The translations under genes were made by a program, and so were the position numbers. The notes beneath the pieces are model-generated. The model was not told the origin of the DNA. It saw only the letters and a list, made by a program, of their open reading frames with translations, and did no database searches. A stretch of DNA of 64,000 nt from Chloroflexota bacterium (GTDB taxonomy: Bacteria; Chloroflexota; Limnocylindria; P2-11E), in NCBI GenBank assembly GCA_027310565.1, contig DAIDAP010000037.1:124001-188000 (forward strand), in the 5' to 3' direction. Shown here piece by piece: positions 1 through 64,000 of the stretch; within the stretch, counting starts at the first letter, position 1; the number at the start of each line of letters is the position of its first letter.

Positions 1-1253
1 ATGCCCTGGAAGATCTCGTTGAGGGTGACGCCCTCGCCCACGACGCCTTTCAGGTAGTAGGCCGACATCGCGACCGGCGGCGAGAGGAAGGAGGTCTGCT
101 GGTTGAGCGCGATCATGATCCCGAAGAAGAAGGGGTCGGTCGCGTAGTTGTCCGGGAAGCGGTCGTTGAAGCCGGCCAGGAGCGGGAGGAACAGCGGCAG
201 GAAGATGATCGTGATCTCCGTCCACTCGAGCGGCCACCCCAGGAGGAAGATGACGGCCTGGGCGACCCAGAAGAACTGCTCGGGTCCGAGGTTGAGCGAG
301 TCGACGAAGTCGCCGATCACGGCCGCGCCGCCGAGCCGAGCGAAGACGGCCGCGAAGATGCTCGAGCCGACGAGCAGCCAGCCCACCATCGCCGACGTGC
401 GCACCGTGAGGAACACGGACTCGCGCATCATCCCGAGGTTCAGCTTGCGGTGCCCGATGGCCAGGACGATCGCGCCCAGGGCCCCGAGGGCGGCGCCCTC
501 CGACGGCGTCGCGAACCCGAAGAAGATCGCCAGCAGCACCGCGAGGATCAGCCCGACGATCGGCAGGAAGCCGCGGAGGACGAGCGCGAGCATCTCCGCG
601 GCGGTGACCCTTTCGCGCTCGGCCTTCGGGATCATCGGCGCGACCGCCGGGCGGAAGATCGCCCAGAGCACCAGGAAGCCGAAGTACAGCCCGGCGAGCA
701 TGAAGCCCGGGAGGAACGCGCCGGCGTACAGCCTGGGGACGGAGACGCCCGCGACGAAGCCGTACAGGATGAGCAGCACGCTCGGCGGGATGAGGATGCC
801 GAGGGTGCCCGAAGCGGTGATCGTGCCCGCCGCGTACTGCCGGTTGTAGCCGGCGCGCATCATCGCCGGGAACGCCAGGAGCCCGAGGAGCGTGACCGAC
901 GCGCCGACGATGCCGGTCGCCGTCGCGAAGATCGTGCCGGTCGCGAGCGTCGCGACGGCCAGCGAGCCCGGCATCCAGCCGAACATCACCTGCACGGCGT
1001 GGAAGAGCTCGTCGAGGATGCCGGCGCGCTCGACGAGGTAGCCCATGAAGAGGAACAGCGGGATCGCGACGAGGACGTCGTTCTGCATCACGAAGAAGGT
1101 GCGCTGGACGACGAGGTCGAACACGACGAAGCCGATGCCTAGGAACCCGAACGTGATGCCGAGCGACATCATGGTGAACGCGGTCGGAAAGCCGATCATG
1201 ATCGCGACGACCAGGAGCAGCAGCATCGTGACGCCGAGGACCTCGGGACTCAC
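1..1253 (-). CDS. dctM: TRAP transporter large permease DctM (3' end cut by window)
   Basis: Large membrane subunit of a tripartite ATP-independent periplasmic (TRAP) transporter; it carries out Na+-coupled uptake of a carboxylate-type substrate across the inner membrane together with DctQ and DctP. I translated the minus strand from a GTG at 1253: about 417 codons are open to the window edge, giving repeated hydrophobic segments with family-like stretches such as IAIPLFLFMGYLVERAG, GTLGILIPPSVLLILYG and FFGFATPSEGAALGALGAI. The usual family length is about 425-450 residues, so only a few C-terminal residues are missing. The GTG directly follows the dctQ stop, with no gap, which implies translational coupling. 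Substrate cannot be told from the sequence. Confidence 0.93.
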   Translation of the reverse strand, partial: MSPEVLGVTMLLLLVVAIMIGFPTAFTMMSLGITFGFLGIGFVVFDLVVQRTFFVMQNDVLVAIPLFLFMGYLVERAGILDELFHAVQVMFGWMPGSLAVATLATGTIFATATGIVGASVTLLGLLAFPAMMRAGYNRQYAAGTITASGTLGILIPPSVLLILYGFVAGVSVPRLYAGAFLPGFMLAGLYFGFLVLWAIFRPAVAPMIPKAERERVTAAEMLALVLRGFLPIVGLILAVLLAIFFGFATPSEGAALGALGAIVLAIGHRKLNLGMMRESVFLTVRTSAMVGWLLVGSSIFAAVFARLGGAAVIGDFVDSLNLGPEQFFWVAQAVIFLLGWPLEWTEITIIFLPLFLPLLAGFNDRFPDNYATDPFFFGIMIALNQQTSFLSPPVAMSAYYLKGVVGEGVTLNEIFQG

Positions 1254-1856
1254 CTAGAGCTCGCTCTGCCGCGCGAGGACCGTCTCGGTCTCCTCGACGT
1301 CGGCGAGGCGCCGCGGCCACGCGCCGGTCCGCATCGCCTGGAACGCGCGGATCGTCTCCGCGATGCCTTGGAGCGCCATGAGCGTCCCGGCGATCGGGAT
1401 GACGAACTTCAGCGGCCAGAGCGGCGGCGCCCACGCGGAGGTGAACGAGCGCTCGCCGATGAGGAACGACGCGACGGCCCACTGGAACCCGACGGAGACC
1501 AGGGCCAGCATCCCCGGGAAGAACGCGCCGATGTAGAGGACGAAGTCGACCGTCGCCTGCGTCCGCACCGGCCAGTTCCGGTAGAAGATGTCGCCTCGCA
1601 CCATCGCCCCACGCGAGAGGGCATAGGCGCCGCCGAGCATGAACAGCGTCGCGTAGAAGTAATAGGACATGTCGTACGAGAAGGTGTAGGTGAACCAGAT
1701 CTGGCGGACGACCGGACCGAACCACTTGCTCAGGTAGCGCATCGCGATGTCGAACGAGATGAGGAAGGTGCTGACCAGGATGATCCACGAGACGATCTTC
1801 CCGCTCCAGGCGCTCACCCGGTCGATCGAGAACAGGACCTGCTGCACGCTCCTCAC
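1254..1856 (-). CDS. dctQ: TRAP transporter small permease DctQ
   Basis: Small membrane subunit of the TRAP transporter, 200 residues, within the usual range. About four hydrophobic segments are visible (roughly residues 20-45, 65-85, 100-125 and 145-165), the pattern of DctQ. The N-terminal segment has the motif SFDIAMRYL, similar to the family's F-x-x-V-x-x-R-Y. It lies between dctP and dctM; its stop codon abuts the GTG of dctM, and about 75 bases separate it from dctP. It is probably transcribed from the promoter upstream of dctP. Confidence 0.9.
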   Translation of the reverse strand: MRSVQQVLFSIDRVSAWSGKIVSWIILVSTFLISFDIAMRYLSKWFGPVVRQIWFTYTFSYDMSYYFYATLFMLGGAYALSRGAMVRGDIFYRNWPVRTQATVDFVLYIGAFFPGMLALVSVGFQWAVASFLIGERSFTSAWAPPLWPLKFVIPIAGTLMALQGIAETIRAFQAMRTGAWPRRLADVEETETVLARQSEL

Positions 1857-1931
1857 CCCTCCCCGGTCAGGCAGCGGGGCCCCGGTCGCCCAGGGCCCCG
1901 CTGGACTCGTCGGTCACCCGCTCGGCGCTCG

Positions 1932-3118
1932 CTATACCTTCGGTCGCGCTTCGTAAGACACCGGATCCGGAGTCTTGATGTCGATGGCCGACGACCACGG
2001 GAAGATGCGCTCGGCCCATGCGCGCTGCGACTTGAGGACCGCGACGAAGTCCGGGTTGTTCGCCGACTCGGCCTTGACCACGTCGTCCCAGGCCTTGAGC
2101 TGCGCCTGCTTCACGGAGTCGGGCGTCACGATGATCTGGACGCCCTTGTCCTGGAGCACCTTGAAGTCCTTGGAGTTCTGGTCCTCGAGGATCCACTCGC
2201 CGTCGCTCGCGGCCGCGATGAGCGACCACTTCATGATCGCCTGCAGGTCCTTCGGCATCGCGTCGAACTTCGTCTTGTTCAGGTCCACCACGAGCATCTC
2301 GCTCGGCTGGTGGTAGGACTGCGTCATGAGGACCTTGCGAACGTCGGGCAGGCCGTAGGCGATGTCCGAGGTGGGGTTGTTGAACTCGGCGGCGTCGATG
2401 ACGCCGCGGTCGAGGGCGGAGGCCACCTCCGCGCCGGCCACGGACACCACGCTCGCCCCAAGCGCCTGGTAGATGCCGGTCGCCAGGCCGACGGTGCGGA
2501 ACTTCATGCCCTGGAAGTCCGCCGGCGAGGTGATGGGGGTCTTGAACCACCCGAGGGGCTGGTTGTGGCCGGCCGGCCCTGCGAAGAACGACACCACGTT
2601 GAGCTTGAGCTTCTCCTGCATGATCTTCGTGTAGATCGCCTGGCCGCCGCCGTAGTAGTACCAGGCGAGCCAGTTCGCGACGCTCATGCCCATCATCGGA
2701 CCGGTGCCGAAGAGGCTCACCGCGTGGTCCTTGCCGTAGTAGTAGGCGGGCACGTGGTGCGCGCCGTCGAGCGTGCCCGAGCTCACCGCGTCGATCGCGG
2801 TGTTGATGTTCGTGACGGAGTTCACCGCGAGCGTGTCGATCTTCAGCCGGCCGCCCGAGATCTCGTCCACGCTCTTCGCCCAGTTGAGGAACATCGTCTG
2901 GAAAATGTCCTTGCCGGCCCAGCCGGACTGGATCTTCCATGTGATCGTCTCAGCGGGCTTCGCGGTCGTCGCGCCACCGGTCGCCCCGGACGACGCCGCC
3001 GCCGACGGGGCGGTCGTGCCCGTGGGCGCGTTCGCGGAGAGGCACGAGCCGAGGAACGACGAGACCCCACCATGGAGAGGTACCTCAGGATGCCGCGACG
3101 TGACGAGAGAAGATCCAT
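1932..3118 (-). CDS. dctP: TRAP transporter substrate-binding protein DctP, apparent frameshift in signal peptide
   Basis: Periplasmic or lipid-anchored solute receptor of the TRAP transporter. The mature part (ITWKIQSGW..., then EVASALDRGVIDAAEF and the C-terminal helical region) is a typical DctP of about 350 residues. The open frame containing it has only a GTG at 3131 that lies on the Shine-Dalgarno and would give a non-signal N-terminus. In the adjacent frame an ATG at 3118, preceded by AGGAGG, reads MDLLSSRRGILRYLSMVG, a twin-arginine-like start. Restoring one G in the run at 3065-3068 would join it to VSSFLGSCLSA, a lipobox (LGSC). I therefore read the gene as 3118-1932 with a one-base deletion, either a real lesion or a sequencing or assembly error. 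Confidence 0.85.
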
Positions 3119-3167
3119 GTGCCGTTTCCACCTCCTACCCCGCTGCGCGATGGCTGGAATCCGCGTC

Positions 3168-3196
3168 ATTCGATTCCCAACCTTTGCGCCTGTCAA
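3168..3196 (-). promoter_or_regulatory. Sigma-70 promoter of the TRAP operon
   Basis: On the minus strand a perfect -35 box TTGACA (3196-3191) is followed after 17 bases by TCGAAT (3173-3168), four of six matches to the -10 consensus. The predicted start of transcription is near 3161, leaving an untranslated leader of about 43 bases that contains the AGGAGG ahead of the dctP ATG at 3118. It is one of only two clear -35/-10 pairs I found in the window. Confidence 0.7.
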
Positions 3197-3220
3197 GTCC
3201 GCGTTTTCGCCATGCGAACG

Positions 3221-4009
3221 CTACTTGGAGGAGGAGGCGATGCGGAGGGCCTCGTCGCGCGTGATCTGAGCCTCGAGGCGGACCGTGACGTCGCCGCGCT
3301 GCCAGAGCAGCGTGTTCCCCGCGAGGCGCAGCGTCTCCTCGCGAACCTGCCCCGTGGCGTCGCGGTAGAACAAAAGGTGCGGCGCGCCGGCCAGCCACAG
3401 GCCGGGCTCGTCGTTCACCGTGACGTCGTCGACGGTGGTGCCCGGACCGACGGCCTTCGCCATGAAGGCGCGCTCGAGCACCCCGCGAAGCTCCACCACG
3501 ACGGCCGTCACCGGCGGCAGCGACGACGTCGGAAGGCCGTGCCCGGCGAGGTAGACGAGCGTGACGCGCTCGCCGCCCGGGATGGCCTCGACGTAGACGG
3601 CGTCGGGCTCGCCCAGCGCCGCGGGCACGGCGATCGGCATGCTCGTGCGCCTGCGTGCCTGCTCCAGCGTCACGAGCTCGCCCGGGAACACGAGGCTCGC
3701 CGTCGGCGAGGCGGGAGCCGTCGGCGGCGAGGGCACGCGGAAGATGTCGATCCCGCCCAGGCGCAGCAGGTCCGCGGCGGCCGCGCGCACCTGCGGGGAC
3801 GCCAGGGCGACGGCGAGCGCGACCAGGATCGCCGTGAGCGCCGCGGGCACCAAGGCCGGGCGCGCCGCCCTCGCGGCCCGCGCGGCGCGCCGCTCGGCGA
3901 TGCGCGCGCGGACGCCCTCCCGCATCCGCGTCGGCACGGGGTGGTCGAGCCGCGCGCCGATCTCGACCAGCGTCGCGACGAGGGCGCGCTCGTCCATGAG
4001 GCTACTCAC
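3221..4009 (-). CDS. Probable membrane-bound anti-sigma factor
   Basis: 262-residue protein with a short cytoplasmic N-terminal part (about 1-50), one membrane segment (about 50-70, PALVPAALTAILVALAVALA) and a roughly 190-residue external domain. Its start overlaps the end of the ECF sigma gene by 8 bases, the usual arrangement of a sigma factor and its membrane anti-sigma. The cytoplasmic part does not show the zinc-binding H-x3-C-x2-C motif of ZAS-type anti-sigmas, so the assignment rests on position and topology. The external domain may sense an envelope signal; its ligand is unknown. Downstream lies the TRAP operon on the same strand, separated by its own promoter. Confidence 0.6.
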   Translation of the reverse strand: MSSLMDERALVATLVEIGARLDHPVPTRMREGVRARIAERRAARAARAARPALVPAALTAILVALAVALASPQVRAAAADLLRLGGIDIFRVPSPPTAPASPTASLVFPGELVTLEQARRRTSMPIAVPAALGEPDAVYVEAIPGGERVTLVYLAGHGLPTSSLPPVTAVVVELRGVLERAFMAKAVGPGTTVDDVTVNDEPGLWLAGAPHLLFYRDATGQVREETLRLAGNTLLWQRGDVTVRLEAQITRDEALRIASSSK

Positions 4010-4595
4010 GCTCGGCCGCCGCGGGGAGGAGCCCGCGCAGCCGGGCCATCGCGCGGGAGAGGCGCGACTTCACGGTGCCCCGGGCGACCCCGAGCGCGTC
4101 GGCCATCTCCGCCTCGGAGAGGTCGAAGAAGTAGCGGTAGGCGATGACGAGCCGGTCCTCGTCGGGCAGGCGCCGGAGCGCCGCGAGCACGAGCTCGCGC
4201 CGCTCGGCGGCCACGGCCGCGCCCTCGGGCGACAGGGCCGTGTCGGCCGAGGGGCGGTCCGCGGCCACGCTGAGACCGACCGTCGGTCGGCGGCCGGCCG
4301 CCTTGCGGCGGTTGATGGCCTCGTTCGCGACGATCCGCAGCAGCCAGGGTCGGAACGGAGCGCCCGGGCGGAAGCGGTCGAGCGCGTAGAAAGCCTTCAC
4401 GAACGCCTCCTGCGCGGCATCGTCCGCGTCGGCGCCGTCGCCGGTGATGACGTACGCGGTGCGCGCCGCCAGCGTCTGATAGCGGACCACGAGCTCGCCG
4501 TACGCATCCGCGTCGCCGTGCTTCGCACGCTCCACCAGCTCCGTGTCGTCCGTCGGTCGGCCCTCCAACGGATCGCGAACGCCGTCCGCACCCAC
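4002..4595 (-). CDS. ECF-family RNA polymerase sigma factor
   Basis: Extracytoplasmic-function sigma factor, 197 residues. Region 2 is clear (ELVERAKHGDADAYGELVVRYQ, then DDAAQEAFVKAFYALDRFRPGAPFRPWLLRIVANEAINRRK), followed by a linker and region 4 (LRRLPDEDRLVIAYRYFFDLSEAEMADALGVARGTVKSRLSRAMARLR), which would bind the -35 element. It starts at GTG 4595; 28 bases separate it from the end of pfkB, so it is probably the penultimate gene of the pcm-to-anti-sigma operon. Target promoters are unknown. ECF factors commonly activate their own operon. Confidence 0.93.
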   Translation of the reverse strand: MGADGVRDPLEGRPTDDTELVERAKHGDADAYGELVVRYQTLAARTAYVITGDGADADDAAQEAFVKAFYALDRFRPGAPFRPWLLRIVANEAINRRKAAGRRPTVGLSVAADRPSADTALSPEGAAVAAERRELVLAALRRLPDEDRLVIAYRYFFDLSEAEMADALGVARGTVKSRLSRAMARLRGLLPAAAERE

Positions 4596-4623
4596 TACAA
4601 CATCCGCGCCGTGCGGTTCCGCC

Positions 4624-5523
4624 TCAGACCGTGACGAGGTCTTGGAGCGCGCGGTACCGCGCCTCGACCCCCGTGCGTGTGGCCGCGGCGATGCCGTCGA
4701 TGCTGAACCGCTCGACCGCGTACGACGCGCACACCGTCCCGTGGAGCACGGCGCGGCGGAGCGCGCGGTCGTCGAGCGCCGCGCACTCGGCGAGGTGGCC
4801 GAGCATGCCGCCGGCGAACGCGTCGCCCGCGCCGGTCGGGTCGGCCACGTCGTCGACGGGATACGCGGGCGCCCAGAACGACGTCTCGCGCGTGAACATG
4901 GTCGCGCCGTACTCGCCCCGCTTCACCACCACGACCTTCGGCCCGAGCCCGAGGATGTCGCGCGCCGCGCGGACGATGCTGAAGGTGCTGCACAGCTGGC
5001 GCGCCTCGGTCTCGTTCAGACACACGATGTCGGCGCGGCCCATGACGCCCAGCAGCGCGGCGCGGCAGTGCTCGATCCAGTAGTTCATCGTGTCGAGCGC
5101 GACGAGCCGAGGCGAGCCGGCCTGCTCGAGGGTGGCCAGCTGGATCTCGGGGTGGATGTTCGCGAGGAACAGCAGCTCGCTGTCGCGGAACGCGGCCGGG
5201 ATGGCCGGGCGCCAGTCGCCGAAGACGCCGAGCTCGGTGTTGACCGTCTCGGCCGTGTTGAGCGCGTAGTCGTACGTCCCGCTCCAGCGGAACGAGCGTC
5301 CGGGCCGCCGCTCCAGACCGCCGAGGTCCACGCCGGGGCGGCGCAGGCGCGCGACGTCCGCCTCGGCGAAGTCGTCGCCGACGACGCCGACGACCCGCAC
5401 GGGGGCGTAGAGCGACGCGGCGACCGAGAAGTAGGATGCGGCACCGCCGAGCACCCCCGCCCGCGCGTCGCCCGGCGTCCGGACGTCGTCGTACGCGACC
5501 GAGCCGACGACGAGGATGGCCAT
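4624..5523 (-). CDS. PfkB-family sugar kinase
   Basis: Carbohydrate kinase of the PfkB/ribokinase family, 299 residues. The anion-hole and catalytic-base motif DPTGAGDAFAGGML sits at about residues 228-241, and the N-terminal half has the expected GGAASYFSVAASLYA segment. LFLANIHPEIQLATL and DTMNYWIEHCRAAL match uncharacterised PfkB kinases better than ribokinase or fructokinase. The substrate, a sugar or nucleoside hydroxyl, is not predictable. The gene ends the overlapping run from pcm; one base separates it from the upstream membrane protein gene. Confidence 0.88.
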   Translation of the reverse strand: MAILVVGSVAYDDVRTPGDARAGVLGGAASYFSVAASLYAPVRVVGVVGDDFAEADVARLRRPGVDLGGLERRPGRSFRWSGTYDYALNTAETVNTELGVFGDWRPAIPAAFRDSELLFLANIHPEIQLATLEQAGSPRLVALDTMNYWIEHCRAALLGVMGRADIVCLNETEARQLCSTFSIVRAARDILGLGPKVVVVKRGEYGATMFTRETSFWAPAYPVDDVADPTGAGDAFAGGMLGHLAECAALDDRALRRAVLHGTVCASYAVERFSIDGIAAATRTGVEARYRALQDLVTV

Positions 5524-5524
5524 G

Positions 5525-6061
5525 TCAGGCCGGAGCGCCCAGGAACCCGATCACGGTGAGCAGCGCGTAGGTCCCGGCGACCGCGAGCGCGAACCAGTCG
5601 GTGTCGAGCACGCGCTCCTCGGCGCCGCGCGCGGCCCAGAGCGCGTTGAGCGCGCGCTGCCCGTAGACGACCACGGCCGTCCCGGCCACCAGCTCGACGG
5701 CGTCGAGGACGAGGAAGATCGGATCGCTCGCGTAGTGCGTGAAGGTGACCCACCAGATGGCCACGCCGAGCGCCGCGGTCGTCGCGTCGATGCGCGGCGT
5801 GCCGCCCGACCGCCGCGCGAGGTCCCCGATCGCCCGGAAGTGGCGGTGCGCCTGCCACGCGTTGTAGCCGGGGACGAAGATCGACAGCGCGTGCGCGACC
5901 GGGTCCTTGCGCCGATCGCCGTCCTCGCGGCGCAGCTCGGCCCAGGTGAGGCCGAACCAGATGGGGATGTAGGCGCCGAGCGACAGCACGGTGAGCGCGC
6001 CGACGAGCCACAGCGGCCGCCGGCGCCCGAGCCTCGGCGCGGCCGCCGGCCGTGCGCTCAC
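5525..6061 (-). CDS. DUF4234-like integral membrane protein
   Basis: 178-residue protein with about four predicted membrane segments. The first region, LVGALTVLSLGAYIPIWFGLTWAELR, followed by HALSIFVPGYNAWQAHRHFRAI, resembles the DUF4234 family of small bacterial membrane proteins of unknown function. It overlaps the end of the CaiB gene by four bases (start at 6061, upstream stop at 6058) and lies one base before pfkB, so it belongs to the same operon. I cannot assign a function. Confidence 0.7.
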   Translation of the reverse strand: MSARPAAAPRLGRRRPLWLVGALTVLSLGAYIPIWFGLTWAELRREDGDRRKDPVAHALSIFVPGYNAWQAHRHFRAIGDLARRSGGTPRIDATTAALGVAIWWVTFTHYASDPIFLVLDAVELVAGTAVVVYGQRALNALWAARGAEERVLDTDWFALAVAGTYALLTVIGFLGAPA

Positions 6062-7251
6062 ACCGCACCCGCGCGCCGCAGCGCCGCGATCTCGTCGCCG
6101 CCGTACCCGGCCTCGCGCAGCACCTCGTCGGTGTGCTGGCCGAGGAGCGGCGGCGGGAGCCGCACCGCCGGCGGCGTGCCGTCCATCCGCACGGGGATGC
6201 CCGGAGCACGCACCCGCCCGGCGGTGGGGTGGTCGACCTCGGCGATCAGGCCGAGGTGCCGCACCACCGGGTCGGCGAAGACCTCGTCGAGGCCGTTGAT
6301 CGGGCCGACCGGGACGTTCGCCTCGCGGAGCAGCCGGACGACGCCGGTCTTGGAGAGACCGGCGATCCGCCGCTCCAGGATCGGCACGAGCTCCCCGCGG
6401 TGCGCGACCCGGCGCGGATTGTCCGCGAACCGCGGATCTTCGAGGAGCTCCTCGAGCTCCAGCGCGCGGCAGAGGCGCTCGAAGAGCGCGTTGTTCGCGA
6501 CGCAGACGTTCACGTAGCCATCCGACGCGCGGAAGGTCTGATACGGGACGATCGAGGCGTGCACGTTCCCCTCGGGATGCGGCACGGTCCCGTCGGCGAA
6601 GAAGCGCGCGGCCTGCCGCGAGAGCAGCGCGACCTGACCGCCGATCATCGTCGCGTCGATCACCTGCCCCGTCCCGGTCCGCTCGCGCGCGTAGAGCGCG
6701 GTGACGACCGCGTGGGCCGCGAACATCCCCGCGACGACGTCGGCCTGCGGCACGCCGACCATGACCGGCTCGGCTCCGGGGGCGCCGGTGAGGCTCATGA
6801 TCCCGCCCATGCCCTGCACGATGAGGTCATAGGCGGGCCACGCGCGTCCCGGCCCGTCCTGACCGAAGCCGGACAGGTGGCAGACGATCGTGCGGCGGCT
6901 GATCGCGCGGATGCGCTCGTCGGGGAAGCCGAGACGGGCGAGCGTGCCGGGGCTGAAGTTCTCGACGAGGACGTCCGACGCCTCGAGCAGCCGCTCGACG
7001 AGCCTCTTCCCCTCGGGGTGCTTCAGGTCGACGGTGATGCTGCGCTTGTTGCGATTGATCGCGAGGAAGTACGCGGAGGTCCCGCCGATCTCGGGCGGCT
7101 TCCACTGCCGCGTCTCGTCGCCGTCGCCGGGCATCTCGACCTTGATCACGTCGGCGCCGTGATCGCCGAGCATGAGCGTGCAGTACGGCCCGGCGAGCGC
7201 GCGCGTGAGGTCGAGCACGCGCACGCCGCTGAGCCCGCCCTGCGCGATCAC
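6058..7251 (-). CDS. CaiB/BaiF family CoA-transferase
   Basis: Class III acyl-CoA transferase, 397 residues from GTG 7251, the usual length. It moves CoA between carboxylic acids through an enzyme-bound anhydride. The N-terminal GVRVLDLTRALAGPYCTLMLGDHGADVIKVE and the internal FGQDGPGRAWPAYDLIVQGMGGIMSLTG are diagnostic. The catalytic aspartate is expected in the segment PQADVVAGMFAAHAVV. The start overlaps the amidohydrolase stop as GTGA, which decides the start although the longer open frame continues into the upstream gene. Substrate is unknown. The pairing with an amidohydrolase suggests catabolism of an amide or related acid. Confidence 0.93.
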   Translation of the reverse strand: MIAQGGLSGVRVLDLTRALAGPYCTLMLGDHGADVIKVEMPGDGDETRQWKPPEIGGTSAYFLAINRNKRSITVDLKHPEGKRLVERLLEASDVLVENFSPGTLARLGFPDERIRAISRRTIVCHLSGFGQDGPGRAWPAYDLIVQGMGGIMSLTGAPGAEPVMVGVPQADVVAGMFAAHAVVTALYARERTGTGQVIDATMIGGQVALLSRQAARFFADGTVPHPEGNVHASIVPYQTFRASDGYVNVCVANNALFERLCRALELEELLEDPRFADNPRRVAHRGELVPILERRIAGLSKTGVVRLLREANVPVGPINGLDEVFADPVVRHLGLIAEVDHPTAGRVRAPGIPVRMDGTPPAVRLPPPLLGQHTDEVLREAGYGGDEIAALRRAGAV

Positions 7252-8819
7252 CCGTCCTCCGCGTGGCGGACGATGCCGCCGGTGACCGTCGCGCGCACGC
7301 GCGCGGTCGCGAGCTCGTCCTCGCTCACGCGGGCGAGGTCGCGGTCGACGACGGTCACGTCCGCGCGCTTGCCGACCGCGAGCGTGCCGGCCTCGCGCTC
7401 GCGTCCGAGCGCGTAGGCGGCGCCGCGCGCGTAGCCGGCGAGCGCCTCGTCGACGGAGAGGCGCTGCGCGGGCGTCCACGCCTCGGCGTCGTGCGGCCGG
7501 CGGCGCGCGACGGCGGCGTGGATGCCGAGGAGCGGGTCTATCGGCTCGACGGGCGCGTCCGAGCCGAACGCGAGCACCGCGCCGCTCGCGAGCAGCGTGC
7601 GCCACGCGTACGCGCGGACGACGCGCCGCGCGCCCCAGTAGCGGTCCGCGAGGTCGCGGTCGCTCGTCGCGTGGATCGGCTGCATCGACGCGATGATGCC
7701 GAGGGAGCCGAAGCGAGTGAGATCGTCCGCTCGGACCAGCTGCAGGTGCTCGACCTTCTGGCGGAGCTCGGGAGCGGTCGCGCGTGTCGGCGCGATGGCC
7801 TCGAGGGCGGCGTGCACGGCGCGGTCGCCGATCGCGTGGACCGCGACGGCGATGCCGCCCGCCGCGGCCCGCGCGACGTCGCGCTCGAGCGCGGCCGGCT
7901 CGATCGTGAGCAGCCCACGGTCGTCGGTCCCGGCGTACGGCTCGTCGAGCGCCGCGGTCTGCGAGCCGAGCGCCCCGTCGGTGAAGATCTTGAGGTGGCC
8001 GATGCGCAGCCACTCGTCGCCGAAGCCCGTGCGCAGCCCCAGCCCGAGGGCCTCGTCGAGCCTCGCGCGCGGGATCCCCGCGCTCACGCGCATGCCCAGC
8101 TCGCCCGCCGCGCGCATGCGCTCGAAGGCGGCGAGCGGCACGCGCTCGCTGAACGCGTCGAGGCTCTCGAACCCCACCAGGCCCCGCCTCCAGGCCTCGC
8201 GCTGGCCCAGACGCGCGGCCGCGAGCATCTCGTCGTCGGTCGGCGGGGGCACGACGGCGTCGATGAGGCCGTTCGCGTTCTCCTGCAGCACGCCGGCGGG
8301 CTCGCCGCGCTCGTCGTGGAAGATCGCGCCGCCCGGCGGTGCCGGCGTGTCGCGCGTCACCCGGGCGCGCCGCAGGGCCTCGCTGTTCACCCACCGGGAG
8401 TGGCCGTCCCTGCTGCGCAGCGCCGCCGGATGACCGGCGCTGACGCGATCGAGCTCGCTCGCCGTGGGCCAGCGCCCCCAGGCGTTCTTGTCGAACCGGC
8501 CGCCCAGGATCCACGCCCCGGCGGGCAGCCGCCGCGCGTGGGCGGCCACGGCGGTGAGCGCCGCGTCGACCGTGGCGGCGTCGCGCAGGTCGAGCTGCGC
8601 CATCTGCAGCGCCCACCAGATGAAGTGCACGTGCGCGTCGCACCAGCCCGGCACGACGAGACCGCCGCGCGCGTCGAGCGTCTCGGCGCCGGGCGCTTCC
8701 CGGCGCAGGTCCGCCGCGCGCCCGAGCGCGGCGATGCGGCCCTCGCGCGCGAGGAGCGCCTCCGCCGAGGTGCCGTCGCCGACGTGGACGCGGCCGCCGT
8801 GGATGATGAGCGGCCTCAC
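7248..8819 (-). CDS. Amidohydrolase family 3 (YtcJ-like metal-dependent hydrolase)
   Basis: 523-residue amidohydrolase of the YtcJ/NfdA type, a metal-dependent TIM-barrel hydrolase that often acts on N-acyl or amide bonds. Visible metal-site motifs are DAHVHFIWW (residues about 60-68), GHLKIFTDGALGSQTAALDEPY, VHAIGDRAVHAALEA, EHLQLV and the C-terminal FGSDAPVEPIDPLLGIHAAVARR. GTG start 8819 overlaps the pcm stop by four bases, and its own stop overlaps the CaiB start by four bases, so the three genes are translationally coupled. The exact substrate cannot be predicted. Confidence 0.92.
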   Translation of the reverse strand: MRPLIIHGGRVHVGDGTSAEALLAREGRIAALGRAADLRREAPGAETLDARGGLVVPGWCDAHVHFIWWALQMAQLDLRDAATVDAALTAVAAHARRLPAGAWILGGRFDKNAWGRWPTASELDRVSAGHPAALRSRDGHSRWVNSEALRRARVTRDTPAPPGGAIFHDERGEPAGVLQENANGLIDAVVPPPTDDEMLAAARLGQREAWRRGLVGFESLDAFSERVPLAAFERMRAAGELGMRVSAGIPRARLDEALGLGLRTGFGDEWLRIGHLKIFTDGALGSQTAALDEPYAGTDDRGLLTIEPAALERDVARAAAGGIAVAVHAIGDRAVHAALEAIAPTRATAPELRQKVEHLQLVRADDLTRFGSLGIIASMQPIHATSDRDLADRYWGARRVVRAYAWRTLLASGAVLAFGSDAPVEPIDPLLGIHAAVARRRPHDAEAWTPAQRLSVDEALAGYARGAAYALGREREAGTLAVGKRADVTVVDRDLARVSEDELATARVRATVTGGIVRHAEDG

Positions 8820-9445
8820 GACCGGAATCCTGCCTCACCGCGGAGCGGGACGAAGCGGACCGCGCCGTCGCGCTCCTCGCGGCCGTCGCGATGGCGCACG
8901 ACGAGGTCCTGCGTCTCCAGCGTTCCGACCGGCGCGACGACGATCCCGTCGGGCCGGAGCTGGTCGAGCAGGGCCGCGTCGATCGCCGGCGACGCCGCGG
9001 TGACGATGATCCGGTCGTACGGCGCGTCGGGGCGGTAGCCGGCCGAGGCGTCGCCGTGGACGACGCGCACGTTGCGGTACCCCAGTCGCTCGAGCACGGC
9101 GCGCGCGCGCTCGGCGAGCACCGCGTGCCGTTCCACGCTGACGACGTCGCGCGCCAGCTCGCCGAGGACCGCGGCCTGATAGCCGGAGCCGCCGCCGACC
9201 TCGAGGACGTGATGGTCTTCCCCGACGCGGAGCAGCTCGGTCATGCGGGCGACGACGTAGGGCTGCGAGATCGTCTGCTCCTCGTCGATCGGCAGCGCGC
9301 GGTCGTCGTAGGCGGCGTCGCGGTCCCGCGGCCGCACGAACTCCTCGCGCGCGACGCGCGACATCGCCGCGAGCACGCGCTCGTCCGCGATCCCCAGACG
9401 TCTCAGGTGCCGCACCATGTCCGCTCGGGTGCCGCTCACGCGCAC
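8816..9445 (-). CDS. pcm: Protein-L-isoaspartate O-methyltransferase
   Basis: SAM-dependent methyltransferase that repairs isoaspartyl residues in aged proteins. 209 residues, the usual size. Family motifs are ISQPYVVARMTELL, then the SAM-binding VLEVGGGSGYQAAVLGELA (about 80-98), GDASAGYRPDAPYDRIIVTAASPAIDAALLDQLRPDGIVVAPVG. The start given is GTG 9445; the internal ATG nine codons later (MVRHLRRLG) is a possible alternative. It is the first gene of the run continuing to pfkB and probably to the sigma factor. Upstream are 118 bases (9446-9563) in which I see no convincing gene or promoter. Confidence 0.93.
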   Translation of the reverse strand: MRVSGTRADMVRHLRRLGIADERVLAAMSRVAREEFVRPRDRDAAYDDRALPIDEEQTISQPYVVARMTELLRVGEDHHVLEVGGGSGYQAAVLGELARDVVSVERHAVLAERARAVLERLGYRNVRVVHGDASAGYRPDAPYDRIIVTAASPAIDAALLDQLRPDGIVVAPVGTLETQDLVVRHRDGREERDGAVRFVPLRGEAGFRS

Positions 9446-9563
9446 ATGATGCGGCCGGGCAGGCTACCCCTTCTCGATCGGGACGCCGATGAGGCTCCCC
9501 CACTGGATCCCTCCGTTGGTCGTGCGCGACGAGCGTCTCGAGGGCGGGCGAGCCGGGCACGCC

Positions 9564-10313
9564 TCACCGTGCGGCTGGCGGCCCGAGCCAGGCCTCGAGC
9601 GTGGCGGGGAGCCGCGTCAGGTCGTCAAGGATCGCATCCGGTCGCACATCCAGCGCCGGCTGGCTGCTCGGCGTGCGACGGAGGATCGTCCGCATGCCGA
9701 GCCGCGACGCGCCCCAGACGTCCGCGTCGAGCCGGTCGCCGATCATGACCGCGTCGGCGGGCTCGGCGCTCGTCAGCGCGAGCGCGCGCTCGAAGATGCG
9801 CGGGTGCGGCTTCAGCCATCCGGTGCTGTGCGAGCTCACCACGGCGTCGATCGCGTCGGCGAGGCCGAACCGGCGCATGTCCTCCCACACGTCCTCGTCG
9901 CCGCGCGCGAGCGTGTTGGTCACGAGCGCGACCTTGAGACCGCGCTCGCTGCACCACCGGACCGCGCCGAACGCGCCCGGGACGGGCGTGGAGACCAGGT
10001 CCAGCGGGACGGTCAGGGCGATCCGCAGCCGGTCGAGCGAGATGTCGTCGATCCGCACCGCGGCGCCCCGCAGCCAGTCCTCGTACCAGCGGAGCGTCTC
10101 CTGGCGAAGGCGCGACTCCTCCATCTCGGGGGCGCCCGCGCCGTCCGCCGAGCCGAACGGTCCGAGATCCGCGTCCAGGAGGCGGTCGTACCAGTCGCGC
10201 TCACCGAACTCGCGCCGCAGCGCCTCGCGACGGAGCGCGTTCACGCGCTCGCGCGGCGCCCAGTGCTCGACGATGGTGTCGCCGACGTCGAACAGGACGG
10301 CGCGCAGGCCCAT
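9564..10313 (-). CDS. HAD-superfamily hydrolase
   Basis: Haloacid-dehalogenase-type phosphatase, 249 residues from ATG 10313. The nucleophile motif is LFDVGDTIVEHW (DxGDT in place of DxDGT), motif II is VALVTNTLARG, motif III lysine is in GWLKPHPRIF and motif IV is MIGDRLDADVWGA. The aspartate nucleophile is intact. The upstream ATG in the open frame (10334) would overlap the divergent gene; the ATG at 10313 sits six bases after a -10-like TACGAT, so a leaderless message is likely. Substrate is unknown; a small phosphometabolite is typical. Confidence 0.88.
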   Translation of the reverse strand: MGLRAVLFDVGDTIVEHWAPRERVNALRREALRREFGERDWYDRLLDADLGPFGSADGAGAPEMEESRLRQETLRWYEDWLRGAAVRIDDISLDRLRIALTVPLDLVSTPVPGAFGAVRWCSERGLKVALVTNTLARGDEDVWEDMRRFGLADAIDAVVSSHSTGWLKPHPRIFERALALTSAEPADAVMIGDRLDADVWGASRLGMRTILRRTPSSQPALDVRPDAILDDLTRLPATLEAWLGPPAAR

Positions 10314-10318
10314 GTGGC

Positions 10319-10325
10319 TATCGTA
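10319..10325. promoter_or_regulatory. Symmetric back-to-back -10 element (TATCGTA)
   Basis: The only 19 bases between the divergent HAD and hypothetical genes contain TATCGTA. Read on the plus strand it gives TATCGT eight bases before the ATG at 10333; on the minus strand TACGAT six bases before the ATG at 10313. Both fit the TAnnnT -10 box of leaderless transcripts. No Shine-Dalgarno is visible for either gene. Confidence 0.5.
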
Positions 10326-10332
10326 TCGGCGC

Positions 10333-10782
10333 ATGCTGGACTTCGATCAGCTCGCGTTCATCGAGAAGTGGCGGCAGAGGGCGAGCCGCGGCGTCGTCGT
10401 CGCGCTCGACGGGACGCGCGGCGACGTCGTCGTGACGCTTCGCGTCGGCGATGGCGCGCAGCGCGTGGATCTGCGCGGCCGCGACGCGACCGGCGCGGTG
10501 CGCAAGCAGCGCCTGGCGATCGGCGACCGGGTGACGATGGCGATCGAGTTCGCCGCGAAGGACGTGACGCGAGGGAGCGGCGCGCGCCGGGCCGCGGACG
10601 GCGTCGTGGGGGCGGGCGCCACGGTCGAGGGCGTGGTCGGCGAGACCGGTGAGGTCGCCGTCGTCGACTGCGGGGCGCCGGTGCTCGTCCGCGGCGACAC
10701 GCTCGCGGGCGCCGCAGTGGGCGACGCGGTGGCGTTCACGGTCGCGGCCGACGGGAAGGCCTACCTCATCCCGACGCGCTGA
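10333..10782 (+). CDS. Hypothetical protein, 149 residues
   Basis: I do not recognise this protein. It has a short helical N-terminus (MLDFDQLAFIEKWRQR) followed by valine- and glycine-rich segments alternating with charged residues (VVVALDGTRGDVVVTLRV, GDRVTMAIEF, TVEGVVGETGEVAVVDCG, VGDAVAFTVAADGKAYLIP) that look like a small beta-barrel, perhaps two repeats of an OB- or carrier-like fold. No signal peptide and no membrane segment. ATG 10333 is chosen because it leaves room for the divergent HAD gene and follows a -10-like box. The 3' end overlaps the peroxiredoxin gene, read convergently, by 17 bases. Confidence 0.6.
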   Translation: MLDFDQLAFIEKWRQRASRGVVVALDGTRGDVVVTLRVGDGAQRVDLRGRDATGAVRKQRLAIGDRVTMAIEFAAKDVTRGSGARRAADGVVGAGATVEGVVGETGEVAVVDCGAPVLVRGDTLAGAAVGDAVAFTVAADGKAYLIPTR

Positions 10783-11278
10783 GCCGGTCCACCTGTTCCG
10801 CGATCTCCTCGGCGTCCGGGACCTCGCGCAGCTGGTGCACGTCGACGTAGCGGACGATCCCCGCGGCGTCGACGACGATGATCGCGCGCTCGGGGCGGCC
10901 GAGCTCGTCGTTGAAGACGCCGTACGCCCGCGAGGTCGCCCCGTGCGGCCAGAAGTCGCTGCACAGCGGGTACGCGACGCCGCCGAGCGATCCCGCCCAG
11001 GCCTTCAGCGTGTGGACGGCGTCGCACGTGATGCCCACGACCCGGGCATTCCCGCCGGCGAACCGCTCCTGGAGCGCGTTCAGCGCCGGCGCCTCGCTGT
11101 TTCAGGTATCGCTGAAGGCCCAGGCGTAGAACGCGAGCACGACGCGCGTGCCCCGCAGCGAAGACAGGACGACCTCCGTGCCGTCGTGCGCGGCGAGGCG
11201 GAAGTCGGGTGCCGGGTCGCCCACCCGGAGTGTCTTCGTCTCGGTCGCGAGCTTGCTGCGCCCGGTCGGAGGGGCCAT
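10766..11278 (-). CDS. Peroxiredoxin with in-frame TGA at the peroxidatic position (candidate selenoprotein)
   Basis: Thioredoxin-fold peroxiredoxin (AhpE/redoxin type), reducing peroxides. From ATG 11278 the frame reads LRVGDPAPDFRLAAHDGTEVVLSSL... FYAWAFSDT, then TGA (11104-11102, codon 59), then NSEAPALNALQERFAGG...VVGITCDAVHTLKAWAG...PERAIIVVDAAGIVRYVD to TGA at 10768. In the family the segment is A-F-S/T-x-x-C-T/S-x-E, so the TGA replaces exactly the catalytic cysteine. Both halves are conserved and in the same frame: 170 residues with selenocysteine. A hairpin follows the TGA. Alternatives are a nonsense mutation or a sequencing error changing TGC or TGT to TGA. The start lies seven bases after a TACTCT -10-like box. 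Confidence 0.75.
11053..11091 (-). other. Hairpin downstream of the in-frame TGA (possible bacterial SECIS)
   Basis: In the mRNA sense (minus strand), CGCCGGCG at 11091-11084 can pair over all eight bases with CGCCGGCG at 11060-11053. Inside, CGCTC (11076-11072) pairs with GAGCG (11068-11064) around a CAG loop. The GG next to the loop lies 33-34 bases after the TGA, in the range where bacterial SECIS elements present a conserved GG in the apical loop. The high GC content makes chance hairpins common, so this supports but does not prove selenocysteine insertion. Confidence 0.45.
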
Positions 11279-11284
11279 CCGCCG

Positions 11285-11291
11285 TAGAGTA
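11285..11291. promoter_or_regulatory. Symmetric back-to-back -10 element (TAGAGTA)
   Basis: In the 21 bases between the divergent peroxiredoxin and zinc-ribbon genes, TAGAGTA provides TAGAGT on the plus strand, nine bases before ATG 11300, and TACTCT on the minus strand, seven bases before ATG 11278. Both would give leaderless or nearly leaderless transcripts. No Shine-Dalgarno is seen for either gene. Confidence 0.5.
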
Positions 11292-11299
11292 GTCCGCGC

Positions 11300-11509
11300 A
11301 TGACCATCGATCAGGGCCGGCGCGTGCGCGTCGAGCGGCACCGGTTCCTCAGGTACGCCGTCGCGTGCCCCTTCTGCGGCACGACGGTCGGGCCGCGCTT
11401 CGTCACGCGCGAGCATCTCGACGTGCCGCCGAACCCGCCCTACGCCGCGACCGTGCGCTGCCCGAAGTGCCGCGAGGAGTTCGAGGTGCTGTTCTCCGAC
11501 GCGCCCTAG
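11300..11509 (+). CDS. Small zinc-ribbon protein
   Basis: 69-residue protein with two knuckles, CPFC (residues 23-26) and CPKC (54-57), spaced as in a zinc ribbon, and a beta-rich stretch around them. The rest is basic at the N-terminus. It is divergent from the peroxiredoxin gene and shares its tiny intergenic region, so the two are probably expressed together. Function is unknown; such proteins often bind nucleic acid or a partner protein. Confidence 0.7.
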   Translation: MTIDQGRRVRVERHRFLRYAVACPFCGTTVGPRFVTREHLDVPPNPPYAATVRCPKCREEFEVLFSDAP

Positions 11510-11518
11510 CGTCGCGCG

Positions 11519-13147
11519 CTAGTTCGTCACGGTGACGACGAGGAAGACGCCCTGGTCTTCCATCCAGGTCGTGCCGTCGATCACCGGCCGGAGGGCGATC
11601 CGGTAGACGCCCGCCGTGCCGGGAGCGCGCACCTGGAAGGTGAACGACCCGACCGCGCCGGGCGGCACCGTCGTCTCGGTCTGTGCGGCGACGCGGTTCG
11701 CGGTGAGCCAGCCCACGCCCAGCGGAGCCCAGGCCTCGCTGTCACCGACGACGCCGAGGTTCGCCTGCTGGCCCGCGACGCCCTTGGCCCAGGGCCGCGT
11801 CCCGGTGTTCGTGAAGCTGATCGTGAGCGGGCCGCTCTCCGCTCCCGCGCGCAGGGTCGGGTACGCGGACTGCGACGCCCACCGGCTGTGGTAGCCGGTA
11901 TCGGACACGACGAGCAGGTAGACACCCTGGTCCTCCATCCACTGGCGTCCATCGATCACCGGACGCAGCGGAATGCGGTAGGTGCCCGCCGTCGCCGGCG
12001 CGCGCACGGTGAAGCTGAACGTCCCCGTCGCGCCCGGCGCCACGGTGGCCTCGCTCTGGGCGGCGGGCCGGTCGGGGGCGAGCCAGCCCACGGCCATGCC
12101 GAGCGATGAGAAGGTGCGGTCGTCGCCGTTGATCCCGAGGTTGGCCTGCTCGCCGGCGACGCCCTTCTTCCAGGTGGCGGTGCCCGTGTTGCTGAACCGC
12201 ACGGTCAGCTGCGTCGTCGCGCCCGGCGCGAGCGTCGGGAACGCCGACTGGTCGAGGAAGGAAGAGCGGTAGGTCATCGCCGGCGCGAAGCTCGGCGTTC
12301 CGGCGGTCGTGAATTCCCACTGATTGGTGACCGCCGCGCCGTTCACGGTGAGGTCGAACTTGACGCGGTACGTCGTCCCGGACGCGAGCGGCAGCTGCGG
12401 CACGACGACCTGGTAGTCGCGCTCGAACTGCTGCGGCGCGTAGTAGATCGGGACGACGGTGCCGTCCGGCGCGAGCACCGTCGCGCCGCGCATGTCCACC
12501 GGCTGGCCGCCGGAGTACACCACCATGATCGGATAGCCCACCGGGCCACGGACCCCCGACGGCAGCGGGCTGGGCGTCTCGTTGCCGCTCCACGACGGCG
12601 GGATGTTCGTCTGGCCGGCCGCGGGCGAGCGCACGAAATCCACCGGCCGGCGAGAGAAGTCGTACACGATGTTGGCGACCGTCGCGGAGCCGGCGAGCTC
12701 GGAGTGGCCCCAGCCGGTGGCGATCGCGCTCGGGTGCATCAGACCGAGCCGGTGGTAGGGGGCGTCCCAGAGCTGCTGCACGCCGTTGAGGCCGCCTCCG
12801 TAGGACGTGGCGACCTCGCTGACGAACGTGGTGGACCAGCCGGCGGCGGCGACGCGATCGCGGGGCGCGTAGCCGGTGTAGTACGGCAGCCCGGCGGTCT
12901 CGTAGTGCCCGAGCACGCGGTTCGCGCTGTTGTAGTTCGCGTGGTTCTGCGCGGCGAGCATCACGCGCGAGTCGCCCACGACGGGCGGCGCGCCGATCGC
13001 GGCACGCAGCTGGTTCTGCAGAGCGACCATCGCGGCACCGGAGACCGCGTCGGCGTCGGCGGGCGTGGAGCGCGCGACCGTCGTCGTCAGGACGAGCGAA
13101 GCGACCACCATCGCGCGCGCGACGAAGCCGACGCCCTGCCTCACCAC
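11519..13147 (-). CDS. Secreted CAP-domain protein with two NBR1-like Ig domains
   Basis: 542 residues. A signal peptide is visible at about 1-33 (hydrophobic VARAMVVASLVLTTTVA, cleavage near ADADA). Residues about 40-200 form a CAP/SCP-like domain (LRAAIGAPPV...AAQNHANYNSAN...GHYETAGLPYYTGYAPRDR). Residues about 205-290 look like a bacterial Ig-like domain (TYRVKFDLTVNGAAVTNQWEFTT). Two related modules of about 110 residues follow (FSNTGTATWKKGVAGEQANLGI and FTNTGTRPWAKGVAGQQANLGV; each ends with a WMEDQGV motif), matching the NBR1-like FW Ig fold. It probably acts at or outside the cell surface; the CAP activity is unknown. It runs convergently towards the zinc-ribbon gene. Confidence 0.88.
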   Translation of the reverse strand: MVRQGVGFVARAMVVASLVLTTTVARSTPADADAVSGAAMVALQNQLRAAIGAPPVVGDSRVMLAAQNHANYNSANRVLGHYETAGLPYYTGYAPRDRVAAAGWSTTFVSEVATSYGGGLNGVQQLWDAPYHRLGLMHPSAIATGWGHSELAGSATVANIVYDFSRRPVDFVRSPAAGQTNIPPSWSGNETPSPLPSGVRGPVGYPIMVVYSGGQPVDMRGATVLAPDGTVVPIYYAPQQFERDYQVVVPQLPLASGTTYRVKFDLTVNGAAVTNQWEFTTAGTPSFAPAMTYRSSFLDQSAFPTLAPGATTQLTVRFSNTGTATWKKGVAGEQANLGINGDDRTFSSLGMAVGWLAPDRPAAQSEATVAPGATGTFSFTVRAPATAGTYRIPLRPVIDGRQWMEDQGVYLLVVSDTGYHSRWASQSAYPTLRAGAESGPLTISFTNTGTRPWAKGVAGQQANLGVVGDSEAWAPLGVGWLTANRVAAQTETTVPPGAVGSFTFQVRAPGTAGVYRIALRPVIDGTTWMEDQGVFLVVTVTN

Positions 13148-13226
13148 TCGCAGAGCAGAACGGGCGGGACAGGGGCCCCGTTATCCCGGGAAGCTTGGGC
13201 TAGTACGACCGCCGGACGCTCGGAGA

Positions 13227-13250
13227 AGGCGCCGCCCGCCCGCGGCGCCT
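13227..13250. other. Strong GC hairpin
   Basis: A nine-base-pair perfect stem (AGGCGCCGC with GCGGCGCCT) around a six-base loop lies 17 bases downstream of the lysine-rich micro-ORF on the minus strand and upstream of the CAP protein gene. There is no T-run after it, so it is not a classic rho-independent terminator; it may stabilise the 3' end of the micro-ORF message. Confidence 0.4.
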
Positions 13251-13266
13251 CGCCTCCATCACAGTC

Positions 13267-13314
13267 TTAGTGCTTCTTCGCCTTCTTGGCTGCCTTCTTC
13301 TTCTTGGCCGGCAT
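13267..13314 (-). CDS. Lysine-rich 15-residue micro-ORF
   Basis: An ATG at 13314 opens a short frame reading MPAKKKKAAKKAKKH, ending in TAA. It is preceded, after five bases, by GGAGGTGATC, a ten-base perfect complement to the anti-Shine-Dalgarno end of 16S rRNA, much stronger than at any other gene here. Such a site is unlikely by chance directly upstream of an ATG. The peptide is entirely basic and resembles the lysine/alanine tails of histone-H1-like proteins, so nucleic-acid binding is possible. It could instead be a leader peptide or a translation-pausing element. Confidence 0.6.
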   Translation of the reverse strand: MPAKKKKAAKKAKKH

Positions 13315-13360
13315 CGAGGATCACCTCCCTTCCCACCTGAGTGATCTGACGCGCCCGCTA

Positions 13361-13615
13361 TCAAAAGAGGCGTCGCTGGCGACCCGCCAGGCGGGAGGCC
13401 TGGCTGGATCGAGCGAGCCACTCTTCGAACTCTCGTCGCGGGATGCGCCAGACCCGACCCACCCGCACCGCGGGGATCCGCGTGGGGTCGGGGTCGTCCA
13501 CCGCGCCGAGTCGGCGCAGGATGGTCGTGGGGTGTACGCGCAGCCGGCGGGCGACCTCGTCCGTCGTGAGGAATTCCTGCTGGGCGTCGGGGTCAAGCGG
13601 AGGTCTGCCGGCCAC
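13361..13615 (-). CDS. Helix-turn-helix (excisionase/MerR-like) DNA-binding protein
   Basis: 84 residues from GTG 13615, chosen because AGGAG lies five bases upstream; the longer frame starts at 13651. EFLTTDEVARRLRVHPTTILRRLGAVDD...IPAVRVGRVWRIPRREFEEWL is the HTH_17/excisionase-type winged helix found in small DNA-binding proteins, including phage and plasmid excisionases and housekeeping regulators. No integrase, attachment site or phage gene lies nearby, although tRNA-Pro is 133 bases upstream. It has a clear promoter. The lysine-rich micro-ORF lies 46 bases downstream on the same strand. Confidence 0.8.
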   Translation of the reverse strand: MAGRPPLDPDAQQEFLTTDEVARRLRVHPTTILRRLGAVDDPDPTRIPAVRVGRVWRIPRREFEEWLARSSQASRLAGRQRRLF

Positions 13616-13663
13616 TGCGGCTCCTGCGAAGGCTGCTTCTACGAGCATCACCTGCGTCGCATG

Positions 13664-13691
13664 ACTGTACCTGCACTGGCTGCGTTGTCAA
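13664..13691 (-). promoter_or_regulatory. Sigma-70 promoter of the HTH gene
   Basis: Minus strand: perfect -35 TTGACA (13691-13686), 16-base spacer, then TACAGT (13669-13664), four of six matches to the -10 consensus. Transcription would begin near 13657, giving a leader of about 40 bases that contains the AGGAG ahead of GTG 13615. Confidence 0.65.
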
Positions 13692-13747
13692 GGTGTCGGA
13701 CGCGCCGGTGCGACGCGGCCGCACGACGCCTACACTGGGCATCGGCG

Positions 13748-13821
13748 CGGGGTGTAGCGCAGCCTGGCAGCGCAGCTGAATGGGGTTCAGCAGGCCGGCA
13801 GTTCGAATCTGCCCACCCCGA
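13748..13821 (+). tRNA. tRNA-Pro (anticodon GGG)
   Basis: Full cloverleaf: acceptor stem CGGGGTG with CACCCCG (13814-13820) and discriminator A at 13821; D arm in GCGCAGCCTGGCAGCGC; anticodon stem GCTGA/TCAGC with loop ATGGGGT and anticodon GGG at 13782-13784; T arm GGCAG-TTCGAAT-CTGCC. No CCA is encoded. The anticodon reads proline CCC and CCU codons. It is the only tRNA I see in the window. Confidence 0.95.
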
Positions 13822-13827
13822 CAGCGA

Positions 13828-14079
13828 TCACGAGCGTTCCGGCAGGTCCTCCGGCGGCAGCCCGAAGTACTCCCGCGTGATCCCGTACAGCCGCTCGCGG
13901 TCCTCGCGCAGCGCCGGGCGCAGCCCGTAGTGGTTGATCACCTTGATCTGCTCCTGCAGCCACTCCGCCCAGCAGGCCGAGCACACCCTCCGCGCGATCT
14001 GCTCCCCCAGCATCCCGGGCAGCACGCTCCCCGCGCCCTCGCGCCGCTCGCCGCACCGGACGCACGTCACGTCAGCCAC
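13828..14079 (-). CDS. YggX-like Fe(2+)-trafficking / oxidative-damage protection protein
   Basis: 83 residues from GTG 14079. PGMLGEQIARRVCSACWAEWLQEQIKVINHYGLRPALREDRERLYGITREYF matches the Iron_traffic (YggX) family, which in enterobacteria protects Fe-S proteins from superoxide. This version also has four cysteines in two pairs (CVRC at 6-9, CSAC at 33-36), suggesting a metal knuckle not present in the E. coli protein. Its start overlaps the end of the sodX-like gene by eight bases, so it is co-translated with nickel superoxide dismutase genes, a context that fits a role against superoxide. Confidence 0.82.
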   Translation of the reverse strand: MADVTCVRCGERREGAGSVLPGMLGEQIARRVCSACWAEWLQEQIKVINHYGLRPALREDRERLYGITREYFGLPPEDLPERS

Positions 14080-14389
14080 GGGCGATGACGCCGAAGCGCG
14101 CGAGGGGCGCGTAACGCAGCGCCGCTCGCCCGACGACGTCGGCGAACGCCACCACGCCGAAGACGCGGCTGTCCGTGGAGTGGTCGGCGCGATCGCCGCG
14201 GACGACGACGCCGTCGTGGCGCACTTCGGCGACGCGCTTCAGCAGCAGCCGGGAGCGCTTACGGGGGTCGCGCACCACCACCACCTCGCCCGCGCGGGGC
14301 GGCCGGCGCTGGGGGAGGACGAGCAGCCAGTCTCCCTCCCGCAGCGCGGGCTCCATGCTGTGGCCGCGGACGGCCACGCGCCACGGCAC
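14072..14389 (-). CDS. sodX: NiSOD maturation protease (S26 family, SodX-like)
   Basis: Small signal-peptidase-like protease expected to remove the N-terminal leader of SodN so that the new histidine can bind nickel. About 105 residues from GTG 14389. The catalytic serine lies in VRGHSMEPALREGDWLLV and the general-base lysine in SRLLLKRVAEV, followed by the GDRADHSTDSRVFG box of the S26 family. There is no obvious membrane anchor. Eleven bases separate it from the sodN stop; I see no clear Shine-Dalgarno, and other GTG codons nearby are possible starts. The sodN-sodX order is the known arrangement of this system. Confidence 0.88.
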   Translation of the reverse strand: MPWRVAVRGHSMEPALREGDWLLVLPQRRPPRAGEVVVVRDPRKRSRLLLKRVAEVRHDGVVVRGDRADHSTDSRVFGVVAFADVVGRAALRYAPLARFGVIARG

Positions 14390-14399
14390 GGCCGCGGCG

Positions 14400-14813
14400 C
14401 TACTTCTTCGTCGCGTAGAACATGTCGCTGATCTCCTTGACGGCGGCCTGCAGATCGGCGGCCGCCTGGGCATCCACGCTCTGCTTGTTCTTCGAGCAGA
14501 GCTTGGCGGCCTTCCAGAAGGTGTCGTGCAGCTTCGGGAACTTCTCGAGGTGCTCCGGCTTGAAGTAGTCGGACCAGAGGATCTCGAGCTCCTTCTTGCA
14601 GATCTGCGCGTGCTCCTCCTTCACCGCGATCATGCGGGCGAACGTCCCGCGCGTGGTGAAGTCGGTGGCCTTGGGGTCGAGCGCGCCGATCTTCTCGACC
14701 ATCTTCGCCACGGTGTCGGCGGCGATCTTCGCCGGCGTCGGGTCGTAGATGCCACAGGGGATGTCGCAGTGCGCGTGCGCGACCGCGGTCGGCTCGAACA
14801 GTCGGGCGAACAT
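14400..14813 (-). CDS. sodN: Nickel superoxide dismutase
   Basis: Dismutates superoxide to oxygen and hydrogen peroxide with a nickel centre. 137 residues from ATG 14813, preceded by GAGGAG six bases upstream (a further ATG at 14834 has no such site). The nickel-hook signature HCDIPCGIYDP begins at residue 15, so a 14-residue leader (MFARLFEPTAVAHA) must be removed to expose the N-terminal histidine. The remaining 123 residues form the four-helix subunit (KMVEKIGAL...EEHAQICKKELEILWSDYFKPEHL). The ligands His1, Cys2 and Cys6 of the mature protein are all present. The protease gene follows directly. It probably acts in the cytoplasm as a hexamer, as known for the family. Confidence 0.96.
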   Translation of the reverse strand: MFARLFEPTAVAHAHCDIPCGIYDPTPAKIAADTVAKMVEKIGALDPKATDFTTRGTFARMIAVKEEHAQICKKELEILWSDYFKPEHLEKFPKLHDTFWKAAKLCSKNKQSVDAQAAADLQAAVKEISDMFYATKK

Positions 14814-14846
14814 GGCGGACTCCTCGGCTTCCATGGGAGCTGCCCG

Positions 14847-14872
14847 GGGCGCCCGGGCGCCCACCCACTCTA
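14847..14872 (-). promoter_or_regulatory. Putative sodN promoter with 16-bp palindrome
   Basis: Minus strand: a -10-like TAGAGT (14872-14867) is followed by the perfect 16-base palindrome GGGCGCCCGGGCGCCC (14862-14847), which would overlap the predicted start of transcription. The position is that of a repressor operator, for example a nickel-responsive Fur-family (Nur) regulator, but the palindrome could also be a terminator-like hairpin of the upstream gene, which ends at 14875. No -35 box is evident. Confidence 0.4.
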
Positions 14873-14874
14873 GA

Positions 14875-16353
14875 TCAGGGGACGGACGCGCTGTCGAGCA
14901 CGATCTCCATCTCGTCCACTCGCGGCGCGTCGGTCTCGAGGTCCCGGCCCATGAGCTCGCCGACGCGCGGAGGGAAGACCTGCACGCGGTAGCGGCCCGG
15001 GAAGACCGCGGCCGCGAACCGTCCGGCCACGTCGGTCTCGACCGCGGCGAGAGCGCCCATGTCGTCCAGGAAGTTGAGCGTCGCGCCGGCGACCGGGATC
15101 CCGCTCGCCGTACGCACCACACCGGTGACGAGCGTCCCCGGCCGCAGCACGAGATCGAGCGTCACGTCGCTCGACCCGAGGGTGACCGTGTCGGCGTCGT
15201 TCCAGGTCCGCTTCCGCGAGTAGTACTCGGCGACGTAGCCGCTGCGCGCCGGCGGGACGACGTTCACGACGTACGTCTCGGGCCGCGTCGCGATGACGTA
15301 CCGGCCGGTGCTCCCGGTCTCCCGGCAGATCCGGCCCGTCGTGAAGGGCGTGTCGACGCACACGAGCGCGCCGCTCACGGGCTCCCCGCCGGCCGACCGC
15401 ACCGTGCCGCTGATCGTGCGCAGCGCCGGCCCCGCGCGGAGCGCGACGTCCAGCGTCGCGTCGGCTCGCAGGTCGAACGGGCTCGCGTCGAACCCGTCGA
15501 GCGCGCCGTCGTACCAGACCGCGACCGCCGGGAAGTCGTCCGGCGGGACGGCCCAGACCCAGTACCGACCCGGCACGCGCAGGGCCGCGTAGCGGCCGTC
15601 CTTGTCGGTGCGCTCGCACTCCCAGGGGAGCGGCTCGGCGAGCGTCTTCAGGCAGACCTGCGCCTGCTCCACGGGCTTGCCGTCGAAGCGAACCGTGCCG
15701 CGAAGCGCGACGCCCCGCGCGAGGACGACGTCGACACCGGTGACGTCCTCGGTGCGCGCGTCGTACACGTTCGCCTCCTCGAGGAAGGCGCGGCCGACGG
15801 CCCACTGGCCGACGAGCCTCCCGCCGGGCGGGCCGTTCACCTCGACGCGATAGACGCCGGCCTTCACGTCGATCGCGTACGCGCCGTCGGCTCCGCTGCG
15901 CTCGCAGGTGGCGGCCTCGTCCGAGGCGGGGCGCGCGCACGCCTGGGCGCCCGCGACGGGTGCGCCGGCGGCGTCGCGCACGGACCCCGCGACGCGGTGC
16001 ATCTCGGCGAGCTCGATCCACAGCGCCGCGTCGCCGCGCGCGAGGTCGGCGACCCGCCGCTCCACCGACCAGCCGCGGCCGCCCGACGGCCCGCTCGCCC
16101 GCACGAAGTACGTGCCGCCGGACAGCGTCATCTCGGCGGTGCCGGAGGCCGAGGCGTCGACGCAGCGCTCCTCGACCCTGGTCGACGACGCGCAGACGCG
16201 CGCGCCGGCGACCGCCCGCCCCGCCGTGCCCGTCACGACCACGCGCAGCGTGGACGCGCGCGGCTCGCTCGGCGGCGCGGACCGCGTGACGGTCGGCACC
16301 GGCGACGAGCACGCGGCGGCGACGACGATCAGGAGCGCCGGCACCCTCATCAC
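14875..16353 (-). CDS. Lipoprotein with repeated carboxypeptidase-regulatory-like domains
   Basis: 492 residues. A short signal peptide ends at a lipobox-like VVAAACSS (Cys15), so it is probably a lipoprotein on the outer face. About five repeats of a beta-sandwich follow, each with the pattern G-x-V-R-x-A-x-G-x-P-V-x-G-A and ending in a G-x-Y-x-V-x-V strand (residues about 40, 115, 205, 310 and 400 onwards), matching CarboxypepD_reg / SpaA-like modules. Modules one to four each carry two cysteines at matching places (for example GARVCASS...ERCVD and GALVCVDT...GRICRE), suggesting one disulfide per module; the fifth lacks them. No catalytic domain is visible. Confidence 0.82.
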   Translation of the reverse strand: MMRVPALLIVVAAACSSPVPTVTRSAPPSEPRASTLRVVVTGTAGRAVAGARVCASSTRVEERCVDASASGTAEMTLSGGTYFVRASGPSGGRGWSVERRVADLARGDAALWIELAEMHRVAGSVRDAAGAPVAGAQACARPASDEAATCERSGADGAYAIDVKAGVYRVEVNGPPGGRLVGQWAVGRAFLEEANVYDARTEDVTGVDVVLARGVALRGTVRFDGKPVEQAQVCLKTLAEPLPWECERTDKDGRYAALRVPGRYWVWAVPPDDFPAVAVWYDGALDGFDASPFDLRADATLDVALRAGPALRTISGTVRSAGGEPVSGALVCVDTPFTTGRICRETGSTGRYVIATRPETYVVNVVPPARSGYVAEYYSRKRTWNDADTVTLGSSDVTLDLVLRPGTLVTGVVRTASGIPVAGATLNFLDDMGALAAVETDVAGRFAAAVFPGRYRVQVFPPRVGELMGRDLETDAPRVDEMEIVLDSASVP

Positions 16354-16390
16354 CCGTGCATAACGGGGTCGGCGCGGCGGGGGAACGCGC

Positions 16391-17446
16391 TCAGCCGCGC
16401 CGCGCCGCCGCGGCGCTCGCGATGAGGCGCGAGACCTCGGCGAGCGGGCCGGCGATCTCCTCGCCGCGCTCGCGCCGCATGAGGTCGCGCATCGCCTGGC
16501 GGATCGGTTTGCCCTCGGAGAGCACGAGGTGGGTCTGCTCGGTGATCGGCATGGAGACGCCTTCGGCGGCCGCGGCGCGGTAGGCGGCCTCCGCCGTGGT
16601 GAGGCCTTCCGCGATCTGGCCCCCCAGACGCTCGCGGATCTGCGGCAGGCTCAGGCCCTGCGCGAGGAGGTCCCCCACCGTCCGGTTGCGCGAGTGCTTG
16701 CTGAAGCAGGTCACGATGAGGTCGCCGACGCCGGCGAGGCCGGCGACCGTGAGCGGATTCGCCCCGTGCGCGAAGCCGAACCGGGCGATCTCCGCCAGGC
16801 CGCGCGTCATGAAGCCCGCCTTGGCGTTGTCGCCGTACCCCATGCCGTCGATCGCTCCCGCGCCGAGCGCGACGATGTTCTTGAGCGCGCCGCAGAGCTC
16901 GACGCCGACCACGTCGGCGTCCGTGTACGCGCGGAACATCGGCGTCCCGACGACCGTCTGGAGCCGCCTCGCCGTCTCCGGCTCGGCCGCGGCGACGACG
17001 GTCGCGGCCGGATGGCCCGCGGCGATCTCGCGGCTGATGTTGGGCCCCGAGAGCACGGCCACGCGCGACGCCCCGACGACCTCGGTCCACAGCTCGCTCA
17101 TGCGCCTTCCGTCCTCGGCGAGGCCCTTCGTCGCGGAGAGCACGTACTGCCCGGCGCGCAGGAGCGACCCGACGCGGTCGCGGAGCGCCGGGACGCCGAT
17201 GCTCGGCGCCGCCACGATCACGTCGTCGGCGTCGGCGAGCGCGCGCCGCAGGTCCGCGGTCACCGCGACGCTGTCCGGCACGCGGATCCCGGGGAGGTAG
17301 CGGCGGTTCTCGCGCTCGGCCGCGATGCGCTCGGCCTGCGCGGCCTCGCGGGTCCAGAGGGTCACGCGGCGGCCGCCGTCGCGCGCGAGGATGGTCGCGA
17401 GGGTCGTCCCCCACGACCCGGCCTGCAGGACCGCGACGGCGCCCAT
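16391..17446 (-). CDS. gpsA: Glycerol-3-phosphate dehydrogenase [NAD(P)+]
   Basis: Reduces dihydroxyacetone phosphate to sn-glycerol-3-phosphate for phospholipid synthesis; cytoplasmic. 351 residues from ATG 17446. Motifs: N-terminal Rossmann AVLQAGSWGTTLATILA, VLSGPNISREIAAGHP, the active-site region LCGALKNIVALGAGAIDGMGYGDNAKAGFMTRGLAEI and GVGDLIVTCFSKHSRNRTVG. The first glycine of the usual GAGSWGT dinucleotide motif is glutamine (QAGSWGT). It lies five bases downstream of plsY, so the two consecutive steps of acyl-glycerol-phosphate synthesis are adjacent. Confidence 0.95.
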   Translation of the reverse strand: MGAVAVLQAGSWGTTLATILARDGGRRVTLWTREAAQAERIAAERENRRYLPGIRVPDSVAVTADLRRALADADDVIVAAPSIGVPALRDRVGSLLRAGQYVLSATKGLAEDGRRMSELWTEVVGASRVAVLSGPNISREIAAGHPAATVVAAAEPETARRLQTVVGTPMFRAYTDADVVGVELCGALKNIVALGAGAIDGMGYGDNAKAGFMTRGLAEIARFGFAHGANPLTVAGLAGVGDLIVTCFSKHSRNRTVGDLLAQGLSLPQIRERLGGQIAEGLTTAEAAYRAAAAEGVSMPITEQTHLVLSEGKPIRQAMRDLMRRERGEEIAGPLAEVSRLIASAAAARRG

Positions 17447-17451
17447 CGGCG

Positions 17452-18084
17452 CTACGCGCCGACGCGCGGCTCGACGCCGCGCACGATGCGCTGGATGTTC
17501 GGCAGGTGCCGCGCGTACACGATGAGGCCGCCGATCACGATGAACGCGAGGGTGGCCCAGTGGAACGACACCCAGCCGGTGGCGCTGAAGACGAGGTACC
17601 CGGCGAGCGCGCCCGCGACGGCGGCGAGCGACCCGACCGAGACCATCCGCGTGATCGCGAGCCCGATCGCGAACGCGGCCACCGCCGAGGCCCACGCGGG
17701 GGTCGCGACGAAGAGCAGGGCCCCGAACCCGGTCGCGACCCCGCGGCCGCCGCGGCCGCGCAGCGTGATCGGCCAGCAGTGGCCGATGACGACGAAGACC
17801 GCCGCGAGCGCCTCGGCGATCGGGCGCCCCGCGCCGTCGGCGAACACGAGCTGCGCGAAGACGACCGCGAGGGCGCCCTTCAGGATGTCGAGCGTCGCGA
17901 CGAGCAGGCCGGCGCCGCGCCCCAGCGTGCGGAACGTGTTCGTCGCGCCGGTCGAGCCCGACCCCACCGCCCGCAGGTCGACGTTGCGGTAGACCCGTCC
18001 CACGACGTAGCCGCTGGAGATCGAGCCCACGAGGTACCCGACGGCGGCCACGACCGCGAACGCGGCGGCACCGGTGAGCGTCAT
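17452..18084 (-). CDS. plsY: Acyl-phosphate:glycerol-3-phosphate acyltransferase PlsY
   Basis: Membrane enzyme that transfers an acyl group from acyl-phosphate to glycerol-3-phosphate, making lysophosphatidic acid. 210 residues, about five to seven membrane segments. Family motifs are GSISSGYVVGRV with DLRAVGSGSTGATNTFRTLG, GHCWPITLRGRGGRGVATGFGALL and the C-terminal YARHLPNIQRIVRGVEPRVG. ATG 18084 overlaps the der stop (ATGA). GpsA, PlsY and PlsC all lie in this run. Confidence 0.96.
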   Translation of the reverse strand: MTLTGAAAFAVVAAVGYLVGSISSGYVVGRVYRNVDLRAVGSGSTGATNTFRTLGRGAGLLVATLDILKGALAVVFAQLVFADGAGRPIAEALAAVFVVIGHCWPITLRGRGGRGVATGFGALLFVATPAWASAVAAFAIGLAITRMVSVGSLAAVAGALAGYLVFSATGWVSFHWATLAFIVIGGLIVYARHLPNIQRIVRGVEPRVGA

Positions 18085-19394
18085 TCGAACGACGCCTTCA
18101 GCTCGATGACGATCGGGGTCCCCGCGAATCCGAAGCGGCGCCGGATCTCGTTCTCGAGGTAGCGCCGGTAGGTGAAGTGGACCGCGTCGGGGTGATCGGT
18201 GAAGAACACGAACGTCGGCGCCTTGCCGCGCGCCTGCGTCACGTGGCGGAAGCGGATCTCCTTCCCGTGGAACGCGGGCGGTGGATGCGCGGCGACCGCC
18301 TCGACGAGCATGCGGTGGAGGTCGCCGGTCGGGATCGCCCACCGCCGCCGCTCCACGATCGCGAGCGCGTCGGCGACCGTCTCGCGCACGTTGCGCCCCG
18401 TCTTCGCCGACACGAAGCGATGGCCCATCCAGGGCGCGAAGTGGAACTCGCGCGCGATCTCCGCCTCGACGGTGGCCGTCATCTCCGTGCCACGGTCTAC
18501 CACGTCCCACTTGTTCACCGCCAGCACCAGTCCGACGCGCTCCTCGAGCGCGTAGCCGGCGATGTGCACGTCCTGGGCGGTGATGCCCTCGGTGGCGTCG
18601 CTGAGCAGGATCGCGACGTCGGCCCGCTCCAGCGCCCGCGCGGTGCGGACGAGCGCGTATTTCTCGATGCCCTCCTCGATCCGGCCGCGGCGCCGGATGC
18701 CCGCGGTGTCCACGAGGACGACCGGCCGTCCGTCGAAGTCGACGAGCGTGTCGACGGTGTCCCTGGTCGTGCCGGGCACCTCGCTCACCACCGCGCGCTC
18801 GGCGCCGACGAGCGCGTTCAGGAAGCTCGACTTTCCGACGTTGGGCCGGCCGACGATCGCGAGGTGCGCGTCGCCGGGGCGCTCCGCCGGCGTCTCGGGC
18901 GGCAGGAGCGCGACGACCTCGTCGAGGAGATCGCCGGTCCCGATCCCCTGGATCGCGGACACCGGGTGCGGCTTGCCGAGGCCGAGCTCGTAGAACTCGG
19001 CCGCCTGGGCCTCGCCCCGCCAGGAGTCCGCCTTGTTCGCCACCAGGAGCACCGGCTTGCGGCTGCGCCGCAGCAGGTCGGCGACGTCGTGCTCGACGGG
19101 GACGATGCCCGCCTTCGCGTCGACGAGGAAGAGGACGACGTCGGCCTCCGCGATCGCGGCCTCGGCCTGGCGGCGCACCGCGGCGCCGATCTCGCCCGTC
19201 CGAGCGTCCTCGAGCCCGCCGGTGTCGATGAGCGAGAACTCGCGCCCGCGCCACTCGGCGGTCGCGTAGATCCGGTCGCGGGTCGTGCCGGCGACGTCCT
19301 CGACGATGGCGACGCGCTCGCCGACGAGACGGTTGAACAGCGTGGACTTCCCGACGTTGGGGCGACCGACGATCGCGGCGACCGCGCGAGCCAC
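18081..19394 (-). CDS. der: Ribosome biogenesis GTPase Der (EngA)
   Basis: Essential double GTPase required for 50S subunit maturation. 437 residues. First G domain: GRPNVGKSTLFNRL (about 10-23), DTGG, NKAD. Second: GRPNVGKSSFLNAL (about 180), DTAGIRRRGRI, NKWD. A KH-like C-terminal domain follows (LHRMLVEAVAAHPPPAFHGKEIRFRHVTQA...RRYLENEIRRRFGFAGTPIVIELK). All four G motifs of both domains are intact. GTG start 19394 directly abuts the ispH stop at 19395, with no gap. Confidence 0.97.
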   Translation of the reverse strand: MARAVAAIVGRPNVGKSTLFNRLVGERVAIVEDVAGTTRDRIYATAEWRGREFSLIDTGGLEDARTGEIGAAVRRQAEAAIAEADVVLFLVDAKAGIVPVEHDVADLLRRSRKPVLLVANKADSWRGEAQAAEFYELGLGKPHPVSAIQGIGTGDLLDEVVALLPPETPAERPGDAHLAIVGRPNVGKSSFLNALVGAERAVVSEVPGTTRDTVDTLVDFDGRPVVLVDTAGIRRRGRIEEGIEKYALVRTARALERADVAILLSDATEGITAQDVHIAGYALEERVGLVLAVNKWDVVDRGTEMTATVEAEIAREFHFAPWMGHRFVSAKTGRNVRETVADALAIVERRRWAIPTGDLHRMLVEAVAAHPPPAFHGKEIRFRHVTQARGKAPTFVFFTDHPDAVHFTYRRYLENEIRRRFGFAGTPIVIELKASFE

Positions 19395-20243
19395 CTACAC
19401 CGAGACAGGCTGCGCGAGCGCCTCGACCCGCTCCTTCACCTCGAGCAGGGTGTCCATCGGGGTGGAGCACCCGCCGATGAGCCCTACCCGGTCCCGGCCG
19501 CGCACCCACTCCGGCCGCACCTCGTCGGCGGTCTCGATGTGGTGCGCGTCGCGCCCCTGCATGAGCGCGAGGTTCACCAGCTCCCGCGTGTTCGCCGAGT
19601 TGCGCCCGCCGACGACGATGAGCGTGCGCACCCGCTCCGCGAGCTCGCTCGCGGCGTGCTGCCGCTTCACCGTCACCGGGCACACCGTGTTGTAGACCTT
19701 CAGCTCCTGCGCGATGGTCGCGACGTGCGACACGAGCGCGGTGAACGCCCACGGCGGCTGCGTCGACTGCGACACGACGCCGGCGCGCTTCATCTTGGGC
19801 AGCCTCGTCCACTCCTGCTCGGTCTCGACGACCGAGACGTCCCCGCCGGCGAAGCCGAGCAGTCCCACGACCTCGGGGTGCTCGCGCGTGCCGAGGATGA
19901 CGACGTGATAGCCCTCGTCCGCGAGCCGTTTCGTGAACCGCTGCGCGCGCAGGACGAGCGAGCAGGTGGCGTCGACGCAGTCGAGCCCGCGCTCCTCGAT
20001 GCGCGCGCGCACCGCCGGCGGGACGCCGTGCGCACGGATCACGACGATGCCCTCGACCGCCTCGGACGGGTCCCCGATCACCCGGACGCCGCGCTCGGCG
20101 AGGCGCCGGCTGATCTCCGGGTTGTGCACGACCTGACCGAGGTTGTGCACGGGGCGGCCGCGTTCGGCCGCCGCCTCGGTGAGCTCGACGGCCTTCTTCA
20201 CGCCGAAGCAGAACCCGTTCTCGCGCGCGAGGAGGACCTCCAT
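19395..20243 (-). CDS. ispH: 4-hydroxy-3-methylbut-2-enyl diphosphate reductase
   Basis: Last enzyme of the MEP isoprenoid pathway, an Fe-S reductase making IPP and DMAPP. 282 residues from ATG 20243, preceded by GGAGG. The three cluster cysteines are in ENGFCFGVKKAV, DATCSLVLRA and NTVCPVTVKRQ; HNLGQVVHNPEI, IRAHG and GGRNSANTRELV are also conserved. It ends exactly before der. Upstream lies a 181-bp inverted repeat that separates it from plsC. Confidence 0.97.
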   Translation of the reverse strand: MEVLLARENGFCFGVKKAVELTEAAAERGRPVHNLGQVVHNPEISRRLAERGVRVIGDPSEAVEGIVVIRAHGVPPAVRARIEERGLDCVDATCSLVLRAQRFTKRLADEGYHVVILGTREHPEVVGLLGFAGGDVSVVETEQEWTRLPKMKRAGVVSQSTQPPWAFTALVSHVATIAQELKVYNTVCPVTVKRQHAASELAERVRTLIVVGGRNSANTRELVNLALMQGRDAHHIETADEVRPEWVRGRDRVGLIGGCSTPMDTLLEVKERVEALAQPVSV

Positions 20244-20253
20244 GCGTATCAGT

Positions 20254-20434
20254 CTAGTGTCGCGCGCCGGGAATACCTTGACGACGCGCGGCCCGGACGG
20301 CCGAGGCCACGGAGCCGAGGAGGACGCGCCGGAGCGTATCCGCGGATACGTGAGGAGCGCCCGGCCGAGGCCGACACCGGCAGCGGCCGTCTGGGCCGAT
20401 GCAGCGGCAAGGGATTCCCGGTGCGCGACACTAG
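20254..20434. repeat. 181-bp imperfect inverted repeat (giant hairpin)
   Basis: Almost the whole plsC-ispH interval is one inverted repeat. The outer 24 bases (20254-20277 and 20411-20434, beginning CTAGTGTCGCGC) match with two differences; inner arms match in blocks such as CGGCCCGGACGGCCG with CGGCCGTCTGGGCCG; the centre is the perfect palindrome CGTATCCGCGGATACG at 20335-20350. The plsC stop codon TAG lies in the outer CTAG of the right arm. The shape resembles a palindromic miniature element or a long REP-type unit. It encodes nothing that I can see. Confidence 0.8.
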
Positions 20435-21099
20435 TCGGCGTACACCCCGCGCATCTCGTACGGGAGCAGCTCCGCGACGCGGCGCATGATCGCGTCCGCG
20501 GACGCCTGGCGGTCCCGGCGCACCTCGGCGGGAAGGTCGGCGAAGCGGAACGGCGCGCCGAAGGTGATGACCGCCTCGGTGCGGCGGACGAGGCGCATGC
20601 GCGCCGTCCGCGTCCCGACGATCGCGCACGGGACGATCGGGGCGGCGGAGCGCTCGGCGAGCAGCGCGATCCCCGGCCGGGCGCGCAACAGCCGTCCGTC
20701 GGGGCTCCGGTGCCCCTCGGGGAACACGCCGAGCGGCAGGCCGTGCCGCAGCACGCGCATGGAGAGCTCGAGCGCGCGCCGGTCGCTCTCACCTCGCCGG
20801 ATGGCGAAGTTCCCCGCGCCGCGCATGAGGAAGCCCACGACGAACCAGTCGAACGCCTCGACCTTGGCCATCCATCGGATCGGGATGCCGAGCGACAGCG
20901 ACACGACGGGCGGGTCCTTCCAGTTCTGGTGGTTCGCGACGACGATGTACGGGCCCGCGGCGGGGACGTGCTCCCGCCCGCGGAGCTCGAACCGCGCGAA
21001 CAGGAACACGACGAAGCGGATCGGCCGGAACAGCAGGCGCCAGAGCCACAGCTCCGAGGGCGGCTGCACCGGCGCGTCTCGGAAGAGGCGCTCGATCAC
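20431..21099 (-). CDS. plsC: 1-acyl-sn-glycerol-3-phosphate acyltransferase
   Basis: Acylates lysophosphatidic acid to phosphatidic acid at the membrane. 222 residues. The catalytic NHxxxxD box is in VVANHQNWKDPPVVSLSLG (about 65-84), the substrate-binding FPEGHRS box in LPLGVFPEGHRSPDGRLL and the third block in APIVPCAIVGTRT. One hydrophobic segment near the N-terminus (WLWRLLFRPIRFVVFLFARF). GTG start 21099 overlaps the cmk stop. Its TAG stop is supplied by the end of the inverted repeat. Confidence 0.93.
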   Translation of the reverse strand: MIERLFRDAPVQPPSELWLWRLLFRPIRFVVFLFARFELRGREHVPAAGPYIVVANHQNWKDPPVVSLSLGIPIRWMAKVEAFDWFVVGFLMRGAGNFAIRRGESDRRALELSMRVLRHGLPLGVFPEGHRSPDGRLLRARPGIALLAERSAAPIVPCAIVGTRTARMRLVRRTEAVITFGAPFRFADLPAEVRRDRQASADAIMRRVAELLPYEMRGVYAD

Positions 21100-21773
21100 G
21101 ACCGCGTGACGATGGCGAGGACGCGCTCGAGCGCCTGCCCCACCGAGAGCCCGTCGGTACGCACGAGCACGGCGTCGTCGGCCGCGCGCAGCGGGGCCAC
21201 CGCGCGCTCGCTGTCGATGCGGTCGCGGCGCAGGATCTCGTCCAGCAAGTCCGATCGCCCGCGCACGTCGCCGCGGGCGCGCAGCTCCTCCTCCCGCCGC
21301 TTCGCGCGCTCCGCGGCGGAGGCCGTCAGGTAGATCTTGCGCTCCGCGCCCGGCAGGACGACCGTGCCGATGTCGCGCCCGACCATCACGACGCGGCCGC
21401 GCTCCGCGAGCGCGCGCTGCTGGGCCACCATCGCGTCGCGGACCGCGGGGATGCGCGCCACCTGTGACACGACCGCGTCCACGCCGGCGTCGCGGATCGC
21501 CCAGGTGACGTCGTCGCCGTCGAGGAGCACGGTGTACGCGCGGCCGTCGCGCACCGTCGGCGGGCCGATCGCGATGCGGACCTCCCGCGCGAGCGCGGCG
21601 AGCCGGTCGCCGTCGTCAGCATCGACGCCTCGGCGCAGGGCCGCGAGGGCGACGGCGCGGTACATCGCTCCGGTGTCGAGGAAGAGGTACCCCAGGCGCT
21701 CCGCGACGAGCGCGCCGATCGTGCTCTTCCCCGCCCCGGCCGGGCCGTCGATCGCGATGGTCCGTGGCGTCAC
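21096..21773 (-). CDS. cmk: Cytidylate kinase
   Basis: Phosphorylates CMP and dCMP. 225 residues from GTG 21773, which overlaps the rluB stop as GTGA. P-loop IAIDGPAGAGKSTIGALVAERLG, LDTGAMYRAVALAALRRG, the CMP-binding part VSQVARIPAVRDAMVAQQRALAERGRVVMVGRDIGTVVLP and the LID region KRREEELRARGD...RDRIDSERAVAPLRAADDA are present. All key regions are intact. Confidence 0.97.
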   Translation of the reverse strand: MTPRTIAIDGPAGAGKSTIGALVAERLGYLFLDTGAMYRAVALAALRRGVDADDGDRLAALAREVRIAIGPPTVRDGRAYTVLLDGDDVTWAIRDAGVDAVVSQVARIPAVRDAMVAQQRALAERGRVVMVGRDIGTVVLPGAERKIYLTASAAERAKRREEELRARGDVRGRSDLLDEILRRDRIDSERAVAPLRAADDAVLVRTDGLSVGQALERVLAIVTRS

Positions 21774-22486
21774 GTGCGACCCCGCTCGGCGGCGGCCAGC
21801 GCGCGCACCTCGGCGCTCGCGAGCTCGCGCCACTCTCCGGCCCGGAGCCGGCCCAGCGTCACTCCCCCGATGCGTACGCGGACGAGCCGCGTCACACGCA
21901 GGCCCACCGCGGCGCACATACGGCGCACCTGGCGCTTCCAGCCGGTGCGCAGCACCAGCCGCAGGCGGCCCGTCGCGCCCGCGCGTGACCGCACCTGGAC
22001 GCGCTCGGCCCTCGCGACCCCTTCCTCGAGTCGTACGCCGCGGCGCAGGAGCGCGACCGCCGACCCGCCCAGGTCGCCGACGACGGTGACGTCGTACTCG
22101 CGCTCGTGCCCGTAGCGGGGATGCAGCACTCGCTCCATCCACTCGCCGTCGTTGGTGAGGAGGACGAGGCCCTCCGAGTCGGCGTCCAGACGGCCCACGG
22201 GGTAGAGGCGCTCGCGGGCGTCCACCAGGTCGACGACGCTGCGGCGCCCGCGCTCGTCGCGCGCCGTCGAGAGTACGCCGGCGGGTTTGTGCAGCGCGAT
22301 GTAGCGGTGGCGCGCGGCGCGCGTGGGCCGGCCGTCGACGTCGATGCGCGCGCCGGGCGGCACCCTGGTCCCGAGCGTCGTCACGGTCTCGCCGTCGACC
22401 CGGACCCGCCCCGCGGCGATGAGCTCCTCGGCGCGCCGCCGCGACGCGACGCCACGGTCGGCGAGCGCTTTCTGGAGCCGGATCAC
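21770..22486 (-). CDS. rluB: 23S rRNA pseudouridine synthase (RluB family)
   Basis: RsuA/RluB-type pseudouridine synthase. 238 residues from GTG 22486, which overlaps the scpB stop. An N-terminal S4 RNA-binding domain (RLQKALADRGVASRRRAEELIAAGRVRVDG) is followed by the catalytic domain with the aspartate in YPVGRLDADSEGLVLLTNDG and the RQVRRMCAAVGLRVTRLVRVRIG block. Whether it modifies 23S (RluB) or 16S (RsuA) rRNA is inferred from its position next to scpB, which is the rluB arrangement in many bacteria. Confidence 0.9.
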   Translation of the reverse strand: MIRLQKALADRGVASRRRAEELIAAGRVRVDGETVTTLGTRVPPGARIDVDGRPTRAARHRYIALHKPAGVLSTARDERGRRSVVDLVDARERLYPVGRLDADSEGLVLLTNDGEWMERVLHPRYGHEREYDVTVVGDLGGSAVALLRRGVRLEEGVARAERVQVRSRAGATGRLRLVLRTGWKRQVRRMCAAVGLRVTRLVRVRIGGVTLGRLRAGEWRELASAEVRALAAAERGRT

Positions 22487-23013
22487 GGCGCGGACGGGCC
22501 GGTGATCGCGCCCTCGGGCGTGAGCGCCCGCGGGAGCTCGTCGAGGCTGGCGAGGCCGAAGCACTCGAGGAACTCCCAGGTCGTGCCGTAGAGGATCGGC
22601 CGCCCGGGCGCCTCCCTCCGGCCGCGCTCCTCGATGAGCCGGCGCTGCATGAGCGTGTAGATCGTCTGGTCGCAGTTCACGCCGCGGATCGCCTCCACCT
22701 CGGCGCGCGTCACCGGCTGGCGGTAGGCGATGACCGCGAGCGTCTCGAGCGACGCGGGTGACACGCGGAGCCGATCGACACCCAGATACGCGGCGACCGC
22801 CGTGGCCTGCTCCGGCGACGTGACGAGCTGCCAGTCGTCGCCGTCGTGCGCGAGGCGCAGCCCCGACCCGGCGTAGGCCTCGGCGAGCTCGGCGAGCGCC
22901 GCCTCCACCTGCCTGGGGGTCGCGCCGACGATCTTCGCGAGCTCGCCGCGCGAGACGGGCTTCTCCGCGACGAAGAGCACCGCCTCGACGGCGCTAGCGG
23001 TCTGCGAGCGCAC
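22483..23013 (-). CDS. scpB: Segregation and condensation protein B
   Basis: Kleisin-interacting subunit of the Smc-ScpAB condensin. 176 residues with two winged helices: AVEAVLFVAEKPVSRGELAKIVGA near the N-terminus, and the conserved ETLAVIAYRQPVTRAEVEAIRGVNCDQTIYTLMQRRLIEERGRREAPGRPILYGTTWEFLECFGLASLDELP. GTG start 23013 overlaps the end of scpA by 20 bases. The strict partner order scpA-scpB supports the call. Confidence 0.96.
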   Translation of the reverse strand: MRSQTASAVEAVLFVAEKPVSRGELAKIVGATPRQVEAALAELAEAYAGSGLRLAHDGDDWQLVTSPEQATAVAAYLGVDRLRVSPASLETLAVIAYRQPVTRAEVEAIRGVNCDQTIYTLMQRRLIEERGRREAPGRPILYGTTWEFLECFGLASLDELPRALTPEGAITGPSAP

Positions 23014-23731
23014 CGCCGCGTTCCCTCCTGCGGATGAGGATGTCGGCGAAGAGGCCGCTCTGCTCGAGGTCGACGACGACGCGCCGGTACAGGTCGAGCA
23101 GCGCGATGAACGTCACGACCGCCCACCCGAGCGTGGGGGCCGGACCGAGCAGCTCGCTGAACGCCACCGCGCCGCGCTCGGTCACGATCGTTTCGATCTC
23201 CGCCGTGCGCTCCTCGACCGAGTACCGCTCGCCCGGTGCGACCATGTCCTCCTGGCGCTGGCGCGCGGCGAGGGCGAGCACGCGTGTCCATGCCGCCGCG
23301 AGGGCGCCCACCTCTCCGCCGCGCGGCGGCAGGTCGACCGGCGTCCCGCCCTCGCGATGGAAGGCCCGCTCGCCCGACCGCAGGCGCTGACCCAGCGACG
23401 CGGCGCGCTCGCGCACGACCGCGTACTCCATGAGGCGGGCGCGCAGCTCCTCCTCGCTCTCGCCCTCGTCCTCCGGCGCGAGCGGCTCGAGCGCCGGCAG
23501 GAGGCTGCGGGCCTTCAGGAGGACCAGGCGCGAGGCGAGCGCGAGGAACGACGCGACCTCGTCGGCGGGCAGCGCCGCGAGCCCGCGCACCCGCGCGAGG
23601 TACGCGTCGGCGAGATCGCCGAGACGGACGGTGAGGATGTCGAGCTTCTTCTCCTCGACCAGCTCGAGGAGGAGCTCGAGCGGACCGTCGAATCCCTCGA
23701 CGGTGACCCGCGGTCCCTCGCTCGCGAGCAT
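22994..23731 (-). CDS. scpA: Segregation and condensation protein A
   Basis: Kleisin subunit that bridges the Smc heads. 245 residues from ATG 23731. The N-terminal VTVEGFDGPLELLLELVEEKKLDILTVRLGDLADAYLARV is diagnostic, as is ASRLVLLKARSLLP; the C-terminal winged helix reads FIALLDLYRRVVVDLEQSGLFADILIRRR. The ATG shares one base with the stop of the HD-domain gene (TGATG), so the two are coupled. Confidence 0.96.
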   Translation of the reverse strand: MLASEGPRVTVEGFDGPLELLLELVEEKKLDILTVRLGDLADAYLARVRGLAALPADEVASFLALASRLVLLKARSLLPALEPLAPEDEGESEEELRARLMEYAVVRERAASLGQRLRSGERAFHREGGTPVDLPPRGGEVGALAAAWTRVLALAARQRQEDMVAPGERYSVEERTAEIETIVTERGAVAFSELLGPAPTLGWAVVTFIALLDLYRRVVVDLEQSGLFADILIRRRERGGALADR

Positions 23732-24141
23732 CAGGGCAGCGCCTCGCGGTCGGCTCGTGCGAGGAGCGACTCGTCGGCGTCGGACGGCCGCTCGTGGTGC
23801 CGCGCGATGAGCCGCACGACGCGCTCCGAGCGCCCCTCCGCGCGGGCGAGCTCGGCGCCGCGTCGCGCGTGGTCGAGGTAGCGCGCGAACGTGGAGTCGG
23901 CGGCCGCGAGGCGCGCGCGGACGCGCGGCGCCGCGGCGTCGAGCAGGACCGCGGCGGCGCGATGCCACAGGCGCGTGCCCGCGGGCTTCGCGCGGTCGTG
24001 CAGCAGGCCGGCGAGGACGAGCTCCTCGTCGGCTCCGAGCTCGCGCAGCCTGCGCGCGGTGTGCTCGGCGTGCGCCTCGTCGCCGCGCGCGGCGGCGAGG
24101 TAGCGCCAGGTCTGCAGGACCCGGTGGAGCACGCCGATCAC
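23731..24141 (-). CDS. Small HD-domain-like protein
   Basis: 136 residues from GTG 24141. ELVLAGLLHDRAKPAGTRLWHRAAAVLLDAA contains the HD doublet of metal-dependent phosphohydrolases, and FARYLDHARRGAELARAEGRSERVVRLIARHHE provides later histidines; similar small HD proteins sit near scpA in related genomes. It probably hydrolyses a nucleotide or other phosphate, but the substrate is unknown. Its start overlaps the peptidase stop (GTGA), and an excellent GGAGG lies just before the GTG. Confidence 0.7.
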   Translation of the reverse strand: MIGVLHRVLQTWRYLAAARGDEAHAEHTARRLRELGADEELVLAGLLHDRAKPAGTRLWHRAAAVLLDAAAPRVRARLAAADSTFARYLDHARRGAELARAEGRSERVVRLIARHHERPSDADESLLARADREALP

Positions 24142-24863
24142 CCTCCCAGGAGGAAGCGCGCGAGCGCGACCGCGGGTCCGGCGACGAGCAGGGAGAAGAC
24201 CTGTGGCGCGAGCAGGAGCAGGAACAGCAGGATGAACGGACCGTATCGCTGATAGCTGCGCCAGGACCACTGCTGCCGCGGCGGGAGCAGGCCGTACACG
24301 ACGTTCGAGCCGTCGAGCGGCGGGATGGGGACGAGGTTGAAGACCGCGAGGACGGCGTTCCAGTACACGATGGCCGCCAGGATCCGCGGGTAGACGTCGC
24401 CCAGCGCGTCGGCGCCGCCGAAGCGCAGCGGGATGGCGGCGACCGCCGCCAGCGCGACGTTCGCGAGCGGGCCGGCGAGCGCGACGGCCGTGACGCCGAG
24501 AGACGAGCGCAGGCGCGACTCGTTGAAGGGGACGGGCTTGCCGTAGCCGAAGCCCGCCAGGACGAGGAGCAGCGTCCCGAACGGATCCAGGTGCGCCATG
24601 GGGTTGAGGCTCAGCCGGCCCAGCAGCCGCGCGGTGTCGTCGCCGAGCCGGTGCGCGGCGTACGCGTGCATGAACTCGTGCACGGTGATGCCGAGCACGA
24701 TGGCGACGATGAACGCGACGAACCCCACCGGGTCGGTGGAGGCGTACTGCACCGGCGACACCAGGCCGCCCTGCAGCCACGCGTAGAGCAGGAGCAGCAG
24801 ACCTATGAGCAGGAGCGGGTTCATCCCGCCCGGCCCGCCCATCCCGCGTCGTGCGCCGATCAC
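24138..24863 (-). CDS. Site-2 protease family (M50) membrane metalloprotease
   Basis: 241 residues, about six membrane segments. The zinc-binding HExxH is HEFMHAYAAHRLGDDTARLLGRLSLNPMAHLDPFGTLLL, and the third ligand lies in FNLVPIPPLDGSNVVYGLLP. It is of the compact M50 type with no PDZ domain, close to the Rip3-like or SpoIVFB-like small proteases. It may cleave a membrane-bound regulator; the sequence does not show which. The start given is GTG 24863; an ATG 13 codons later (MNPLLLIGL) is also possible. Confidence 0.9.
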   Translation of the reverse strand: MIGARRGMGGPGGMNPLLLIGLLLLLYAWLQGGLVSPVQYASTDPVGFVAFIVAIVLGITVHEFMHAYAAHRLGDDTARLLGRLSLNPMAHLDPFGTLLLVLAGFGYGKPVPFNESRLRSSLGVTAVALAGPLANVALAAVAAIPLRFGGADALGDVYPRILAAIVYWNAVLAVFNLVPIPPLDGSNVVYGLLPPRQQWSWRSYQRYGPFILLFLLLLAPQVFSLLVAGPAVALARFLLGG

Positions 24864-24874
24864 TCGGGCTCAGT

Positions 24875-26197
24875 CTAGGGACGATCGCCGGAGCGAGACG
24901 CGACGCGACCGAGCAGCAGGCGCCGGCGCGGCACGCGGCGCGCGCTCCAGCGGAACGCCCCGCGGACCTCGTCGATCGCGCGCGCGTCGTCCGCGCGCCC
25001 GGCCAGGTGCACCTCCGCGTAGGGGGACCCGCGCTCGACGCGGTCCCCGACCTTCGCGCGCAGGACGATGCCGGTCCGGTGATCGATCGGATCGCCTTTC
25101 TTCTCGCGCCCTGCCCCGAGCCGCACGGAGGCCTGGCCGATGCGGTCGGCGGCGATGCGCGCGACGTACGCGGTGCGCGCCGCGCGCAGCACCTCGGTCT
25201 TCGGCGCCCGAGGCAGGCGCGCGGGATCGTCCACCATGCGCGCGTCGCCGCCCTGCGCCGCGACGAGCTCGCGCAGCTTCCGAAGCGCGCTGCCGTCGCC
25301 GAGGGCGCGCTCGGCGCGCCGGCGCGCGGAGGCGCGGTCGCGGGCCGCGCGTCCGAGCAGGAGCATCTCGGTCGACGCTGTCAGGGCGAGCTCCACCAGG
25401 TCCGCCGGGCCGTTCGCGCGCAGCGCCTCGATCGCCTCCGCGGCCTCGAGCGCGTTGCCCACGGCGTGCCCGAGCGGCTGATCCATGTCGCTGAGCTCGC
25501 AGACGACGGCGAGGCGGTCGGCCGCGCCGATGGCGACCATCGTCCGCGCGAGCGCCGTCGCCGCGCGCCGGTCCTTCATGAACGCGCCGCTGCCCACCTT
25601 CACGTCGAGCACGACGGCGTGCGCGCCGGCCGCGATCTTCTTGGACATGATGCTCGAGGCGATGAGCGGGATCGACGGCACGGTGCCGGTCGCGTCGCGC
25701 AGCGCGTACAGGAGTCCGTCGGCGGGAGCGAGGTCCTTCGTCTGCCCGGTCACGACGATGCCGACCCGCTCGAGCTGCTCCAGGAACTCCGCGGTCGTGA
25801 GATCGACGCGATACCCGGCGAACGATTCGAGCTTGTCGAGCGTGCCGCCGGAGAAGCCGAGGCCGCGCCCGCTCATCTTCGCCACCGGCAGACCGCAGGC
25901 CGCGACGATCGGCGCGACGACGAGCGTCGTCTTGTCGCCGACTCCGCCGGTGGAGTGCTTGTCGACGACCCGCCCGAACCGCGCGAGGTCGAGCCGCTGG
26001 CCCGAGGAGGCCATGCTCGACGTGAGGGCGGCCGTCTCGCGCGCGTCCATGCCGCGCCACACGATGGCCATGAGCAGCGCGGCGATCTGATAGTCCGCGA
26101 CCTCGCCCCTGACGTACCCCTGGACCACGGCGTCGATCTCGTCGGCGGCCAGCCGCCCGCCGTCGCGCTTGCGCTCGATGAGCTCGACGACCCTCAC
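24875..26197 (-). CDS. Pyrimidine-nucleoside (thymidine) phosphorylase
   Basis: Cleaves thymidine, deoxyuridine or uridine with phosphate for salvage. 440 residues from GTG 26197, which overlaps the purine phosphorylase stop. The signature GRVVDKHSTGGVGDKTTLVVAPIVAACG lies at about residues 75-102, followed by KMSGRGLGFSGGTLDKLES and VGSGAFMKDRRAA. The C-terminal domain is present. Paired with a purine phosphorylase, it gives a complete nucleoside salvage unit. Confidence 0.95.
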   Translation of the reverse strand: MRVVELIERKRDGGRLAADEIDAVVQGYVRGEVADYQIAALLMAIVWRGMDARETAALTSSMASSGQRLDLARFGRVVDKHSTGGVGDKTTLVVAPIVAACGLPVAKMSGRGLGFSGGTLDKLESFAGYRVDLTTAEFLEQLERVGIVVTGQTKDLAPADGLLYALRDATGTVPSIPLIASSIMSKKIAAGAHAVVLDVKVGSGAFMKDRRAATALARTMVAIGAADRLAVVCELSDMDQPLGHAVGNALEAAEAIEALRANGPADLVELALTASTEMLLLGRAARDRASARRRAERALGDGSALRKLRELVAAQGGDARMVDDPARLPRAPKTEVLRAARTAYVARIAADRIGQASVRLGAGREKKGDPIDHRTGIVLRAKVGDRVERGSPYAEVHLAGRADDARAIDEVRGAFRWSARRVPRRRLLLGRVASRSGDRP

Positions 26198-27003
26198 GAC
26201 AGGCGGGCGACGACGCCGGTGACCACGGCGCCGAGCCGCGCACCGGCGCGGTTGGCGACCGCCAGCACCTCGTCGCTGCTCACGTGCCCGATGAGCCCGG
26301 GCAGGCCCGTCGCCATGTCCGTCACGGTCGCGATCGCGAGGACGCGCATGCCCATGTGGCGCGCGACGAGCACCTCGGGGACGGTGCTCATGCCGACCGC
26401 GTCGGCGCCCATGCCGCGCAGCATGCGCAGCTCGGCCGGCGTCTCGAAGTTCGGACCCGCGACGGCGGCGTACACCCCCTCGCGGAGGCCGCCGTCGACC
26501 TGGTGCGCGAGAGCGCGCAGCTCCGCGGTGTAGGTGCCGACCATGTCCGGGAAGCGCGGGCCCACCGCCTCGTCGTTGGGACCGCGCAGCGGGTTCGCCC
26601 CCATGAGGTTGATGTGGTCGCTCAGGACCATGAGGTCGCCGGCCCGGTACGACGGGTTCAGGCCGCCGCACGCGTTCGTGAGGATGATCGTGTCGATCCC
26701 CCACCCCCTCAGGACGCGCACCGGGAACGTCACCTCGGCCATGTCGTAGCCCTCGTAGTAGTGCAGGCGTCCTCGCATCACGGCGACGGTCTTGCCGCCG
26801 AGCGTCCCGACGACGAGCTCGCCGGCGTGCCCCGGCGCGGTGCTCCTGCGCCATCCGGGGATGCGCTCGTAGGGGATGCGGTCGGCGGGGCGGACCTCCT
26901 CGGCGAGCGCGCCGAGCCCGCTCCCGAGCACGATCGCGACGGTCGGCCTCTTCGCCGTGAGCTTGCTGATGGCCGCGACGGCGGCCGCCGGGTCGAGCGT
27001 CAT
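26194..27003 (-). CDS. Purine-nucleoside phosphorylase (trimeric type)
   Basis: Phosphorolysis of guanosine, inosine and their deoxy forms. 269 residues from ATG 27003, which overlaps the nadK stop. Motifs: VAIVLGSGLGALAEEV, the phosphate-site GHAGELVVG and RLHYYEGY, TNACGGLN, VAGPNFETPAELRMLRGMGADAVGMSTVPEVLVARH and VTDMATG. This is the trimeric class of low-molecular-mass enzymes, not the hexameric DeoD type. Confidence 0.95.
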   Translation of the reverse strand: MTLDPAAAVAAISKLTAKRPTVAIVLGSGLGALAEEVRPADRIPYERIPGWRRSTAPGHAGELVVGTLGGKTVAVMRGRLHYYEGYDMAEVTFPVRVLRGWGIDTIILTNACGGLNPSYRAGDLMVLSDHINLMGANPLRGPNDEAVGPRFPDMVGTYTAELRALAHQVDGGLREGVYAAVAGPNFETPAELRMLRGMGADAVGMSTVPEVLVARHMGMRVLAIATVTDMATGLPGLIGHVSSDEVLAVANRAGARLGAVVTGVVARLS

Positions 27004-27824
27004 GCGGGCGGCTCCTTCAGGATCTTCTGGCGCAGGAGCGCGAGGAACGGACGCGCGTGCGCGGTGCGGACCAGACGCACGACCTCGTCCGCGCGCCGCA
27101 CGTGGACGCGGTCGCCCGCGCGCAGGTCGTGCTCCTCCTGGCCGTCGATCGAGATCCGCGCGGGCTCGTCCTGCAGCTCGATCTCGATGCGCTGGTCGGG
27201 ATCGAACACGAACGCGTTGCCGAACGAGAGGTGCGGCGCGACGGGCACGAGCGTGATCGCGCGCGAGGACGGGAGGATGAGCGGACCGCCCACCGAGAAG
27301 CCGTACGCGGTGCTGCCGGTGGCGGTGGCCGCGATCACCCCGTCGGCCCAATACACGATGAGCGGCTCGCCGTCCACCCGGATGCCGACGTGAATGGAGC
27401 GCACCAGCGCGCCGCGAGCGACGACGACGTCGTTCAGCGCGAGCGAGCGCACGACGTGCTCGCCGCCGCGCACGAGGTGCGTCGACAGCATCGCGCGCTC
27501 CTCGATCGTGCAGCGCCCGGCGGCCACGTCGGCGAACGCGGCGTCGAGGTCGTCCACCGTCGTGAACGTGAGGAACCCGAGGTGACCGAGGTTGACCCCG
27601 AGGAGCGGCGTGCCGCCGGCGGCGAAGGTGCGCGCCGCGCGCAGCATCGTCCCGTCGCCGCCGAACACCAGCGCGAGGTCGAGCGGGCCGAGCTGCTCGC
27701 GCAGGCCGTCGTCGAGCGCGACGTCGACGACGTCGTGACCGGCATCGCGCAGCCGAGCGGCGGCGGCGCGCGCGGCCGTGGCGGCGTGCGCGTAGGTGGA
27801 GCGGGCCGCGACCGCGAGCCTCAT
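27000..27824 (-). CDS. nadK: NAD kinase
   Basis: Phosphorylates NAD to NADP. 274 residues from ATG 27824, overlapping the tlyA stop. Motifs: LVFGGDGTMLRAARTF (GGDG), LGVNLGHLGFLT, LNDVVVARG, ATATGSTAYGFSVGGPLILPSS and APHLSFGNAFVFD. TlyA and NadK are neighbours in many bacteria. Confidence 0.96.
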   Translation of the reverse strand: MRLAVAARSTYAHAATAARAAAARLRDAGHDVVDVALDDGLREQLGPLDLALVFGGDGTMLRAARTFAAGGTPLLGVNLGHLGFLTFTTVDDLDAAFADVAAGRCTIEERAMLSTHLVRGGEHVVRSLALNDVVVARGALVRSIHVGIRVDGEPLIVYWADGVIAATATGSTAYGFSVGGPLILPSSRAITLVPVAPHLSFGNAFVFDPDQRIEIELQDEPARISIDGQEEHDLRAGDRVHVRRADEVVRLVRTAHARPFLALLRQKILKEPPA

Positions 27825-28603
27825 GCGGCCGCCCGCGAGGCGGCGTCGCGGAGGCGCTCGGCGGGCAGGGGCGTGCCGCCGCGCACGGCGTGGACGAAGA
27901 TCTCGCGGTTGCCCTCGCGTCCCGGCACGCGCGAGGGGACGATCGCGACGACCGGCACGCCCTCCCGGGCGAAGCGCTCGGCCACGGCCACGACCGCGCC
28001 GGCGCGCGCCGCCGGGTCGCGCACGATGCCGCCGGCGCCGACGGCGTCGCGACCCGCCTCGAACTGCGGCTTCACCAGCGCGACGACGTCGCCGCCCTCG
28101 CGCAGGTGGCGGAACGACGGCGGCAGCGCGAGGCGCAGCGAGATGAACGAGAGGTCCGCGACGAGCACGCCGACGGGCTCGGGCAGGTCGAAGCCCTCCC
28201 GCGCGTTCACGCCCTCCATGACCACGACGCGCGGATCGCTCCGCAGCCGCCAGTCGAGCTGCCCCTTCCCGACGTCCACCGCGTACACGCGCCGCGCTCC
28301 GCGCTGGAGCAGGCAGTCGGTGAACCCGCCCGTCGACGAGCCGACGTCGAGCGCGACGCGGTCGCGCACGTCGAGACCGAGCTCGTCGAGCGCGGCGTCG
28401 AGCTTGTCGCCGCCGCGCGAGGCGAAGCGCGGGCCGCCCTCGACCGTGAGCGCCGCGTCGGCGGAGACCGAGTCCGCGCCGCGGCGGACGGGGATGCCGT
28501 CGACGCGGACCGCTCCGGCCAGGATGAGCGTCTGCGCCCGCTCGCGGCTCGGCGCGAGCGCGCGCTGCACGAGGAGGCGGTCGAGGCGGACGCGGCGGGC
28601 CAC
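27821..28603 (-). CDS. tlyA: TlyA-family rRNA 2'-O-methyltransferase
   Basis: S4 domain plus FtsJ-like methyltransferase that methylates ribose in 16S and/or 23S rRNA. 260 residues from GTG 28603. S4 part: RLDRLLVQRALAPSRERAQTLILAGAVRVDG. Methyltransferase: RFASRGGDKLDAALDELG, the SAM motif ALDVGSSTGGFTDCLLQRGA, VLVADLSFISLRLALP and LVKPQFEAGRDAVGAGGIVRD. The GTG is preceded by a CAGAAT box at seven bases, suggesting a leaderless message. Some TlyA homologues are called hemolysins, but the rRNA methylase role fits better. Confidence 0.94.
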   Translation of the reverse strand: MARRVRLDRLLVQRALAPSRERAQTLILAGAVRVDGIPVRRGADSVSADAALTVEGGPRFASRGGDKLDAALDELGLDVRDRVALDVGSSTGGFTDCLLQRGARRVYAVDVGKGQLDWRLRSDPRVVVMEGVNAREGFDLPEPVGVLVADLSFISLRLALPPSFRHLREGGDVVALVKPQFEAGRDAVGAGGIVRDPAARAGAVVAVAERFAREGVPVVAIVPSRVPGREGNREIFVHAVRGGTPLPAERLRDAASRAAA

Positions 28604-28610
28604 CAGCCCG

Positions 28611-28632
28611 ATTCTGGCGCATTTCGCATACT
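28611..28632. promoter_or_regulatory. Divergent -10-like boxes between tlyA and an alpha/beta hydrolase
   Basis: The 36-base gap holds CAGAAT on the minus strand (28616-28611), seven bases before the tlyA GTG, and CATACT on the plus strand (28627-28632), seven bases before the ATG at 28640. Each matches four of six positions of the -10 consensus, and the spacing suggests leaderless transcripts. Confidence 0.4.
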
Positions 28633-28639
28633 GCGACGG

Positions 28640-29497
28640 ATGCCCAGGCGCCTTCCGCGCGCGCGCACGCTGAAGGGCGAGCCGGCGCTCGCGTACTTCG
28701 ACTCGGGCGGCGGCGCGCCGGGCGAGCCGGCGGTCGTCCTCGCGCACGCGAGCCTCTTCCGCGCGGAAGACTGGGAGAACGTCTTCCCGCGGCTCGCGAC
28801 GCGCTACCGCACCGTCGCGTACGACGCACGTGGCCACGGCAGGAGCGGCCGCGCCGCCGACTACGCGCTGCGCCCGTTCGCGGACGACCTCGCGCGCGTC
28901 CTGCGCGACGTCGTGAGGACGCCCGCGGTGCTCATCGGCCACTCGCTCGGCGCGCTGGCGTCGCTCGCCGCGGCCGCCGACGCGCCCGCGCTCGTCGCCG
29001 GCCTGGTGCTCGAGGAGCCCGCGCTCGGCTACGGCGCGCCCTGGCCGCGCCAGACGTACGCGCCGCTGCGCGACGCGCTCGCCGCCGGCGACACGACGGC
29101 GCTCCAGAAGGCCGTCGCGCGGCTCGCGCTCCCCTCGCCCGGTCCGCGCGGCGAGAGGACGTACGGCGAGATGCGCGGCTTCTACGCCGCCGAGCGCGTC
29201 GTCACGTACTTCCGCGACGTCGACCCGGCCTTCATCGACGCGCGCGTCGCGGGCGAGGACGACGCCGCGCTCATCGCCTCGTGGATCGGGCGCGTCGCCG
29301 CCCCGACCCTCGTCCTCGCCGGTGAGCCGCGCCTCGGCTCGACCGTGGACGACGCCGCCGAGTGGCGGATGAAGAAGGCCATCGCGGACGTCGCGGTGCG
29401 CCGCTTCCCCGGCACCGGCCACCTCGTGCACGGCTACCGCCCCGAGCAGTTCCTCGAGAACATCGAGCCCTTCCTGCGCAGGCTCCGCTCGCAGTAG
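28640..29497 (+). CDS. Alpha/beta-fold hydrolase
   Basis: 285 residues. The nucleophile elbow is IGHSLGALASLAA (serine about residue 96), the oxyanion region VVLAHASLFRAEDWENVF, DARGHGRSGRAADY is the usual strand-4 motif, and the catalytic histidine lies in GTGHLVHGYRPEQF. The acid residue is probably in LAGEPRLGSTVDDAAE. No signal peptide. The family covers esterases, haloalkane dehalogenases and many others, so the substrate is not predictable. It is the only plus-strand gene in a long minus-strand run. Confidence 0.9.
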   Translation: MPRRLPRARTLKGEPALAYFDSGGGAPGEPAVVLAHASLFRAEDWENVFPRLATRYRTVAYDARGHGRSGRAADYALRPFADDLARVLRDVVRTPAVLIGHSLGALASLAAAADAPALVAGLVLEEPALGYGAPWPRQTYAPLRDALAAGDTTALQKAVARLALPSPGPRGERTYGEMRGFYAAERVVTYFRDVDPAFIDARVAGEDDAALIASWIGRVAAPTLVLAGEPRLGSTVDDAAEWRMKKAIADVAVRRFPGTGHLVHGYRPEQFLENIEPFLRRLRSQ

Positions 29498-29511
29498 CGG
29501 CGCGGCCGCGG

Positions 29512-29724
29512 CTACGAGCGGTTCTGCTTCTGGAGCGCCTCGGCGAGCTGGGTGATGCGCAGCTCCGCGGCGTCGAGCCGCTTCGCGCAGCGCTCGTAGA
29601 GCGCGAGGCCCTCCTCGTACAGGCGCACCGCCCGGTCGAGGTCGAGCTCGGGATCGTCGAGCTTCTCGGCGATCTCCTCGAGCCTGCGCAGCGCCTCCTC
29701 GATCGTCGGCTCGGCCTCAGCCAC
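29512..29724 (-). CDS. xseB: Exodeoxyribonuclease VII small subunit
   Basis: 70 residues, helical, matching XseB: TIEEALRRLEEIAEKLDDPELDLDRAVRLYEEGLALYERCAKRLDAAELRI. It associates with XseA to degrade single-stranded DNA. Its start overlaps the end of xseA by eight bases. Confidence 0.93.
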   Translation of the reverse strand: MAEAEPTIEEALRRLEEIAEKLDDPELDLDRAVRLYEEGLALYERCAKRLDAAELRITQLAEALQKQNRS

Positions 29725-30940
29725 GGCGCTCCACCTCCTCCACCGTCACCGCGGCGCGCCCGTCGCGCATCCGCAGCCGCGCCCGCTCGCCCTCGCGCAG
29801 CGACGCGGCGTCCGCGCGCACGCGCCCGTCGGCGCCCTCCACGATCGCGTAGCCCCGCCCGAGCACGCCCAGCGGCGAGAGCGCGTCGAGCTGCCGCTTC
29901 GCGTGCAGGAGCCGCTGGCGCCGCGCCGGCGCGACGCGCGCCATGACGCGGTCGAGCGCGCGGCGGTCGTCGTCCAGCCGCTGGCGGTAGGCGGCGATCC
30001 GCGCCGGCGGTGCGCGTCGCTCGATCAGCCGACGCACGCTCGCGAGGTCGCGCCGGCGGCCGGCGGCGAGGTCGCGCACGCGCGCCGCGACGCGCCGGAT
30101 GTGCCGCTCGGCGGCCATCTGACCGACACGCGCGTCGGGTATCGCGAGCTCCGCCGCCGCCGACGGCGTCGCCGCGCGCACGTCGGCGGCGAGGTCGCAC
30201 AGCGTGACGTCGGTCTCGTGGCCGACGCCGGAGACGACCGGACGGGCGAAGCGCGCGATCGCGCGGACCAGCGCCTCGTCGTTGAAGGCCCACAGCTCCT
30301 CGGCCGCCCCGCCGCCGCGCGCGACGATGACGAGGTCGAGGTCGCGCAGCTGCGCGAGGCCGTCGAGCGCCGCGACGAGCGACTCCACCGCGCCCGTGCC
30401 CTGGACGACGGCCGGCGCGAGGACGAGCTCGACGCGCGGATCGCGGCGGGCGACGACGTTCTGGATGTCGCGCCAGACCGCGGCCTGCGGGCTCGTCACG
30501 ACGCCGACGCGGCGCGGGCTCGGCGGCAGCGCGCGCTTGCGCTCGGCCGCGAAGAGCCCCTCCGCGGCGAGCCGGCGCTTCAGCGCCTCGAGCCGCAGGT
30601 GCGCGTCGCCCGCGCCGGCGGGGCGCAGGTCGTCGACGCGGATCTGGCAGCGGCCGTCGCGCAGGTACACCTCGACGTAGCCGTGCACGACGACCTTCAT
30701 GCCGTCGCGCGGCGTGAGCGCGACCTGCGCGGCCTGCGTCGCGAAGAGGACGCACGCGAGCTGCCCGACGTTGTCGCGGAGCGTGAAGTACACGTGACCG
30801 GCGTCGGAGCGGCGGGCCTGGAACACCTCGCCCTCGACCCACAGGTCCTTGAAGTCCTCGACGGACTGGATGCGCTCGGCCAGGCGCATCGCGAGCTGGC
30901 CGACGCGGAGCGCGCGGCTAGGCGCGCTCGAGGTACTCAC
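29717..30940 (-). CDS. xseA: Exodeoxyribonuclease VII large subunit
   Basis: 407 residues. N-terminal OB fold (LWVEGEVFQARRSDAGHVYFTLRDNVGQLACVLF) and catalytic core (VVTSPQAAVWRDIQNVVARRDPRVELVLAPAVVQG, then VIVARGGGAAEELWAFNDEALVRAIARFARPVVSGVGHETDVTLCDLAADVRAATPSAAAEL), followed by a coiled-coil region rich in arginine. GTG start 30940 lies 23 bases inside the end of efp. Confidence 0.96.
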   Translation of the reverse strand: MSTSSAPSRALRVGQLAMRLAERIQSVEDFKDLWVEGEVFQARRSDAGHVYFTLRDNVGQLACVLFATQAAQVALTPRDGMKVVVHGYVEVYLRDGRCQIRVDDLRPAGAGDAHLRLEALKRRLAAEGLFAAERKRALPPSPRRVGVVTSPQAAVWRDIQNVVARRDPRVELVLAPAVVQGTGAVESLVAALDGLAQLRDLDLVIVARGGGAAEELWAFNDEALVRAIARFARPVVSGVGHETDVTLCDLAADVRAATPSAAAELAIPDARVGQMAAERHIRRVAARVRDLAAGRRRDLASVRRLIERRAPPARIAAYRQRLDDDRRALDRVMARVAPARRQRLLHAKRQLDALSPLGVLGRGYAIVEGADGRVRADAASLREGERARLRMRDGRAAVTVEEVERRG

Positions 30941-31475
30941 CCGACCGCGTGTCCACCTTGATCTTGTCGCCGGTGTTCACGAAGAGCGGGACGTTCACCC
31001 TGAGGCCGGTCTCGAGCGTCGCCGGCTTGGACGCGCCGGTCGCGGTGTCGCCCTTCAGCCCCACCTCGGTGGAGGTCACCGCGAGCACGACCGACGCCGG
31101 CAGGTCGACGCCGATCGGCTCGCCCTGGTACTCGTTGAGGGTCACCTGCATGCCGTCGGTGAGGTAGTCGACGGCGTCGCCGAGCTTCGCCGCGTCGAGC
31201 GGGAGCTGGTCGTACGTGCTGGTGTCCATGAAGTAGTAGTGCTCGCCGTCGCGGTACATGAACTGCACGGTGCGGTGGTCCAGACGCGCGCGCTGGAAGC
31301 GCTCCCCCGCCTGCACCGTCTTCTCGATGAGGTCGCCGCGGCGCACGTTGCGCAGCTTCATGCGCACCTGCGCGCTGCCGCGGCCCATCTTGATGTGCTG
31401 GAACTCCACGATCTGGTAGAGCTGCCCGTCGATCTCGACGGTGATGCCGCGCTTGATCTCTCCGGTGCTGATCAC
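30918..31475 (-). CDS. efp: Translation elongation factor P
   Basis: Relieves ribosome stalling at polyproline. 185 residues from GTG 31475 (overlaps the aroQ stop). The three barrels are clear: KRGITVEIDGQLYQIVEFQHIKMGRGSAQVRMKLRNV; then FMYRDGEHYYFMDTSTYDQLPLD; then STEVGLKGDTATGASKPATLETGLRVNVPLFVNTGDKIKVDTRSGEYLERA. The tip of the loop entering the peptidyl-transferase centre is MGRGSA, with arginine at residue 32, where many bacteria have a modified lysine. No EarP or EpmA gene is seen in the window. Confidence 0.97.
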   Translation of the reverse strand: MISTGEIKRGITVEIDGQLYQIVEFQHIKMGRGSAQVRMKLRNVRRGDLIEKTVQAGERFQRARLDHRTVQFMYRDGEHYYFMDTSTYDQLPLDAAKLGDAVDYLTDGMQVTLNEYQGEPIGVDLPASVVLAVTSTEVGLKGDTATGASKPATLETGLRVNVPLFVNTGDKIKVDTRSGEYLERA

Positions 31476-31909
31476 CTGTTCCTCGTCTCCTCGATGAGCC
31501 AGCGGAGCGCGGTCTCGTAGCCGGCCACCCCTTCGCCGATGACCTGCCGCGCCACCACGTCCGCCAGGTAGCTGTGGTGTCGGAAGGGCTCCCGCTTCGT
31601 CACGTCGCTGACGTGGACCTCGACCACCGGGAAGGCGCACGCCGCGACGGCGTCGCGCAGGACGATGGACGTGTGCGCGAGCCCGCCCGGATTCATGATG
31701 GCACCTTCCGAAACGGCGTGCGCTTGCAGGAAGTCGATGAGCGCCCCCTCGTGGTTGGACTGGTACGCGACCAGCTCCGCGCCGGCCTCGGCCGCGATCC
31801 GGCGGCAGCGCTCCACCACTTCGCCGAGCGTCGTGGTGCCGTAGATCCGCGGCTCGCGCGTCCCGAGCGTGTTCAGGTTGGGGCCGTTGACGAGCAGGAA
31901 GCGCTTCAT
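31472..31909 (-). CDS. aroQ: 3-dehydroquinate dehydratase type II
   Basis: Third step of the shikimate pathway. 145 residues from ATG 31909, which overlaps the aroKB stop. Motifs: LLVNGPNLNTLGTREPRIYG with the catalytic tyrosine, AYQSNHEGALIDFLQ, MNPGGLAHTSIVLRDAV and the conserved VEVHVSDVTKREPFRHHSYLADV. Type II, dodecameric, not the AroD type. Confidence 0.97.
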   Translation of the reverse strand: MKRFLLVNGPNLNTLGTREPRIYGTTTLGEVVERCRRIAAEAGAELVAYQSNHEGALIDFLQAHAVSEGAIMNPGGLAHTSIVLRDAVAACAFPVVEVHVSDVTKREPFRHHSYLADVVARQVIGEGVAGYETALRWLIEETRNR

Positions 31910-33486
31910 CTGCCCTCCACCACCCGCGCGGCACGCTCGAGCGCGCGCGCGCCGACGTCGGTCACCTCGCTGAAGCGTCCCACACGCCGGGGCAGGATCC
32001 AGCGCACCGTCCCGCGCCGGGCCTTCTTGTCCCGCTCGAGCAGCGCCCAGGCGGCGCGCGGGATGCGGGCCCGCACCGGCAGCCCGGCACGGCGCAGCAC
32101 GCGCTCCAGGCCGGCGCGCAGCGAGGGCTCGGCGAGCCCGAGCGACTCGGAGAGCGCCGCCGCGTAGACCATGCCGATCGCGACGGCCTCGCCGTGCGTG
32201 ACGCGGTACTCGCTCGACGCCTCGCAGGCGTGGCCCATGGTGTGGCCGAAGTTCAGCAGCGCGCGCGGCCCCCGCTCGCGCGGGTCGGCCGTGACGACGG
32301 ACGCCTTCACCTCCGCCGCGAGCGTCACCGTCGTCAGCGTGGCGCCGAGCTCGCCACGCAGCACGCCCTCGATCCCGCGCTCGACGTGCGCGACGGCCGC
32401 GCGGTCGCACAGGAACGCGCACTTCACGACCTCCGCGAGCCCCGAGGCGAGCTGGCGCCGCGGGAGGCTGCGGAGCGCCGTGACGTCGGCGAGCACGGCG
32501 TCGGGGTCGTGGAACGCGCCGACGAGGTTCTTCCCGGCGGCGATGTCGATCGCGCTCTTGCCGCCGATCGCGGCGTCGACCATCGCGAGCAGGGTCGTCG
32601 GGACCTGCGCGACGCGGATCCCGCGGGCGTACGTCGCGGCCGCGAAGGCGGCCGCGTCGCCGAGCGCGCCCCCGCCCAGCGCGACGACGCCGCCGTCGCG
32701 TCCGACGCCGCCCGCGGCAAGGGCCTCCCAGATCCGCGCCACGGCGCGCACCGACTTCGCGCGCTCGCCCGTCGGCGCGCGGACGGCGGTCACGGTCATG
32801 CCGGCGCGCTCGAGCGAGCGCCGCACCTGCGCGCCGTGGAGGCGCAGGGCGGTCGGCTCGCTCACGAGCGCGACGCGGCCGCGCCACCCGAGATCGGCGA
32901 GGTGCGCGCCGACCCGCGCGTGGAGCCCGGCGCGGATGAGCACCGGATAGGACGGCGCACCGACGTCGATGCGCACGCCCCTGCCCGCCGCGAGCCAGGC
33001 GACGATGGCGCGCGCCGTCTGCGGCGGGGTGAGCCCGTCGACGTCGAAGCCCACGTCCACGTCGCGGTAGGCGGCTCGGCGCGTACGGAGCGCCTGCCGC
33101 GCGCGCTCGACGGGCGCCAGGTCCTGGTATGGGCGCTTCCCCATCGTCGCCGCGATGCCGCCGGAGATCCGCTCGAGCGAGCCGCGGAGCCCGACGACGA
33201 GCCCGAGCTCGCGCATGCGCGCGCGGTTGCCCGGCCGGATCGCGGTGCCGCCGCCGGTGTCGACCACGGTCCACGCCGGTGTCGGCCGCAGCGACGCGAG
33301 GACGCGCGTCTCGAGGTCCCGGAAGGCCTCGATGCCGTCGTCCTCGATGATCCGGCGGTTGCTCCTCCGCGCGCGGCGCTCGGTCGCGCGGTCGATCTCG
33401 ACGACGTCGGCGGCGAGGAGCCCCGCGAGGAGCGGCGCGAGGGTGCTCTTGCCGACCCCCGGCGGGCCGACGAGGAAGAGGTACAC
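31906..33486 (-). CDS. Shikimate kinase / 3-dehydroquinate synthase fusion (AroKB)
   Basis: 526 residues joining two shikimate-pathway enzymes. Residues 1 to about 170 are shikimate kinase: P-loop FLVGPPGVGKSTLAPLLAG, VVEIDRATERR (D at the shikimate site), DDGIEAFRDLETRVL, TGGGTAIRPGNR and a lid MGKRPYQDLAPVERARQAL. Residues about 170-526 are dehydroquinate synthase: GERAKSVRAVARIWEALAAGGVGRDGGVVALGGGALGDAAAFAAATYARG, VPTTLLAMVDAAIGGKSAIDIAAGKNLVGAFHDPDAVL, LASGLAEVVKCAFL and LNFGHTMGHACE with metal ligands. Both halves look intact. The catalysed steps are not consecutive, so fusion likely serves co-expression. Confidence 0.96.
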   Translation of the reverse strand: MYLFLVGPPGVGKSTLAPLLAGLLAADVVEIDRATERRARRSNRRIIEDDGIEAFRDLETRVLASLRPTPAWTVVDTGGGTAIRPGNRARMRELGLVVGLRGSLERISGGIAATMGKRPYQDLAPVERARQALRTRRAAYRDVDVGFDVDGLTPPQTARAIVAWLAAGRGVRIDVGAPSYPVLIRAGLHARVGAHLADLGWRGRVALVSEPTALRLHGAQVRRSLERAGMTVTAVRAPTGERAKSVRAVARIWEALAAGGVGRDGGVVALGGGALGDAAAFAAATYARGIRVAQVPTTLLAMVDAAIGGKSAIDIAAGKNLVGAFHDPDAVLADVTALRSLPRRQLASGLAEVVKCAFLCDRAAVAHVERGIEGVLRGELGATLTTVTLAAEVKASVVTADPRERGPRALLNFGHTMGHACEASSEYRVTHGEAVAIGMVYAAALSESLGLAEPSLRAGLERVLRRAGLPVRARIPRAAWALLERDKKARRGTVRWILPRRVGRFSEVTDVGARALERAARVVEGR

Positions 33487-33489
33487 GCG

Positions 33490-34638
33490 CTACCGGCGCA
33501 GGTCGATCGGCGCGAGGCGCGTCCGGTAGCGCTCGACGGACGCGCAGAGGTCGTCGACCGTGTCACAGCCGAACTTCTCGCAGAGCGCGTCCGCGAGGAC
33601 GAACGCGAGCATCGCCTCGGCGACCACCCCGGCGGCGGGCACGACGCAGACGTCGCTGCGCTCGACGTGCGCCGGGGACGGCGCTCCGGTGCGCAGGTCC
33701 GCCGACGGGAGCGGCCGCATGAGCGTCGAGATGGGCTTGAACGCGACGTCCGTCCGCAGGTCCTCGCCGTTCGTCATCCCGCCCTCGAGGCCGCCGGCGC
33801 GGTTGCGCTCGCGCACGAAGCGTCCGTCGCGCACCCCGATCGGATCGTGGACCGCGCTCCCCCGTTCGCGGGCCGCCGCGAAGGCGTCGCCGACCTGCAG
33901 GCCCTTCGCGCTCTGGATCGAGAGCAGCGCCTGCGCGATGCGCCCGTCGAGCCGCCGGTCCCACTGCCCCACCGCGCCCAGGCCGGGGATCACCCCGCTG
34001 ACCCGGAGCGCGACGACGCCCCCGAGCGTGTCGCCGGCGTCCCGCGCCGCGGCGATCGCGGCGATCATCGCCGCGCTCTTCGCCGGATCCGCGCAGCGCA
34101 CCTCCGACGCCTCGACCGCCGCCTCGTCGAAGGTCGGCTCGCACTCCACCTCGCCGATGGACCGGGTCTCGCTCCAGACCTCCATGCCGACGACGCGCAG
34201 GAGCGCCTTCGCCACGGCCCCGCCCGCGACGCGGGCCGCCGTCTCGCGGGCGCTCGAGCGCTCGATGACGTCGCGCACGTCCTCGTGGCCGTACTTCAGC
34301 GCGCCGGCGAGGTCCGCGTGTCCCGGCCGCAGACGCGTCACCGCGGCGGGCGGGTCGGCGACGGGCTCGGGGCTCATGACGCGCTCCCAGCTCACCGCGT
34401 CGCGGTTGGCCACCTGAAGCGCCACCGGCGCCCCGGTGGTGCGGCCGTGCCGCACGCCGCCGAGGATGACGACCGCGTCGCGCTCGATGCGCTGGCGCGC
34501 GCCGCGCCCGTACCCGAGCTGCCGCCGCCGGAGGTCGACGTCGATCTCCGCCGCCGTCAGCGCGAGGCCCGCGGGGACGCCGTCCACGACCGTCACCAGC
34601 CCCCTGCCGTGCGACTCGCCCGCGGTCAGCAGCCTCAT
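33490..34638 (-). CDS. aroC: Chorismate synthase
   Basis: Last common step of aromatic biosynthesis, FMN-dependent. 382 residues from ATG 34638. Motifs: LTAGESHGRGLVTVVDGVPAGL, RQLGYGRGARQRIERD, LRPGHADLAGALKYG, ERSSARETAARVAGGAVAK, GGLEGGMTNGEDLRTDVAFKPIST. The ATG overlaps the stop of the 75-codon repeat frame (ATGA). Three bases separate its stop from the aroKB start. Confidence 0.97.
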   Translation of the reverse strand: MRLLTAGESHGRGLVTVVDGVPAGLALTAAEIDVDLRRRQLGYGRGARQRIERDAVVILGGVRHGRTTGAPVALQVANRDAVSWERVMSPEPVADPPAAVTRLRPGHADLAGALKYGHEDVRDVIERSSARETAARVAGGAVAKALLRVVGMEVWSETRSIGEVECEPTFDEAAVEASEVRCADPAKSAAMIAAIAAARDAGDTLGGVVALRVSGVIPGLGAVGQWDRRLDGRIAQALLSIQSAKGLQVGDAFAAARERGSAVHDPIGVRDGRFVRERNRAGGLEGGMTNGEDLRTDVAFKPISTLMRPLPSADLRTGAPSPAHVERSDVCVVPAAGVVAEAMLAFVLADALCEKFGCDTVDDLCASVERYRTRLAPIDLRR

Positions 34639-34862
34639 GTCGGCTCCGCCGCCATGAGCCGAGGACCCATCCCTCGCAGGGGCTCCGCCCCTGCCACCCC
34701 GTACGCGCGCGCCGCGCCACCGGTCACCGACCCAGACGACGGTCCGCTCACCGGCTCCGCCGCCATGAGCCGAGGACCCATCCCTCGCAGTGGCTCCGCC
34801 CCTGCCACCCCGTACGCGCGCGCCGCGCCACCGGTCACCGACCCAGACGACGGTCCGCTCAT
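34635..34862 (-). CDS. 75-residue open frame made of two 37-residue repeats, coupled to aroE and aroC
   Basis: ATG 34862 overlaps the aroE stop (ATGA) and TGA 34637-34635 overlaps the aroC start (ATGA). The product is SGPSSGSVTGGAARAYGVAG followed by AEPLRGMGPRLMAAEP, twice over, with junction valine and final threonine. The two inner differences between copies are one silent base change in this frame and the last base. I do not recognise the sequence: glycine- and alanine-rich, no membrane segment. It may be a translated spacer only, or a chance open frame. Other frames through the repeats are open too, so coding is not proven. Confidence 0.4.
   Translation of the reverse strand: MSGPSSGSVTGGAARAYGVAGAEPLRGMGPRLMAAEPVSGPSSGSVTGGAARAYGVAGAEPLRGMGPRLMAAEPT
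34641..34862. repeat. 111-bp tandem direct repeat, two copies
   Basis: Copies at 34641-34751 and 34752-34862 are identical at 109 of 111 positions; the differences are G/T in the middle (first copy CAGGGGCTCC, second copy CAGTGGCTCC) and the final base. 111 is 37 codons, so copy number leaves the frame unchanged. The first copy carries a perfect hairpin CAGGGG-CTCCG-CCCCTG that the second has lost through the G/T change. I see no further copy elsewhere in the window. Confidence 0.95.
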
Positions 34863-35671
34863 ACCGGCCTCGGCAGCGCGGCGCGCATGACCTCGAGCGG
34901 CGCCGGCAGGCCGGTCCACAGCTCGAAGGAGCGCGCGGCCTGGTGCAGGAGCATCGCGAGCCCGTCCATGACGTGCACATTCTGGTTCCCGCGCGCGCGC
35001 ATGACGAGCGGCGTGACCTCCGCGGTGGGCACGATGTCCAGGACGAGCGCGGGCAGCTCGATGCCCGCGAGCGGGTCCTCGCCGGCCATCCCGAGGGGCG
35101 ACGCGTTGACGACGGCGTCGACGCGCAGCGCGCGGAGCGCCCGCGTGTCGCGGGGCCACTCCGCCCGGCGCGCCCGGCGCCCGCCGGCCTCGATCTCCCG
35201 CACCAGGCGTGCGGCGCGCTCGGCGCCGCGGTTCGCGACGAGCACGTCGTTGTCACGGAGCAGGACGCGCACGCAGGCCCGCGCGGCCCCGCCCGCGCCG
35301 AGGACGAGCACCCGCGCGTTACGCGGCCACGCGCGCGCCTCGGTCGCGGCCGCGAAGAGCCCCACGCCGTCGGTGTTGTCGCCGGCCAGCGTCGATCCCC
35401 TCCGCACGACCGTGTTCACGGCGCCGATGGCGCGCGCCTCGTCGGCGACCTCGTCGAGGAGGCGCAGCACGCTCTCCTTGTAAGGGATCGTCACGTTGGC
35501 GCCGAGCACGTCGTCGGCGCGCAGCGACGCGATCGCCTCGCGGAGCGCGGACGGAGCGACGTCCACGGCCACGTAGCGATGCGGCAGAGCGAGCGCGGCG
35601 AACGCGGCGTCGTGCATCGCGGGCGAGAGCGAGTGCGCGACGGGGTGCCCGAGCAGACGCACCGTGCTCAC
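34859..35671 (-). CDS. aroE: Shikimate dehydrogenase
   Basis: NADPH-dependent reduction of 3-dehydroshikimate. 270 residues. Motifs: LLGHPVAHSLSPAMHDAAF (shikimate site), ANVTIPYKESVLRLLDEV with the catalytic lysine, GAVNTVVRR, AGDNTDGVGLFAA, VLVLGAGGAARACVRVLL (NADP fold) and VVNASPLGMAGEDPL. Its stop lies at the end of the second repeat copy. It is four bases downstream of mltG. Confidence 0.96.
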   Translation of the reverse strand: MSTVRLLGHPVAHSLSPAMHDAAFAALALPHRYVAVDVAPSALREAIASLRADDVLGANVTIPYKESVLRLLDEVADEARAIGAVNTVVRRGSTLAGDNTDGVGLFAAATEARAWPRNARVLVLGAGGAARACVRVLLRDNDVLVANRGAERAARLVREIEAGGRRARRAEWPRDTRALRALRVDAVVNASPLGMAGEDPLAGIELPALVLDIVPTAEVTPLVMRARGNQNVHVMDGLAMLLHQAARSFELWTGLPAPLEVMRAALPRPV

Positions 35672-35675
35672 CGCC

Positions 35676-36842
35676 TCACCGATTGCCGTACTTGACGCGA
35701 TTCGCCTCCTGCTCCTCGAGCGTCCGCGCGAACGCGTGCTGGCCGGTGCCGTCGTTCTTCGCGACGAAGTAGAGGTAGCCGTGCCGCTCCGGCTTCGCCG
35801 CCGCGTCGAGCGCGGCCTGGCCGGGGCTGCTGATCGGCGTCGGCGGCAGCCCGCCGACGAGGTAGGTGTTGAACGGTGAGTCGAGCTTGAGGTCGTCGAG
35901 CGTGAGCTCGCGCCAGTCGCCGAGCGCGTACTGGATGGTCGGGTCGGCGTCGAGCTTCATGCCGATCTGCAGCCGGTTCTGGTACACGCCCGCGATCCGT
36001 GCGCTCTCGGAGCGGTCCTGCGCCTCGCGCTCCACGATCGACGCGAGCTTCACCAGGTCGTACACGGTCGTCTTGCGGTCCACCGCCGCCTGACGAAGCT
36101 CGTCGCCCGCGCGCGTCTCGAGCTGGGCCAGGAGCGTGTCGACGATCTGGGACGCGGTCGCGTCCGCGCGGAAGAAGTAGGTGTCCGGGAAGAGGAACCC
36201 CTCGAGCGGCGTCTTCGGGTCGAGGCCGGCCAGCAGCGGCGAGCGCCGGTCCCCGACGACGGCGGCGTCGAGGAACGACCTCGCGCTGATCGACGGGAAC
36301 GTCTTGGCCACCTCGCCGGCGATCTGGGTCAGCCGCCAGCCCTCGATGATCGTGAGCGTCACCTGCGTATCGGGAGCTCTCTCGAAGAGCGTCACCAGAT
36401 CCGCGGGCGTCATCGCCGCCGACACGCGGTACGTGCCGGCCTGGAGCGCGTCCTCCTTCCTCAGGTCGTAGAGCGTCCACGAGAACGCGAGCGACGAGCG
36501 GACGATCCCCGCCGCCTCCAGGCGGCTCGCCACGTCAGCGGCGGTGTCGCCGCGCCCGATGACGAACGTGGTCTCCGCCGCGGCGGGATCCCTCGCCGCG
36601 GACGCGACGTCGCGGACGCGCTCCTCGAGCAGCGAGCGGACGATGCCCTGCCGCAGGAGCGTCGGCCGGTCCGCGACGTACGCGGCGAGCGCGTCCAGCG
36701 CCAGCGGACGCCCCACCACGACGAGCGCGGCGATGACCACGATGGTGCCGAGGAGGAACGCCAGCGGCCCGGCGTTCGAGCGGCGGCGAGGCGCGCGCGA
36801 GCGCCTGGCGAATCCGGGCTGCGGTCCGCGCGGCGTCGTCAC
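35676..36842 (-). CDS. mltG: Endolytic murein transglycosylase MltG
   Basis: Membrane-anchored lytic transglycosylase that cleaves nascent glycan strands. 388 residues: a basic cytoplasmic N-terminus, one membrane segment (about 29-50, LAFLLGTIVVIAALVVVGRPL), a LysM-like part (FVIGRGDTAADVASRLEAAGIV) and the YceG domain. The catalytic glutamate is in VKLASIVEREAQDRSESARIAGVYQNRLQIGMKLDADPTIQYALG; GGLPPTPISSPGQAALDAA and YFVAKNDGTGQHAFARTLEEQ are typical. GTG start 36842 overlaps the ruvX stop; MltG-RuvX is a common pair. Confidence 0.96.
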   Translation of the reverse strand: MTTPRGPQPGFARRSRAPRRRSNAGPLAFLLGTIVVIAALVVVGRPLALDALAAYVADRPTLLRQGIVRSLLEERVRDVASAARDPAAAETTFVIGRGDTAADVASRLEAAGIVRSSLAFSWTLYDLRKEDALQAGTYRVSAAMTPADLVTLFERAPDTQVTLTIIEGWRLTQIAGEVAKTFPSISARSFLDAAVVGDRRSPLLAGLDPKTPLEGFLFPDTYFFRADATASQIVDTLLAQLETRAGDELRQAAVDRKTTVYDLVKLASIVEREAQDRSESARIAGVYQNRLQIGMKLDADPTIQYALGDWRELTLDDLKLDSPFNTYLVGGLPPTPISSPGQAALDAAAKPERHGYLYFVAKNDGTGQHAFARTLEEQEANRVKYGNR

Positions 36843-37225
36843 GACCGGGCGCGTCGCTGCGAGAAGAAGTCCTCGAGGAGGATCGCCGCCGCGCCCGCGT
36901 CGAGGTCGATCGCGCCGGTGCGCTCGGCCTCGGCGGTCGTGAAGCGCTCGTCGACCAGCGCGATGGGCAGACCCAGGGCGGCGCAGGCGTCGGCGAACCG
37001 GCGGACGCGCACGGCCTGCCGTCCGGTCTCGCCGCGCAGCGTCAGCGGGAGCCCGATCACCAGCGCGCCGACGTCCTCCTTCGTCACGATGTCGCGGATG
37101 GCGTCGAGATCGGCCGCGAGGCCGCGCCGCACGATCGTGCGCAGGGGGCGGGCCATGCCGAAGGTCTCCTCACCCACCGCGACGCCGATGCGGCGATCGC
37201 CGACGTCGAGCGCAAGATACCGCAC
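36839..37225 (-). CDS. ruvX: Putative Holliday junction resolvase / pre-16S rRNA nuclease RuvX (YqgF)
   Basis: 128 residues of the RNase-H-like YqgF family. Motifs: YLALDVGDRRIGVAVGEE (first catalytic aspartate), LVIGLPLTLRGETGRQAVRVRRFADAC, LPIALVDERFTTAEAE and IDLDAGAAAILLEDFF. In E. coli the protein trims the 5' end of pre-16S rRNA. It precedes mltG and is three bases downstream of the baseplate-J-like gene. Confidence 0.95.
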   Translation of the reverse strand: MRYLALDVGDRRIGVAVGEETFGMARPLRTIVRRGLAADLDAIRDIVTKEDVGALVIGLPLTLRGETGRQAVRVRRFADACAALGLPIALVDERFTTAEAERTGAIDLDAGAAAILLEDFFSQRRARS

Positions 37226-37228
37226 GAC

Positions 37229-38710
37229 TCACGGCGCGGCCGGCGCCGTCGTCTCCTTCCGCACCTCGACGCGCGTGTCCAGGAACGGAAGACGGGGCCA
37301 CCAGCCCGGCCAGGTGCTGATCCGCCGCAGGCTCAGGCCGAGCCCCTCGACGACGTCCGCCGCCTCCTCGAACGGACGGCCGGCCAGCGCCGCGCTGATC
37401 GCGGCCTCGTTCACGCGCTGCCACTGGACGGTCCGCGCGCGGACGCGCCAGGTCACGCCGTCGGCCCCGACCGTCGGGCCGAGGACCGTGTCCACGGCCG
37501 CGCCCTCGGCGTCGATGTCGTTCGCCGCGGGCGCCGCCTGCCGCAGCAGCGCGATCGCCGCGGTGCGCGGCTCCGCGGCGGCCACGTCGTACCCGGTCGC
37601 GGTGCCGCTCGCGGTGAGCTCGAACGTGTCCTTCCCCTCGGTGCCGACCACCTCGGCCGCGGACGTGAGACCGGTGCGCTGCGAGCGCACCCCGTACACG
37701 ACGTGACCCGACGGCGCGTCGCGCTGCCAGATCTCGCGCTGGCCGTCGGCCGCCCTCCGGAGCTCGTCGTCCGCGCGCGAGGCCGCGAGGTCGTAGTCGG
37801 CGAGCGTGACGATCGGGATCTTCTTCGTGTCGCCGCCGGTCGTGGGGACCTGATTGGAGACGGCGTACTGCCCCGGGCTGGGGCTCACGGTGATCTTCCC
37901 GGCGTCGACGTTGCCGCCCGGCCCCGGCTCGACCGCCTCGATCGGCAGGTCCACGACGCCGAACGTGACGAAGGGCGGGAGGAGCCCGATCCCGCTGCGC
38001 GGGACCCGCCCGTCCTGCGTCGTCCGGAAGGCGATCCCCTCCGCCGTGCGCATCGTCGTGCCCTTCGGGACCGCGACCTCGTCGGTGGTGCGGTTCGTGA
38101 AGCGGACGACCCCGGTCGCCCTGGTCTCCTCGGTGCGCGAGCCGGTCGCCGTCCCCGTGTACGTCGTGCTCACCTGCGCGACGCGGGTCTCCGCCGCGAT
38201 GTCGCCGCCCGGCCCGGCGCGGAGGTCGAACTCCATCGGCCCGAGCGGGACGAGCACGGGCGCGACCACGACGGTCGCGGTGGGCGCGACGACGCTGAAC
38301 AGCACGGCGGCCGCGAGGAGCAGCGTGAGCGCGATGACCGCGGCGCGAAGCGGCGACGACCGGCGTGGCTCCGCGCGCACGATCGCCGCCCGCCGCGCCG
38401 GGCCGAGCGGCTCGGTGGGATCGAGCTCGTGCCGCTCCAGAGCGGCGACCGTCGCGAACGCCGGCACGTGCACCGCCGCGGCGAGCGACCTCGCGCGGGC
38501 GTCGGCGGTGACGATGGCGAGCCGGCGCGCGCCGGCGGCCCGACGGAGCACCTCGAGGAACGCGGCGCTGCGCAGCAGCGGCGCTCCGGCGGCCACGACG
38601 AGCACGAGCTCGTCCTCCGGGCCCGCCGCGCGCACGCGGTCCATCCCGTCGAGCACGCTCGACCGCGCCCCGAGGTCGATCACCGTCCGGTTGGCGACCG
38701 CCACCGTCAC
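37229..38710 (-). CDS. Baseplate J-like domain membrane protein (non-phage)
   Basis: 493 residues from GTG 38710. An N-terminal Rossmann-like part of about 110 residues (LVLVVAAGAPLLRSAAFLEVLRRAAGARRLAIVTADARAR) precedes one membrane segment (about 135-160, AAVIALTLLLAAAVLFSVVAP) and a long external region of the baseplate J-like type (VRFTNRTTDEVAVPKGTTMRTAEGIAFRTT, GNVDAGKITVSPSPGQYAV). Proteins annotated as baseplate J in non-phage Chloroflexota and related genomes have this topology. There is no other phage gene nearby. It overlaps the PilM/FtsA-like gene by four bases; I infer an envelope or pilus-like complex. Confidence 0.75.
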   Translation of the reverse strand: MTVAVANRTVIDLGARSSVLDGMDRVRAAGPEDELVLVVAAGAPLLRSAAFLEVLRRAAGARRLAIVTADARARSLAAAVHVPAFATVAALERHELDPTEPLGPARRAAIVRAEPRRSSPLRAAVIALTLLLAAAVLFSVVAPTATVVVAPVLVPLGPMEFDLRAGPGGDIAAETRVAQVSTTYTGTATGSRTEETRATGVVRFTNRTTDEVAVPKGTTMRTAEGIAFRTTQDGRVPRSGIGLLPPFVTFGVVDLPIEAVEPGPGGNVDAGKITVSPSPGQYAVSNQVPTTGGDTKKIPIVTLADYDLAASRADDELRRAADGQREIWQRDAPSGHVVYGVRSQRTGLTSAAEVVGTEGKDTFELTASGTATGYDVAAAEPRTAAIALLRQAAPAANDIDAEGAAVDTVLGPTVGADGVTWRVRARTVQWQRVNEAAISAALAGRPFEEAADVVEGLGLSLRRISTWPGWWPRLPFLDTRVEVRKETTAPAAP

Positions 38711-39753
38711 GATCCGTAGATCTCCGCGCCGAGCGCGGCGGCCCCCGCCGCCACGAGGTCCTCCGGGCGCAGGCCGACGTCGCTGAACACACGCACCGCG
38801 ACGGCGGGCACCAGCGGCGCGGTCTCGACCCCGTCCCCGCGGACGGCACCCACCGCCGCGGCGAGCGCGGCGGGCAGCGCGAGCATGCCGTCGGGGATGC
38901 CGGCGAAGAGCCAGCGCCCCGGGAGCGGTCCGTCGACCCCGCGCAGCGACGCGATGACGCACTCCGCCCAGACGTCGGCGTCCACCGCGAGGCGATCGGC
39001 GCGAGCGAGCAGCGCCGCGCGGCCGAGCGCGAACACGCGCGTGGCGACGACCCGGCCCTCCCGCAGCACGGCGACGCTCGTCGTGTCCGCGGTGACGCGG
39101 ACGACCCCCGCGTCGCTCACGCCGGACGAGGCGAGCAGCCGTCCGAGGGCGTAGGCACCGGACACGACCCGGCCGCGACGGCGCACCGCCTCGAGCGCGG
39201 CGGTCGCGGCGCCGGTGACGACGAGCGGCGCGATCGTCACGTCCGTCCACACCTCGACGAGCCGGCCGCGGTGGCCGACCAGCGACGCGAGGGCGCGGCC
39301 GTCGAGCGCCAGACCGGCGACATCCTCGTCGAGCCGCGCGGTGGCGACGCCGCGGAGCGCGGGGTCCTCCTCGGTCGCCGCGGCCGCCTGCCGCACCGCG
39401 TCGGCGGCCGCCTCGCGGCGCGCGCGAAGCTCCTCGCCCGCGGCGACCGGGTGCCGGAGGTCGTCGCGCGCGAACGTCGTCTGGATCTGGTACGTGCGGA
39501 CGTCGTCGCCGTCGAGCGCCATGGCCACGTGCTCGGCACGCTGCGACCGCTCGGCGACCGCGAACGCCGCGCGCAGCCCGTCGGCGACGGCGCGGCGGTC
39601 CGCGACCAGGCCGGCGGTGACGACCCCGTCGCCGAGCGGAGCGTCCCCTCGGCCGGTCACTCGGAGGCGCCCGCCGTCGCCGTGCCCGATGACGACGTGG
39701 ATCGATCCGGCGCAGAGATCCACGCCGGCGACGGCCATCCCCTTCGAGGCCAC
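38707..39753 (-). CDS. FtsA/PilM-like actin-fold protein (probable)
   Basis: 348 residues from GTG 39753, chosen for the GAGGTG six bases upstream; the first in-frame GTG (39798) lies inside alaS. The start AVAGVDLCAGSIHVVIGHGDGGRLRVTGRG resembles the phosphate-1 motif of actin-like ATPases, and VRVTADTTSVAVLREGRVVATRVFALG resembles the phosphate-2 region; the alanine-rich C-terminus AAGAAALGAEIYGS matches the end of FtsA/PilM proteins. The middle part is divergent. It is probably the cytoplasmic partner of the downstream membrane protein, as PilM is of PilN. Confidence 0.6.
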   Translation of the reverse strand: MASKGMAVAGVDLCAGSIHVVIGHGDGGRLRVTGRGDAPLGDGVVTAGLVADRRAVADGLRAAFAVAERSQRAEHVAMALDGDDVRTYQIQTTFARDDLRHPVAAGEELRARREAAADAVRQAAAATEEDPALRGVATARLDEDVAGLALDGRALASLVGHRGRLVEVWTDVTIAPLVVTGAATAALEAVRRRGRVVSGAYALGRLLASSGVSDAGVVRVTADTTSVAVLREGRVVATRVFALGRAALLARADRLAVDADVWAECVIASLRGVDGPLPGRWLFAGIPDGMLALPAALAAAVGAVRGDGVETAPLVPAVAVRVFSDVGLRPEDLVAAGAAALGAEIYGS

Positions 39754-39784
39754 CGGGCGCACCTCGCGTCCGTGCGTGATCGGC

Positions 39785-42442
39785 TTAGCTGGTGCCACGT
39801 CCCCCGTTCAAGCGCTCGTGGACCGCCGACCGTGCCGCCGCCACGGCGTCGCCGACCCGAGCTACGTCCTTTCCTCCGGCCGAGGCGCTCTCGGCGTTGC
39901 CGCCGCCGCGGCCGGCGATGATCGCCTCGACCCGCTTGATGATCGCGTCCGCGTCGACTCGGCCGGCCACGTCCCTGGTCGCGGTCACGACGAGGTACGC
40001 CTTGCCCTCCCGGATCCCGCCGAGCACCACGACGCCGGAGCCGATCGCCGACTTCACGCGGTCGGAGAGAGCCCGCAGGTGCTTCACGTCGCCGTCCCCG
40101 ACGTCGGCCGCGACGAGCTTCGTCCCGTTCACGAGCTCGGCCGTATCGAGCAGCGACGCGGCCACGCTCTCGACCCCGCTCCGCTCGAGCGTGGCGATCT
40201 CCCTCTCGAGGCGCGACCGCGAGTCGACGAGCTGGGCGACCGCCTCGGGGACGCGCGGCGGCGGCACACGGAGCATGGCGCCGACCTGCGCGAGCCCGTC
40301 GCGCAGATCGCGGACCTCGCGGAGCGCCCCGATGCCGGTCACCGCCTCGATCCGCCGGACGCCAGCGCCGATGCTCTCCTCCTTCGTGATGAGGAAGAGG
40401 CCGATGTCGCCGGTGCAGTGGCAGTGCGTCCCGCCGCACAGCTCACGGCTCGGCCCGGCCTCGACGACGCGCACCTCGTCGTCGTACTTCTCGCCGAAGA
40501 GCGCCATCGCGCCGGACGCGAGCGCGTCCTGCAGCGGCATGACACGGGCGTGGACGCTCGCGTTCTCGAGGATCGCGCGGTTCACCTCGTCCTCGACGCG
40601 CCCGAGCTCCTCGGGCGTGAGCGCGCGGCCGAAGGTGAAATCGAAGCGCAGGTTCGGCGCGTGGACGAGCGATCCGGCCTGGTGCACGTCCTCGCCGAAG
40701 AGCCGCCGCAGCGTCGCGTGGAGGAGGTGCGTCGCGGTGTGGTTGCGCATGGTGTCGCGGCGCAGGTCGGCGTCCACCCCGGCCTTCGCCGCCGACCGCA
40801 GCCGGAGCACGCCGTCGACGACCTTCGCGCTCATCACGATGACGCCGGGGGCCGCCGTCTGCGTGTCGGCGACGAGCGCGCGGCCCTCGTCGGTGGTGAT
40901 CGTCCCGCGGTCGCCGACCTGTCCACCGCCCTCGGGGTAGAACGGCGTGCGGTCGAGGACGATCTCGACGTCGGCGCCCTCGTGCGCCGCCTCGACGCGC
41001 TCCCCGTTCACGACGAGCGACAGCACGGTCCCGTCCGTCTCGAGCTCGCCGTACCCGGTGAACTCGGAGCGGACGCCCTCGGTCTCCTTCAGCATCGCGT
41101 AGAACTGGCCGAACCTCATCGCGTCGAGCGAGAACTTCGCGGTCGCACGGCTCCGGCTGCGCTGCGCCTCGAGGAGCCGGCGGAATCCGTGCTCGTCGAT
41201 CTCCAGCGAGGCCGTGCTCGCGATCTCGCGCGTCATCTCGAGCGGGAAGCCGTAGGTGTCGTACAGCCGGAACGCGGTGTCACCGTCGATGAAGCGCTGC
41301 CCGCGCGCCCGCGCGCGCTCGATCGCCTCGTTCAGGAGGGCCAGGCCGTTCGCCAGCGTCCTCTCGAACTTGGCCTCCTCGTCGCCGATCACCTGCACGA
41401 TGCGATCGCGGCCGGATGTGAGCTCGTGGAAGTGCCGCTGCATCGTCTTGATCACCTCGCCGGCGATGACCGCCAGCGAGCCCGTGGCGAGGCCGAGGCG
41501 CCGGCCGTGCAGGGCGGCGCGGCGAACGAGCCGCCGAAGCACGTAGCCGCGCCACTCGTTCGACGGGGAGATCCCGTCGGCGATGAGGAATGTCGCGGCG
41601 CGCGTGTGCTCCGCCACGATGCGGATCGAGACGTCGCTCTCGGCCGACTCGCCGTAGGTCTTTCCCGAGAGCGCCTCGATCTTCTTCACCAGCGGCTGGA
41701 ACAGGTCGGTGCGGAACGTGTCGCCGGTCACGCCCTGCAGCACCTGCGTGATCCGCTCGAGGCCCGAACCCGTGTCGATGTTCCTCTTCGCGAGCGGCAC
41801 GAGCGTGCCGTCGGGCCTGCGGTCGTACTGCTGGAACACGAAGTTCCAGATCTCGATGAAGCGGCCGCAGTCGTCGCCCGGGTCGCAGTCGTGCGGCGCG
41901 GCGCCGGGCTGCGGGCCCTTGTCGACGAACACCTCGCTGTCGGGGCCGCAGAGGCCCGTCGGACCGGGCGCCCAGAAGTTGTGCTCGTCGCCGAGGCGGT
42001 AGACGCGCTCCGGCGGCAGGTACGCGAGCTCCTTCGTCCAGATCTCGTACGCCTCGTCGTCGCTCGTGTGGACGGTCGCGACGAGCGTGCCGGGGTCGAA
42101 GCCGAACTCCTTCGTGAGGAGCTCCCATCCCCAGGCGATGGCCTCCTTCTTCCAGTAGTCGCCGATCCCGAAGTTGCCGAGCATCTCGAAGAAGGTCTGG
42201 TGGTAGCCGTCGCGGCCGACCTCGTCGATGTCCGTCGAGCGGAAGACCTTCTGCACGGTGACGATGCGCTTGGCGGGTGGCTGCTTGCGGCCGAGGAAGT
42301 AGGGCACGAGCGGCTGCATCCCGGCGCTGGTGAACAGCACGCTCGGGTCGTCGCGCAGGATGAGCGGCCAGCTGGGCATGCGGTGATGCCCCCTCGCCTC
42401 GAAGAACTTGACGAACCGCTCCCGGATCTCAGCGCTGTCTAT
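39785..42442 (-). CDS. alaS: Alanyl-tRNA synthetase, apparent ATA start
   Basis: Charges tRNA-Ala. About 885 residues. The aminoacylation core includes GYHQTFFEMLGNFGIGDYWKKEAI and FWAPGPTGLCGPDSEVFVD; the editing domain has HTATHLLHATLRRLFGEDVHQ and ELCGGTHCHCTGDIG (zinc ligands); the C-terminal domain ends GRGGGNAESASAGG. The first ATG (42379, MPSWPLIL) would remove the conserved first helix: upstream, in frame, lie the residues DSAEIRERFVKFFEARGHHR, preceded by ATA at 42442 and a stop three codons further upstream. No ATG, GTG or TTG is available, so ATA (or a sequence error in ATG) is the likely start; AGGGAGTAGGG lies just before. Confidence 0.93.
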   Translation of the reverse strand: MDSAEIRERFVKFFEARGHHRMPSWPLILRDDPSVLFTSAGMQPLVPYFLGRKQPPAKRIVTVQKVFRSTDIDEVGRDGYHQTFFEMLGNFGIGDYWKKEAIAWGWELLTKEFGFDPGTLVATVHTSDDEAYEIWTKELAYLPPERVYRLGDEHNFWAPGPTGLCGPDSEVFVDKGPQPGAAPHDCDPGDDCGRFIEIWNFVFQQYDRRPDGTLVPLAKRNIDTGSGLERITQVLQGVTGDTFRTDLFQPLVKKIEALSGKTYGESAESDVSIRIVAEHTRAATFLIADGISPSNEWRGYVLRRLVRRAALHGRRLGLATGSLAVIAGEVIKTMQRHFHELTSGRDRIVQVIGDEEAKFERTLANGLALLNEAIERARARGQRFIDGDTAFRLYDTYGFPLEMTREIASTASLEIDEHGFRRLLEAQRSRSRATAKFSLDAMRFGQFYAMLKETEGVRSEFTGYGELETDGTVLSLVVNGERVEAAHEGADVEIVLDRTPFYPEGGGQVGDRGTITTDEGRALVADTQTAAPGVIVMSAKVVDGVLRLRSAAKAGVDADLRRDTMRNHTATHLLHATLRRLFGEDVHQAGSLVHAPNLRFDFTFGRALTPEELGRVEDEVNRAILENASVHARVMPLQDALASGAMALFGEKYDDEVRVVEAGPSRELCGGTHCHCTGDIGLFLITKEESIGAGVRRIEAVTGIGALREVRDLRDGLAQVGAMLRVPPPRVPEAVAQLVDSRSRLEREIATLERSGVESVAASLLDTAELVNGTKLVAADVGDGDVKHLRALSDRVKSAIGSGVVVLGGIREGKAYLVVTATRDVAGRVDADAIIKRVEAIIAGRGGGNAESASAGGKDVARVGDAVAAARSAVHERLNGGRGTS

Positions 42443-42517
42443 GTGTCCCTACTCCCTTCGCCGCCTTCGGCTGCCGCGCTCGCGGTGAACCGGGACGGGT
42501 CCCGGCCTCGCCGGTAC

Positions 42518-42556
42518 GAAAAAACGCGGGGCGACCGCACGGTCACTCCCCGCGTT
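42518..42556 (-). terminator. Rho-independent terminator after the YtxH-like gene
   Basis: Minus strand: ACGCGGGG (42555-42548 side) pairs with CCCCGCGT (42531-42524), with an inner GACC/GGTC stem, and is followed by a run of six T (42524-42519). It lies between the YtxH-like gene (ends 42587) and alaS. Another near-palindrome, CCGGGAC-CC-GTCCCGG, follows at about 42490-42506. It is the only hairpin with a T-run that I found. Confidence 0.8.
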
Positions 42557-42586
42557 CCCCTGCCTACGAGATGAGAGTCTAGCGAA

Positions 42587-42841
42587 TCAGGAGCGCGACT
42601 CGGTGCCTTCCGACTTCGCCGCGCCGTAGCGCTCCCACTGCTTCTTCGCCTCGTCGGCGAGCTCGCGGCCCTTCACCTGTGCCTGAAGGGACAGCTCCTG
42701 TGCCGCCCTCTGGAGCTCCTCGGCGCGGCGCCGGAGCTCGTCGGTGCGCTGCCGCAGCTCCTCGCGGGTCATGTCGCCCGGCTTCGGCGCGTACAGCAGT
42801 GCCAGGACCGCACCGGTGAGGACGCCGATGAAGAAGCCCAT
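42587..42841 (-). CDS. YtxH-like (general stress / envelope) small protein
   Basis: 84 residues from ATG 42841, preceded by GGGGGG. One N-terminal hydrophobic segment with the YtxH motif GFFIGVLTGAVLALLYAPKPGDMTREELRQR and then a long amphipathic, charged helix (TDELRRRAEELQRAAQELSLQAQVKGRELADEAKKQWERYG) likely to form a coiled coil. The family is of unknown function and often stress-related. It is followed by the terminator ahead of alaS; 34 bases separate it from the upstream membrane protein gene. Confidence 0.8.
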   Translation of the reverse strand: MGFFIGVLTGAVLALLYAPKPGDMTREELRQRTDELRRRAEELQRAAQELSLQAQVKGRELADEAKKQWERYGAAKSEGTESRS

Positions 42842-42875
42842 CTGACCCCCCTTTCGCCCGCGTGACGATCCCACG

Positions 42876-43133
42876 TTAGCGCCTGCCACGGCCCTCCGCG
42901 AGGCTCACGCCGACGGCCGCGATCGCGGCAGCGACGATCGCGAACGCGACCTGCGCGTCGCCGAGAACGCCGACACGGCTCGCCGTCAGCTCGCCGGCCG
43001 CCTGAGCGATGGCCACGCCTGCGAGCGCCAGCAGCCAGGCCCGTCCGAGCGACCGCGGCCGGCCGACGAGCGCGCGCAGCGCCGCCGGCACGCCGACGGC
43101 GACCAGGGCGAGCGGCACCAGGGCGGGAGGCAT
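42876..43133 (-). CDS. Small membrane protein, unknown
   Basis: 85 residues from ATG 43133, with three hydrophobic segments (ALVPLALVAVGVPAALRALV, AWLLALAGVAIAQAAG, VAFAIVAAAIAAVGVSL). The ATG shares one base with the stop of the glycosyltransferase-like gene (TGATG), implying coupling. I do not recognise a family. Confidence 0.6.
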   Translation of the reverse strand: MPPALVPLALVAVGVPAALRALVGRPRSLGRAWLLALAGVAIAQAAGELTASRVGVLGDAQVAFAIVAAAIAAVGVSLAEGRGRR

Positions 43134-44518
43134 CAGGCCGCGCGCTCGCGGCCGGCCGTCGCGCGCGGCCCGGACGGCATGGCGAAGAGCGTGATCGCAC
43201 CGGCGTCGCGCGCCTCCGACGCGTCGAGGCTCCCGAGCGGCATCCGCGCGAGCCCGGCGTACGCGAACAGCGGGACGAGGAAGAAATAGGAGAAGAGGCT
43301 CCGCCAGCCGAAGAACAGCGGGACGAACGCCAGGACGATGCCGAGCTCGGGGCTCGTGCGGCGGGTGCGCCAGGCGAGCGCGAGGCAGCCGAGCGCGGCC
43401 GCGACCTCGAGCGCCAGGTAGACGCCGCTCGGCAGGAGCGGCCAGCCGCCGCCGGTGGAGAGGAACACGAGACCGGCGCCGCGCGCGAACATCGGCAGAG
43501 CGGTGGGCGTCAGCACGCCGTCGATCCATGCCCGCGGGTCGGCGAGCACGAACGGCGCGTTCGTCGCGACGAAGACCGCGGCGGCCACGAGCGTCTGGCG
43601 CGCGGCCGCCCTCCATCCCTGCCGCGTGCCGATCGCCATCGCCCAGAACGGCCACGCGAACCACGCGAGCTGCTTCACCGACGCCGACACGCCGAACGCG
43701 AGCGCGCCGAGGCCGCGCTCCCGCCACATCCACGCGATCACCAGCGGGAGCGCGTAGAGGAGGTCGGCGCTGCCGCCGACGGTGAACGCGGTGATCGAGG
43801 CGGCCCCGAGGAGCCCGGTGAGCACGAACGGACGCAGACCGGCCGGAGCGCGCCACACCACGAGCGCCATCGCGGCGAGCAGCGACGCGAGGTACAGGTA
43901 GTTGGTGTCGAGGCCGAGCGCGACGAACGGCACGAGGAGCACGAACGAGAGCGCCGGGTACGACGGGTTCGAGACGAACTCGACGTTGCCGCCCTCCCGG
44001 CCCCGCACCGCCCACGCCGCGTCGAGCTGGTCGTCGCTGGGGTACAGGGGGACGGACGCGAAGAGCCCGCGCCGCAGCGGGGTCGTCCGGTCGGCGCCGA
44101 TGCCGAGGGCGTCGTAGCAGCGGAAGATGTCGAGCGTCGCGTACGGGTCGCGCCCCGCGAGGAGCTCGCCGGCCGCGCACTCGTTCAGCGCGATCGCGTC
44201 GTTGTGGTACGGCGTCCAGCCCTCGGGCTGGGCGCGCAGGACGGTGGCGAGCCACGCGAGCGACACGACGGCCATGACGCACACGAAGAGCCAGACCGCG
44301 CGATGGGCGCGCACCGCCCGCGGCGCGCCGCGCGAATCCCCGAGGCCGGTGCCGGCGAGGGCCATGACCGCCACGACGAGCGCGAGGCCTATCGCCAGCA
44401 CGACCGCCATCGCCCCCGGCCGCTCCGGCCGCTGCGTGATGATGGTGTTCAGGATCCCGGCGTAGTAGAGGGCGGCGCCGGCGACGGAGATCGCCGCGAT
44501 CCGGACGAGGGCGCGCAC
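43133..44518 (-). CDS. Multi-pass membrane protein, GT-C glycosyltransferase-like (GT87/DUF2029 type)
   Basis: 461 residues with about 10-11 membrane segments. A charged external loop near the start (PYHNDAIALNECAAGELLAGRDPYATLDIFRCYDALG) contains the acidic residues typical of the first loop of GT-C enzymes, and FVSNPSYPALSFVLLVPF and VGGSADLLYALPLVIAWMW resemble polyprenyl-phosphate-mannose transferases of the GT87 family. It probably adds a sugar to a lipid-linked substrate outside the membrane. Acceptor and donor are unknown. Its start abuts mnmA (stop at 44519). Confidence 0.75.
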   Translation of the reverse strand: MRALVRIAAISVAGAALYYAGILNTIITQRPERPGAMAVVLAIGLALVVAVMALAGTGLGDSRGAPRAVRAHRAVWLFVCVMAVVSLAWLATVLRAQPEGWTPYHNDAIALNECAAGELLAGRDPYATLDIFRCYDALGIGADRTTPLRRGLFASVPLYPSDDQLDAAWAVRGREGGNVEFVSNPSYPALSFVLLVPFVALGLDTNYLYLASLLAAMALVVWRAPAGLRPFVLTGLLGAASITAFTVGGSADLLYALPLVIAWMWRERGLGALAFGVSASVKQLAWFAWPFWAMAIGTRQGWRAAARQTLVAAAVFVATNAPFVLADPRAWIDGVLTPTALPMFARGAGLVFLSTGGGWPLLPSGVYLALEVAAALGCLALAWRTRRTSPELGIVLAFVPLFFGWRSLFSYFFLVPLFAYAGLARMPLGSLDASEARDAGAITLFAMPSGPRATAGRERAA

Positions 44519-45586
44519 TCAGTGACGCGGACGAGCGATGGTCCCGCCGCCCACGACCTCGTCGCCGTCGTACCAGACCACCGCCTGGCCGGGGGCGACG
44601 AGGGCGGGCGCGTCGAGCTCCAGCGTGGCTCCGTCCGCGCGCACGTCGACCCACCCTCCGAGCGGCGTGCCGCGGTAGCGGAGGACCGCCTCGGTGCGGA
44701 AGCGCTCGTCGGGCGCGGAGCCGGTGAAGGAGACGTCGCGCACCTCGTACGTCGTCGCGGCGACCTCCTCACGGGTGCCCACGACCGCCGCGCGCCGATC
44801 GAGGTCGAGCCGCAGGACGTAGACGCGCTCGCCGGTCGCGACGCCCACCCCGGACCGCTGCCCGACGGTCAGCGTGCCGATGCCGGCGTGCGCGCCGACG
44901 ACCGTGCCGTCGGCCCGCTCGACGGGACCGGGCCTGAACGCCTCGGGGGCGCGCGCGCGCACGAAGTCCCGGTAGTCCCCGCCGATGAAGCACACGTCCA
45001 TGCTGTCGGGCTTCGCCGCCGTCGGCAGGCCGAAGCGCGCGGCGATCCGTCGTGTCTCGGCCTTGTCGGCGAGCTCGCCGACGGGCAGGGCGAGGCGCGC
45101 GAGCTCGCGCTGGCCGAGCATGTAGAGCGCGTACGACTGGTCCTTCGCCGCATCGGCCGCCCGCAGCAGACGGTGCCGGGCGCCGTCGTGGGCGACGCGC
45201 GCGTAGTGACCGGTCGCGAGCCGGTCCGCCCCGAACTTCGCGACGACGTCGCGCAGCAGCGCCTCGAACTTCACGTGCCGGTTGCAGGCGACGCAGGGGT
45301 TCGGGGTCTCGCCCGCGGCGTACGAGCGGACGAAGCGGTCGACGACGCTCCGGCCGAACACGTCCGCGTAGTCGAGCGCGTAGAAGGGGATGCCGAGGAC
45401 GCCCGCGGCCCGCCGCGCGTCCTCCCCCGCCTCGTCGGTCCCGCAGCAGCGCGGCGCGCCGGCGTCGTGGCCGGCCGGGACCAGGCGCATCCACACGCCG
45501 ACGACGTCCTCGCCGCGCTCCGCCAGGAGCGCCGCCGCGACGGACGAGTCGACGCCCCCGCTCATCGCGACGAAGACGCGACTCAT
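44519..45586 (-). CDS. mnmA: tRNA-specific 2-thiouridylase MnmA
   Basis: Adds the 2-thio group to uridine-34 of tRNA-Lys, -Glu and -Gln. 355 residues from ATG 45586. PP-loop VAMSGGVDSSVAAALL, then the catalytic cysteine in GETPNPCVACNRHVKF, the second cysteine in KPDSMDVCFIGGDYRDF, and the C-terminal domain LRYRGTPLGGWVDVRADGATLELDAPALVAPGQAVVWYDGDEVVGGGTI. It is coupled (ATGA) to the upstream cysteine desulfurase, which probably supplies its sulfur. Confidence 0.96.
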   Translation of the reverse strand: MSRVFVAMSGGVDSSVAAALLAERGEDVVGVWMRLVPAGHDAGAPRCCGTDEAGEDARRAAGVLGIPFYALDYADVFGRSVVDRFVRSYAAGETPNPCVACNRHVKFEALLRDVVAKFGADRLATGHYARVAHDGARHRLLRAADAAKDQSYALYMLGQRELARLALPVGELADKAETRRIAARFGLPTAAKPDSMDVCFIGGDYRDFVRARAPEAFRPGPVERADGTVVGAHAGIGTLTVGQRSGVGVATGERVYVLRLDLDRRAAVVGTREEVAATTYEVRDVSFTGSAPDERFRTEAVLRYRGTPLGGWVDVRADGATLELDAPALVAPGQAVVWYDGDEVVGGGTIARPRH

Positions 45587-46740
45587 GCCGGGACCGCCGC
45601 CGCACCGCGGATGCGCGCCACGATCGGCGGCAGCGCGGCGAGGAAGGCCGCGACGTCGCCGGAGGTCGTCGCGCGGCCGACCGTGACCCGCAGCGAGCCC
45701 TTCGCGGTCTCGGCGTCGAGCCCGAGCGCGAGGAGCACGTGCGACGGCGCGGTGTCGCCCGAGGTGCAGGCCGAGCCGCTCGAGACCGCGAACCCCTCGA
45801 GGTCGAGCGCCATCACCAGCGACGGCCCGTCGGCGCCGCGGAACACGAACGACGCGTTGTTCGGCAGCCGCTCGGTGCGGTGGCCGGTGAGGCTCGCGTC
45901 GGGCACCCGCGCGAGCACGCCGTCGATGATCCGGTCGCGCAGCGCGGCCTGCCGCACCGACTCGCGCTCGCGCCGCTCCCCGGCGAGACGCATGACGAGG
46001 CCGAGCGCGGCGATGCCGGCCACGTTCTCCGTCCCGGCCCGCCGTCCCTTCTCCTGTCCGCCGCCGGTCTGCACGGTGGCGAGGCGCGTGCCCCTCCGCA
46101 CGTAGAGCGCGCCCACCCCCTTCGGCCCGTGGAGCTTGTGCGCGTTGAGCGAGACGAGGTCGACCGGCAGCTCGCGGACGTCGAACGGGACCGCGCCGAC
46201 CGCCTGCACCGCGTCGCTGTGGAAGACCACGCCGCGCTCGCGGCAGATCGCGCCGATCTCGCGGATGGGCTGCAGCGCGCCGATCTCGTTGCTCGCCGCC
46301 ATGACCGAGACGAGCGCGGTGCGCCCGTCGATCGCGCCGGCGACGGCACGTGGATCGACGCGGCCCGTCGCGTCGACGCCGACGACCGCGACGCGCACGC
46401 CCTCGCGCTCGAGGTCGTGGGCCGTGTCGAGCACCGCGTGGTGCTCGATCGCGCTCGTCACGAGGCCGTCCCGCTCTCCGCGGTGCGCCTTCAGGACGCC
46501 GCGGAGCGCCAGGTTGTCCGCCTCCGTGCCGCCGCCGGTGAAGATGATCTCCGAGGGCTCGGCGCCGATCACGGCCGCGACCCGCTCGCGCGCCTCGTCC
46601 ACGATGGCGCGCGCGGCGCGACCCTCGGCGTGGATGCTCGAGGCGTTCCCGTGGACGTCGCGGTGGACGCGCGCCATCGCCTCGGCGACCTCGGGGTCGA
46701 CCGGCGTCGTCGCGGCGTGGTCGAGGTAGACGCGCTTCAC
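45583..46740 (-). CDS. Cysteine desulfurase
   Basis: PLP enzyme of the NifS/IscS class that releases persulfide sulfur from cysteine. 385 residues from GTG 46740. Motifs: VYLDHAATTPVDPEV, FTGGGTEADNLAL, ATSAIEHHAVLDT-like SAIEHHAVLDTAHDL, the PLP lysine in SLNAHKLHGPKGVGALYVRRGTRL and the mobile-loop cysteine in VSSGSACTSGDTAPSHVLLALG. The GTG lies six bases after a -10-like TAGACT, so the message may be leaderless. Confidence 0.95.
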   Translation of the reverse strand: MKRVYLDHAATTPVDPEVAEAMARVHRDVHGNASSIHAEGRAARAIVDEARERVAAVIGAEPSEIIFTGGGTEADNLALRGVLKAHRGERDGLVTSAIEHHAVLDTAHDLEREGVRVAVVGVDATGRVDPRAVAGAIDGRTALVSVMAASNEIGALQPIREIGAICRERGVVFHSDAVQAVGAVPFDVRELPVDLVSLNAHKLHGPKGVGALYVRRGTRLATVQTGGGQEKGRRAGTENVAGIAALGLVMRLAGERRERESVRQAALRDRIIDGVLARVPDASLTGHRTERLPNNASFVFRGADGPSLVMALDLEGFAVSSGSACTSGDTAPSHVLLALGLDAETAKGSLRVTVGRATTSGDVAAFLAALPPIVARIRGAAAVPA

Positions 46741-46743
46741 CCC

Positions 46744-46752
46744 TAAAGTCTA
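46744..46752. promoter_or_regulatory. Back-to-back -10-like boxes (TAAAGTCTA)
   Basis: The 17 bases between the cysteine desulfurase and the small plus-strand frame hold TAAAGT on the plus strand (46744-46749), eight bases before GTG 46758, and TAGACT on the minus strand (46752-46747), six bases before GTG 46740. Both suit leaderless transcription. Confidence 0.45.
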
Positions 46753-46757
46753 GGTGC

Positions 46758-46895
46758 GTGCTCCCGTTCCTCGGCGCCCTCGTGCTGTTCGTCGTGCTCG
46801 GTCTCCTGCTGCTCGCCGAGCGCTCCGTCGAGCGGGCGCGGCGCCGCCCGCGTCTTCCCGGCGGCCGGCGCGGGCGTCTGCCTCCCGGCGGCTAA
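46758..46895 (+). CDS. Small single-pass membrane protein, 45 residues
   Basis: GTG 46758 opens a frame to TAA at 46893-46895 with an uncharged hydrophobic N-terminal segment (about residues 2-20, LPFLGALVLFVVLGLLLLA) followed by a strongly basic, arginine- and glycine-rich tail. The topology suggests a small membrane protein with a cytoplasmic basic tail. A TAAAGT box sits eight bases upstream. It overlaps the aspS end, read convergently, by four bases and fills the gap between two minus-strand genes. No homologue is recognised. Confidence 0.5.
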   Translation: MLPFLGALVLFVVLGLLLLAERSVERARRRPRLPGGRRGRLPPGG

Positions 46896-48670
46896 CGCCT
46901 CTCGTCCGGCGGCGCGACGACCCGCAGGCCGAGCTCCTGGAGCTGGTCGTCGGTCACCGGCGCGGGCGCCTCGAGCATCGGGTCGTAGCCGGTCTGCGTC
47001 TTCGGGAAGGCCTGCACTTCGCGGATGTTCTCCGTCCCGGCGAGCGTCATCACCAGCCGGTCGATCCCGGGCGCGATGCCGCCGTGGGGCGGTGCGCCGT
47101 ATTCGAGCGCGTCGAGGAGCGCGCCGAACCGCGTCCGCGCCTCCTCCGTGCCGATGCCCATCTGGCGGAAGACGCGCTCCTGCATCGCGCGGCGGTGGAT
47201 GCGGACGCTGCCGCCGCCGAGCTCGCGCCCGTCGACCACGAGGTCGTACTGCTTGCTCCGCGCCTTCTCCGGCGCGGTGTCGAGGAGCGCGATGTCGTGG
47301 TCGGTGAGCGGGCCGCAGAACGGGTTGTGGGCGAACGTCCACCCGCCCTCGGCGGTGCGCTGCACGAGCGGGAACTCGTGCACCCAGAGGGCGTGGTGGG
47401 CGGAGGCGTCCGCGAGGCCGAGCGCCTGCCCGAGGTGCTCGCGCAGCGCCCCGAGCGACCCGCTCGCCACGTCGTAGGTGTCGGCGACCGCGAGCACAAG
47501 GTCGCCGGCCGTCGCGCCGGTGCCGCGCCGCAGCGCCTCGAGCTCGGCGGCGGTGAGGAACTTCGCGACCTGTGAGGACACCTCGCTTCCCTTCATCGCG
47601 AACTGGGCGAGGCCCTTCGCGCCCTTGCGCCTGACGATCGCCCCCCAGCCGTCCACCTCCTTGCGCGTCGCCTCGGCCTTCCCCGGAACGACGATCGCGC
47701 GCACGGCGCCGCCGGCGTCGATCGCCGAGCGGAACGCGTTGAACGAGGTCGCGCGGAAGACGTCGGTGAGGTCGACGAGCTCCATGCCGAACCGCAGGTC
47801 CGGGCGGTCGGTGCCGAAGCGGCGCACGGCCTCCTCGAAGGTGAGCCGCGGCCAGGGGACCTGCTTGAACGGCTTGCTCGCGAACCTCTCGAAGACCCGC
47901 GTGTAGAGGTCCTCGGCGAGCGCCATCACGTCCTTCGGCTCGACGAAGGACATCTCGACGTCGAGCTGCGTGTGCTCGAGCGTGCGGTCGGCGCGCGGGT
48001 CCTCGTCGCGGTAGCAGCGCGCGATCTGGAAGTACCGGTCGATCCCTCCGACCATGAGGATCTGCTTCAGCTGCTGCGGCGACTGCGGCAGCGCCCAGAA
48101 CTTCCCCGGGAAGTAGCGCGACGGCACCACGAGGTCGCGCGCGCCCGTGGGGTCGGAGCGGATGAGGTTCGTCGTCTCGATCTCCCAGAAGCCACGCGTC
48201 GTCATGTACTCGCGGATGAACGCGACGACCTCGTGCCGCAGCCGCATGAGGTCCTTCGAGCGCTCGCGGCGCAGGTCGACGTAGCGGTACTTCCAGCGCA
48301 GCGTCTCCTCGACCGACGTCTCCTCGTTCACGTAGAACGGCGGCGTCCTGGACTCGTTGAGCACGGTCACCTCGGACGCGACGACCTCGAGGTCGCCCGT
48401 CGGGAGCTTCGGGTTGCGGGTGCCCTCGGGGCGCGGGCGCACCGAGCCCCGCACCTGGATGACCCACTCGTTGCGCACGTCCTTCAGCGCGGCGTGCGCC
48501 GCCGGCTGCTCGGTCGCGTGCGCGACGACCTGCGTGATGCCGTAGCGGTCGCGCAGGTCGATGAACGTGACGTTGCCGTGGTCGCGACGCGTGTGCACCC
48601 ATCCGGCCAGCGTCACCGCCGACCCGGCGTCCGGCGCGCGCAGCTCGCCGCAGGTCCTCGTGCGCAGCAC
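46892..48670 (-). CDS. aspS: Aspartyl-tRNA synthetase
   Basis: 592 residues, bacterial-type class II enzyme. Anticodon-binding OB fold (VTLAGWVHTRRDHGNVTFIDLRDRYGITQVV), motif 2 FQIARCYRDEDPRADRTLEHTQLDVEMSFV, the GAD insertion domain and motif 3 HGGIAPGIDRLVMTLAGTENIREVQAFPKTQTG. Whether it is discriminating (tRNA-Asp only) or also charges tRNA-Asn is not decided here. GTG start 48670 lies three bases after the hisS stop. Confidence 0.97.
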   Translation of the reverse strand: MLRTRTCGELRAPDAGSAVTLAGWVHTRRDHGNVTFIDLRDRYGITQVVAHATEQPAAHAALKDVRNEWVIQVRGSVRPRPEGTRNPKLPTGDLEVVASEVTVLNESRTPPFYVNEETSVEETLRWKYRYVDLRRERSKDLMRLRHEVVAFIREYMTTRGFWEIETTNLIRSDPTGARDLVVPSRYFPGKFWALPQSPQQLKQILMVGGIDRYFQIARCYRDEDPRADRTLEHTQLDVEMSFVEPKDVMALAEDLYTRVFERFASKPFKQVPWPRLTFEEAVRRFGTDRPDLRFGMELVDLTDVFRATSFNAFRSAIDAGGAVRAIVVPGKAEATRKEVDGWGAIVRRKGAKGLAQFAMKGSEVSSQVAKFLTAAELEALRRGTGATAGDLVLAVADTYDVASGSLGALREHLGQALGLADASAHHALWVHEFPLVQRTAEGGWTFAHNPFCGPLTDHDIALLDTAPEKARSKQYDLVVDGRELGGGSVRIHRRAMQERVFRQMGIGTEEARTRFGALLDALEYGAPPHGGIAPGIDRLVMTLAGTENIREVQAFPKTQTGYDPMLEAPAPVTDDQLQELGLRVVAPPDERR

Positions 48671-48673
48671 GGC

Positions 48674-50041
48674 CTAGTCCCTCGGATCCTGGAGGTACGG
48701 CGTCTCGCCCGCGGCGCCCTGCTCCATCTGGTCCGGATCCGCCGGCGGCCGCCAGAGCGTCGGCAGCGGACGCGGCCGGACGTGCCGTCCCACCTCGGTG
48801 ACGACGGCGGCGAGACGCGTGTTGCGCTGCTCCTTCTTCGTGAGGTCGCGCACGATGACGTACCCCCCGCGGGCCTCGGGCGTCCCGGCGATGATCGCCA
48901 CCTTCGCCCCGTGCTTCACGGCGCTCTCGAGCTGCCGGTCGAGCGGGCGTGTCGAGTAGTCGATCGCGACCGTGAAGCCGGCGTCGCGGAGCGGCGCCGC
49001 GAGCTGCATGCGGTTGGCCGCGTCGTCGGGCCGCGCCGAGACGACGTACACGTCGGGCTTCGGATCCTCCGCCACGGCCACCCCCTCCTGCTTCAGCGCG
49101 TAGTAGAGGACGTCCATGCCGCCGGCGATGCCGGTCCCCGGCATGTCCTCGGCGCCCATGGTCCGGAAGAGACCGTCGTAGCGCCCGCCGCCGGCGACGG
49201 CGATGCCCTCGTACTCGGGCGCGGTGAGGACGAACTCGACGACGGTGCGCGTGTAGTAGTCGAGGCCGCGCACGAGCGTGGGCGTCACCGTGAACGGGAC
49301 CCCGAGGCCGGTGAGGCCCTCCCGCACGTCGGCGAAGTGCCGGCGGTCCTCGTCGCACAGGAGGTCGAGGATCGCCGGTGCTCCGTCGACGAGCGGGCGG
49401 TCCTGCGGCTCCTTCGAGTCGAGCACACGCAGGACGTTCGTCTCGACGCGGCGCTTCGACACCTCGGAGAGCGCGTCGAGGTGCCGCCGGAAGTAGGCGG
49501 CGAGCGTCTCGCGCACCCGCGCGCGGCAGCGGTCGTCGCCGATCGTGTTGAGGCGGATCTCGTAGCCGGTGAGCCCGACCTCGCGGAAGAGACCGTTCGT
49601 GAAGTCGATGATCTCGACGTCGACGGACGCCTCGGGGGCGCCGAAGCACTCGAGGTCCCACTGCCAGAACTGGCGATACCGCAGCTTCTGCGGCCGCTGC
49701 CCGCGGAACATCGCCTCGTAGGCGAAGAAGCGCTGGGGCCGCGGCGAGCGGTGCAGCCCCGCGTCGAGGAACGCGCGGGCGATGGCCGGCGTCGCCTCCG
49801 GGCGGAGCGCGAGGTCGCCCTCGCCGCCGAGGCGCACCTCGTACATCTCCTTGCTCACGACGTCGGACGACTCGCCGGTGGTCTTGATGAACACGCGCCG
49901 CTCCTCGACGACCGGCGTCACCATCCGCGGGTAGCCGTAGCGCAGCGCGCGCGCCTGGACGACGGCCAAGAGCGCATCCATGCCGGCCGCTTCTTCGGGG
50001 AGGAGATCCCGCATGCCGCGGGGGGCTTGGTAGCTCGCCAC
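48674..50041 (-). CDS. hisS: Histidyl-tRNA synthetase
   Basis: 455 residues from GTG 50041. Motifs: APRGMRDLLPEEAAGMDALLAVV, RPEATPAIARAFLDAGLH, motif 2 RFFAYEAMFRGQRPQKLRYRQFWQWDLECFGAPEASVDVEII, LVRGLDYYTRTVVEFVL and motif 3 GGGRYDGLFRTMGAEDMPGTGIAGGMD. Anticodon-binding domain at the C-terminus. hisS-aspS is a common pair. Confidence 0.97.
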   Translation of the reverse strand: MASYQAPRGMRDLLPEEAAGMDALLAVVQARALRYGYPRMVTPVVEERRVFIKTTGESSDVVSKEMYEVRLGGEGDLALRPEATPAIARAFLDAGLHRSPRPQRFFAYEAMFRGQRPQKLRYRQFWQWDLECFGAPEASVDVEIIDFTNGLFREVGLTGYEIRLNTIGDDRCRARVRETLAAYFRRHLDALSEVSKRRVETNVLRVLDSKEPQDRPLVDGAPAILDLLCDEDRRHFADVREGLTGLGVPFTVTPTLVRGLDYYTRTVVEFVLTAPEYEGIAVAGGGRYDGLFRTMGAEDMPGTGIAGGMDVLYYALKQEGVAVAEDPKPDVYVVSARPDDAANRMQLAAPLRDAGFTVAIDYSTRPLDRQLESAVKHGAKVAIIAGTPEARGGYVIVRDLTKKEQRNTRLAAVVTEVGRHVRPRPLPTLWRPPADPDQMEQGAAGETPYLQDPRD

Positions 50042-50051
50042 CGCACCGTTG

Positions 50052-50093
50052 ACGATAAGCGCTTTCGCGCTCCGGGCCTCGCGCCCGTATCGT
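50052..50093. promoter_or_regulatory. Divergent -10-like boxes between hisS and cyclophilin gene
   Basis: In the 59-base gap, TATCGT on the plus strand (50088-50093) lies seven bases before ATG 50101, and TATCGT on the minus strand (50057-50052) lies ten bases before GTG 50041. No convincing -35 boxes. A GGAGG just before ATG 50101 could instead serve as a ribosome-binding site. Confidence 0.4.
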
Positions 50094-50100
50094 CGGAGGC

Positions 50101-50607
50101 ATGGATCGACGATCGCTGCTCACCGCCACGCTCGCCACCGTCGCGGCGGCGTGCGGCGCGACCCAGACCGCGGGAGGTACGAAGATGCCGACGAAGGCCA
50201 CGGTCGAGCTCGCCAAGGGCGGCTCGTTCACCATCGCGCTGCGCTCGGACAAGGCGCCGAAGACGGTCGAGAACTTCGCCACGAAGGCGCGCGCGAAGCT
50301 CTACGACGGGCTCACGTTCCACCGCGTCGAGGACTGGGTCGTCCAGGGCGGCGATCCGCAGGGCACCGGCCGCGGCGGCGGCCAGATGCCGAGCGAGCTG
50401 AACGACCTCCCGTTCGCCGCGGGGGCGGTCGGCGTCGCGCGCGGCCCGGACATCAAGATCAACAACGACAGCCAGTGGTTCGTCGTCAAGACGGACGCGG
50501 CGTGGCTCAACGGGCAGTACACGAACTTCGGTCAGGTCACGGCGGGCATGGACGTCGTGCGTGGCATCAAGGTCGGCGACAAGATCAAGACGATCGCGGT
50601 CGAGTGA
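50101..50607 (+). CDS. Peptidyl-prolyl cis-trans isomerase (cyclophilin type), lipoprotein
   Basis: 168 residues. The N-terminus MDRRSLLTATLATVAAACG has the twin-arginine-like RR and a lipobox cysteine (Cys18), suggesting export and lipid anchoring. The cyclophilin core follows: KAPKTVENFATKARAKLYDGLTFHRVEDWVVQGGDPQGTGRGG, then SQWFVVKTDAAWLNGQYTNFGQVTAGMDVV. The catalytic arginine is in FHRV. It probably assists folding of extracellular or periplasmic proteins. Confidence 0.93.
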   Translation: MDRRSLLTATLATVAAACGATQTAGGTKMPTKATVELAKGGSFTIALRSDKAPKTVENFATKARAKLYDGLTFHRVEDWVVQGGDPQGTGRGGGQMPSELNDLPFAAGAVGVARGPDIKINNDSQWFVVKTDAAWLNGQYTNFGQVTAGMDVVRGIKVGDKIKTIAVE

Positions 50608-50622
50608 GGCGGCCGCGGGCCG

Positions 50623-50928
50623 CTACCGGAACACCGACCCCGCGATGGCGACGGCGCCGAGCGCCAGCGTGGCGACGATCATCGCGATCGCCAGGCGCGG
50701 TGCGAGCGTCCCCGCCGGCACGCCCCCCTCCGCCGCGCCGAGCACCGCCCGCGCGCGCTTCGCCAGCCGGCCGTCCGTCACCACGCTGATCTGCCCCGGC
50801 GTCCCGGCCTGCCAGGTGCCCCAGAGGCCCCGGTCCACGCGCGCCCAGATGCCGGCGGCCCGCAGGCGCGAGGCGAGCACCTCGCCCGTCGCCTCGTCGT
50901 TCGGGAACGCGACGGCGACCTCCTTCAC
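50623..50928 (-). CDS. DUF2007-like small membrane protein
   Basis: 101 residues from GTG 50928, which overlaps the aspA stop. The N-terminal part VAVAFPNDEATGEVLASRLRAAGIWARVDRGLWGTWQAGTPGQISVVTDGRLAKRARAVL resembles the ferredoxin-like signal-transduction domain DUF2007, followed by one membrane segment near the C-terminus (PRLAIAMIVATLALGAVAIAGSVF). Function is unknown. Confidence 0.65.
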   Translation of the reverse strand: MKEVAVAFPNDEATGEVLASRLRAAGIWARVDRGLWGTWQAGTPGQISVVTDGRLAKRARAVLGAAEGGVPAGTLAPRLAIAMIVATLALGAVAIAGSVFR

Positions 50929-52343
50929 TGCACCCCGCCTTTCGTCATGGGGAGCGGGTCGAGGACGGCCCGCAGCCTGGCCTCGTCCATGACCTTCTCC
51001 TCGCGCGCGACGTCGAGGAGCGACCGCCGCTCGGCGAGCGCGCGCTTCACGAGCGCGGCCGAGCGCGCGTAGCCGATGTGCGGCGACAGCGCCGTCACCA
51101 CGAGCGAGGGCGACAGGTCCATGAGCTCGGCGACGCGCTCCTCGTCCACGCGCATGCCCTCGACGGTGCGCTCGCGCAGCTGCCTCACCGCGTTCGCGAG
51201 GATCGTCGCCGAGAAGCACACCGCGTAGTTGATCCCCGGCATCATCACGTTGAGCTCGAGCTGCCCCGCCTGCGCGCCCCACGCCACCGCGGTGTCGTTG
51301 CCGATCACCTGGAAGCAGACCATGTTCACCATCTCGACGATGGCCGGGTTCACCTTTCCCGGCATGATCGACGAGCCCGGCTGCACCGCGGGGATGACGA
51401 GCTCGCCGAACCCGGTCTTCGGACCCGAGACGAGCAGGCGGAGGTCGTTCCCGATCTGCGAGAGCTCGAGCGCCGCGGTGCGCATGCCGCTGGAGACGCG
51501 GACGAACGGCGCCATCGTCTGCATGGCCGCGAACAGGTCCTCCGCCGGGACGATCGGCTCGCGGTACCACTCCGCGAGCAGCGCGCAGACGCGCTCGCGC
51601 ACGCCGGGCGTGGCGTTGAGCCCGGTGCCCGCCGCGGTGCCGCCGATCCCGAGCGCACACAGCTCGGCCCGCGCGGCCCGCAGCCGCGCCGCGGCGCCGC
51701 GCACGCGCGCCGCCCAGCCGCCGATCTCCTGGCCGAACGTGATCGGCACCGCGTCCTGGAGGTGCGTGCGCCCGGGCTTCACGACGCTCGCGTACCGCAC
51801 CGCCTTCGCCTCGAGCGACGCCGCGAGCGCGTCGAGCTCGTCGCAGAGCATCCCGGTGAGCTCGAGGTGCGCGAGGCGCATGGCGGTCGGGGTCGTGTCG
51901 TTCGTCGACTGCCCCATGTTCACGTGGTCGTTCGGGTTCACGTGCTCGTACGTGCCCAGACCGCCGCCCAGGAGCTGGTTCGCGCGGTTCGCGAGCACCT
52001 CGTTCACGTTCATGTGGAACGAGACGCCGGCACCCGAGTGGAAGACGTCGAGCACGAACTGCTCGGCGTGCCGCCCGCCGAGGACCTCGTCGCAGGCCGC
52101 GACGATCGCGTCCTTGCGCTTGGCGTCCAGCCGGCCGACCTCGGCGTTGGCGATCGCCTCGGCCTTCTTGACGTTCACGAAGGCGCGGACGAACGCGGGG
52201 AAGGCGCGGTAGCCGGAGATGGGATAGTTCTCGATGCCGCGCTGCGTCTGCGCGCCCCAGAGCGCCTGCGCCGGGACCTCGATCTCCCCCAGGGTGTCCT
52301 TTTCGCGGCGCGTGGCCGAACGCGATCCGACTGCGGTCGCCAT
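50925..52343 (-). CDS. aspA: Aspartate ammonia-lyase
   Basis: Class II lyase that converts aspartate to fumarate and ammonia. 472 residues from ATG 52343, preceded by AAGGAG. I call aspartase rather than fumarase because of FHSGAGVSFHMNVNEVLANRAN, HVNPNDHVNMGQSTND and GSSIMPGKVNPAIVEMVNMVCFQVIGND, which match AspA better than FumC (HPNDDVNRSQSSND). Fumarase remains possible. It is divergent from korA with overlapping promoters. Confidence 0.85.
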   Translation of the reverse strand: MATAVGSRSATRREKDTLGEIEVPAQALWGAQTQRGIENYPISGYRAFPAFVRAFVNVKKAEAIANAEVGRLDAKRKDAIVAACDEVLGGRHAEQFVLDVFHSGAGVSFHMNVNEVLANRANQLLGGGLGTYEHVNPNDHVNMGQSTNDTTPTAMRLAHLELTGMLCDELDALAASLEAKAVRYASVVKPGRTHLQDAVPITFGQEIGGWAARVRGAAARLRAARAELCALGIGGTAAGTGLNATPGVRERVCALLAEWYREPIVPAEDLFAAMQTMAPFVRVSSGMRTAALELSQIGNDLRLLVSGPKTGFGELVIPAVQPGSSIMPGKVNPAIVEMVNMVCFQVIGNDTAVAWGAQAGQLELNVMMPGINYAVCFSATILANAVRQLRERTVEGMRVDEERVAELMDLSPSLVVTALSPHIGYARSAALVKRALAERRSLLDVAREEKVMDEARLRAVLDPLPMTKGGVQ

Positions 52344-52368
52344 GTCCACTCCTTCGCCGGTCCTCGGC

Positions 52369-52375
52369 TAGAATA
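52369..52375. promoter_or_regulatory. Symmetric back-to-back -10 element (TAGAATA)
   Basis: Between divergent aspA and korA, TAGAATA provides TAGAAT on the plus strand (five of six -10 matches, 11 bases before GTG 52386) and TATTCT on the minus strand, 26 bases before the aspA ATG, which keeps its own Shine-Dalgarno. So korA may be nearly leaderless and aspA has a short leader. The same heptamer form TAnnnTA occurs in two other divergent gaps. Confidence 0.5.
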
Positions 52376-52385
52376 GGGATTCCGC

Positions 52386-54287
52386 GTGCAACAGAATCGG
52401 CTCACCTGGATGATCGGCGGACCCCAGGGAAGCGGGATCAATGCCTCCGCCGAGGTGTTCGCAAAGGCCTGCTCCCGAGCGGGCCTGCGCGTGTACGCGA
52501 ACATCGAATACCACTCCAACATCATGGGCAAGCACTCGTTCTACCGGGTGCGCGTGGGGGACGAGGACGTCCGCTCGTACCGCGACAGGACGGACATCCT
52601 GGTGGCGCTCGACCACGAGACCCTCGCCGGCGACGCCGACCATCGCCGCTGGGCCACGCACTTCGGGCACCTGCACGAGGTGAACGAGGGCGGCGGCGTC
52701 ATCTACGACAGCGAGATCGATTTCTCGCCCGGATCGAGCGGGCGACCGGGCCTGCGGTTCTACGCGGTTCCCTTCATGGACGTCATCAAGCGCGCGCTCG
52801 ACGAGGTCGGCAAGGGCGAGCAGGCCCGCCGCTACGAGGTGATGAAGAACACCGTCGGGCTCGGGGCGTCGCTCGCGCTCTGCGACTACCCCTTCGACCT
52901 CGTCGCCGAGGTCATCCGGGGTCAGTTCAAGGGCAAGCGCTCCGAGGTCGGCGAGCTCAACGTCCGCGCCGCGCAGTTCGCGTTCGAGCACGTGCGCGAG
53001 CACTTCGACGTCGCCGGCTTCCCGTACACGCTCCGGCCGGGCCCCGACGCGAAGGCGCGGATCCTCGCGAAGGGCTACGAGATCGCGGCGATCGCGAAGC
53101 TCAGAGCGGGCTGCGCCTTCCAGACCTACTACCCCATCTCACCCGCCACGGACGAGAGCGTGTACCTCGAGCGCCAGCAGCGCGAGTACGGACTCCTCGT
53201 CGTGCAGTGCGAGGACGAGATCTCGTCGATCAACATGGCCGTCGGCGCGGCGCACATGGGCGTGCGCGCCGCGACCGCGACGAGCGGCCCGGGGTTCGCG
53301 CTCATGGTCGAGGGCATCGGCTTCGCCTCGATCACCGAGGCGCCCGGCCCGGTCCTCGTGCTGTACCAGCGCGGCGGGCCGTCGACGGGACTCCCGACGC
53401 GGCAGGAGCAGGGCGATCTCCTCTTCGCGCTCCACCCGGCGCAGGGCGACTTCCCGCACATCGTCACCGCGCCGGGCGACCTGCGCGAGATCTACCAGGA
53501 CGTCTTCTCGTCCTTCAACTGGGCCGAGCGCTACCAGATGCCGGTCATCGTGCTCGCGGACAAGAAGCTCGCCGCCGTCTACACGACGATCGACCGGCTC
53601 GAGCTGAAGTACGACGAGATCGACCGCGGCGAGCGCTTCACCGGAAGCGAGTGGACGCCGGTCGAGGCCAAGGGACCGAACGACGGCCAGGCGCACGACG
53701 GCGAGGTCAAGGAGTACCTGCGCTACGCGCTCACCGAGACCGGCATCTCGCCGCGCAGCCGTCCCGGCATCGAGGGCGGCCGCTTCTGGTCCACGAGCGA
53801 CGAGCACGACCCGGATGGCCACATCAGCGAGGGCGTCGACATGCGCGTCGCGATGATGCGTAAGCGCATGGGCAAGCTCGATCTCGCCGCGAAGGCGATC
53901 CCGGCCGATCAGCAGTACGCGCTGCACGGCCCCGCCGGCGCCGACCTCACCATCGTCGCCTGGGGCTCGACCAAGGGCACGATCCTCGATGCGCTCGGGC
54001 GGCTCGAGACCGAGGGCAAGCGCGTCAACTTCCTCCAGTGCCGGCTCATGAAGCCGTTCCCGGCCGAGGGCGTGGGCGCCGTGCTGCGAAGGGCGAAGCG
54101 GCTGGTGTGCGTCGAGGAGAACTACTCCGGCCAGCTCGCGCAGCACATCGCCGCCGAGACGGGCGTGCTCATCCGCGAGCGCATCACGAAGTTCGACGGC
54201 CGCCCGTTCAGCGAGGACGAGATGGTGCGCGCGATACGCGAGGCGTACGCGGGCAGGGTCGAGGCGGTGGTGACGAATGTCCGTTAG
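52386..54287 (+). CDS. korA: 2-oxoacid:ferredoxin oxidoreductase, gamma-alpha fusion subunit
   Basis: 633 residues. The N-terminal gamma domain (about 1-190, LTWMIGGPQGSGINASAEVFAKACSRAGLRVYANIEYHSNIMGKHSFYRVRV) is fused to the alpha domain (about 210-600: AKLRAGCAFQTYYPISPATDESVYLE, DEISSINMAVGAAHMGVRAATATSGPGFALMVEGIGFA), as in the KorA of aerobic bacteria and archaea. With KorB it oxidises 2-oxoglutarate or another 2-oxoacid, reducing ferredoxin. Which oxoacid is used cannot be read from the sequence. The next gene overlaps by 11 bases. Confidence 0.95.
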   Translation: MQQNRLTWMIGGPQGSGINASAEVFAKACSRAGLRVYANIEYHSNIMGKHSFYRVRVGDEDVRSYRDRTDILVALDHETLAGDADHRRWATHFGHLHEVNEGGGVIYDSEIDFSPGSSGRPGLRFYAVPFMDVIKRALDEVGKGEQARRYEVMKNTVGLGASLALCDYPFDLVAEVIRGQFKGKRSEVGELNVRAAQFAFEHVREHFDVAGFPYTLRPGPDAKARILAKGYEIAAIAKLRAGCAFQTYYPISPATDESVYLERQQREYGLLVVQCEDEISSINMAVGAAHMGVRAATATSGPGFALMVEGIGFASITEAPGPVLVLYQRGGPSTGLPTRQEQGDLLFALHPAQGDFPHIVTAPGDLREIYQDVFSSFNWAERYQMPVIVLADKKLAAVYTTIDRLELKYDEIDRGERFTGSEWTPVEAKGPNDGQAHDGEVKEYLRYALTETGISPRSRPGIEGGRFWSTSDEHDPDGHISEGVDMRVAMMRKRMGKLDLAAKAIPADQQYALHGPAGADLTIVAWGSTKGTILDALGRLETEGKRVNFLQCRLMKPFPAEGVGAVLRRAKRLVCVEENYSGQLAQHIAAETGVLIRERITKFDGRPFSEDEMVRAIREAYAGRVEAVVTNVR

Positions 54288-55224
54288 CGCGCCGGCCAGG
54301 CTCACCATCAAGGACTACAAGTCCGAGCTCCACAACGACTGGTGCCCCGGGTGTGGCGACTTCGGCATCCTCACCGGTATCCAGATGGCGCTCGCCAGCC
54401 TCCAGCTCGACCCCGACAGGGTCGCGGTCTTCTCCGGCATCGGCTGCTCGGGAAAGACCCCGCACTACATCAACGCGTACGGCTTCCACACGCTGCACGG
54501 CCGCGTGCTCCCGGTCGCGACCGGCGGCCGCCTCGCGAACACCGGCCTCACCGTCATCGCGCTCGGCGGCGACGGCGACGGGTACGGCATCGGCGCCGGC
54601 TATTTCGTGAACGCCGGCCGCCGCAACCTCGACTTCGCCTACCTCGTGCACGACAACAACGTCTACGGGCTCACGAAGGGCCAGGCGTCGCCGACGCTCT
54701 CGAAGGGCAAGCGCACCAAGTCCATGCCCGAGCAGGCGATCCAGGACGGCATCAACCCGATCGCGATGGCGGTCGCCGCGGGCTACACGTTCATCGCGCG
54801 CGCGTACGCGCTCGAGCCGAAGTACACGGCCCAGATCATCGCCCGCGCCATCCAGCACCGCGGCTCCGCGCTGGTGGACGTGCTCCAGACGTGCCCGACC
54901 TACAACGACCTCTACACCAAGGAGTGGTACGAGGGCGCGGACCTCCAGCAGAAGACGTCGCGGCTCTACAAGCTCGAGGAGCGCGGCTACGACGGCCGGG
55001 TCCAGGATCCGGCCGACGAGCAGGAGATCGTCGCGAAGAAGGCCGCGGCGGTCGCGCGATCGTACGAGCGCGAGCCCATCCCGATCGGCGTCTACTACCA
55101 GGTCGACCTGCCGACGTACGAGGACGAGGTCGGCAGGCGCATCCCCGCGCTCAAGGACACGCCGCTCGTCGAGACGGACACGTTCAGGCGCGACGTGACG
55201 CCGCTGCTCGAGGCGATGCGCTAG
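54277..55224 (+). CDS. korB: 2-oxoacid:ferredoxin oxidoreductase, beta subunit
   Basis: 315 residues. Binds thiamine diphosphate and one [4Fe-4S] cluster: HNDWCPGCGDFGILTGIQMALASL, FSGIGCSGKTPHYINAYGFHTLHGR, the thiamine motif ALGGDGDGYGIGAGYFVNAGRRNLDFAYLVHDNNVYGLTKGQASPT and the fourth cysteine in LQTCPTYNDLYT. The start is ATG 54277, inside the korA 3' end. No separate ferredoxin or delta gene lies nearby. Confidence 0.96.
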   Translation: MSVSAPARLTIKDYKSELHNDWCPGCGDFGILTGIQMALASLQLDPDRVAVFSGIGCSGKTPHYINAYGFHTLHGRVLPVATGGRLANTGLTVIALGGDGDGYGIGAGYFVNAGRRNLDFAYLVHDNNVYGLTKGQASPTLSKGKRTKSMPEQAIQDGINPIAMAVAAGYTFIARAYALEPKYTAQIIARAIQHRGSALVDVLQTCPTYNDLYTKEWYEGADLQQKTSRLYKLEERGYDGRVQDPADEQEIVAKKAAAVARSYEREPIPIGVYYQVDLPTYEDEVGRRIPALKDTPLVETDTFRRDVTPLLEAMR

Positions 55225-55249
55225 ACAGGACACCGGGACGGCACGCGCG

Positions 55250-57055
55250 TCAGCGCGCGGCCGGCGTCCCCAGCCGCTTCGCGACGAAGTCGATCTGCAT
55301 CGCGACCTGCTCGAGCTGCTCGTCGATCACGAGCGACCCGTGCCCGGCGTCGTAGCGGTACTCCTGGAAGGGCTTGCGCAGCGCCTTCAAGCGCTCCACG
55401 TAGACGTCCACGCTCCGCGACGGGCAGCGCGGGTCGTTCTGGCCGACGAGCAGCAGCATCGGCGCCTGCACCCGCTCGACGTAGGTGATGGGGTTCGCGA
55501 CGCGATACGTCTCGGGCGCGTCGGACGGCGTGCCGCCGAAGAGCGCGGCGTCGTAGCGCTTCAGGGGCTCCATCTCGTCCTCGAACGCCGCGACGTAGTC
55601 GCCGATCGGCACGATGCCGATGCCGGCCGCCCAGCGGCCCGGCTGCGTGCCGAGCCCGAGGAGCGTGAGGTAGCCGCCCCACGACGCGCCGCCCAGCACG
55701 CAGCGGTTCGGATCGGCGAGGCCGATCCGCATGGCCCATTCGTGCGCCACGGCGATGTCCTCGAGCTCGGTCCGGCCGGGGCGCCCGACGATCGCGTCGC
55801 GCCAGGCCTTCCCGTATCCGCTCGAGCCGCGGTAGTTGACCATCACCACGGCGAAGGCGTGATCGACCCACGCCTGCACCGTCGGCGAGAACGCGTCGCT
55901 GTCCTGCGCCTCCGGCCCGCCGTGGATCAGGAAGTACGCCGGGTGCGGACCCGGCCCCTCGGGCCGCGCGACGAACACGTGCACGCCCTCGACGTCCGCG
56001 TCGTCGTACGCGACGCCGCCGGGCGCGGCCCCGCCGCCGGGGACGAGCACGGCCTCGCCGGCGGTCGACCGCACCGTCGCGCGCTCCGACGAGCGGTCGA
56101 GCAGGTACCACGCCGCGCCGTCCGGCCGTACCCGCGCGGCGGCGATGCTGCCGCGCTCGGTCGGGACGGGCTCGAGCGTCGCGCCCGCGAGGTCGTAGCG
56201 GTAGAGCTCGCCTCGGCCCCGATGCTCGTGGACCAGCAGGAGGGCGCGCGCGTCGGGATACCAGCGCGCCATCGCGACCTCGCCGGGCAGGTCGACGACG
56301 ACGGGCGTCTCGCTCCGCGTCGCGACGTCGTAGACGAGGACGCGGCGCCGGCCCTCGCGGTCGTGACCGACGACCAGCCGCCGGTCGCCGTCGACCGGCG
56401 ACCAGTCGCCGAGCGCGAGGCCCTTCCCCGGCCCGTCCCAGAGCTCGGCGACGCTCGCGCCGTCCAGGTCGAGGATGCGGATCGCGCGGTTGCGGCTGTC
56501 GCCGTGCTCGGAGTGCGCGAGCGCGAGCAGCCGGCCGTCGCGCGAGAGGTCCCCGACGGACGCGCTCTGCGGATGGGCATAGATGCGGCGGGGCGCCGCG
56601 TCCTCGCGCAGCACGTACACGGTCGTACCCTCGTCGCCGCGCGAGCGTCCGACGACGGCGACCCCGTCGCCGAGCGCGAGGCCCGCGCTGTACGACGGCT
56701 CCAGCGACGGCGCGACGGTCTCCCTGCCGCCGCCCTCGAAGCGCTCGCGCACCCACCGGCCGAGCTCGTCGCCCTTCGCGTCGTCGAACCACCACACGTG
56801 CCGCCCGTCGGGCTCGAGGCGCGCCGCGACGCGGTAGCCCGTCCCCTCGGCGCGATCGGTGAGCTGCCGGTGCTCGCCGGCCCGGCGGTCCCAGGCGTGC
56901 ACCTCGAACTTGCCCGAGACGTTGGTGAGGTAGATGAGGCGCTCCGGATCGTCGCGCGCCCACTGCGGGAACAGCACGCGCGCCGCGCGGAACCGCTTCC
57001 GCCAGAGCGGCTCGGTGGCGTGCGACGTCGGCCGAGGCGGCGCCGTCGGGGTCAC
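55250..57055 (-). CDS. S9 family (prolyl oligopeptidase-like) peptidase
   Basis: 601 residues. An N-terminal beta-propeller (repeats such as DLSRDGRLLALAHSEHGDSRNRAIRILDLDG) caps a C-terminal alpha/beta-hydrolase domain with the nucleophile serine in CVLGGASWGGYLTLLGLG, aspartate in LLLVGQNDPRCPSRSVDVYVERL and histidine in RYDAGHGSLVIDEQLE. This is the S9C type (acylaminoacyl-peptidase-like). No signal peptide, so cytoplasmic. GTG 57055 lies six bases after a -10-like TAGGAT. Confidence 0.92.
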   Translation of the reverse strand: MTPTAPPRPTSHATEPLWRKRFRAARVLFPQWARDDPERLIYLTNVSGKFEVHAWDRRAGEHRQLTDRAEGTGYRVAARLEPDGRHVWWFDDAKGDELGRWVRERFEGGGRETVAPSLEPSYSAGLALGDGVAVVGRSRGDEGTTVYVLREDAAPRRIYAHPQSASVGDLSRDGRLLALAHSEHGDSRNRAIRILDLDGASVAELWDGPGKGLALGDWSPVDGDRRLVVGHDREGRRRVLVYDVATRSETPVVVDLPGEVAMARWYPDARALLLVHEHRGRGELYRYDLAGATLEPVPTERGSIAAARVRPDGAAWYLLDRSSERATVRSTAGEAVLVPGGGAAPGGVAYDDADVEGVHVFVARPEGPGPHPAYFLIHGGPEAQDSDAFSPTVQAWVDHAFAVVMVNYRGSSGYGKAWRDAIVGRPGRTELEDIAVAHEWAMRIGLADPNRCVLGGASWGGYLTLLGLGTQPGRWAAGIGIVPIGDYVAAFEDEMEPLKRYDAALFGGTPSDAPETYRVANPITYVERVQAPMLLLVGQNDPRCPSRSVDVYVERLKALRKPFQEYRYDAGHGSLVIDEQLEQVAMQIDFVAKRLGTPAAR

Positions 57056-57061
57056 GGAATC

Positions 57062-57067
57062 ATCCTA
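57062..57067 (-). promoter_or_regulatory. -10-like box of the S9 peptidase gene (TAGGAT)
   Basis: Minus strand TAGGAT (57067-57062) lies six bases before GTG 57055, fitting a leaderless transcript. No matching box is evident for the divergent plus-strand gene at 57093. Confidence 0.4.
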
Positions 57068-57092
57068 GGGCGCGGCCCGTTGTGACGAGCGG

Positions 57093-58145
57093 ATGGAGAT
57101 CGGTCTCTACACCTTCGGCGAGCTCACGCCCGACCGGCGCACGGGCGAGGCCGTCTCGGCGCGGCAGCGGATCGCCGACCTCATCGAGGAGATCGAGCTC
57201 GCCGATCGCCTCGGCCTCGACGTGTTCGGCGTCGGCGAGCACCACCGTCCGGACTTCATCGTCTCCTCACCCGCCGTCGTCCTCGCCGCGGGCGCCGCCC
57301 GCACCCGCCGCATCCGCCTCACCAGCGCCGTCAACGTCATCAGCTCCGACGACCCCGTCCGTGTGTTCCAGCAGTTCGCGCTGCTCGACCTCATCTCCGG
57401 CGGGCGCGCCGAGATCATGGCCGGCCGCGGCTCGTTCATCGAGTCGTTCCCGCTCTTCGGCTACGACCTCGAGCGGTACGACGAGCTCTTCGCGGAGAAG
57501 CTCGAGCTGCTGCTGCGCGTCCGCGAGTCCGTCCACGTCACGTGGAGCGGCCGGCACCGCCCGCCGCTGGCCGGGCAGGGCGTCTGGCCGCGGCCGGTGC
57601 AGGACCCGCTGCCGGTGTGGATCGCCGTCGGCGGCAACCCCGAGTCCGCCGCGCGCGCCGGCGCCCTCGGCCTGCCGATGGCGCTCGCGATCATCGGCGG
57701 GCTGCCGGAGCGCTTCGCGCCCTTCGCCGAGATCCACCGCGAGGCCGCACGAGCCGCCGGCCGCCCGCGGCCCGCGCTCTCGATCAACTCGCACGGGTTC
57801 GTCGCGGACACCAGGGAGGAGGCGATCGCGGAGGCGCTGCCGCCCTTCCTGCTGATGATGGACCGCATCGGCCGCGAGCGCGGCTGGGGACCGCAGTCGC
57901 CCGAGGCGTTCCGGGCCCAGGCGGCGCTGCGCGGAGCGAACTTCATCGGCAGCCCGGACGACGTCGTCGCGAAGATCCTCTTCCAGCATCGCATCTTCGG
58001 CCACGACCGCTTCCTCATGCAGATGACCATCGGCTCGATCCCGCACGACAAGGTCATGCGCTCGATCGAGCTGTACGCGACGAAGGTCGCGCCGGCGGTG
58101 CGCGCGGCGCTCGGCGCGCGGCCCGCGGAGACGCCCGCGGGCTGA
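57093..58145 (+). CDS. LLM-class (luciferase-like) flavin- or F420-dependent oxidoreductase
   Basis: 350 residues, TIM barrel of the bacterial luciferase-like family. [113 protein letters not shown] and [29 protein letters not shown] are typical of the LLM group with the [12 protein letters not shown] loop. The cofactor (FMN or F420) and the substrate are not decided here. It is convergent with typA, 13 bases apart. Confidence 0.9.
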
Positions 58146-58158
58146 CGCGGCGCCGCGC

Positions 58159-59994
58159 TCAGCCGGCGACGCCGGTCCTCTTGCGCTGGCCGATGGCGCG
58201 GTCGCGGTCCTGCTTGCTGAGCAGCCGCTTGCGGATGCGGAAGGCCTTCGGCGTGACCTCGAGCAGCTCGTCGCCGGCGAGGAACTCGATCGCGTCGTCC
58301 AGCGACAGCTCGCGGATCCCGTCGAGTCGCACGGCGATGTCCGACGTGCTGCTGCGCATGTTCGTGAGGTGCTTGCGGCGCACGACGTTGACATCGAGGT
58401 CGCGGTCGCGGATGTGCTCCCCCACCACCATCCCCGCGTACACGTCGACACCGGCGCCGACGAACAGCGTCCCGCGCTCCTGCGCCTGGGAGAGCCCGAA
58501 CGTCGTCGTCGCGCCGTCCTCCCAGGCGACGAGCGACCCGAACTGTCGCGAGTCGATGTCGCCCGCGTACGGCCCGTAGCCGGCGAAGAGCGTGTTCATG
58601 ACGCCCTGGCCGCGCGTGCACGTGAGGAACGCCTGGCGGAAGCCGAGCAGCCCGCGCGTCGGGATGCGGTACACGCAGTGCGCCGAGCCGTCGTCGCGGT
58701 ACTTCATGTCCACGAGCTCGCCGCGCCGCTTCCCCGCGAGCTCGACGACCGCGCCGAGCGCGTCCTGCGCGACCTCCACCTCCAGCTGCTCGTAGGGCTC
58801 CCGCCGCTCGCCGCCCTCGATCCGCTCGATCACCTCCGGTCGGGACACCTGCAGCTCGTAGCCCTCGCGGCGCAGGTTCTCGATGAGGATCGCCAGATGC
58901 AGCTCGCCGCGGCCGCTCACGATGAAGGTGTCCGGGCTCTCGGTCTCGGCGACGCGCAGGGCGACGTCGCGGTCGAGCTCGGCGAAGAGCCGCTCGCGCA
59001 GCTTCCGGCTGGTCACGTGCTGTCCCTCACGGCCGGCGAACGGGCTCGTGTTCACCGCGAAGCTCATCCGGAGCGTCGGCTCCTCGACGGTGATCGGCGG
59101 GAGCGGCCGCGGGTCGTCCGGATCGGTCACCGTGTCCCCGATGGCGATCTCGGCGATGCCGGCGACGGCGACGATGTCACCGGCCCGCACCTCCTCGGCA
59201 GGCTCGCGCGCGAGCCCCTGGAACGTGAACAGGTCCGTGACCTTCGCCCGCGTGATCCGGCCGGTGTGGTCGACGCGCGCCACCTGCTGGCCGCGGCGGA
59301 GGACGCCGCTCTGCAGGCGGCCGACGGCGATCCTGCCCCTGTAGTCGTCGTAGCTCGTCGTCGTCACGAGGAGCTGCAGCGGCGCGGTCTCGTCGACGTC
59401 GGGCGGTGGGATGGTCGCGAGGATGGCGTCGAACAACGGCTCGAGCGTCGGGCCGAGATGGCGATGGTCCGTCCCCGCGGAGCCGGTGAGCGCGTTCGTG
59501 AAGATCGTCTCGTACTCGGCCTGCTCCTCGGTCGCGCCGAGATCGAGGAACAGGTCGAACGTCGCGTTGAGCGCGTGGTTCGGCCGCGCCTGAGCCCGGT
59601 CGATCTTGTTGATCACGACGATCGCGCGATGACCGCGCCGCAGCGCCTGGCGGAGGACGAACTTCGTCTGCGGCATCGGCCCGTCGACCGCGTCGACGAG
59701 GAGCAGCACGCCGTCGACCATGTTCATGACGCGCTCGACCTCGCCCCCGAAGTCAGCGTGGCCCGGCGTGTCGACGATGTTGATCTTGGTGCCCCGGTAG
59801 GTGACGGCGGTGTTCTTCGCCATGATCGTGATGCCGCGCTCGCGTTCGAGCGCGTCGCTGTCCATCACGCGCTCGGCGACCTGCTGGTTCTCCCGGAAGA
59901 TCCGGCTCTGGCGCAGCATGCCGTCGACGAGCGTCGTCTTCCCGTGGTCGACGTGCGCGATGATCGCGACGTTGCGGATGTCTCCTCGCTTCAC
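58159..59994 (-). CDS. typA: Translational GTPase TypA (BipA)
   Basis: 611 residues. GTPase motifs: [60 protein letters not shown] and [17 protein letters not shown]. Domains II to V follow, ending with the characteristic [27 protein letters not shown]. It is a ribosome-binding stress GTPase involved in 50S assembly. GTG start 59994 directly abuts the RSH stop at 59995. Confidence 0.97.
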
Positions 59995-62205
59995 CTAACG
60001 CCCGTCGCGGTGGACGCTGAAGACGTCCCGCACGCTCTCGAGGCGGGCCAGGACGCGCGAGAGCTGGTCGACGCTGGTCACCTGGAGCGTCGCGTTCACC
60101 GTCGCGGTCTTGTCCGGATTCGCCACGGCCGAGAGGGACAGGAGGCTGACCTGATGCTCGCTGATCGCCGCCGCGACGTCGCGGAGGAAGCCCTCGCGAT
60201 CCCACCCCTCGATGCGGACGGCGACCGGGTAGGTCCGCGCCCCTACCCGCTCCCACTCGACCTCGACGAGCCGCTCCTTCTCGCCGCTCGCGCGCACGTT
60301 CGCGCAGTCGGCGCGGTGCACGGTGACGCCGCGGCCACGGGTGATGTACCCGACGATGGCGTCGCCGGGGACCGGGTTGCAGCACACCGCGAAGCGCACC
60401 AGCAGGTCGCCGACGCCCTTCACGCGCACGCCGCCGCGCGCGCCGGTCGGCGGGATGGCCGGGGCGATCTCCGGGAGCTGGGTCTGGGTGTCGTCGAGGA
60501 TCCCGAGGCGCGTCACGACCTGCGCGGCGGTGACGGCGCCGTAGCCCAGGGACGCGAAGAGGGTGTCGACGTCGTGCATGTTCATCGCCTCGGTGACCCG
60601 GCGGAGGTCGTCGTCCGAGATGTCGCCGAGCGATCGCTGGGCGAGGCGCTTCAGCTCCCGGTCGAGCGATTCCTTCCCGTGGGCGATGTTCTCGTCGCGC
60701 TCCGCGCGCTTGAACCATTGGCGGATCTTCTCCCGCGCGCCGGGCGTCTGCACCATGCCGAGCCAGTCGCGTGAGGGCCCCCGCGCCGCCTTGCTCGTGA
60801 TGATCTCGACGATGTCGCCCTGCTGGAGCCGGTCGTCGAGCGGCACGATGCGGCCGTTCACCTTCGCCCCGATGGTCCGGTGCCCGACGTCGGTGTGGAT
60901 GCGGTAGGCGAAGTCGATGGGCGTCGAGCCGGCGGGCAGCGCCTTCACCTCGCCCTTCGGGGTGAACACGAAGACCTGGTCCTGGAAGACGTCGACCTTC
61001 AGCGACTCCACGAACTCGCGCGCGTCGGTGACGTCGTGCTGCCACTCGAGGAGCTGGCGCACCCAGGCCAGCTTCGACTCGTAGTCGCGGTCGGCCCGGC
61101 CGCCCTCCTTGTACCGCCAGTGCACGGCGATCCCGTACTCGGCGAGGCCGTGCATCTCCTGCGTGCGCACCTGGATCTCGAGCGGCTGGCCGCCGGGCCC
61201 CATCACCGCGGTGTGCAGCGACTGGTACATGTTCGCCTTCGGCACCGCGATGTAGTCGTCGAACTGCCCCGGGATCGGCGGCCACAGCGTGTGCACGACG
61301 CCGAGCGCCGCGTAGCACGAGGGCACGTCCTGGACGATCACGCGGATCGCGAGCAGGTCGTAGACCTCGTTGAACCCGACGCCCTTGCGCCGCATCTTCT
61401 GCGCGATCGACCAGAGGTGCTTCGCGCGCCCGGAGAGATCGGCCCGGATGCCCGCCCTCTCGAGCTCGTGGGCGAGGGTCTTCATCGCCTGCTCGATGTA
61501 GCGCTCGCGCACCTGGCGGCGCGCGGCGAGCTGCTCGGCCAGCTCCCGGTACTGCTCGGGCTCGAGGTACTTGAAGGCGAGGTCCTCGAGCTCCCACTTG
61601 ATCTGCCAGATGCCGAGCCGGTGCGCGAGCGGCGCGTAGATCTCCATCGTCTGCTGCGCGATGCGCCGCTGCTTCTCCGGCGGGAGCGGCGCCAGCGTCC
61701 GCATGTTGTGCAGCCGGTCGCAGAGCTTGATGACCACGACGCGCAGGTCGTCGGCCATCGCGAGGAACATCTTGCGGACGTTCTCGGCCTGATGGAGGTC
61801 GCGCGACTGGCCCTGGAGCCTGCCGAGCTTGGTGACGCCCTCCACCAGGCGGCCGATCTCGTCGCCGAACTCGCGCCGGATGTCCTCGTTGGTGCGCGGC
61901 GTGTCCTCGGGGACGTCGTGCAGCAGCGTCGCCGCCACCGTCGCCGGATCCATCCCGAGCTCCGCCACGAGGATCGCGACGGCCGCCGGATGCGTGACGT
62001 ACGGCTCGCCGGAGACGCGGCGCTGGCCCTCGTGCGCCTCGGCCGCGTACGCGAAGGCGCGGCGGACGAGCTCGGCGTCGCCCTCGGGGTAGTGGCGCAG
62101 CATCTCGCGGACGACCGCCTCCGCGTCGGCGCTGCCCTGCCGCTGCGGCCGCAGCCGCTCGGTGATGCCGGTGATGCGCGCGGTGATCGGATTCGCTCTG
62201 GCCAC
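59995..62205 (-). CDS. Bifunctional (p)ppGpp synthetase/hydrolase (RelA/SpoT homologue)
   Basis: 736 residues from GTG 62205, chosen because GAGGGG lies nine bases upstream and the frame further up is unlike the family. HD hydrolase: GEPYVTHPAAVAILVAELGMDPATVAATLLHDVPEDT (HD with ED intact). Synthetase: LLAIRVIVQDVPSCYAALGVVHTLWPPIPGQFDDYIAVPKANMYQSLHTAV. TGS domain: VFQDQVFVFTPKGEVKALPAGSTPIDFAYRIHTDVG. A zinc-finger-like part (FAVCCNPVPGD) and an ACT domain close the protein. Both activities look possible, so it likely controls the stringent response. Confidence 0.96.
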   Translation of the reverse strand: MARANPITARITGITERLRPQRQGSADAEAVVREMLRHYPEGDAELVRRAFAYAAEAHEGQRRVSGEPYVTHPAAVAILVAELGMDPATVAATLLHDVPEDTPRTNEDIRREFGDEIGRLVEGVTKLGRLQGQSRDLHQAENVRKMFLAMADDLRVVVIKLCDRLHNMRTLAPLPPEKQRRIAQQTMEIYAPLAHRLGIWQIKWELEDLAFKYLEPEQYRELAEQLAARRQVRERYIEQAMKTLAHELERAGIRADLSGRAKHLWSIAQKMRRKGVGFNEVYDLLAIRVIVQDVPSCYAALGVVHTLWPPIPGQFDDYIAVPKANMYQSLHTAVMGPGGQPLEIQVRTQEMHGLAEYGIAVHWRYKEGGRADRDYESKLAWVRQLLEWQHDVTDAREFVESLKVDVFQDQVFVFTPKGEVKALPAGSTPIDFAYRIHTDVGHRTIGAKVNGRIVPLDDRLQQGDIVEIITSKAARGPSRDWLGMVQTPGAREKIRQWFKRAERDENIAHGKESLDRELKRLAQRSLGDISDDDLRRVTEAMNMHDVDTLFASLGYGAVTAAQVVTRLGILDDTQTQLPEIAPAIPPTGARGGVRVKGVGDLLVRFAVCCNPVPGDAIVGYITRGRGVTVHRADCANVRASGEKERLVEVEWERVGARTYPVAVRIEGWDREGFLRDVAAAISEHQVSLLSLSAVANPDKTATVNATLQVTSVDQLSRVLARLESVRDVFSVHRDGR

Positions 62206-62233
62206 TACCCGCCGCCCCTCGCTCGGTTCATCG

Positions 62234-63940
62234 TCATGCCACCGCCATGTCCGCGCGCATGCGGTCGGCGGTCCCGACCGGACCGAAGTCCCGCAGCTCC
62301 AGCTCCACGAGGCCGCGCAGCCCGTTCCCCACGGTGACGACCGCGTCAACGGAGCCCGCGTCGGTCATCGCCTCGGCGTGGTCGCCGCGCCGGAACGCCA
62401 TCGCGTCGAACGTGAAGCGGCCGAGCGTGATCTTGCAGCGCAGGTGATCCGCGTCGGCGCCGACCTGGCGGATGCCGAACACCCGCACGTTGCGCACGAG
62501 CAGGTGCGGGCGCGGGTTGGCCGCGCCGCACGGCTCGAGGTCCGCGAGCTCGAGCGCGAGCCGCGGCGAGAGCGCCTCGGGCTCGATCTCGGCGTCCACG
62601 CGGAGCGTCGGCACGGGGCGGATCCCGCCGAGACGGCGACGGACGATCTCGTCCAGCCGCAGGGCGAGCGCCGGGATCGCGCCGCGCGCGACGGAGAAGC
62701 CCGCGGCCATCGCGTGGCCGCCATGCTTCAGCAGGAGATCGTCGCACTCGTCGAGCGCCTCGGCGATGTGCAGCGCGCCGATGGAGCGGCACGACCCCTT
62801 CCCCTCGTCGCCGCTGATCGCGATCACCGCGGCGGGCCGGGCGTGGTCCTCGACCAGCCGCGACGCCGCGAGGCCGACGATGCCGGCGGGCCAGGCCTCG
62901 TCGGCGACGACGGTCGCCCACGCGTCCGGCCGCTCCGCGGCGCGCTCTCGCGCGCCCTTCACGACCTGTCGCGTGAGCTCCTGACGCTCGGCATTCTTCC
63001 GCTCGAGCTTCTCGGCGATGGCCGTCGCCTCCTCGGCGTCCTCGGTGAGCAGGAGGCGCAGCGCCTCCTCGGCGTCGGCGATGCGACCGGCGGCGTTGAG
63101 CCGCGGCCCGAGCACGTAGCCGACGTCCGCCGCGTTCACGCGCCCGAGCCGGAGCCCGGACCGCTCGACGAGCGCGCGCACGCCGGCGATCGGGGCGCGG
63201 TTGAGCGCGGCGAGGCCGCGCCGCACGAGCGAGCGGTTGGCGCCGCGGAGCGGGACGACGTCGGCGATGGTCGCGAGCGCGACGAGCTGGAGCAGCTCGT
63301 CCTCGCGCGGCGCGTACGCGAGCTCGCCGAGGAGCGCCCGCGCGAGCACGAGGGCGACGCCCGCGCCGGCGAGGTCCCTGTCGAGCGACGGATCGTCGGG
63401 ACGCCGCGGGTTCACGACGGCGAGCGCGTCCGGCAGCTCCGCGGGTGGATGGTGGTGGTCGGTGACGATGAGGTCGACGCCGAGCGTCCGCGCGAGGGCC
63501 GCCTCACGCGCCGCGGTCACGCCGCAGTCGACCGAGACGATGACCCGCGTGCCGTCTCCGGCCAGCCCGCGGATCGCCGGCTCGTTGAGCCCGTAGCCCT
63601 CCTCGTAGCGGTCGGGGATGTACGCGCCGACCGCGACGCCGAGCTGGCGGAACGCGCGCACGAGGATCGCCGAGCCGGCGAGGCCGTCGACGTCGTAGTC
63701 GCCATAGACGACGATGCGCTCGCGAGCCGCGAGCGCACGACGGAGCCGGGCGACGGCCTTGTCGAGGTCGAGCATCGGCGGCCCGTCCTCGGGTGCGCGG
63801 GCGGCGAGGAAGCCGGGCATCTCGACCACGCTCAGCCCACGGCTCGCGAGGATGCGCGCGACGAGCGGCGCGATCCCCGGGGGCGCCTCGGTCGGCCGCG
63901 TCTGGGGCAGCAGCCAGCGCCGCTGTGCGGAAAACGTCAT
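62234..63940 (-). CDS. recJ: Single-stranded-DNA-specific exonuclease RecJ
   Basis: 568 residues. DHH domain: IVVYGDYDVDGLAGSAILVRAFRQLG, GTRVIVSVDCGVTAAREAALARTLGVDLIVTDHHHPPAELPDALAVVNPRRPDD, and LGPRLNAAGRIADAEEALRLLLTED. The DHHA1 domain is LLKHGGHAMAAGFSVARGAIPALALRLDEIVRRRL, followed by an OB fold (LEPCGAANPRPHLLVRNVRVFGIRQVGADADHLRCKI). It trims 5' ends in recombination and mismatch repair. ATG 63940; upstream AATCGT lies seven bases before it. Confidence 0.96.
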   Translation of the reverse strand: MTFSAQRRWLLPQTRPTEAPPGIAPLVARILASRGLSVVEMPGFLAARAPEDGPPMLDLDKAVARLRRALAARERIVVYGDYDVDGLAGSAILVRAFRQLGVAVGAYIPDRYEEGYGLNEPAIRGLAGDGTRVIVSVDCGVTAAREAALARTLGVDLIVTDHHHPPAELPDALAVVNPRRPDDPSLDRDLAGAGVALVLARALLGELAYAPREDELLQLVALATIADVVPLRGANRSLVRRGLAALNRAPIAGVRALVERSGLRLGRVNAADVGYVLGPRLNAAGRIADAEEALRLLLTEDAEEATAIAEKLERKNAERQELTRQVVKGARERAAERPDAWATVVADEAWPAGIVGLAASRLVEDHARPAAVIAISGDEGKGSCRSIGALHIAEALDECDDLLLKHGGHAMAAGFSVARGAIPALALRLDEIVRRRLGGIRPVPTLRVDAEIEPEALSPRLALELADLEPCGAANPRPHLLVRNVRVFGIRQVGADADHLRCKITLGRFTFDAMAFRRGDHAEAMTDAGSVDAVVTVGNGLRGLVELELRDFGPVGTADRMRADMAVA

Positions 63941-64000
63941 ACGACGAACGATTTTCGCACGCCGAGACGGCTCGCCTCGGCGGAGCGCCGCGACGTGCCG
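63941..64000. other. Upstream end of the window
   Basis: The last 60 bases hold no gene. They contain a six-base-pair stem GCCGAG/CTCGGC (63981 side to 63961 side) around a nine-base loop without a T-run, which may belong to the 3' end of a gene outside the window or to the recJ leader. Confidence 0.3.

Follow-up and report, generated by a model that had tools for sequence, protein, structure and literature searches.

Two nearly identical 111-bp copies lie between aroE and aroC in the window, as we call the whole 64,000-nucleotide stretch of DNA analysed here, and the question raised by this locus is what such a repeat is and how an operon carries it between two of its genes. The original prediction held that the unit may be either a translated spacer element, which inserts at stop-start junctions and carries the coupling through, or a novel small repeat protein.

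The upstream gene, aroE (shikimate dehydrogenase, Pfam PF08501 and PF18317; 34859..35671, minus strand), and the downstream gene, aroC (chorismate synthase, Pfam PF01264; 33490..34638, minus strand), have intact frames of 813 and 1,149 bp, respectively. The first translated copy, on the aroE side (34752..34862, minus strand), starts with ATGAGCGG and the second, on the aroC side (34641..34751, minus strand), with GTGAGCGG. They are identical at 109 of 111 positions (TRF score 435 in the 64-kb window); the one internal difference (G/T at 34680) is silent in the minus-strand frame, giving CCC or CCA, both Pro, while the other concerns the boundary base (C/T at 34751), with ATG opening the first translated copy and GTG the second. 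Together they form a mini-ORF of 75 codons (MSGPSSGSVTGG...MAAEPT*; 34635..34862, minus strand) that is stop-start coupled to both neighbours: its ATG (34862-34860) overlaps the aroE stop (34861-34859) in the left DTGA site (ATGA; 34859..34862, minus strand; D is A, G or T throughout), and its TGA (34637-34635) overlaps the aroC ATG (34638-34636) in the right one (ATGA; 34635..34638, minus strand), which makes a 4-nt overlap at each end. The frames flanking the mini-ORF are open for 365 codons upstream and 382 downstream. On recheck, the copies, their identity, the doubly coupled frame and the silent substitution agreed exactly with what had been described originally, and the tandem copy at this junction is far beyond chance. 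Elsewhere in the window, positions 31906-33486 hold one fused reading frame for shikimate kinase and 3-dehydroquinate synthase.

Layout and dispersal of the element

Read 5′ to 3′ on the coding strand, the element consists of a left part that varies from insertion to insertion, a first hairpin (H1), a linker of 15-25 nt and a second hairpin (H2). H1, the family-wide core of the element, is a GC-rich palindrome with GTGG directly on its 5′ side and the core GGGTNGNAGGGGCNNAGCCCCTGCGA; it is intact in the aroC-side copy (GGGTGGCAGGGGCGGAGCCCCTGCGA; 34674..34699, minus strand) and carries one stem mismatch in the aroE-side copy (GCCACTGC; 34785..34810, minus strand).

Copies were counted genome-wide from pattern and DNA searches, with many low-scoring matches (below about 35 bits) and those with 3-4 mismatches (L234, L237, L238) treated as chance. 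The host's own genome, a MAG-like assembly of 2.79 Mb in 38 contigs, holds other, partial copies at 84-88% identity (C38:19967, C38:88185 and C25:572), a hairpin-only copy (C1:48614) and remnants of the right end (C5:9945, C29:24158, C27:15043 and C15:70418). The DNA search for the unit matched 16 of 61 genomes, including ones of the same genus and family, with the match in G032 lying in coding sequence and looking like chance. H1 with up to three mismatches was found in 20 of the 28 genomes of the host's GTDB family, a count that includes a low background according to the reversed-pattern control. At one mismatch, it occurred in six of the nine family members within a 400-genome sample of the phylum, and in none of the 391 genomes of that sample outside the family. 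The search at other gene junctions which the original prediction had proposed thus yielded dispersed copies both in the host genome and in its relatives, and the tandem arrangement (2 x 111 bp) was seen in the window copy only. An assembly artefact or a purely local duplication, as the near identity of the tandem copies and the 38 contigs of the assembly might indicate, has hardly any probability left, since independent copies with the same arithmetic are present at other junctions and in the assemblies of other species.

In regard to orientation, a hand count gives about 25 of the 28 strict H1 loci that point the same way as the gene downstream of them; the exceptions are L089, L092 and L085, the last of which precedes non-coding DNA. 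The genes downstream of the element are unrelated to each other (aroC, accD, argH, a menC-like gene and others). A minority of copies consist of H1 only and are located uncoupled in intergenic DNA (L070, L072, L084, L085, L087 and L224).

One genome (G008) holds about 18 H1-like hairpins, many of them GGGCCGCGGGGGCGGAGCCCCCGCGA and several at gene junctions, which form an amplified subfamily. In two genomes of the genus g3 (L071 and L076), a lysine-rich ORF has H1 inserted in frame among its first codons. At L085 (G013) and L074 (G016) (match at 1500), H1 immediately precedes, on the 5′ side, non-coding DNA that is conserved and structured; this stretch reads GGCTATCGAGT...ACTCGATAGCC followed by GCCGGTTCCCTAGGG and is possibly an undescribed structured RNA. 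Rfam returned no match for these two loci, for L235 and L057, or for the aroE-aroC junction.

Empty sites and the frame across the junctions

In the closest relative (G003), aroE and aroC meet in a plain 4-nt GTGA overlap (TTGCCGCGGTGAGGCTC), and at L096, L099 and L101 in a plain ATGA overlap (CCGGTATGAGG), in each case with no element in between, while the window reads CCGGTATGAG-(element)-CCGACATGAGGCTG; the element is absent from this junction in all relatives examined. At tsaD, the junction has no element in G003, G002 and G013. At accD, G003 and G002 again have none, G001 and G004 carry one, and G000 retains an in-frame remnant of H2. The menC-like junction lacks the element in G016, G020, G025, G026, G000 and G027 and carries it in G018, G019, G009, G022 and G013, where the empty G016 is close to the filled G018, their downstream proteins being 94% identical. 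A single site can be filled in one species and empty in a close one, which, as read from presence and absence, points to both insertion and loss.

At these four orthologous junctions, the relatives mostly have -4 overlaps. Because about one third of co-directional junctions are -4 overlaps already (17 of 52 in the window, by a rough gene call), a preference for DTGA is suggested rather than proven, and the comparison suggests a target preference moderately above background. The left and the right D often differ, for example with GTGA on the left and ATGA on the right, so that a duplication of TGA or DTGA is the most that the borders indicate.

For an inserted frame to open at the left DTGA and close at the right one, the distance from site to site must be 2 mod 3. 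The DTGA-to-DTGA mini-frames, found in 16 copies, are all open and all 2 mod 3, and they come in 14 distinct insert lengths (32, 35, 44, 47, 50, 62, 71, 74, 80, 89, 104, 113, 143 and 224 bp), the last being the window insert (2 x 111 + 2). Were the lengths independent, 14 of 14 in phase would correspond to a P of about 2 x 10^-7, a value that is weaker in reality owing to shared ancestry and to a set built by following matches. The copy on C27, bounded by CTGA, is 2 mod 3 as well. There are four other copies in which the upstream gene ends in the left-border DTGA. L073 (at argG) and L258 each form an in-frame fusion with the gene downstream, the frame of L082 (nusG-rplK by sequence) ends in TAG directly before the ATG, and in L226 the right end is out of register. 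At least ten further copies show a read-through mode, in which the frame of the upstream gene crosses the element and stops at the next DTGA (G018, G019, G009, G003, G021, G017, G005, L233 and others).

Non-coding or frame-breaking copies, which had been named beforehand as evidence against a coupling spacer, do exist in the form of the minority of uncoupled intergenic H1-only copies and of L226; there are none among the 16 DTGA-to-DTGA copies. The spacer element itself, carrying the coupling through stop-start junctions, appears well supported at the sequence level by four junctions with empty sites, by the 2 mod 3 inserts and by the read-through copies. The other half of the original prediction, in which the aroE-aroC interval would encode a small repeat protein, fared differently. 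The 75-codon frame is open and its sole internal difference silent, as would fit such a protein, but the peptide differs between copies, H1 reads as GVAGAEPLR in most copies and as RGGRGGAPA in others depending on the junction, the shortest mini-frames have only 11-12 codons, and the relatives examined have no copy at aroE-aroC, all of which makes the protein very improbable. With an unconserved peptide and an H1 whose reading frame changes, what counts is the frame rather than the protein; the open path, not the peptide, is, as far as the sequences tell, the selected property.

The hairpin over the start codon

H2 (CTCATGGCGGC-GGA-GCCGACATGAG; 34632..34660, minus strand) has a 3-nt loop, and its 3′ arm includes the downstream start codon, at this locus that of aroC, together with the first bases of codon 2. 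In the 23 H2 copies, which were aligned free of gaps with 13 pairs scored, the spacing from loop to start codon is constant at exactly 6 nt. The covariation score is 0.391; shuffles give 0.146 (sd 0.020) and slid partners no more than 0.134, the copies being related and the shuffle ignoring their kinship. Two-sided changes occur at nine of the 13 pairs. None of the 23 copies leaves the first base of the start codon unpaired (T-A in 16, C-G in 6, T-G in 1), and the 5′ arm covaries with ATG/GTG and with codon 2, having T for ATG and C for GTG with the single T-G exception. The elements of G022 and G013 stem from one insertion because both have the same nested insert inside H1, and their H2 sequences differ by three two-sided changes, the one from ATG to GTG among them. 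The folding signal of the single 111-nt unit is weak (z of -1.1 for the coding strand and -2.6 for the other strand), and covariation was therefore used in place of single-sequence folding; in the aroC copy, H2 is not the minimum-energy fold, an alternative fold being predicted as more stable.

The nested insert of about 31 nt (GCAGGGGCAGGGGCCCCTGGGCACGAAGTGA) is located just upstream of the menC-like start (L263 in G013, L264 in G022); it ends in GTGA and restarts the frame, as a second-level coupling insertion. In the C38 copy L056, a 30-nt in-frame partial duplication of H2 is found upstream of the start codon, again with a length change that is a multiple of three.

Two hairpins, the second of them covarying with the start codon, and the co-orientation of most strict copies with the downstream gene could also be explained by a cis-regulatory RNA, that is, a leader resembling an attenuator or riboswitch, which gene starts have recruited and keep for regulation rather than through mobility. 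The unrelated downstream genes, the flips of presence between close species at the same junction and the lack of an Rfam match argue against such an RNA, and we consider it quite improbable. Alternatively, a selfish palindromic repeat of the REP, MITE or RPE kind could insert anywhere, with in-frame copies being the survivors of purifying selection; DTGA would then not be preferred, and H2 would have no function. H1 is REP-like in having GTGG beside the palindrome, H1-only copies occur in uncoupled intergenic spots and among the opening codons of an ORF (L071 and L076), and -4 overlaps are common (17 of 52). However, in the 23 H2 copies the element ends on the right at the downstream start codon, at the constant 6 nt from the loop, covariation links H2 to that codon and to codon 2, and all four orthologous junctions compared are mostly -4 overlaps in the relatives, so that the selfish repeat seems an unlikely explanation.

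Proposed mechanism and known systems

The reading we prefer, with a probability of roughly 80%, sees in the repeat a MIRU-like mobile element that is non-autonomous, would insert at DTGA overlaps and would keep the operon translationally coupled. It builds on direct observations, namely insertions against empty sites, DTGA at both ends, an open 2 mod 3 mini-frame and an H2 covarying across the start codon. A ribosome ending aroE would restart on the overlapping ATG of the mini-ORF, translate it through H1 and H2 while unwinding the latter, stop at the TGA overlapping the aroC ATG and re-initiate on aroC. In such a way the coupling of the operon would be preserved across the 224-bp insertion, and the 111-bp unit, being in frame, could be duplicated in tandem without loss of coupling. 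We propose that, with coupling preserved, insertions would be close to neutral, and essential operons could therefore tolerate them. H2 would mask the downstream start and open when the ribosome arrives, and it may, at about even odds, block independent initiation there.

More tentatively, the element could be a portable translational-coupling module, in which the 5′ arm of H2 is matched to the start and second codon of the target, either through insertion guided by base pairing or through selection for the start-codon hairpin and mini-ORF as a coupling switch. Guide sequences direct insertion by base pairing in IS200/IS605 elements. If the module exists, either role of H2, as an insertion guide or as a selected coupling switch, would be new among MIRU-like elements.

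MIRUs are mobile repeats which insert at start codons and contain an internal ORF coupled at -4 spacing (Supply et al. 1997, as described in PMC12548453). The likeness is one of behaviour: both are short repeats that go into start codons or DTGA overlaps in the orientation of the operon, occur in tandem and bring along an ORF whose coupling to the next gene has -4 spacing, and our element shows DTGA insertion, an ORF overlapping both neighbours, co-orientation and, in the window only, tandem copies. MIRU lengths of 77, 53 and 101 bp are also 2 mod 3. On the other hand, the element has two palindromes, one of them over the start codon, whereas MIRUs are reportedly without obvious dyad symmetry; it belongs to Chloroflexota rather than to mycobacteria, and many of its copies are read through from the upstream gene. 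In the literature searched, no MIRU-like elements were found outside mycobacteria.

Like REP/RAYT sequences (PMC3733652), the element has a short palindrome that is GC-rich and lies next to a G-rich tetranucleotide (GTGG), and is dispersed, often between co-directional genes. It differs from them in having GTGG, GTTG or GTCG beside the palindrome and no GTAG tag (PMC3733652), as well as in its low copy number and a right end fixed at start codons, and membership was rejected on the tag and on the RAYT (Y1) transposase. The REP transposase/Y1 domain (PF01797) was not found in 31 genomes, many of them incomplete, while control genomes matched. Other orphan palindromic repeats likewise come without a transposase. 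RPEs are palindromic mobile elements inside ORFs, kept in frame and translated with the host genes (PMC10969869); our element shares the palindromes and the frame, but RPEs are internal to ORFs and it stands at stop-start overlaps, mostly with C-terminal read-through and junction frames, L071 and L076 being in first codons. Finally, in the RNA-unfolding model of translational coupling, a hairpin over the downstream start is opened by the upstream ribosome (PMC12548453). H2 over the downstream start resembles this arrangement, with the difference that a single mobile unit here brings in both the hairpin and the upstream mini-ORF.

In the sources found, MIRU-type insertion into stop-start overlaps is described only for mycobacteria, and the element would be a second such system, in an unrelated lineage. 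The start-codon hairpin would connect the RNA-unfolding model with the re-initiation model in a way that can be tested, and the insertions at gene junctions could serve as a comparative assay of translational coupling. Many insert lengths in one phase would constitute natural evidence for selection on an unbroken ribosome path across operon junctions.
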